Of a stretch of 32,345 nucleotides of DNA, positions 1 through 32,345 are shown in pieces (position 1 is the stretch's first letter; the number at the start of each line of letters is the position of its first letter). Where the stretch lies: contig JARHZY010000144.1 of assembly GCA_029264655.1 (NCBI GenBank), positions 1 through 32,345 of the forward strand. The letters run 5' to 3'. This stretch comes from Helicobacter sp. Its GTDB lineage: Bacteria > Campylobacterota > Campylobacteria > Campylobacterales > Helicobacteraceae. The translations under genes were made by a program, and so were the position numbers. The notes under the pieces were generated by a model. It made no database searches. It was not told where the DNA came from and worked only from the letters and a program-made list of their open reading frames with translations.

Positions 1-52
1 TAAGTAAGATTCTGTATCTTATTTAGTAAATTTATTTTAGTGGGAGAACATT

Positions 53-163
53 ATGAGTATTAGAGTAAAGATTGCCCTTATTGCAAGTATAATTGTCGTT
101 GTTTCAATGCTTGGGTTAAGCGTTATAAAACAAATCAAAAGAAATTTTAATATTAAACCTTAA
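53..163 (+). pseudogene. Truncated start of a methyl-accepting chemotaxis protein (36 codons, [36 protein letters not shown])
   Basis: ATG with GTGGGAG leader like the two intact MCPs; first transmembrane-helix-like segment, then stop immediately before the next MCP. Confidence 0.5.
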
Positions 164-180
164 AGTGGGAGTATAAATTT

Positions 181-2154
181 ATGAATAGTCTAAAATTTAA
201 AATATCTATGTATTCCAACATACTATTTATTACATCATTGGTAATTTTTGGTATTGTATCTTTTGTGTTTATTAAAAATATATTATTGCAAGAGATTAAA
301 GACCATCAAACACAAATTTTACAAAGTGCAAAAGCTTTTACTGAAAATTTCGACAAAAAGCATATGTTGATTGTTAAAAAGTTTGTCAAACACACTTCAA
401 ATGTCTTAAATGAACATTTTATGTCGCATGAATCAATGCTTAAATATATGGCAACGGAATTAAAGAGCTATAAGGATGCCGCAAACCTGATGGGTGCTTT
501 TATTGCTTTGCTAGATGGGCAGTTAGTTATTTCAGATGCAAGTAGCGATAGAAAAGGGGTTAATGCGGTTATATTTGGAAAGACAAATAATTATGATGCT
601 AGAGAAACAGACTGGTATAGGGCTACCATCTCACAAAGAGAAATATATAAAACTCCAACATACTTAGAGGCTATTTCTAAACAACCAATTATTTCTTATA
701 CTACGCCAATATATAATAAAGAAGATAAACTCATAGCAGTTTTTGGCATTGATATAAGTGCTCAAGATTTAAACAAGCAGTTTAAAGAACTACCCGGTCA
801 TGTGTTTTCTTTTGATTCTGATGGGCAAATTTTTGCCACTAGCAATGATAGTATTAATAACAACACCATAAATACAGAATTATTTAAAAACAATTTAAGT
901 AAGCATGGAGAATTTAATATCTTTGCTTATGAAAAAAATCAAGAGGAGATGTTTGGGCTTTGCACTACTTATAATAAAAAAATTATTTGTGTTACAGATA
1001 GTGCAGATATTATTAAAGAATCTGCAAATAATATAGCTTTTATTCAAACCATAATTGCTATTGTAATCATTATACTTAGTTTATTGTTACTATATTTATT
1101 AACAGATTATTTTTTAAAACCAATAAAAATAATTCAGCATGGATTATTATCTTTCTTTTCTTATGTTAGGAATGAGAGCACAACTTCTGCAATTATAAAA
1201 GTTAATTCAAAAGATGAATTTGGCACAATGGCACAAGCTATCAATGATAATATAGAAAAAACTAAAATAGGACTAGAACAAGATTCTAAAGTAGTAAAGC
1301 AATTAGTGCTTACAACAAAAACAATAGAACAAGGGGATTTAAGCGTAAGAATCACAGAAACACCATATAACCCACAATTAAATGAATTAAAAGAAGTATT
1401 AAATAATATGCTAAACAGCTTACAACAAAAGATAGGTAAAGATTTAAATGAAATTGATCGTGTATTTGAATCTTATACTAAACTAGATTTCACAACAGAA
1501 ATAAAAGATGCAAGTGGTAGAGTAGAAGTTGTAACAAATACTTTAGGTGAAGAAATAAGAAAAATGTTACAAACAAGCCAAAACTTTGCACAAGAACTAG
1601 AATCTAAATCAAAAGATTTAGAGAATGCAGTGCAAACACTTTCGCAAAGTTCAAATACCCAAGCAAGCTCACTGCAGCAAACAGCATCTTCAGTAGAAGA
1701 GATTACCGCATCAATGCAAAGTGTAAGCGGTAGGACAGGAGAAGTAATAAATCAAAGTGAAGATATTAAAAATGTAATAGGAATAATAAGAGATATAGCA
1801 GACCAAACAAATCTATTAGCACTTAATGCAGCAATAGAAGCAGCAAGAGCAGGAGAGCATGGTAGAGGCTTTGCAGTTGTTGCAGATGAAGTAAGAAAGC
1901 TAGCAGAACGCACTCAAAAGAGTTTGGGAGAGATAGAGGCAAATACAAATATATTAGTGCAAAGTATCAACGATATGGCACAAAGCATAAAAGAGCAAGC
2001 ACAAGGTATCGGGCAAATAAATGAAGCAGTATCACAATTAGAAGCCGCTACGCATAAAAATGTAGAGATTGCTAACCGCTCACAAGAAATAAGCATAGCA
2101 GTAGATTCTATTGCAACAAAAATATTAGATGATGTAAATCAAAAGAAATTCTAA
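181..2154 (+). CDS. Methyl-accepting chemotaxis protein (N-terminal TM, Cache-type periplasmic domain, HAMP-like region, MCP signalling domain)
   Basis: 657-aa ORF; signature [51 protein letters not shown]. Confidence 0.95.
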
Positions 2155-2544
2155 TACTATATTTTTGGTTTTGTTTGATTTTTTTGTATTGCACCATAAG
2201 TAATGTATTGTTGTAAAACTAATGTGTTTGCAATAAAATACTGCTTATTAAAGTTTATTGTGAAACCAATTAGATTTGTTTATAGGGTAGGTTATAGGTT
2301 TGCATTTTGTAGAGTTTTGTTGGTTAAAATACACAAAATTCATATAAGCTTAACTATGGATTAAATAAGTGGCATAATGCATAAAACATTGTCATATAAT
2401 TAAAGATTCTAGACTTTAGATGAAAAAAGTTTTAAAGAGAATTGGATTGCATGAAATTCTTTGCATATTGTAAAACTATTTTAGCAACATTGTATTTATA
2501 CAACTTCGTTATAATGCGTGTATTAAATTAATAAAGGATAGATA

Positions 2545-3714
2545 ATGAATATTACAACACTGCAGCCTTTTAATAAAGAGGAATTTGAGCGTATGGGACT
2601 TCTTTGGCATACAGACCCAGATAATACAGATTATATTAGCAATGAGCTTATTCATGTGAGTGAGAGTGAGGCTGATGCGTATTATAATGCATGTAATGAA
2701 TTATATGATATGTATGTAGAGGCTGCTAGCTATGTCATTCAAAATAATCTTTTTTATGAGCTTGATATACCAAATTCACTCATTGATATAATTGTGCAGA
2801 GTTTTGAAGAAGATGTCCATTGGCATATTTATGGTCGCTTTGATTTAGCAGGTGGGCTTGATGGCAGTCCAATTAAACTTTTAGAGTTTAATGCTGATAC
2901 ACCGACTATGCTTTATGAGAGTGCAGCTGTGCAATATGCACTTTTAAAAGCAAATGGTTATGATGGTGATGCACAATTTAATAATATTTATACAGCAATT
3001 TCACAAAATTTCCAACGCCTGATTACACTTAGTGATGATATAAGTAATTTTCATGAGATTTATGATGGATGGAAAATTTTGTTTTCAAGCATTCGCGGAA
3101 GCACTGAAGAGGAGAGGACAATAAAATTTTTACAAGATATGGCACATGATGCAGGATTGCAAACAGACTTTTGCTATGTTGATGAAGTGCAATTAAGCTC
3201 TACTGATGGAATCTTCTATAATGATGCAAATTTTGAATTTTGGTTTAAATTTATTCCATGGGAAAATATTAGTATTGATGAGCCAGAATTAGCTTTAATT
3301 ATTAATGATATTATGGCAAACCAAAAGGCAATATTTTTAAATCCCGCTTATACTATTCTTTTTCAAAGCAAACGTATTTTAAAGATTTTATGGGATTTAT
3401 ACCCTAACCATCCATTGTTGCTTGAAACTAGTTATGAACCACTTACTAAGAAGCAGGTAAAAAAACATGCCTTTGGTAGAGAAGGTGCAAATGTAAGCAT
3501 TTTAGATGCAAATGGTAAACCCATTGCAACAAAAGATGGCGAATATGCAAACCATAAACCAATTTATCAAGAATTTTATCCATTAAATACACATAATGGT
3601 TCATTCTATCAAGCAAATGTGTTTTTCGCTTTTGAAGCTTGTGGGTTGGGCTTTAGAAAAGGTAGTGAAATTATTGATAATTATTCAAAATTTGTAAGCC
3701 ATGTTATTGCCTAG
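2545..3714 (+). CDS. Glutathionylspermidine synthase family protein (GspS synthetase-like, ATP-grasp)
   Basis: 389-aa ORF with RBS AAAGGATAG; family-like motifs GRFDLAGGLDGSPIKLLEFNADTPT, GREGANVSI, YQEFYPL. Confidence 0.85.
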   Translation: MNITTLQPFNKEEFERMGLLWHTDPDNTDYISNELIHVSESEADAYYNACNELYDMYVEAASYVIQNNLFYELDIPNSLIDIIVQSFEEDVHWHIYGRFDLAGGLDGSPIKLLEFNADTPTMLYESAAVQYALLKANGYDGDAQFNNIYTAISQNFQRLITLSDDISNFHEIYDGWKILFSSIRGSTEEERTIKFLQDMAHDAGLQTDFCYVDEVQLSSTDGIFYNDANFEFWFKFIPWENISIDEPELALIINDIMANQKAIFLNPAYTILFQSKRILKILWDLYPNHPLLLETSYEPLTKKQVKKHAFGREGANVSILDANGKPIATKDGEYANHKPIYQEFYPLNTHNGSFYQANVFFAFEACGLGFRKGSEIIDNYSKFVSHVIA

Positions 3715-4323
3715 TATGGATTTCTAAAGGAGATATAAAATATTATTTTAGCTTTGCATGGCAGTTTTTGTTATTGCAAAAGAGTAATATGCTATGTTGA
3801 TTTTTCTTGCAATAAAGTAATTTTTCTTATCGAAGATGCCTTATAGTTGGAGTAAGGTTTATTATTTTATCGTAAATCTTTAAATCCATGTATTTTATAA
3901 TATCACTTTGATTTACTCCAAAATAATTTCATAGTTTTATAAATATTTTTATCAATATTTTAATAAAATAAATATTTATGGTATTATTGGATATATGTTA
4001 GGTTTTTTGTAGTTTTGTGTTATTACAAACACATGTTTATAGGAATATATAAGACTACATACTTTATTCCAATAGTGAATGTTGAGAGATTGGTAGATGG
4101 TATTAGTAAAAAGCGTTGGGTAGTGTAATTTAAAATTATGCTATGTTTCATTTGTATCAACAAACTTAATAATAGAGCTTTTAGAATCAAAGCAATATAG
4201 AACACAAAGAGATAGTATATAGGAGTTTATAATATTATTTAGTAGGGTGGCGGGCAAAAATGCTTACAAAAATCCTATGAACATACGATATTTAAGTTTT
4301 ATTATTAAGGAGTATCTCCCAAT

Positions 4324-5172
4324 ATGAAAATGATTGATTGCGTAATTATTCCCGCACGAGGTGGGAGTAAAAGGATTCCAAAAAAGAATATGCAACCTTT
4401 TTGTGGCATACCTATGCTTGAACGAAGTATTCAACTTGCACAAATGGTTAGTGATTGTGTAATTGTAAGTAGCGATGATTCTGCAATACTTGACTTTGCT
4501 AAAAGGCTTGGGGCTTATACTATATTACGCGATGCATCTCTTGCAAGTGATACAACACCTACACTTCCTGTTATTACAAATGCTATTATACCTTTTCTTG
4601 ATGAGGAGGCGGGGCATTTTATGGCAGGATATGCCACCACACCAACAACTCCATATACAAAAGATTCTAAGAATACACAATGCAAACAACATAGCAATAC
4701 GCAACAAGAAATATCTACACCTTGTTTTGATGGTAATCTATTTGATAGTATTCCATTGCAAATTACCCTGCATTCAACAATATTATGTCTTTATGCAACC
4801 GCTATGTTTGCCACAAAAGATATACTTTTAGAATCTTATGCAATGCTTGCAAAATATCCGCAAGCTAGTTATATTGTTGCTATGCTTGAAGCTTCAAAAG
4901 TTTTCCGTAGTTTTACTTGCACAGATAAAGGCTTTTTGCAGTTTTTATTTCCAGATTTTATCAATACACGTTCGCAGGATTTGCCGCAAGCATTTCTTGA
5001 TGCTGGGCAATTTTATCTTGGATATGCAAAGAGCTTTTTAGCACAGATTCCATTGCTTGGGCAAAGTAGCATGGGTATCACTTTACAATATGCCCATGAT
5101 ATTGATACAATGTTTGATTTAATGGTTGCCCAAAGTCTTTTTACGCATATTCATAATAACAATAAGGTATAA
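4324..5172 (+). CDS. pseF: Pseudaminic acid cytidylyltransferase (CMP-pseudaminic acid synthetase) with an internal polar insertion
   Basis: IIPARGGSKRIPKKNMQPFCGIPML N-terminal signature of CMP-sugar synthetases; directly upstream of PseG-PseH. Confidence 0.88.
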   Translation: MKMIDCVIIPARGGSKRIPKKNMQPFCGIPMLERSIQLAQMVSDCVIVSSDDSAILDFAKRLGAYTILRDASLASDTTPTLPVITNAIIPFLDEEAGHFMAGYATTPTTPYTKDSKNTQCKQHSNTQQEISTPCFDGNLFDSIPLQITLHSTILCLYATAMFATKDILLESYAMLAKYPQASYIVAMLEASKVFRSFTCTDKGFLQFLFPDFINTRSQDLPQAFLDAGQFYLGYAKSFLAQIPLLGQSSMGITLQYAHDIDTMFDLMVAQSLFTHIHNNNKV

Positions 5173-5173
5173 T

Positions 5174-6862
5174 ATGGTAATACGCATATTAACAGAAAAT
5201 CAAAAAGGGCTTGGTTTAGGACATGTTGCAAGGTGCTATAATCTTGCACGTATATTTGTTGCAATGGGATATAGTGTTGATCTTTTTATACGCGGTGATT
5301 CTAGTTTCCAAACTTTTATTCAAAAACAAGGTAAAATTATTAACAAGCAAGCACAATGCTATCCACTTGCATTACAATGGGAAGAAATAATCAATCCTTT
5401 ATTGTTAGAAAGTGATATTTGTATTATTGATAGTTATATCATACATGATTTTACCTCCTTTTTACACTCTAGCAAAGTGCTTGTTTTGTTTGATGATGAT
5501 GGGAGGCATATAGCATTTTTATCAGAATATCTTGACAAAAAGAAACATAATGTTAATATTGCAACAATGCAAGCAGAAGTCTTTTTATTGAATCCTAATG
5601 GTTTTTATACAACGCAAAATCTTAACCAACACTTACGCCAACATATTTTTTCAGGTTTGCAATATGCACTTTTACATCCTTGCTTTCATGATACAAAGCT
5701 TATGGATACAATGCGTTGCTATGATTTTTTTGTATGTTTGGGTGGTGAAGATGCAGATGACAAAAGTGCAACAATTTTTACACAATTGCAAGCATTTGCA
5801 AAAAGCATTGTAGTAGTGGTGGGGGCAAATTATAAGGGTAGTTTGCTCTATTCGCAATATATGTGCCAAGAAGTTAATATAGTAGATTCTATGCAGCCAT
5901 ATAAAATTTATCATAATATTTCACAAGAGTATATGGCAGAGCTTATGGCTTTATCAAAGCATTGTATTGTGTCTGGTGGCGGGATTATTTTTGAAGCATT
6001 AAAACTTTGCCCAAAGGTATTTGCTCTCAATATTGCAACAAACCAAGATATACAAATTGCAATGCTTGTAGCACAAAATCTTATTACAACCATTACTCTA
6101 CCACTACAGCAGACATATTTTATGCAAATAGCATGCCATGAGAATGGTATATCGCATGGTGAAAATATTGTATGTAATGTAGAGATTGGGACACAACTAT
6201 ATGAATTTGCTTCACAGCTTGCATTTAAAGCTTTAAACAAAACACTCCAAGCCAACCAACATAAAAAGGCACAAAATTTTTCTTTTCATACATATCGTGC
6301 TATTGATTTTTGTAATCTCTCAAGCAGCGAAGCTATGCGTGTATTAACATACCGCAACCATCCATTTGTGCGTGAACGCATGTATGGCAATAATACTATT
6401 AGCACACAAACACATTATAATTTTTTGCAATCTCTGCACAACGATGAGCATTCTCGCTATTTTCTCGTGCAAGATTCAATAGCTATGCAAACTACTAGTG
6501 ATACACAAACTTATGATATAGGAGTTATTAGTTTTTCACGGATAAATTTAAAACATAGGCATGCATATCTTGGAATCTATAAAAACCCTTTATTGAAGCC
6601 AACAAAAGGGAAGAGGTATGGGCATTATCTTATGCAAATGATACAACACATTGCATTTTGCCATTACAATCTTTATATGTTGTATCTTGAAGTAGTAGCA
6701 ACTAATACTAGTGCAATAAGATTTTATGAAAAAGAAGGATTTCATATGCTTGGTGTATTGCAGAATGCTTTTAGAATCTATGAGCATAATAATGAAACTT
6801 TTCATGATGTATTGCTTTATGGTATGCAGAATCCAAATATGCAACATTGCCTTAATACTTAA
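5174..6862 (+). CDS. PseG-PseH fusion: UDP-2,4-diacetamido-2,4,6-trideoxy-beta-L-altropyranose hydrolase fused to a PseH-like GNAT N-acetyltransferase
   Basis: ATG at 5174 is in frame with the listed ORF (5126) and 1 nt after the pseF stop. N-terminal RILTENQKGLGLGHVARCYNLA (PseG); C-terminal RNHPFVRERMYGN...YLEVVATNTSAIRFYEKEGF (PseH/GNAT). Confidence 0.87.
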   Translation: MVIRILTENQKGLGLGHVARCYNLARIFVAMGYSVDLFIRGDSSFQTFIQKQGKIINKQAQCYPLALQWEEIINPLLLESDICIIDSYIIHDFTSFLHSSKVLVLFDDDGRHIAFLSEYLDKKKHNVNIATMQAEVFLLNPNGFYTTQNLNQHLRQHIFSGLQYALLHPCFHDTKLMDTMRCYDFFVCLGGEDADDKSATIFTQLQAFAKSIVVVVGANYKGSLLYSQYMCQEVNIVDSMQPYKIYHNISQEYMAELMALSKHCIVSGGGIIFEALKLCPKVFALNIATNQDIQIAMLVAQNLITTITLPLQQTYFMQIACHENGISHGENIVCNVEIGTQLYEFASQLAFKALNKTLQANQHKKAQNFSFHTYRAIDFCNLSSSEAMRVLTYRNHPFVRERMYGNNTISTQTHYNFLQSLHNDEHSRYFLVQDSIAMQTTSDTQTYDIGVISFSRINLKHRHAYLGIYKNPLLKPTKGKRYGHYLMQMIQHIAFCHYNLYMLYLEVVATNTSAIRFYEKEGFHMLGVLQNAFRIYEHNNETFHDVLLYGMQNPNMQHCLNT

Positions 6863-6992
6863 GTATTGTTTGGATATTATCAAAAATAGAGTATGATTCA
6901 CATATTTAATTAATAAACAATATATAAATATTTTTTATTAAGGTGTTGTAATGGTATTTTATATATGTTTTTATTGCTAATGTTGAAGTATT

Positions 6993-7333
6993 TTAAAAAA
7001 CCAAATATTTCTTATTATTTTCTTTAATTTCTCCTGTTTCTATCTCGCAAGAATTATCATCACTATGTAAAATAGCTAATAAACTTCGTCTTTAGTATTT
7101 ATATATACAATTAATGTGAAGCCTATTTATTTAGTTATCTGTAAAATACCTATTCTATCATCATATATATCGCTATTGTATATTTTTTTATGTTGTTGGC
7201 AAAAAGCATCGCCTATCTTTAGGATACTTTTATTTGTAGTCTTAAAATATCCATATTTTATAAGGTTTTTATCTTTTGTTGGGCTAAAAACCATATTTCT
7301 CTTTATTTTGTTACTAGCAACATAAATTATGGG
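6993..7333 (-). pseudogene. Possible decayed minus-strand gene: two short open segments in different frames
   Basis: Minus 7333-7127 reads PIIYVASNKIKRNMVFSPTKDKNLIKYGYFKTTNKSILKIGDAFCQQHKKIYNSDIYDDRIGILQITK*; minus 7091-6993 reads RRSLLAILHSDDNSCEIETGEIKENNKKYLVF*. Composition looks protein-like, no family recognised. Confidence 0.3.
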
Positions 7334-7682
7334 CTATTTGCCTATTTACTTGATTGTGTTGCAACTATTCTGTTTTTTTAGATGTGATTATGTATGTGCT
7401 AAATTTAAGTGCAAGCATGAAGTGCTGTGATTATTGGAATCTTATATTTATAGAGTAAATGTTACTAAATTCTACATTATATTATATATGCTGTTAAATT
7501 ATACGGAAAACACTTATTATAGTCATTTCATGCAATGTGTATTGCCATTTTTTTGTTCCATATCAAAAAAAAAAACAACTTTATGTTATAGAAACATAAA
7601 AATTAACTTGTATTTTTATTTTTTTATTGTTAAAATGATAAAGTTCATGTATTTTTTTGAATTTTTGCTGGGAGTATAAAAT

Positions 7683-9773
7683 ATGATTTTTTCTCGTCTT
7701 CGTATAGGGACAAAAATATCTGGAGTGGTTGTGCTGATTATGGCGATAGCTATGGTTGGGCTTTCTTGGATTATTGCTTTTGGGGCTAAAAAAGCACTTG
7801 AGAATGAAGCTGAAAAGCTTCTTCAAATAGCGTCCGCACGTTATGCAAATTTTGTTTATTCTATCGTTTCTGATGGATTTATTTCGGTAAATACTATACA
7901 GGGAGTAACAAATACTATTTTTGAAAATGCTATAGTGCCAAGAGAAACGCAATTACTTAATGTTATTGATAATATGGTGGATCATAACCAACACATCACT
8001 TTTGGTTATATTTATATTAAAGATGCATCAAATATAAAACTAAAAGAAAACTCTAAATCAATCACAAGTAATGGTGAGATTCTTATGATTATTGATGATA
8101 GGGATATAGAAAATATAGGTGGAACACAACAGGTTACCCCTGATTACAAAATTTTAAATACGCAAGCTTTTGAAGATGCAATGAGGAGTGATAAGATTGC
8201 GTTTGGTAATGCAATACCAATGAATATTGCTGGCACAGAAGTGTTTGCGGTGAATATTGTTGCACCAATTTATAATGCAGAGAAGAAAAAAATAGGTGTT
8301 ATAGGGGCAACAATAGATTTAAATGTATTAAGAAGTAATTTAGTAGAGCGAGATAGGGCATTTGATGGTGAAATACGTATGCTTATTTCTGATAAGGAGA
8401 CTATTATTTCACATACTAATCCAAATGCTGTGAATAAGAAGCTTACTGAATATAATGCTACTCCACAAGCACAAAAAGTAGGAGAAGCTATAAAAAACCA
8501 CCAAAATGGTATTTTTGAATATTACTCTATTACCAACAAAGCTTTATCAGCTGCCGCTCTTTATAGTTTCCGCATACCCGATACAAATAGATATTGGGGA
8601 ATGCTAACGCTTGTGCCATACGAACAAATAGAAAAACCAGCGTATGAAATCATGCAATATGTTGCTATCGCATGCCTTATTTTTATTGCACTTTCAGCAG
8701 TGCTTGTTGCAGCATATGTAAAATTTAGAGTGAGTATTCGTCTTACAAAAGTGCAAAACTATCTTTTTGATTTCTTTGCATTTCTACGTTATGAGAAAAA
8801 TGAAGTTCCAGACTATAAAATAATAGCACGAGATGAAATAGGAGAAATGGCAGAAGCTATAAAAAATAATATTGCTTTTATCCAAAAAGGAATTACGCAA
8901 GATAGGATGGTTGTCAAAGAAACCATTAATGCAGTGCAAGATATAGAAAAAGGGGATTTTATGGTAAGTATCAATAATACACCAAATAACCCTGAACTTG
9001 TCAAATTAGCTTCTGCACTTAATGATATGTTAAATGTATTAAGACAAAAAGTTGGTTCAAATATGAATAGCATTAGCAAGGTATTTGAAAGTTATAAAAA
9101 TCTTGATTTTACTATTTCGATTGAAAACGCTATTGGTAGTGTAGAAACGATGACAAATATTTTAGGAAATGAAATCAAAATTATGCTACAGGCTTCTTCT
9201 GGCTTTGCTGATGTTCTCACAAAACAAAGCGGTGAGTTGCAATCTTCAATGGATCGCCTTATTGAATCAAGTAATTTTCAAGCTAATTCACTCCAAGAGA
9301 GTGCATCTGCAATAGAAGAAATTACTGCTTCTATGCAAAATGTAAGTGAGAAGACAAACGAGCTCACCGCACAATCAGAAGATATTAAAAGCGTGATTGA
9401 AATCATACGCGATATAGCAGATCAAACAAACTTATTAGCACTTAACGCAGCAATAGAAGCAGCAAGGGCAGGGGAGCATGGTAGGGGCTTTGCAGTAGTT
9501 GCAGATGAAGTAAGAAAACTAGCAGAGAGAACACAGAAGTCATTAGGAGAGATTGAAGCAAATGTAAATCTTCTTGTGCAGTCTGTTAGTGATATGGCAT
9601 CCTCTATTAAAGAGCAAACAGAAGGAATAGCCCAGATTAATGACGCAGTAGCACAACTTGAGAATATTACCCAAGATAATGTTTCAATTGCCAACCACAC
9701 AAGTGCTATTACCCAAGATGTGGGCTGTGTTGCCCAAGAAATCTTTAATGATGTGCATAAAAAGAAATTTTAG
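7683..9773 (+). CDS. Methyl-accepting chemotaxis protein (dCache-like periplasmic domain)
   Basis: 696-aa ORF; GGGAG leader; same MCP signalling hairpin as the 181-2154 gene; same C-terminal KKF tail. Confidence 0.95.
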
Positions 9774-10327
9774 TTCTATGCAGCTAGAATCTAGTCAATA
9801 AGGATTACTTATTTGACGATAGAAATATTTTTTTATTTCTTTTTTTATCCACTCTCAATATAAAAAGCTATATTTTATAGCTAAAGGATAATTACTTATA
9901 CTTTAGCAGTTAAAAACTTGACAAGGCATTTGATATAATGTCAAAATATAATCCTACATAATTGTTTAGCAAGATAAATCCTATGGATTTTAAAGACAGG
10001 CTTTTAATGTATTGAGAATGCTTGTTTGAAATAAAAATTGTTTAATGCTAATATAGATGGAATCTATTTGACATGGGTGCTAGCCAATGCTTTTGCTTAT
10101 TGTGGTTATAGAGGCAATATTATTACTAAATTTTAGTTACAATAATAATTCTATATCCATAGTTATAAATATTTTTTAGAGTAAATAAAGCTCTGTAATT
10201 GCGATTATAGATTCTATACTTGGAGTATGAAGCCTTTTTAATGATGGCGATCTCTATTTATATTGCGATATTAGATGAATTTGCTTATATTTATAATAAA
10301 ATTTTCTAAAAGAGTTTATTTTTTAAG

Positions 10328-10333
10328 TATAAT
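10328..10333 (+). promoter_or_regulatory. Putative -10 box (TATAAT) for the 10363-12560 gene cluster
   Basis: AAGTATAATC about 30 nt upstream of ATG 10363. Confidence 0.5.
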
Positions 10334-10362
10334 CAAGCTTTTAAAATTCAGGAAGGATATGC

Positions 10363-10764
10363 ATGTATTCGTATTTGTTTTATGTGATTATGTGGGCAGT
10401 GTGTTTTGTCCTTGTTATACCTGTGCTTATTGTCGGTGTTATTTATGTGTTGTTAAGTAATAAACCACCAAAGCAAGTTGAAAGCACATTGCAAATTATG
10501 TTTAATATCATAAAAGGTGCACAAACAAAAGTTGCTTTTAGTGCCGCACTTGAGCAGTTTAAGGGGAAATATGGGGTATTAAATGATGAAAAAAATTTTG
10601 AATTATGGCTTCAATGTATTAAAGAATTAGCACGTTCAACACATTGGGATACCGATGCAATTGCAAAATTTGGACAAGAACTTGAAGATAAAAATACAAC
10701 ACATGCGAAAAAAATCTCTACTGCTATTGCAACCGTGTTAAAAACAAAAGAGCAAAAAAAATAA
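10363..10764 (+). CDS. Hypothetical protein with one N-terminal transmembrane segment
   Basis: 133-aa ORF, RBS AGGA, hydrophobic N-terminus, positioned directly upstream of coaD. Confidence 0.75.
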   Translation: MYSYLFYVIMWAVCFVLVIPVLIVGVIYVLLSNKPPKQVESTLQIMFNIIKGAQTKVAFSAALEQFKGKYGVLNDEKNFELWLQCIKELARSTHWDTDAIAKFGQELEDKNTTHAKKISTAIATVLKTKEQKK

Positions 10765-10779
10765 TTTCTAAGAGTAAGT

Positions 10780-11280
10780 ATGAATAAATTAGCAATATAT
10801 CCCGGAACATTTGATCCATTAACAAATGGGCATTTAGATATTGTAAAACGTAGTAGTAAAATGTTTGAAAAAGTAGTTATTGCGGTGGCAAGCTCTGAAA
10901 GTAAAAATCCACTTTATAGCTTAGCAGAACGTGAAACAATGATAAATTTAGCATTAGAGGAATATAAACATGAGATTCCAAATGTATGTTGTATTACCTT
11001 TAGTAATCTACTTGCCACATTAGCAGCTGATATGCAGGCAAAAGTAATTATACGAGGTTTGCGTGTTGTTAGCGATTTTGAATATGAATTACAAATGGGA
11101 TATGCCAATGCTTCCCTTAATAACGCATTAGATACAATTTACTTTATGCCTACTTTACAAAACGCCTTTATTAGCTCATCAATTGTGCGGAGTATCATTG
11201 TGCATGGTGGTAAATTTAGCCATCTTGTGCCAAAGAGTATTCATACCTATATACAACAATTACAATCAAAAGAATTATAA
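10780..11280 (+). CDS. coaD: Phosphopantetheine adenylyltransferase
   Basis: [21 protein letters not shown] and [21 protein letters not shown] motifs. Confidence 0.97.
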
Positions 11281-11972
11281 TGCAATATTATGTTATTGAA
11301 GGTATTGACACAAGCGGTAAAACAACGCAATATAATCTCATAAAGCAACATTATCCATGTGTATCATTATCGGATTATAAAGATTCCCAAACACAATCTA
11401 TTATTTTGTTAAATGAACCCGGTGGCACAGCATTTGGTAATCTTATACGCGAAATACTGCTACACAAACAAGTTGCAATGGCAGATAGGAGTGCATTTTT
11501 ATTATTTTTAGCACAAAGAGCAGAGATTTTTGAACGCATTAAAGATTTGCCCAATACAATTATTGCAGATAGAAGTCTTATTTCTGGTATAGCCTATGCA
11601 CATACTATCGATATGCATGAAGCATTGCGACTTAATCTTTTTGCTACACAATCTATTTTACCGCATAAAATTGTATTATTGGAGTTATCTGAAGCGACAT
11701 TGAAAGAGCGTTTAGGGCAAAAGCAACTTGACAACATAGAATCAAAGGGTATTCATTATCTCATGGATATACAAGAACGTTTAAAAACAATCATAACATA
11801 TTTGCAAAATAGCAATACCATGCAAGATTTAGGCTATTGTAATCCCAATAGAGTTAAGAATATAGATTCTGCTTATAACGCACAGACGCAGCAGCCCGAA
11901 GTTTTAAGGCTTGATGCAGCACTACCGCAAGAGATCATACATAACTATATTTGTGCTTTTTTTGGAATATAA
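11280..11972 (+). CDS. tmk: dTMP kinase
   Basis: IEGIDTSGKTTQ P-loop, LNEPGGTAFGNLIRE, ADRSLISGIAY; overlaps the coaD stop by 1 nt. Confidence 0.95.
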   Translation: MQYYVIEGIDTSGKTTQYNLIKQHYPCVSLSDYKDSQTQSIILLNEPGGTAFGNLIREILLHKQVAMADRSAFLLFLAQRAEIFERIKDLPNTIIADRSLISGIAYAHTIDMHEALRLNLFATQSILPHKIVLLELSEATLKERLGQKQLDNIESKGIHYLMDIQERLKTIITYLQNSNTMQDLGYCNPNRVKNIDSAYNAQTQQPEVLRLDAALPQEIIHNYICAFFGI

Positions 11973-12560
11973 ATGTATTGTGTTGTGTGCGGACAACTAA
12001 GTTGGCATATAATATGTAAGAGTTGCTTGCATAATATATGGCATGTAGATTCCAAACGTATATTGCATAATAATGTAAAAGTTTTTAGTAGTTTTGCATT
12101 CAGTGAATTAAAGTTTTTATTAGCAAGTAAAAATCATATTATTGGCAGTCGTATTTTTAAATGTTTAGGATATTATGGTGTTTATAAATTTTTTGCAAGT
12201 TATCCAAATTTAGCAGCACTCCATAAAAAATATATTGCGGTTATCTCTATACGCAATCATACTATTGGTGCATATTCGCATAGTGCAATCCTAGCACAAT
12301 GTTTTCAAAAATATGGTTTTCAAGTTTTTCATAATGCACTCATTATCGGTAATAATAGCCGTTTTGCATTTCTTGGACGTCAAGAGAGGGAAAAAATAGG
12401 TAGAAATTTTCATTTTACTTTAAAAAAAGAATATGAAAGTATTATTTTAGTAGATGATATTATAACAACCGGACAAACACTCTTTGAGGCAAGCCAAATT
12501 CTTATGCAAAATAATCATACACCGCTTTTTGCATGGACACTTTGTGATTCTAGATATTAA
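11973..12560 (+). CDS. ComF-family phosphoribosyltransferase-like protein
   Basis: N-terminal Cys pairs (CVVCGQLSWHIICKSC) and PRPP-binding motif IILVDDIITTGQTL; start abuts the tmk stop. Confidence 0.88.
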   Translation: MYCVVCGQLSWHIICKSCLHNIWHVDSKRILHNNVKVFSSFAFSELKFLLASKNHIIGSRIFKCLGYYGVYKFFASYPNLAALHKKYIAVISIRNHTIGAYSHSAILAQCFQKYGFQVFHNALIIGNNSRFAFLGRQEREKIGRNFHFTLKKEYESIILVDDIITTGQTLFEASQILMQNNHTPLFAWTLCDSRY

Positions 12561-12707
12561 TAATTAAAACATAGTATATATTAGATATTCACAAAGATTT
12601 TTTAATAAGACTATTGTAATAACACAATAAAACACCATTTTATATAAAATCAACTTGCTTTTATAATAAAGTTATCATGTTTGGGAGTGAAAATTTATGT
12701 TTTTGGG

Positions 12708-12713
12708 TATAAT
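12708..12713 (+). promoter_or_regulatory. Putative -10 box (TATAAT) for 12753 gene
   Basis: TTTTGGGTATAATATAG about 40 nt before the ATG. Confidence 0.5.
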
Positions 12714-12752
12714 ATAGACTTTGAAGTTTTTATATGATGCTAAGGAGCAATA

Positions 12753-14183
12753 ATGCTAGAAGGGCAAATTATTAGTTTAGATACCGCAAAAAAAGAAGGA
12801 AAAGTTGAACAAGCATTAAACAAAAGAGTATATCCATTTGCTTTTGCAGTATGGCAGGGTGAAGAGGAAGAATTAGCTCCAAATATTGATGTTGAATTTG
12901 TGGTAGAAAATCGTATTGTTACAAAAATGCAATTAAAGATTTCACTTGAAGAAGAGGAAGCAATACCTGTTACAAAATCACCCGAAGATTGTATTAATGA
13001 GTTTTTTGCCCGTGAAAAATCTATATTAAGCCACCATCATGATTTTATTGAGGGCAGTAAAGAGCTTGATTTTATGCGTATGAAACGTTTTTTATTTACA
13101 GCATATAATGATTTATGTGATTTAGATTCTATGCTAGAAAACAAAGAGCTTAGAGCAGTGAAACATGAGGTATCATCATTATATAAGGACTTTGAAGAAT
13201 ATAATAGAAAAATTCAATATCCATTGGCATATTCATTTGAAAAAATTTTTTTAGTGCGTCAAGTTGCCTATACACATTTAGAGCAATATATTGAGGATGT
13301 AAAAATTGGTATGGCAGGTGCAAAAGCCGAATGTGAACCGCTTGGTAGAAGGCTTGAGGAAGAAGAGCGGAATCTAAGGCTTATACCAGATAAAAAAAGC
13401 CGCGAATATTTAGAATTTGAGAAAGAAGTAAAGTTGTTGCGTCGCCGTTTTGTTGATTTAATTGATTATATTGCTAAACAAAAAGATATAATTACAAGGG
13501 AAAGTGCACGTTTGCAAATTTTTAAAGAAAAGCATTACCAAACATTTGCCGATGTGTTTGCCCCTATGACTACAGAGATAAAAGATCGTTTTGTTCGCCT
13601 TCTCAATACTAAAGGTTATGAGCTTGATAAAGCAATGTGGGCACGTGCAAAAACAAACCAATATGTAAAAAAATTCTTTCGTGATGCAGATATTCATGGT
13701 GGTTATAATTCAAAAACTTATTTGCGTTACTTTCTTAAAGGGCTTGATAAAAATAAAGTTGTTTCTGCAAAAACAAAAGAACTTTTTGGTTTATTAAGAG
13801 ATTTAGAAAAAATCAGCATACAAAATGTGATGGTTATCCAAGAAAATGATACAAAATCTTTTAAATTACAGCAACTCATTGAACGCGTAGATTCAGGATT
13901 AAAAGTAATAGTTGAGCATAATCCTTTTGATGCACTTGCAAAGCTTGGGGCAAAACCACAAGATATTGTTGTGCTTGATTATAAAAATAGTGGCTTGCTT
14001 GCATTTGATTTTATCCGCGAATATAAAGCAACACCAAATGCTAAAAACCCCGTATTCATTGTTATTACCCCAACACCGCTTGATTATAATACAATGGAAG
14101 AAGGGAGAGAAATTGGTGTTGAATATTATATATTAGCAAATGATGCTGAAGCATTCTCTGATGCAATACGCATGGTTATATAG
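12753..14183 (+). CDS. Conserved hypothetical: N-terminal cold-shock-like segment, central coiled-coil/helical region, C-terminal degenerate response-regulator receiver-like domain
   Basis: C-terminus NVMVIQENDTKSFKLQQLIERV...DIVVLDYKNSG...NPVFIVITPTPLD...IGVEYYILANDAE follows the receiver-fold pattern; N-terminus resembles a beta-barrel cold-shock pattern. Confidence 0.6.
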   Translation: MLEGQIISLDTAKKEGKVEQALNKRVYPFAFAVWQGEEEELAPNIDVEFVVENRIVTKMQLKISLEEEEAIPVTKSPEDCINEFFAREKSILSHHHDFIEGSKELDFMRMKRFLFTAYNDLCDLDSMLENKELRAVKHEVSSLYKDFEEYNRKIQYPLAYSFEKIFLVRQVAYTHLEQYIEDVKIGMAGAKAECEPLGRRLEEEERNLRLIPDKKSREYLEFEKEVKLLRRRFVDLIDYIAKQKDIITRESARLQIFKEKHYQTFADVFAPMTTEIKDRFVRLLNTKGYELDKAMWARAKTNQYVKKFFRDADIHGGYNSKTYLRYFLKGLDKNKVVSAKTKELFGLLRDLEKISIQNVMVIQENDTKSFKLQQLIERVDSGLKVIVEHNPFDALAKLGAKPQDIVVLDYKNSGLLAFDFIREYKATPNAKNPVFIVITPTPLDYNTMEEGREIGVEYYILANDAEAFSDAIRMVI

Positions 14184-14265
14184 TCTCATAAAGTTAAAAT
14201 TTATAATCTAGTCTTTATATATATTCTATTATATAGTAAAAAAGTTCGCTAAGATTGCTATTAAT

Positions 14266-14301
14266 CCTACGCAGGAATACTCCTGCATGTAGGCATGGAG
14301 T
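14266..14301. other. GC-rich region with two mutually exclusive hairpins
   Basis: CCTAC-GCAGGA-ATAC-TCCTGC-AT-GTAGG (14266-14293) versus ACTCCTGC-ATGTAG-GCA-T-GGAGT (14279-14301). Confidence 0.6.
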
Positions 14302-15089
14302 AAAGAGATTGATTATCTTTAGTCTAATGGGTAAAAATAGCATATATGAGATTCTAAATTATCCATTTAAGAAGATTAAATCGTTAGATTCTAAGTAAAA
14401 ACTTGCAAATAGGCTAATAATATAGCTTTAGGTATTATAAATAGAGGCGATTTGTTTTAATCTTTGCTTTTATATAACAATAAATATCAAAATAAGAGAT
14501 TTCTAAATTACATGGCATACTCCATCTGTGGCATGTAAAATCTATAAAAAACTCTAACTTAATTTTTTAAAAGCAAATTATGTTTCATATTTTTTAATTT
14601 CCTAAGCACTAGTAGTATTTGTCAATGTAATAATATATATTGTTTGTAAAATTATAGCCCATGTATATACTTATAACTTTTGTGGCATAATACATATGTA
14701 ATATTATATCCTAACAGGATTTTTTAAAATGTTTATAATTTGACATATAGTGGTTAGTCATATATTTATAGAATCATATTTACCATATAAATATAAGTTA
14801 GCATAGGAGCTAAAAGTTTAATAAAATATATTTAATTCTATAATTATCAATTCTTGTTTATATTGTGTTTTAGATATAAAATCATTTATATATCTTATTG
14901 TATGTATCATATATTTCCATATGTAATAGAAATATCATATTAAGAAATATAATATATTTATTCTTATAATGCTATTTATTGTGTTATAATTCTCTAGCCA
15001 TTTATATATTTTGTATAAATATTATATCTTAATTTACTTTATTTCTATCTTTATATTCTATGCGTTAGCTGCCTAAAGGAGTGATTGAG

Positions 15090-16496
15090 ATGATAGCAAG
15101 TGGTAATAATACGCAAACATATAAGAAAAAACAACCTTTAGATAAAAAGCTTAGTAAGAGTTTAGTTTTTTGGGTTTTTGTTGGATTGTTTTTGGGTATG
15201 CTTTTTGGGACGATAGGAAGCTTATATCATGAAGAACAAACTTCAGCTTTCATACATTTCTTTTATAATTTTTCTGTGCATTCTAAAGAATATACCATAG
15301 ATCCATTTATCAAAGGCTTGAAGTTATTAATGGGTCCTATCATCTTTTTAACTATTATCACGGGTATTATACGGCTAGAAGACCTTAAAACACTTGGGAC
15401 TTTAGGGTTTAAGACTGTTATTTATTTTGAAGTTGTTAGCACATTTGCACTTGTTATTGGTGTCTTTTTTGGTGAAGTGATTAAGCCCGGACATGGTATG
15501 CACCTTGATGTGGCAAGCCTTGATGCAGAAAGCGTGCAAGGCTATATAGAAGCAGGGGTAAAGCAACAACAAGCTGCTGGTGGAGAACTATGGAATATTC
15601 TTATTAGTGCAATACCACATGATCCAATTAGTCCATTTGTGGAAGGCAAAACTTTGCAAGTGCTTGTTATGGCGGTTATAATTGCAATTATTTTATCTTT
15701 TACACGTAAAAATTTTAAAGAATCTGCATTAAAGTATTTTGAAAGCATGCAAGAAACATTTTTTAAGGTGCTTACTATTTTAATTTGGTATAGCCCGCTA
15801 GCAACATTTGGTGCAATGGCATTTTTAATAGCAAAGTTTGGTTTTAGTTCCATTAGTGGTATGGCATTATTGCTTGTAACAATGGCACTTGCTGTGCTAG
15901 CGTTTGTTTTTGGTGTTTTGGGGATTATTGCAGGAATTGCACGTGTAAATATTTTTAAATTTATGCGTTTCATTTATAGAGAAGTGCTTGTTGTCTTTGC
16001 AACTTCAAGCAGTGAAACAGCCCTTGCCCCACTTATGCGTAAGCTAGAAAAAGCAGGCATACAGAAAGCTTCTGTGGGATTAGTTATCCCAACAGGATAT
16101 AGTTTTAATCTTGATGCAACAAATATTTATCTTAGTCTTGCAGTAATTTTTCTTGGGCAGGCATTTGATATTCCACTTACCTTAGAACAAACCATTACAC
16201 TTATTGTTATTCTTATGGTATCGTCAAAAGGTGCAGTGGGTGTTACTGGTAGTGGTTTTATTGTGCTTGCTGGCACACTCTCTGCACTCACAACGGCTGA
16301 TGGCTCACATCTTATCCCTGCAGTTACGGTTGCGGCAATATTGGGGATTGATAAATTCCTTAGCGAAATGCGTAGCGTTGGGAATCTGTGTGGCAATGCT
16401 GTTGCATGCATGATTGTAAGTATTTGGGATAAACGCGTTGATATGGAGAAATTCCGCTATGCACTCGACCATCCTAATGAATTTAAAGTCTTATAA
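15090..16496 (+). CDS. Dicarboxylate/amino acid:cation symporter (SDF/DAACS family)
   Basis: FIKGLKLLMGPIIFLTIITGI, SSSETALAPLMRKLEKAG, PTGYSFNLDATNIYLSL; ATG 15090 is better spaced from AAAGGAG than the GTG at 15081. Confidence 0.93.
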   Translation: MIASGNNTQTYKKKQPLDKKLSKSLVFWVFVGLFLGMLFGTIGSLYHEEQTSAFIHFFYNFSVHSKEYTIDPFIKGLKLLMGPIIFLTIITGIIRLEDLKTLGTLGFKTVIYFEVVSTFALVIGVFFGEVIKPGHGMHLDVASLDAESVQGYIEAGVKQQQAAGGELWNILISAIPHDPISPFVEGKTLQVLVMAVIIAIILSFTRKNFKESALKYFESMQETFFKVLTILIWYSPLATFGAMAFLIAKFGFSSISGMALLLVTMALAVLAFVFGVLGIIAGIARVNIFKFMRFIYREVLVVFATSSSETALAPLMRKLEKAGIQKASVGLVIPTGYSFNLDATNIYLSLAVIFLGQAFDIPLTLEQTITLIVILMVSSKGAVGVTGSGFIVLAGTLSALTTADGSHLIPAVTVAAILGIDKFLSEMRSVGNLCGNAVACMIVSIWDKRVDMEKFRYALDHPNEFKVL

Positions 16497-17416
16497 GAAT
16501 AATAAATGAGAATCAATAATATTGTATTTAGCATAAGGTTCTTGATATACCAAGAGCTATAAGCAATTCTATAATATTTTTGGGCTTTTGTATTCTAAAA
16601 TAACATAAATTTCAAGTAAAAATTCTTTTGTAGAATAAGCTTATTTATACCATAATATACACAAAAAGCAAAAAAGTATATAAATGCAAATAAATGTAAA
16701 ACTATAGTATATAGGTAATATTAAAATCCCTAAAATCTATATACAATACATGAAAATATTTCTTTTATATTCTGTTGATTAATAGAATGCTTATTTTATT
16801 TGTAAGAGCTATTTTTCTATTTTCAAAGAATAAAATATAGATATAAAGCCATAAAATACAAGAGTAATATGGGGGTAAAGAGCATTATTGTTTTACTATT
16901 GCATTGCATAAGAACACCTTAATGTAAATGCATATTAGTTACTATTCATACTCTAATAGTAATAGAATCTAAATTGCCATAAACTCACACTGAACATATG
17001 AACTCTATCATAGTGATACATTCTATGATTGATTGCTCTCTTATTTTCTAAACTATAAAGTAATATAGTAAGATTACATTATTTTTGCTTTTTATATTGG
17101 TATTTATTTTTTCTTATTATCTATGATTTTTATATTTTATCTTTCATTTTTTATGTATTGATATATTATTCTTTATTGACATGTTATCTTAAGTGGTATA
17201 TTTTATAGGGATTCTAAATTGCATGATTTTTGGTGTATATAAATGCGTTTAAGAAAATAATTTTGGTAGAGAAGTTTATATATTTTAAATAATACGCATA
17301 CATTTATTCAATATTATCTATTTGCTTTTGGTATTATTCTTGGATTATGTATTTTCTTTTTATTTTTTTCAAAGCGTATGACTAAATAAGCATGTGCTTT
17401 GTGATATTGGTTATAT

Positions 17417-17441
17417 ATTGCCAAAAGTTAAAATTGGCAAT
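17417..17441 (-). terminator. Terminator-like hairpin downstream of the carbonic anhydrase gene
   Basis: ATTGCCAA-AAGTTAAAA-TTGGCAAT, 8-bp perfect stem about 30 bp past the stop; U-tract weak on the minus strand. Confidence 0.4.
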
Positions 17442-17470
17442 TTTGCTCTATTGGTAGTCATTGTGTGGAA

Positions 17471-18199
17471 TTAGGGAGCAGACAATATAACTCTTTTGTT
17501 GATAGGTTGAATATCTCGTGCAACATCATGTAATATTGAATGTAATATATCTATTTGTTCTTTGGAAGCTTCAACAGGTTCTTTTAAGACTATCCATTGC
17601 ACATTTTCTGTGCATGGGGGAGTAGTTAAGCTTCCTTGAAATGCATAGTATCCTTTATTTTTTGGTAATAAATCCATTATGAAAACTTTTTGTATTCTTT
17701 CTGCTTTGTTAATCTGTGTAGGAGACTTGGAGATAATAGAATTCATTTCGCCATTTTCCAATCCTTCTTTAAATAAGACGCCAACAACAAGCAAGTTTCC
17801 TTTACTATCACTATGGACTAAATGCATTTCCATAGGATATTTTTTATCATTTATCATATTTTCAGAAGGTGTATGAAAATGTAGTTGTATCAAATTATAT
17901 TGAGTGTTTTTATATACTACACCACCTGCATTATCAAATTTTACTTCTATTGAATGCCCGTTATTGACGATTGATGTAGAGTTTGTCCCATACCATAAAG
18001 AGAGTTTGTTATTGGTATTTTTTGTTATAGAATCCTTAATGTTGATTGGTGATTGTTCTATACCACTCCCACAAAGCTTATAGCTACTATCAAGACTAGC
18101 CCACATGTTTGGACCATTATGTTTATCATAACCCCAATGTGCTGCAAATAAACTATTGGCAAAAAGACTATATGCTAAAAATATCGACTTCAATTTCAT
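17471..18199 (-). CDS. Periplasmic alpha-class carbonic anhydrase
   Basis: Signal peptide; HWGYDKHNGP, CGSGIEQSPINI, LIQLHFHTPSEN, YYAFQGSLTTPPCTENVQW motifs. Confidence 0.95.
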   Translation of the reverse strand: MKLKSIFLAYSLFANSLFAAHWGYDKHNGPNMWASLDSSYKLCGSGIEQSPINIKDSITKNTNNKLSLWYGTNSTSIVNNGHSIEVKFDNAGGVVYKNTQYNLIQLHFHTPSENMINDKKYPMEMHLVHSDSKGNLLVVGVLFKEGLENGEMNSIISKSPTQINKAERIQKVFIMDLLPKNKGYYAFQGSLTTPPCTENVQWIVLKEPVEASKEQIDILHSILHDVARDIQPINKRVILSAP

Positions 18200-18637
18200 G
18201 AATTATCCTTTTAAGTTGAAATACTATCGTTATTAAAATATTTAGCTACTAAGACTAAGCTATATTTTTTATTATACCATATTTTTATAACTCCCACAAT
18301 GTTTTAACTTTATAAATTTAAATTCGTTTTACTTTGCAAAACTTTAGATTTTTTTATAATCTTTATATATGTGTAGCTTGTCAATATTTTTTAAAACATG
18401 CATAATATAGATATCGTGTGTAAATTAAGGCAATAATATTAAAAGATTTATGTAAAATAAAATAAATTTATCTTTAGTGTAATTTTTATAAATTTTTATT
18501 TCTTATCTTAATATAAATATTAAAAAGATAGATATATTGCATAATAATATCCCATATTTACTTAATAACATTCCAATATGCTAAAATTTCTCTAATATGT
18601 GCAAACACATATATTAATACCATAAAAGTGAGAGATT

Positions 18638-19792
18638 ATGCGGTTAAAAAATATTTTTATATATTCTTTTAGTGCATTATGCTGCATGAGTATGCTTTAT
18701 GCAGATTCTATTGTTTTTCTCCCAGATCCTAGTCGTTCGGCAAAACATACTACACAAGATGATTTTGGTGATGTTTCGCAAGATTCTGATTTGCGTCTTT
18801 TTGATATTCAAAAAAAAGGTTTTAATCCTAAAGATTCAAAAGGCTTTAAAGCATTGCCCAATGAGAATGATGCAGCACAAATACCACAAAATCCTATCAC
18901 ACCGCCACAAGATATGCAACAAGAGGAGCTACCAAAAGAATATAGCAATGCTTTTGAAACAAGCATGATACCAACACAAAATATAGAATCTATGCCAATT
19001 TTGCTTGCCCAAAATACATTGCCTGCAAAAAAAATACAAAAAAATATGCCTAGCATTGCCAATGGTGCAACTTTTATTGCAATCACCAATGAACAAAATC
19101 CTCAAGCACTCCATATACAGAAAAAAGTCTTTACATGGGTTGCCCATCCAAAAGATTCTAAGAAAAAAATTGCTTTTGTGCCAATTAATTATCGTGCAAA
19201 ATTAGGACATTTGCAACTTAATGATACCATTGCTATTCAAGTTGTGCAAGGTAATTACAGAAAAGAAAAAATCAATATTACAAACACTGCAAAAATAAAA
19301 CCAAACAAAGCTGAAAATGAACGCATTGCTAAAGAGCTTGCAGAGGCAAATGCGATTTATAATACATATACAAAAGAGCGTTATTGGCATATGCCATTTG
19401 CTTTACCATTGCAAAGTGCAATTACAAGTCCTTTTGGTTCAGCACGTGTTTTTAACAATGAAGTAAAGAGTTTTCATGGTGGCACTGACTTTCGTGCTAA
19501 GATTGGCACACCAATTCATGCGAGTAATGATGGTGTCGTAGTGATTGCAAAAGAGCGTTTTTTGGCGGGTAAATCAGTTGTTATAAATCATGGCGAAGGT
19601 ATTTTTAGCATGTATTACCACTGCAGTGATATTAAGGTTAAAGTAGGACAAAAAGTGCAAAAAGGGCAGGTTGTAGCTTTAAGTGGTGATACAGGACGTG
19701 TTAGTGGAGCACATTTGCACTTTGGTATGCTTGTTAATGGCGTGCAAGTTGATCCTATCGATTTTATCAATCAAGTAAATAAGCTTTTTTAG
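18638..19792 (+). CDS. M23-family metallopeptidase (LytM-like) with signal peptide and long polar linker
   Basis: ITSPFGSARVFNNEVKSFHGGTDFRAKIGTPIHASNDGVV...GAHLHFGMLVNG. Confidence 0.93.
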   Translation: MRLKNIFIYSFSALCCMSMLYADSIVFLPDPSRSAKHTTQDDFGDVSQDSDLRLFDIQKKGFNPKDSKGFKALPNENDAAQIPQNPITPPQDMQQEELPKEYSNAFETSMIPTQNIESMPILLAQNTLPAKKIQKNMPSIANGATFIAITNEQNPQALHIQKKVFTWVAHPKDSKKKIAFVPINYRAKLGHLQLNDTIAIQVVQGNYRKEKINITNTAKIKPNKAENERIAKELAEANAIYNTYTKERYWHMPFALPLQSAITSPFGSARVFNNEVKSFHGGTDFRAKIGTPIHASNDGVVVIAKERFLAGKSVVINHGEGIFSMYYHCSDIKVKVGQKVQKGQVVALSGDTGRVSGAHLHFGMLVNGVQVDPIDFINQVNKLF

Positions 19793-19805
19793 CAAAATAA
19801 AATAT

Positions 19806-20136
19806 CTATAAAACGATTTTAAAGTATGGATAATCTTGCATAAAGATTGAATATAGTGTATGATGGAGATATGGAATGCGTGCTGGAAGAGAAGTAAGAC
19901 TAACAATGATGGGTGGATGTTTTAAGGGTGTTTGCGTAGTGTTTGTATCATATAATATTGTTGTGGTATTATCAGTGGATTCCCCCCCCCCCCATTTTAT
20001 ATTTTTTATAAGCAATTTTTATGATTAACTTTGTAATTTCAAGATTGCGAATCCCTCGCCTTGCTATAAAAAATAATCGTGTTGCTTTTTTCTCACCAAG
20101 TAAAACTTTCAAAGTTCGTTTTACAATAACTTTCAT
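19806..20136 (-). pseudogene. Truncated, phase-variable glycosyltransferase-like gene, frame-OFF at G12
   Basis: ATG at 20136 (RBS AAGGAG; TATAAT at 20169-20164) runs 48 codons into the G tract, then terminates (GGA ATC CAC TGA). The downstream frame contains PPIIVSLTSLPARIPYLHHTLYSIFMQD, like the N-terminus of Campylobacter/Helicobacter surface glycosyltransferases; stops at 19808-19806. Confidence 0.65.
19982..19993 (-). repeat. Homopolymeric tract of 12 G (C12 on the plus strand)
   Basis: Direct read: gatt-cccccccccccc-atttt. Confidence 0.95.
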
Positions 20137-20420
20137 AAATGCTCCTTAAAAATAAAAGTTTTTATTATATCATAAAATTATATATTTAAATAGAGTTATT
20201 TGTATTGCTTTGTCTATTGAATTTTTATGCGTGCTATAAATAGGCATTTAATATTACACTTAAAATACTATCATGCATATAATATGTTGCTTTTTGCAAT
20301 ACTATTGTATAGAGTAACATGCAAAGCCTTACAATAGTGTAATATATCCCACATTGTTTATTTCATATGAAAAACATGCTAAAATTCTATGAAGATTCTA
20401 TAATAAAGGTATAAAATAGT

Positions 20421-21131
20421 ATGGATAATAAGCAAGATGCAATCATTCACATGTTTAACGATATTGCTAAAACCTATGATACAACAAATCGCGTTATGAG
20501 TATGGGTATTGATATAAGTTGGCGTAAAGAAGCCTGCAAAGAAGCATTTCGCATTCTTAATAAGCAAATGATTAATATTGCTGATATAGCATGTGGAACA
20601 GGTGATATGATGTTGCATTGGGAACAAGCAGGCAAGGATTTACATTTTAATGTGCAAAGCATTGTAGGCATTGACCCATCAGAGGGCATGCTTAAAGAAG
20701 CAATGCAAAAGATTCCGCATGGTATTTTTAAGATAGCAAAAGCCGATAATATCCCTTTAGAATCTTGCAGTCAAGATATTGTATCTATTGCTTATGGTTT
20801 GCGTAATGTAGTCCAAAGAGATGCAGCATTACATGAATTTTATCGCATATTGCGTCCGCATGGTGTGCTTGTGATTTTAGAATTTACTACACTAAATAAA
20901 CATAATCTTTTTTCTAAGCTTATGCAGTTTTATACAAAAAAGATTTTACCTATAGTTGGTGGGCTTATTTCTCATAATTTTAAGGCATACCGCTATTTAC
21001 CAGATTCTATTGATAATTTTATTACGCGTGAGGCTTTAGAAGCAGAGCTTTTAGCACATAATATGCCTACTATTTTTGCAAAAAGCTATAGTGCAAATGT
21101 TTCATCATTGTTAATCGCACAGAAAGTATAA
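20421..21131 (+). CDS. ubiE: Demethylmenaquinone/ubiquinone C-methyltransferase
   Basis: VDIACGTGDM-like IADIACGTGDMMLHWE, GIDPSEGML, IAYGLRNVVQRDAALHEFYRILRPHG. Confidence 0.92.
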   Translation: MDNKQDAIIHMFNDIAKTYDTTNRVMSMGIDISWRKEACKEAFRILNKQMINIADIACGTGDMMLHWEQAGKDLHFNVQSIVGIDPSEGMLKEAMQKIPHGIFKIAKADNIPLESCSQDIVSIAYGLRNVVQRDAALHEFYRILRPHGVLVILEFTTLNKHNLFSKLMQFYTKKILPIVGGLISHNFKAYRYLPDSIDNFITREALEAELLAHNMPTIFAKSYSANVSSLLIAQKV

Positions 21132-21162
21132 TTAAGGTTTATATAGAATCCTAAGGTTATAT

Positions 21163-21780
21163 ATGCAGGGTTTTATTTTAAAAATTACAAAAAGCATAAG
21201 AGAAGATGTTATTGTTAATGTGCTTACACAAGGGTATTACCATACACTTTATAGATTCTATGGTGCACGTCATAATATTCTTTATACGGGAAGAAAAATT
21301 GATTTTGAAATTGAACATCAAGGCATATATATACCAAAGTTACGGCATCTTATGCATCTTGCCAAACCCTATGAAACACAACTTGAAAAAGTATATATTT
21401 GGCAGCAATTTTGTGCATTACTTGATAAACATTTGTTTGAAGCTAAACAAACAGAATCTTTTTATTTTGATATAATGGAACATAGTGTTAATCTCCTGCA
21501 TAAGCAGGATGCAAAACGGCTTGTATGTGCCATGTATGCACATTTACTTGAATTTGAGGGTAGGCTTTATAGGGAGGAACATTGTTTTATATGCGGCACA
21601 TTACTTCATGATTTTGTAGCACTTACTCGTGGTTTTTTATTTGCATGTCCTAGTTGTGTAGTTACGCCTGTGGTTATATCTAAAAAACTTATGCTTGATT
21701 TCTATACTACAAAAAGCTTAATAAACTTTGATGATAAGGAATGTATAAAACTTTATGAGATTGTGTTACAGGGTTTATGA
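21163..21780 (+). CDS. recO: DNA repair protein RecO (short epsilonproteobacterial type)
   Basis: GFILKITKSIREDVIVNVLTQ start, LYRFYGARH, C-terminal Cys motif CFICGTLL...CPSC. Confidence 0.75.
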   Translation: MQGFILKITKSIREDVIVNVLTQGYYHTLYRFYGARHNILYTGRKIDFEIEHQGIYIPKLRHLMHLAKPYETQLEKVYIWQQFCALLDKHLFEAKQTESFYFDIMEHSVNLLHKQDAKRLVCAMYAHLLEFEGRLYREEHCFICGTLLHDFVALTRGFLFACPSCVVTPVVISKKLMLDFYTTKSLINFDDKECIKLYEIVLQGL

Positions 21781-21833
21781 TTGCTTTTCTCTATAAAATA
21801 TGCTAAAATAGTATTTTATAAAAAAGGAATAAT

Positions 21834-22214
21834 ATGGGAAAATTTGATATTATAAGCACATGTAATGCACCACAGGCAATAGGACCATACTCACAGGCAA
21901 TTATTACCCATAATCTTATTTTTACTTCTGGGCAGATTCCATTATTACCTAATGGTGAATTTTTAGATTCTGATATACAAACACAAACACACCAAGTATG
22001 TAAGAATTTACAAGCAGTTTTGCAAGCAGCAGGTAGCAGCTTAGCGTATGTTGTAAAAACAAATGTGTACTTAAGTGATATGGAATATTTTGTGCAGTTT
22101 AATGAAGTATATGCCATGTATTTTTCACACAAGCCAGCACGTAGCACTATTGCAGTAAAAGAACTACCAAAAGGAAGTAAAATAGAGATAGAATGTATTG
22201 CTGTTAAACCATAA
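21834..22214 (+). CDS. ridA: RidA-family reactive intermediate/imine deaminase
   Basis: APQAIGPYSQAI, FTSGQIPLLPNGE, KPARSTIAVKELPKGSKIEIECIA. Confidence 0.95.
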   Translation: MGKFDIISTCNAPQAIGPYSQAIITHNLIFTSGQIPLLPNGEFLDSDIQTQTHQVCKNLQAVLQAAGSSLAYVVKTNVYLSDMEYFVQFNEVYAMYFSHKPARSTIAVKELPKGSKIEIECIAVKP

Positions 22215-23363
22215 TATAGTTACTCTATTGTATAGCTTAAATAAAAGGACTAGAGTTTATTGTGTTATAATAACATTTATATAGATTACCATAATAAACC
22301 AAGAATCCTTCTATCACAAATAAACAAAAATGCAAAATATTCTTAAAAACACCAATGCAAGCATTATTAAGTCTAAACAAAGGAGTAGTAGCAATGTGTT
22401 TAAAGCATCATAATGCACTACTTTTAAAGTCTTTGGCACTTTTGTTCTCTTGAATAATACGCACAAGCAAATTTAAAAATGTTTTACAGGTAGTGCTAGT
22501 ATAGTTCTATTTGTTTGCATTCAAGACATATTCACATCTCAACATATTCTATATGAGATTTTATATAATTTATATATAATTATAATCTATCATATTCTTA
22601 ATAAAATGAGCATTACAAAATACAATATAACAAGAACATTGCCACAAATGTATTTCTATTTTGCATTGATACACCTTTTAGGCTTATTACATAAAGTTAA
22701 AATACATAGAATCTCACTCTTTTAAAGAAAATTTTTATTATTATATTGCTATGAATACCAATTTAATATCTATAACTTTAATATTATTGCAATGAATCTA
22801 TATTCTGCAGCTTTAATTCTATTGCCCTTACTTTTTATAAAATTATTGAGTATTTTGTGTTGCACACCATTAATATTAAATACTTAATTTACAAATTGTT
22901 TTTTATTTTTTTAAAGTTATTTTTATGCTTTTTAATGGATTCTAAAATTTAAATGGTATGAAAATGGGGTATCTGTTTTTATATCAAGCAAAGAATCTAT
23001 CATGTGTTTTTTTGTTTAGATTCTAAAAATTTTATTGCTCTGAAATGTTGTTTGCTATATATACTTTATATGTTAGATTAAACATTTTTGTAACTTAATT
23101 ACTACTAGTATCTTAAACATACAAAATTTTACATAAGCTTTATTTAAGGGCTTTTTGTATAAGTTACTCACATGTGCTTATGTGTATTTTTTGAATGTAT
23201 TCTAAAAAAGATACACAAATTGTTTGCTTATGTAATTTTAATTTGTATCAAAGTATTAATAAGTTTGTAATTTTGTATTACTTAGTTTATAACACTTTGT
23301 AAAGTGAAAAATATAATATGCAAGCACTATATAAAATCATATAAAAAAGCTTGTATTTTAAGT

Positions 23364-23369
23364 TATAAT
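23364..23369 (+). promoter_or_regulatory. Putative -10 box for a candidate small RNA
   Basis: TTAAGTTATAATGCAAGGG. Confidence 0.45.
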
Positions 23370-23373
23370 GCAA

Positions 23374-23485
23374 GGGTATTTTAAAGAGTTAAATCTTTAA
23401 AATATGTGTTATTTCACTTGTAATTTTATGTAGTAATGAACAAAGGATACACAAAAAGTAAAAAGGCTTTTTTGCTTAGTTTTTT
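23374..23485 (+). ncRNA. Candidate small RNA (~110 nt)
   Basis: TATAAT about 7 nt upstream; 5' hairpin TATTTTAAAGA-GTTAAA-TCTTTAAAATA (23377-23404); ends in an intrinsic terminator. Confidence 0.4.
23456..23485 (+). terminator. Intrinsic terminator
   Basis: AAGTAAAAA-GGCT-TTTTTGCTT 9-bp stem (one U.G) followed by AG then TTTTTT. Confidence 0.55.
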
Positions 23486-23704
23486 AGAGTATCGTTATTT
23501 ATGTATTTTGAGGTTTAAAAAGTATGGTATTATTCAATTAAATCCATTTATCTGTTGGAATCTATACACATGAAATTCCATATAATATCTTTTCATGATG
23601 TGGCACTTTGTTATGCTAACATGCCAATTAACAATTTGTATATTATTTAAATTTTTATTACATAGTAATACTTAATAGAGATAGTTGCAATGTAATTTAA
23701 AGGA

Positions 23705-23842
23705 ATGATGGTAGCCGAGTTATTTGCTATTTATTTTTATATGTTATTTCATAAATTTTTATCAATTATATATTTTTGCATATTTTTTCTATCTTCATTG
23801 ATTCTGTATATTCTCTTATTTGCATTGAGATTGGGATTTTAA
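23705..23842 (+). CDS. Possible small hydrophobic protein (45 aa)
   Basis: AAAGGA before ATGATG; MMVAELFAIYFYMLFHKFLSIIYFCIFFLSSLILYILLFALRLGF*; below the supplied ORF cutoff and in AT-rich DNA. Confidence 0.25.
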   Translation: MMVAELFAIYFYMLFHKFLSIIYFCIFFLSSLILYILLFALRLGF

Positions 23843-24065
23843 ACATTATGTTATAAAAATTTATAGCATATAGAGTAATAAGGGTTGTTATCTGTTTGTT
23901 TTGAAGTTTTGTTATCTTTATTTGTGTTGCTATATGCGATACTTATATGAAAATAAGCTAGATTATAATGCTATGTATTGCATGCCACTTTAGCTTTATT
24001 TGTTGATAGACAAAAAAACTTTAAGTGTCAAGAATACTTTCTGTGATTGCTATACAGCCTGTGTG

Positions 24066-25244
24066 TTATTTCATTTGTGCGGCAACTTCTTCAGCGAAGT
24101 TATCTACTTTTTTCTCAATACCCTCACCAAGCTCAAAATTGACAAAAGAAACCACTTGAATATTATCGTGCAATTCTTGACTTTTCTCATTAATTACTTG
24201 CGTAATTGTTTTTTTATCATCAAGTGCATATAATTGTGCAAGCAATGTTAATCTTTGGTCTAAAAGGGTATTATCAAGAATAAAACGTTCTAATTGTCCG
24301 GGAATAATTTTATCCCAAATGTTTTCTGGTTTTCCCTCTGCTTTTAAGGTCGCACGCAATTCTTCCTCTTTCGCATGTAATACAGATTCAGTAAGCTCTC
24401 CACGACTTACATAAGCTGGGATACGATGGAGTGGCTTTTTGAGACGCGCAAGTTCTTCATTTTCTTTTTCAAGTTCTGCAACAATTGCTACTCGTTCTTT
24501 TGCTATAAAATCTTTGTCAAGCTCTGCATAACTTAAAAACTTTGGTTTCATGGAAGCAATATGCATACTTAATAATTGAGCAAATTCATGTAATTTAGGA
24601 GTATTTGCCTCATTATCGCAACTTAAAAGCGTGATTGCTCCAACCTTTTTATTATGATGTAAATACCCATTAATAATTTGGTTTGGCTTACATGTGATGG
24701 TGGTAACTCTGCGAATGACAATATTTTCACCTATAACAGCAATTTTTTGTTTAAGATAATCACCAAAAGATTCTCCATTAATACTTAATTCCATTAGAGA
24801 ATCTGTTGTATTTAATGAACGCTTAAATGCTAAATCAAGAATGTTTGTTACAATATCTTGAAAATCCTCATTTTTTGCTACAAAATCTGTTTCAGAATTT
24901 ACCTCAACCAAAGTTGCTTTTCTAAAATCATCAGCAATTTTCAAAGCAATAACGCCTTCTGCTGCTATTCTATCAGCTTTTTTGGCTGCTTTGCTTAATC
25001 CTTTTTTACGCAAATATTCCATTGCTTCTTCTATATTACCCTTGCATTCCTTTAATGCATTTTTGCATTCCATGATACCCGCATCAGTTTTTTTGCGGAG
25101 TTCTGCTACAACTTTTGCAGAAATCTCTTGTGCTTGCCCTTTGATTTCATTTGCTAAATCTTTCACCTCATGTTTGAGTTCCCCGCCAACTTTGCTTAGT
25201 GCATCTTTTGCATTTTGTAATGCTTCTTTTGTTTCATCACGCAT
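24066..25244 (-). CDS. tsf: Translation elongation factor Ts with N-terminal extension
   Basis: [64 protein letters not shown]-like; ATG 25244 is 6 nt after AAGGAG inside rpsB and overlaps the rpsB stop (ATGCGTGA). Confidence 0.95.
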
Positions 25245-26049
25245 TTTCATCTCCTTGTGCTTGAATTTCTTTTGCTATTTCTTCTTGTATTTCCGCCATT
25301 ACAGCTTCTTTTTCATTTTCTGTTATAGGTGCAGCTTCTGTATTCTCTGCCTGTTCTTCACCCTCTACACCATGCATTTCCCGACCTTCTGTAATCGCAT
25401 CACTAATTTCTTTACAAAAGAGTTGGATAGAGCGGATTGCATCATCGTTTCCCGGAATTGGATAATCAATTAAATCTGGATCGCAGTTTGTATCAAGTGG
25501 AGCAACTACTGGAATCCCAAGCCTGCGTGCCTCACCAACAGCAATTTTTTCTTTTAAAGCATCAACAACAAAAAGCATATCAGGAGCTTTTTTGAGATGG
25601 CGTATGCCACCAAGATATTTGTTAAGCTTTTCTTTTTTACGCATAAGCATAAGTTTTTCTTTTTTTGTAAGTAAATCAATTTGCCCGCTTGCCTCCATCT
25701 CTTCGATGATTTCAAGCTTACGCACTGATTTTTTAATAGTGCTAAAATTTGTTAGCATACCACCAAGCCAACGATAATTAACATAAGGTGCATTGACTTT
25801 TTCTGCATATTCTTTTAGTGTATCGCTTTCTTGTTTTTTTGTCCCGACAAACATAATAACTTTGCCTTCACTTGCTGCATCACGCACTATATTATATGTA
25901 TAGCGGAAATAACGTAGTGTTTTTTGTAAGTCAATAATATGGATATTTTTGCGAACACCAAAAATGAATTTTTTCATTTTTGGATTCCAACGTCTTGTTT
26001 GGTGTCCGAAATGCACACCACATTCCAATAAATCTTTCATAGTAACCAT
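25237..26049 (-). CDS. rpsB: 30S ribosomal protein S2 with acidic C-terminal tail
   Basis: [75 protein letters not shown]. Confidence 0.97.
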
Positions 26050-26225
26050 AGCATAAGCTCCTTAAAATTTAATATAAATTTTGTGAATTGGTTTTGCCGC
26101 CATGCCCATTAACTCTTTGCTTATTTATATTGCATTTTTGAATGTTCGTTCCTAAAACAATATATAACAAGGAGCAACCAATTTTTAGGATTGGCATGTG
26201 AGTTTTTCACAAAGCTATAATTATA
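26050..26225 (-). promoter_or_regulatory. Long structured 5' leader and promoter of rpsB-tsf
   Basis: Extended -10 TGTATAAT (minus 26227-26220) about 170 nt upstream of ATG; hairpin CCAAT-CCTAAAA-ATTGG with its loop complementary to downstream TTTTAGG; GCTCCTT complementary to the SD AAGGAGC. Confidence 0.55.
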
Positions 26226-26558
26226 CAATAAAAATGTAATTTTGTGTGCTTTTTAAATTTAATTTTATAATTCAAACATATAAATACATAATTTAGTCAT
26301 ATAGGCAAAGTTAAGATGATGAATTTTGCTTTTTCTATAGTTATTTATCTAAAATCTTTGTATTTCAACATAATAAAATAAGAATAAGCATTGCAAGTAA
26401 GCTAATATAAAATATAATAGACGATGGGTTAGTTGCGTTATATATTTATGATTAATTGTTTATTCTATATTAAATATAGCATTTATGTATTTGCATATGC
26501 TAGAAGTAGATAAAAAATGTAAAAATTAGCAAAATGTTCTAATTTTTTATTTTTACGA

Positions 26559-26564
26559 TATAAT
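26559..26564 (+). promoter_or_regulatory. Putative -10 box (TATAAT) for mfd
   Basis: TTTACGATATAATTCAAGC about 42 nt before ATG. Confidence 0.45.
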
Positions 26565-26605
26565 TCAAGCTTATTTGTGATTAAAATTTTATTTATGGTT
26601 ATTTT

Positions 26606-29600
26606 ATGTTTTATATTCAAAGTTCTATTTATGAATTTTTTACACACGAAGATCCTAATTGCATAGTATGTGCTTTGCAGGATTTAGCACATTGTGATAT
26701 TGTCCAAACACAAATCCGCATAAAACAACAAAGCACTAAAGTGATACCGCAACAGACAAATACTAATTATGAGGAATTGCTTGCATTTTGGCAATCACAT
26801 GCCAAAGAGCAGCAAAGCTTAACTACTTTATTAGAATATAGCCAAATACTTCCTTTCCAACAATGTGCTATAAAGAATCAATTTTTAACAAATGTAAAAT
26901 TCCCACAAATTTTTGTTTGTTCAAGCGAGGAAAGTTTGCTTGCCTATCAAGCATTATGTGCCCTTACAACATTACAACATAAGCATAATACACCCAAAGA
27001 GCAACAACTTCCTATTTTGTTGCCAGATATTCGATTAAGTCCTTTTGATAGCACACAAAGCTTTTATGAAGAATTTCATGAGCTTTTTGCAAAATTAGCA
27101 TTATGGTATGAAAATGATTGCCAACAAATACTTATTAGTCCGCCACATACGCTTATGGCATTTATGCCTACTAAAGCATTATTACATAGTTTTTGTGTGC
27201 ATACGAGGCAACATATTGTTGTGAAAGATTTTATAGCAACATTACTGCATTATGGGTATGAGCATGTGGAGATTGTTGAAATGCAAGGTGAATTTTCACA
27301 TCGCGGTGATATTATTGATATTTTTATCCCAAACTTCGAATTTCCTGTGCGTATTAGTCTTTTTGATACAGAGATTGAAGAGATTATCTTTTTCAATCAT
27401 GAAACACAACTAAGTAGAGATGAAGCACTAGAGAGCTTAAAAATCTATCCAGCAATGTTTAGCCTAAATGCAGAACAACATATATATTTGGAATCTTGTA
27501 TTGCAAAGCTACAAAATACTATAGAACATAATATTAATGCATTTGGATTTTGGTTTTTAAAGGAGATTGGAGGTATTAATTTATTAGCTACATATAGTCA
27601 TATTTTTACACCAAAAGCACTAAGCGAATATCTTGTAAATCTTGAGTTTGTGATGCCAGAGATTTTGCCATCTATAACACATAAATTTGCAGTCTTGCAA
27701 GATGCAATGCATTTTAAAGATATTGAACCATTAAAAGCAAACCAACTCCACAATATGCTAAAGCTTAATAGTAATAAAGCAATCACAATTTTAAGCCCTA
27801 CAAATGCCATGCTTAAAAGCTATAATCTTGAATCCTTTGGTATAAAAACTAGAAATATTATTACGCCATTTTATTTACATATCATTGCCGAACATACATT
27901 ATTCATTAGTTTGCAAAAACCACAAAGCACACGCAAGAGACGCGTGAAATTAGAGTTAGATACTCTAAAAGTTGGTGAATATGTGGTGCATAATGAATAT
28001 GGGGTTGGAATCTTTGAATCCATAAAGCAAGTAAGTATTATGGGTGGGCTTAAAGACTTTATTAGCATTGTGTATGCAAATGATGATAGATTACTTTTGC
28101 CTGTTGAAAATCTCAATATGATTGAAAAATATAGTGCATATGATTCTATTGCAAAGATAGATAAGCTAGGTAAGTCAAGCTTCTTGCGATTAAAAGATTC
28201 TATCAAAGAAAAGCTATTTGCTATTGCCAATGAGATTATTCGCTTGCAAGCACAAAGAGAATTGAATAAAGGGGTTATGTTATCAATTGACACACCAGAA
28301 CAAATAGCAGCGATGAGTGCTTTTGAAGCAAAACGAGGCTTTATGCTTACAGATGATCAGAATCTTGCTATAAAGGAAAGTTTAAAAGATTTAAAAAGTG
28401 GCATCATTATGGATAGATTGCTTAATGGTGATGTGGGATTTGGCAAAACAGAAGTGGCAATGAGTCTTTGTTTTGCAAGTGCATTGAATGGTTATAATAG
28501 CATTGTGCTTGTGCCTACAACTTTACTTTGTAGCCAGCATTTTGAAAGTTTTAGCGAACGTATGCATAATACGAAATTGCCAAATGGACAATATTTATAT
28601 GTTACTAAAATAGATAGATTTACAACACTTACACAAAAAAAGACGATACAACAAAATCTCAAAGATTCTATACAAGTAATTATTGGCACGCACGCACTTT
28701 TTAATCTTACAATAGAGAATCTTGGACTTATGGTTATTGATGAAGAGCATAAATTTGGAGTAAAACAAAAAGAGCTTTTAAAGCAAAAAAGTCTTACAAC
28801 ACATGTCCTTTCTATGTCAGCGACACCTATTCCACGCACATTAAATATGGCATATTCTAAGCTTAAAGCTATTAGTGAATTGAAAACCCCACCATTTTTT
28901 AAACAAGAAGGAAAAACCTTTGTCAAGATAAAACAAGATTCGCTTATTAAAGAAGTTATTTTACGAGAATTGAGACGCGGTGGGCAAATCTTTTATATAT
29001 TTAACAATATTGCAAAAATAAGCACAATAAAAAATTATTTACTTGATTTATTGCCACAACTTAGAATCTTAATATTGCATTCCCAAGTGAATCCCAAAGA
29101 TACAGAAAAAGGCATGCTTGCATTTTTACAGAAGGAATATGACCTTTTGTTATGCACTTCAATTGTAGAATCAGGTATTCACCTGCCCAATGCAAACACA
29201 ATTATAATTGATGAAGCTCATAATTTTGGTATTGCTGATTTACACCAATTAAGAGGACGTGTTGGTAGGGGCAAACATGTTGGCTTTTGCTATCTTTTAA
29301 CACATGAAAATATTACACAGGAAGCAGCAAAAAGACTACTCTCTTTAGAAAAAAATTCTTACCTTGGCAGTGGAGCTGCATTAGCCTATCATGATCTAGA
29401 GATTCGTGGTGGTGGTAATTTGCTTGGTGAAGCCCAAAGTGGGCATATTAAGCAGGTTGGTTTTGGCATGTATGTGCGTATGCTTGAGGATACATTGCAA
29501 AGTCTTTTGCAAAGTGAGCAATATGAGCAAAAAGTAGATATTAAGCTTTCAGTATCAGCTTTTTTAAATGAAAGTTTGGTGGCTAGCGAACGCATGAGGC

Positions 29601-29902
29601 TTGATTTATACCGCCGTTTATCACAAGTAAAAAATGAATTTGAGGTGCGTGAAATTGAAGGGGAAATTGAACAACGTTTTGGGAAGCTTGATAAATATAG
29701 TTTGCAATTTTTAGAAATTATTATTATTAAAACACTTGCCTTAAAACTTGGTATCAAGTCAATTACAAATATAGGATACAATATTAATCTAATAGGGCAT
29801 GATGATACACGCATTACTTTACAATCTCCAACAAAAGATGATGATGATATATTACTAACAATTACAACAAAATTAAAAACACTTTTGCAAGTAGTAAATT
29901 AA
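26606..29902 (+). CDS. mfd: Transcription-repair coupling factor
   Basis: GEYVVHNEYGVGIFE RNAP-interaction-type domain; helicase motifs GDVGFGKTEVA, DEEHKFGVKQKE, SATPIPRTLNMA, QLRGRVGRG. Confidence 0.96.
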   Translation: MFYIQSSIYEFFTHEDPNCIVCALQDLAHCDIVQTQIRIKQQSTKVIPQQTNTNYEELLAFWQSHAKEQQSLTTLLEYSQILPFQQCAIKNQFLTNVKFPQIFVCSSEESLLAYQALCALTTLQHKHNTPKEQQLPILLPDIRLSPFDSTQSFYEEFHELFAKLALWYENDCQQILISPPHTLMAFMPTKALLHSFCVHTRQHIVVKDFIATLLHYGYEHVEIVEMQGEFSHRGDIIDIFIPNFEFPVRISLFDTEIEEIIFFNHETQLSRDEALESLKIYPAMFSLNAEQHIYLESCIAKLQNTIEHNINAFGFWFLKEIGGINLLATYSHIFTPKALSEYLVNLEFVMPEILPSITHKFAVLQDAMHFKDIEPLKANQLHNMLKLNSNKAITILSPTNAMLKSYNLESFGIKTRNIITPFYLHIIAEHTLFISLQKPQSTRKRRVKLELDTLKVGEYVVHNEYGVGIFESIKQVSIMGGLKDFISIVYANDDRLLLPVENLNMIEKYSAYDSIAKIDKLGKSSFLRLKDSIKEKLFAIANEIIRLQAQRELNKGVMLSIDTPEQIAAMSAFEAKRGFMLTDDQNLAIKESLKDLKSGIIMDRLLNGDVGFGKTEVAMSLCFASALNGYNSIVLVPTTLLCSQHFESFSERMHNTKLPNGQYLYVTKIDRFTTLTQKKTIQQNLKDSIQVIIGTHALFNLTIENLGLMVIDEEHKFGVKQKELLKQKSLTTHVLSMSATPIPRTLNMAYSKLKAISELKTPPFFKQEGKTFVKIKQDSLIKEVILRELRRGGQIFYIFNNIAKISTIKNYLLDLLPQLRILILHSQVNPKDTEKGMLAFLQKEYDLLLCTSIVESGIHLPNANTIIIDEAHNFGIADLHQLRGRVGRGKHVGFCYLLTHENITQEAAKRLLSLEKNSYLGSGAALAYHDLEIRGGGNLLGEAQSGHIKQVGFGMYVRMLEDTLQSLLQSEQYEQKVDIKLSVSAFLNESLVASERMRLDLYRRLSQVKNEFEVREIEGEIEQRFGKLDKYSLQFLEIIIIKTLALKLGIKSITNIGYNINLIGHDDTRITLQSPTKDDDDILLTITTKLKTLLQVVN

Positions 29903-30253
29903 GTATGATAAATTATATTTTCTCATGTCTTTAAAATAATAAGGGGTATTTTATGCATGTTAAAAGATATTATAAAGCATGTATGAATATTTAATGGTTT
30001 TCTATATTGAAGATTCTATAAAATGGCGATATTATAGAGCAAGCTTCTTGGAATCTAGAGTTAAATATAATAAAATTCACGCCATTTATTCCCTACTTAA
30101 ACTCAATTTAGCTAAAACAGATACATTATACAAAATCTTTAATAGTAACTTTATAAAGCTATCTTCTTTATTATTGGATACTATGAAAAAATCTTTTATT
30201 TCTTAACATTAAAAGTTTTAGTAGTTTTCATTATAACTTAGCTTGCATGGTAT

Positions 30254-30273
30254 CTTTTGCAAAACTTTTGCAA
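30254..30273 (+). repeat. Tandem 9-bp direct repeat CTTTTGCAA-AA-CTTTTGCAA upstream of the yagU-like gene
   Basis: Perfect repeats at 30254-30262 and 30265-30273, 11-bp period, just upstream of TATAAT 30283-30288. Confidence 0.6.
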
Positions 30274-30319
30274 GTATTTGTGTATAATGGCATAATAAAA
30301 ATATATTACAAGGAATAGT

Positions 30320-30847
30320 ATGCAAGTTTATACAAATCTTGGTAAAATATATCGTATATGGGTAAGCCTTTTCATTGGTATTATCGTTGGGGCTATAGGT
30401 GGTATCATGCGGATTGGATGGGAGATTTTATTCCCCCTACATTTACAAACAACTCTAAATACACAAGCCCAATATATATTACAATTATTGCATATTAGCC
30501 CTGAAAATTTAAAGCTATATTATGTATTTGCAAATGGCTATGAATGGCATGTCTTATATTTGGCATGGCAATTTGGCTTTTCTATTTTTTTTAGTTTATG
30601 CTATATTTTAGTTGCAGAATTTTGGTTGCGTCTTAAATTTGGACATGGAATCTTTTATGGCGTTATCTTATGGTTTTGTGTCTATGTTTTATTTTTACCT
30701 TTACTTGGTTTTGTTGCACCAAGCGCAGATTCTGCAATGCGTTATTATAGCAGTAGCCTTATAGAATCATTATTGTGGATATGGCTTATTGAGCTTACTC
30801 GCAGAGATTTACGCAATAGAATCACACAAGAGCGAGATCCATTTTAA
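30320..30847 (+). CDS. YagU/DUF1440-like inner membrane protein
   Basis: 175-aa multi-TM ORF with GAIGGIMRIGWEILFPLH and YEWHVLYLAWQFGFSIFFSLCY. Confidence 0.7.
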   Translation: MQVYTNLGKIYRIWVSLFIGIIVGAIGGIMRIGWEILFPLHLQTTLNTQAQYILQLLHISPENLKLYYVFANGYEWHVLYLAWQFGFSIFFSLCYILVAEFWLRLKFGHGIFYGVILWFCVYVLFLPLLGFVAPSADSAMRYYSSSLIESLLWIWLIELTRRDLRNRITQERDPF

Positions 30848-30972
30848 TTTATATGAAATATTATTTGGTATAATCTATAAGAGATTAAATGAAAAAGAGT
30901 AATAGCTCCTTAATCTCTTATGTATATAAAAATGCTATAATAAAAAATTGATTTTCTTCAGAAAGGATAAAT

Positions 30973-31992
30973 GTGGCAATTAAAGAATTTGTAGTAGGTG
31001 TTGTCGGAGTTACAGGGGCTGTTGGTGAGGAATTATTACGCATTTTAGATGAGAGGTCTTTCCCTGTAAAAAAGATTGTTCCACTTGCAAGTGCGCGTAG
31101 TGCAGGTGAAGAAGTTGTATTTGGTAATGAGAAACTTCGTGTATTAGAAACAACAGATTCTGTATTTAAAGATGAAGGTATTGAGATTGCTTTTTTCAGT
31201 GCTGGCTCTAGTGTGAGCGAAAGATTTGCTAAAAGTGCCACAGAGGCAGGAGCACTTGTTATTGATAATACAAGCTTTTTTCGTATGCATGATTCTATCC
31301 CTCTTGTTGTGCCAGAAGTTAATCCACAAGATATTAAAAAAGATTCTACAATTATCGCAAATCCCAATTGCTCTACAATACAAATGGTGCATGTGCTTGC
31401 TCCACTACATAAAGCATTTGGTATAGAGCGTGTTGATGTAAGCACTTATCAAGCTGTAAGTGGTGCAGGCAAAAAAGGCATGGAAGAGCTAGTTATGCAA
31501 ATGCAACAATTCTTTGCATTTGAGCTTGATAATGCCATACCAAAAGCATTTCAACATAGAATTGCACTCAATCTTATCCCCCATATTGATATTTTTCTTG
31601 ATAATGGTTACACCAAAGAAGAAATGAAAATGATAAATGAAAGTCAAAAAATCATGCATGCATCCTTTGAGATTGCTGCAACATGTGTGCGTGTGCCAAT
31701 TTTACGCAGCCATAGTGAAACTTTGAGTATTCGTTTTAAAAATGAAGTAAATGCAAATCAAGCAAGAGAAATTTTACAAAATGCAGAAAGCGTGGTAGTA
31801 GTGGATAATCCTAAACAAAATGAATATCCCATGCCACTTATTGCCACAGATACTGATGAAACTTTTGTTGGTAGAATACGCGAAGATACTTATAATAAAC
31901 ATATTTTGCATTTATTTTGTGTAGCTGATCAAGTGCGTGTTGGTGCAGCTACAAATGCTATTCGTATTGCTGAAAAATGGATTGCACTTTAA
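30973..31992 (+). CDS. asd: Aspartate-semialdehyde dehydrogenase
   Basis: VGVVGVTGAVGEELLRILDERSFPV, NPNCSTIQMV, YQAVSGAGKKGMEEL; GTG start with AAAGGA. Confidence 0.96.
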   Translation: MAIKEFVVGVVGVTGAVGEELLRILDERSFPVKKIVPLASARSAGEEVVFGNEKLRVLETTDSVFKDEGIEIAFFSAGSSVSERFAKSATEAGALVIDNTSFFRMHDSIPLVVPEVNPQDIKKDSTIIANPNCSTIQMVHVLAPLHKAFGIERVDVSTYQAVSGAGKKGMEELVMQMQQFFAFELDNAIPKAFQHRIALNLIPHIDIFLDNGYTKEEMKMINESQKIMHASFEIAATCVRVPILRSHSETLSIRFKNEVNANQAREILQNAESVVVVDNPKQNEYPMPLIATDTDETFVGRIREDTYNKHILHLFCVADQVRVGAATNAIRIAEKWIAL

Positions 31993-32153
31993 AGTATTGA
32001 ATGGTGTTTGTTTCAAAAGATTATATAAGTATTTATATATGAAAAGCAAATGACAAATAGATAAAAACCTCTCTATAGAATAACAAAATAACTTTAAACC
32101 TTTATTTAACACAATTAAGATAAAATTCTCTTATTTTTTATAGGAGAGTTTTT

Positions 32154-32345
32154 ATGCGATACATAATGATTACTATGATATTTTGTATAGCTAGTTTGTT
32201 TGCTAATGATATAAAAGGGTTATCAAAAGCATGCAGTGTAAAAGATGCAAATGCGTGTTTTAAACTTGCTAAATTATATGATGAAGGAAAAGATGTAAAG
32301 CAAAATTACGCAAAAGCAAGAGAGTTATACACAAAAGCATGTGAT
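32154..32345 (+). CDS. Sel1-repeat/Hcp-like cysteine-rich secreted protein, partial (runs off the window)
   Basis: RBS AGGAG; MRYIMITMIFCIASLFANDIKGLSKACSVKDANACFKLAKLYDEGKDVKQNYAKARELYTKACD, signal peptide plus Sel1 repeat. Confidence 0.85.
   Translation, partial: MRYIMITMIFCIASLFANDIKGLSKACSVKDANACFKLAKLYDEGKDVKQNYAKARELYTKACD

What the first reader, a model, noticed from the sequence alone, without database searches (positions are those of the whole stretch)
26050..26225. rpsB-tsf leader: candidate pseudoknot coupled to an anti-Shine-Dalgarno
Seen on the minus strand: 5'-CCAAT(CCTAAAA)ATTGG-TTGCTCCTTGTTATATATTG-TTTTAGG...TTAAGGAGCTTATGCT-ATG. The 7-nt hairpin loop CCTAAAA (26189-26183) is perfectly complementary to TTTTAGG (26157-26151), giving a possible H-type pseudoknot. 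The linker between them carries GCTCCTT (26175-26169), the exact complement of the rpsB SD AAGGAGC (26063-26057). A strong extended -10 implies a leader of about 160 nt. Established knowledge: ribosomal protein S2 represses rpsB-tsf through the leader in gammaproteobacteria. Inference: this may be an independent epsilonproteobacterial S2 autoregulatory or switch element in which pseudoknot folding controls anti-SD availability.
Basis: partly seen in the sequence, partly recalled or inferred. Interest (0 to 1): 0.68.

Follow-up and report, generated by a model that had tools for sequence, protein, structure and literature searches.

The report
S2-operon RNA leader hiding ribosome site

Summary
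The leader (26213-26050, minus strand) belongs to the known rpsB motif (Rfam t44; Meyer et al. 2009), the S2 autorepression element. A covariance model built without any Helicobacter finds it at E=6e-8. The full model hits 257 of 298 Campylobacterota genomes, while Rfam's t44 reaches its cut-off in 0 of 61. P1, P3 and a different pseudoknot (AUUGGUU 26182-26176 with AACCAAU 26093-26087) covary strongly.

These two register-adjacent pairs are the top two of 195 leader x SD column pairs under a tree-aware null, and they replicate in held-out leaders. Gastric Helicobacter fuse pseudoknot and SD into one 9-bp helix. Proposed mechanism: S2 stabilises the pseudoknot, which clamps the SD. Caveats: no within-genus signal; the window itself has an A.A mismatch next to UCCU:AGGA; function is inferred.

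The parts
26220..26227 (-). extended -10 promoter TGTATAAT; predicted transcript start about 26213
   Evidence: sequence; TATAAT-like box at the same distance in genus relatives; TSS not measured
26193..26198 (-). P1 5' strand CAUGCC
   Evidence: 96% of cells paired, all 6 pairs with two-sided changes; tree-aware p<=3e-4
26101..26106 (-). P1 3' strand GGCAUG
   Evidence: as P1 5' strand
26187..26190 (-). invariant UCCU, proposed anti-SD (extended complementarity 26190-26180)
   Evidence: top two covarying column pairs with SD flank; window 10/11 match with one A.A mismatch
26059..26062 (-). AGGA of rpsB SD, partner of UCCU (extended 26069-26059)
26176..26182 (-). pseudoknot 5' strand AUUGGUU
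   Evidence: species-swap test z 5.9; tree-aware p 3e-4 to 0.004
26087..26093 (-). pseudoknot 3' strand AACCAAU
   Evidence: as pseudoknot 5' strand
26112..26175 (-).
   Evidence: 89% of cells paired, 5 of 5 pairs with two-sided changes; tree-aware p 3e-4 for the varying pairs
26206..26213 (-). UUUGUGAA, can pair with UUCACAAA 26087-26080 (optional outer stem, genus only) or locally with UCACA
   Evidence: sequence and genus comparison, MFE local hairpin; not tested for covariation
25237..26049 (-). rpsB CDS (ribosomal protein S2, 270 aa)
   Evidence: ORF; 78-92% identical to genus relatives
24066..25250 (-). tsf CDS (EF-Ts), overlaps rpsB by 14 nt
   Evidence: ORF; identity from established knowledge of rpsB-tsf operons

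Best explanation
The leader is a Campylobacterota member of the rpsB motif, the cis-acting RNA by which ribosomal protein S2 represses rpsB-tsf translation (membership about 0.95; S2 repression inferred from E. coli, about 0.85). Shown by covariation: P1, P3 and a pseudoknot between the strand after P2 (J2-3) and the strand after P1. Also supported by covariation: the invariant UCCU between P1 and the pseudoknot strand pairs with the rpsB Shine-Dalgarno (UCCUNN:NNAGGA), nested outside the pseudoknot stem and able to stack on it (about 0.6). Inferred mechanism: without free S2, UCCU is held in P2 by the GG of the pseudoknot strand, so the SD is open. S2, probably with S1, stabilises the pseudoknot, takes the GG away, frees UCCU to pair with the SD, and blocks initiation.
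For: t44 aligns to the window leader (15.6 bits) and to other Helicobacter leaders (28-32 bits), in place and orientation. A model without Helicobacter finds the window leader at 6.2e-8, its only match in the window. The full model finds 257/298 Campylobacterota genomes, nearly always one match each, and 210 of 214 fetched matches lie just upstream of rpsB. It also finds the E. coli rpsB leader. P1/P3 covariation. Pseudoknot. UCCUNN:NNAGGA: tree-aware p 3e-4 and 0.003 for the first flank pair and 3e-4 for the second, over 193 leaders; in 89 held-out leaders p 3e-4/0.004 and 0.03; third and fourth flank positions null. The two pairs are the top two of 195 column pairs and survive dropping any of three large clades. 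Both flank pairs form in 83/193 leaders against 45 +/- 5 by permutation. P2 competitor pair N1 with pseudoknot strand: p 0.001-0.002. Gastric Helicobacter fuse pseudoknot and SD: CCTTAAAGT/ACTTTAAGG. S2 autorepression in E. coli, with unclear mechanism: PMC10931766.
Against: Within-genus permutation shows no SD/anti-SD covariation (N1 z 0.2, N2 z -2.4), so the signal comes from between-genus differences. The window has an A.A mismatch right after UCCU:AGGA, and 23/193 leaders pair at neither flank position. The E. coli leader shows no such anti-SD by inspection, and S2 control there does not involve the RBS. P2 beyond CC/GG is poorly supported. The free energy of the window leader is unremarkable (z -1.5). 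No expression or binding data exist.
Confidence: 0.62

Rival explanations
1. Plain rpsB motif: S2 binds P1/P3/pseudoknot as in E. coli and represses without direct SD pairing. UCCU is conserved for S2 recognition or for P2, and its match to the SD is a by-product of both being fixed sequences.
For: UCCU:AGGA is expected whenever both are invariant; no within-genus covariation; E. coli manages without the RBS in the operator; N1 also covaries with the pseudoknot strand as P2.
Against: Two flanking positions on each side covary in register under a tree-aware null, with held-out replication, and top an all-pairs scan. The fused pseudoknot-SD helix in gastric Helicobacter.
Confidence: 0.3
2. One reading: hairpin CCAAU/AUUGG with loop CCUAAAA pseudoknotted to UUUUAGG, gating the anti-SD GCUCCUU.
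For: All strings present; GCUCCUU has under 0.5% chance in shuffles.
Against: Loop pairing has no two-sided changes and exists only in the window; the 7-nt anti-SD is absent in all 13 genus relatives; GCUC is the P3 arm; the CCAAU hairpin uses the pseudoknot strand and covaries only marginally.
Confidence: 0.03
3. The structure does not respond to S2 but serves another purpose (mRNA stability, S1 loading, EF-Ts sensing).
For: No functional data in this phylum were found (searches gave none).
Against: Same motif before the same gene in E. coli, where S2 represses.
Confidence: 0.05

Closest known systems
rpsB motif (Meyer et al. 2009, PMC2704228)
   Same: Upstream of rpsB; P1, P2, P3; J2-3 pseudoknots with the strand after P1; P2 very short; the paper lists 'a few Epsilon-' members
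   Different: Here near-universal in Campylobacterota; conserved UCCU whose flanks covary with the SD, which the paper's text does not mention
Rfam RF00127 t44 / E. coli rpsB leader (S2 autorepression, Aseev et al. 2008 as cited in PMC10931766)
   Same: CACACACG...CGUGGAGGC...AAC core, same gene, same strand order; mutual weak matches between models; GGGGU/AACCCC pseudoknot readable in E. coli
   Different: Below Rfam cut-off in all 61 Campylobacterota sampled; E. coli shows no UCCU anti-SD
SD-sequestering pseudoknot r-protein operators (e.g. S15/rpsO in E. coli; known to me, not tested here)
   Same: Pseudoknot in the leader affects ribosome access
   Different: Different protein, fold and mechanism; S15 traps the ribosome rather than using a leader anti-SD

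Membership tests
rpsB motif / S2 leader | Located directly upstream of rpsB on the same strand | tested here: met
   window 26202-26083 before rpsB 26049; 210/214 fetched matches
rpsB motif / S2 leader | P1 stem enclosing P2/P3 | tested here: met
   6 pairs, all with two-sided changes
rpsB motif / S2 leader | P3 stem of variable length | tested here: met
   5 pairs, all with two-sided changes
rpsB motif / S2 leader | P2, short or absent | tested here: inconclusive
   CC/GG nearly always possible; third pair kept in 72/193; N1-K5_5 covaries p 0.001-0.002
rpsB motif / S2 leader | J2-3 pseudoknot with the 3' extension after P1 | tested here: met
rpsB motif / S2 leader | Reaches Rfam RF00127 gathering score (44 bits) | tested here: not met
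   15.6 bits in the window; 0 of 61 genomes over the cut-off. This is a sensitivity limit of a model narrower than the Meyer motif, not a missing structural feature
rpsB motif / S2 leader | Binds S2 and represses rpsB-tsf | not testable with these tools
   needs experiment
   only in the window among 14 genus members

The most novel reading that the evidence does not exclude
In Campylobacterota the S2 operator is an SD-clamping switch: the pseudoknot and a UCCUNN anti-SD form one extended helix with the rpsB Shine-Dalgarno, while the competing P2 (UCCU with the pseudoknot strand) frees it. S2 controls its operon by choosing between them, a mechanism not described for any S2 leader in the papers I could read.
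Probability: 0.5. Interest if true: 0.7.

Novelty: new variant of a known kind. Interest (0 to 1): 0.55.

Why it matters
How S2 represses its own operon is described as unclear even in E. coli, because the ribosome-binding site lies outside the known operator (PMC10931766). A phylum whose version pairs a fixed UCCU with the SD gives a concrete, testable route from S2 binding to translation block. It also adds a whole phylum that the current Rfam model misses, including human pathogens whose rpsB-tsf control is unstudied as far as I could find.

Tried and rejected
Rfam at gathering threshold: nothing in the window. Swap tests of the CCU-loop half against the tail and of the P2/pseudoknot strand against the next 15 nt: null, as they should be. 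Within-genus permutation of SD/anti-SD flanks: no signal, kept as evidence against. Third and fourth SD flank positions and off-register pairs: null or at most p about 0.04; in the all-pairs scan the next best of 195 pairs have z 2.5 or less. Attempt to sample Gammaproteobacteria through a named locus as centre was not accepted, so the absence of the anti-SD outside Campylobacterota rests on one E. coli leader. Several primary papers on S2 (Aseev 2008, Fu 2013, Mustoe 2019) are not held; I rely on the review and Meyer 2009.

Full report
WHAT IS THERE. The window is from a Helicobacter-group genome: 14 genus members (the window included) carry S2 proteins 78-92% identical to it, and the nearest named record is H. 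trogontum at 90%. On the minus strand, rpsB (26049-25237) is followed by tsf (25250-24066); mfd-like ORF 26606-29902 diverges (the mfd and tsf names rest on established knowledge of the encoded sequences, not on a search). All strings in the finding are exactly at the stated coordinates.

A hairpin with a 7-mer loop complement arises in 7.3% of dinucleotide shuffles of this leader, and GCTCCTT in 0.17%. Mapped on 36 aligned leaders, CCUAAAA/UUUUAGG shows no two-sided change and exists only in the window. CCAAU/AUUGG is marginal. In the 13 other genus members no 7-nt SD complement exists. GCUC of the 'anti-SD' is the 5' arm of a covarying hairpin, P3, with GAGU 26115-26112.

WHAT IT IS. Leaders of 80+ rpsB loci line up on CACA-P1-AAUCCU-...-GGUU-P3-...-P1'-GGAGG-AAACC. 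P1 and P3: 93% of cells paired, all 11 pairs with two-sided changes, covariation score 0.85 against 0.36 +/- 0.02 shuffled and at most 0.26 for slid partners. The crossing helix GGUU/AACC covaries: a species-swap test gives 5.43 bp native against 4.59 +/- 0.14, 0 of 20,000 permutations, and reversed-tail and downstream controls are null. This is the architecture of the rpsB motif of Meyer et al. 2009 (P1, short P2, P3, J2-3 pseudoknot with the strand after P1), which that paper reports in 'a few Epsilon-' (PMC2704228). Rfam t44, the gammaproteobacterial S2 leader, hits the window at 15.6 bits and other Helicobacter at 28-32 bits, below its 44-bit cut-off.

INDEPENDENCE AND SPREAD. Model R2, built with no Helicobacter sequence, finds 26204-26083 at E 6.2e-8 as its only match in the window. 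Model R1 finds 257 of 298 Campylobacterota genomes, 53 of 58 genera, nearly always once, while RF00127 passes its cut-off in 0 of 61. 210 of 214 fetched matches lie just before an rpsB start. R1 also scores the E. coli K-12 leader at 23 bits in the right place.

AN ANTI-SD THAT IS CONSERVED. The invariant UCCU right after P1 complements the AGGA of the SD. That alone means little, since both are fixed. I therefore tested the flanks: UCCU-N1-N2 against M2-M1-AGGA, with positions chosen without reference to pairing. In 83 leaders N1 and N2 exceed permutation (z 4.1, 5.8) and N3 does not. With 188 leaders this holds for free and within-family permutation but not within genus. To account for descent I simulated columns on rpsB trees (script re-used in 64). 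Over 193 unique leaders: N1-M1 p 3e-4/0.003, N2-M2 p 3e-4; N3, N4 null. In 89 leaders not used for discovery: 3e-4/0.004 and 0.03 (the strings had been printed before the tree test, so this is a replication on new sequences rather than a blind one). P1, P3 and pseudoknot columns served as positive controls. In a scan of 195 leader x SD column pairs the two highest are exactly N1-M1 and N2-M2. Dropping each of three large clades keeps both below 0.05. Types seen include TCCTTG/CAAGGA, TCCTAA/TTAGGA, TCCTTT/AAAGGA, TTCTTC/GAAGGA and one TCCTG/CAGGA. In gastric Helicobacter the SD abuts the pseudoknot and the two merge: CCTTAAAGT/ACTTTAAGG. In the window, 26190-26180 pairs 10 of 11 with 26069-26059 with an A.A mismatch after UCCU:AGGA; 17 of 1500 shuffles do as well.

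HOW IT LIKELY WORKS. UCCU can pair with the GG of the pseudoknot strand (P2; N1 covaries there too, p 0.001-0.002) or with the SD. The pseudoknot uses that GG. So pseudoknot and SD clamp go together, and P2 goes with an open SD. S2 repression of rpsB-tsf is established in E. coli, needs S1, and its mechanism is described as unclear because the RBS is outside the operator (PMC10931766). Inference: S2 favours the pseudoknot and so the SD clamp. Shown: structure and covariation. Inferred: S2 binding, direction of the switch, effect on translation.

LIMITS. No within-genus covariation; 23 of 193 leaders pair at neither flank; one E. coli leader without an evident anti-SD is the only outgroup I read. 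The tree null is a simple F81 simulation. The primary S2 papers were not available, so prior description of an SD pairing in them cannot be excluded.

Noticed in passing
L069, L080, L089 (150 nt before rpsB); family f7: Sulfurimonas-type leaders keep P1 and a crossing 6-bp helix (GTCGGT/ACCGAC, ACCGGT/ACCGGT, ATCAGT/ACTGAT) but have lost AAUCCU and GGAGG: a divergent rpsB-motif variant missed by the model.
   Followed up: partly
L026 (9 bp shown); L027, L028, L227, L228 (same strings); L091 with one G.U: Gastric Helicobacter leaders fuse the pseudoknot and the SD into one continuous 9-bp helix.
   Followed up: partly
window 25250-24066: EF-Ts has an N-terminal extension of roughly 38 residues, rich in K and E, ahead of its conserved start; rpsB and tsf overlap by 14 nt.
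   Followed up: no
window 26213-26206 and 26087-26080: UUUGUGAA at the predicted transcript start can pair with UUCACAAA after the pseudoknot (genus only) or locally with UCACA; a similar UGUG/ACACA stretch precedes P1 in E. coli.
   Followed up: partly
L045, L060, L066, L087: Sulfurovum-type leaders share an extra hairpin-like AAAGACTACGGTCT element between the pseudoknot and the SD.
   Followed up: no
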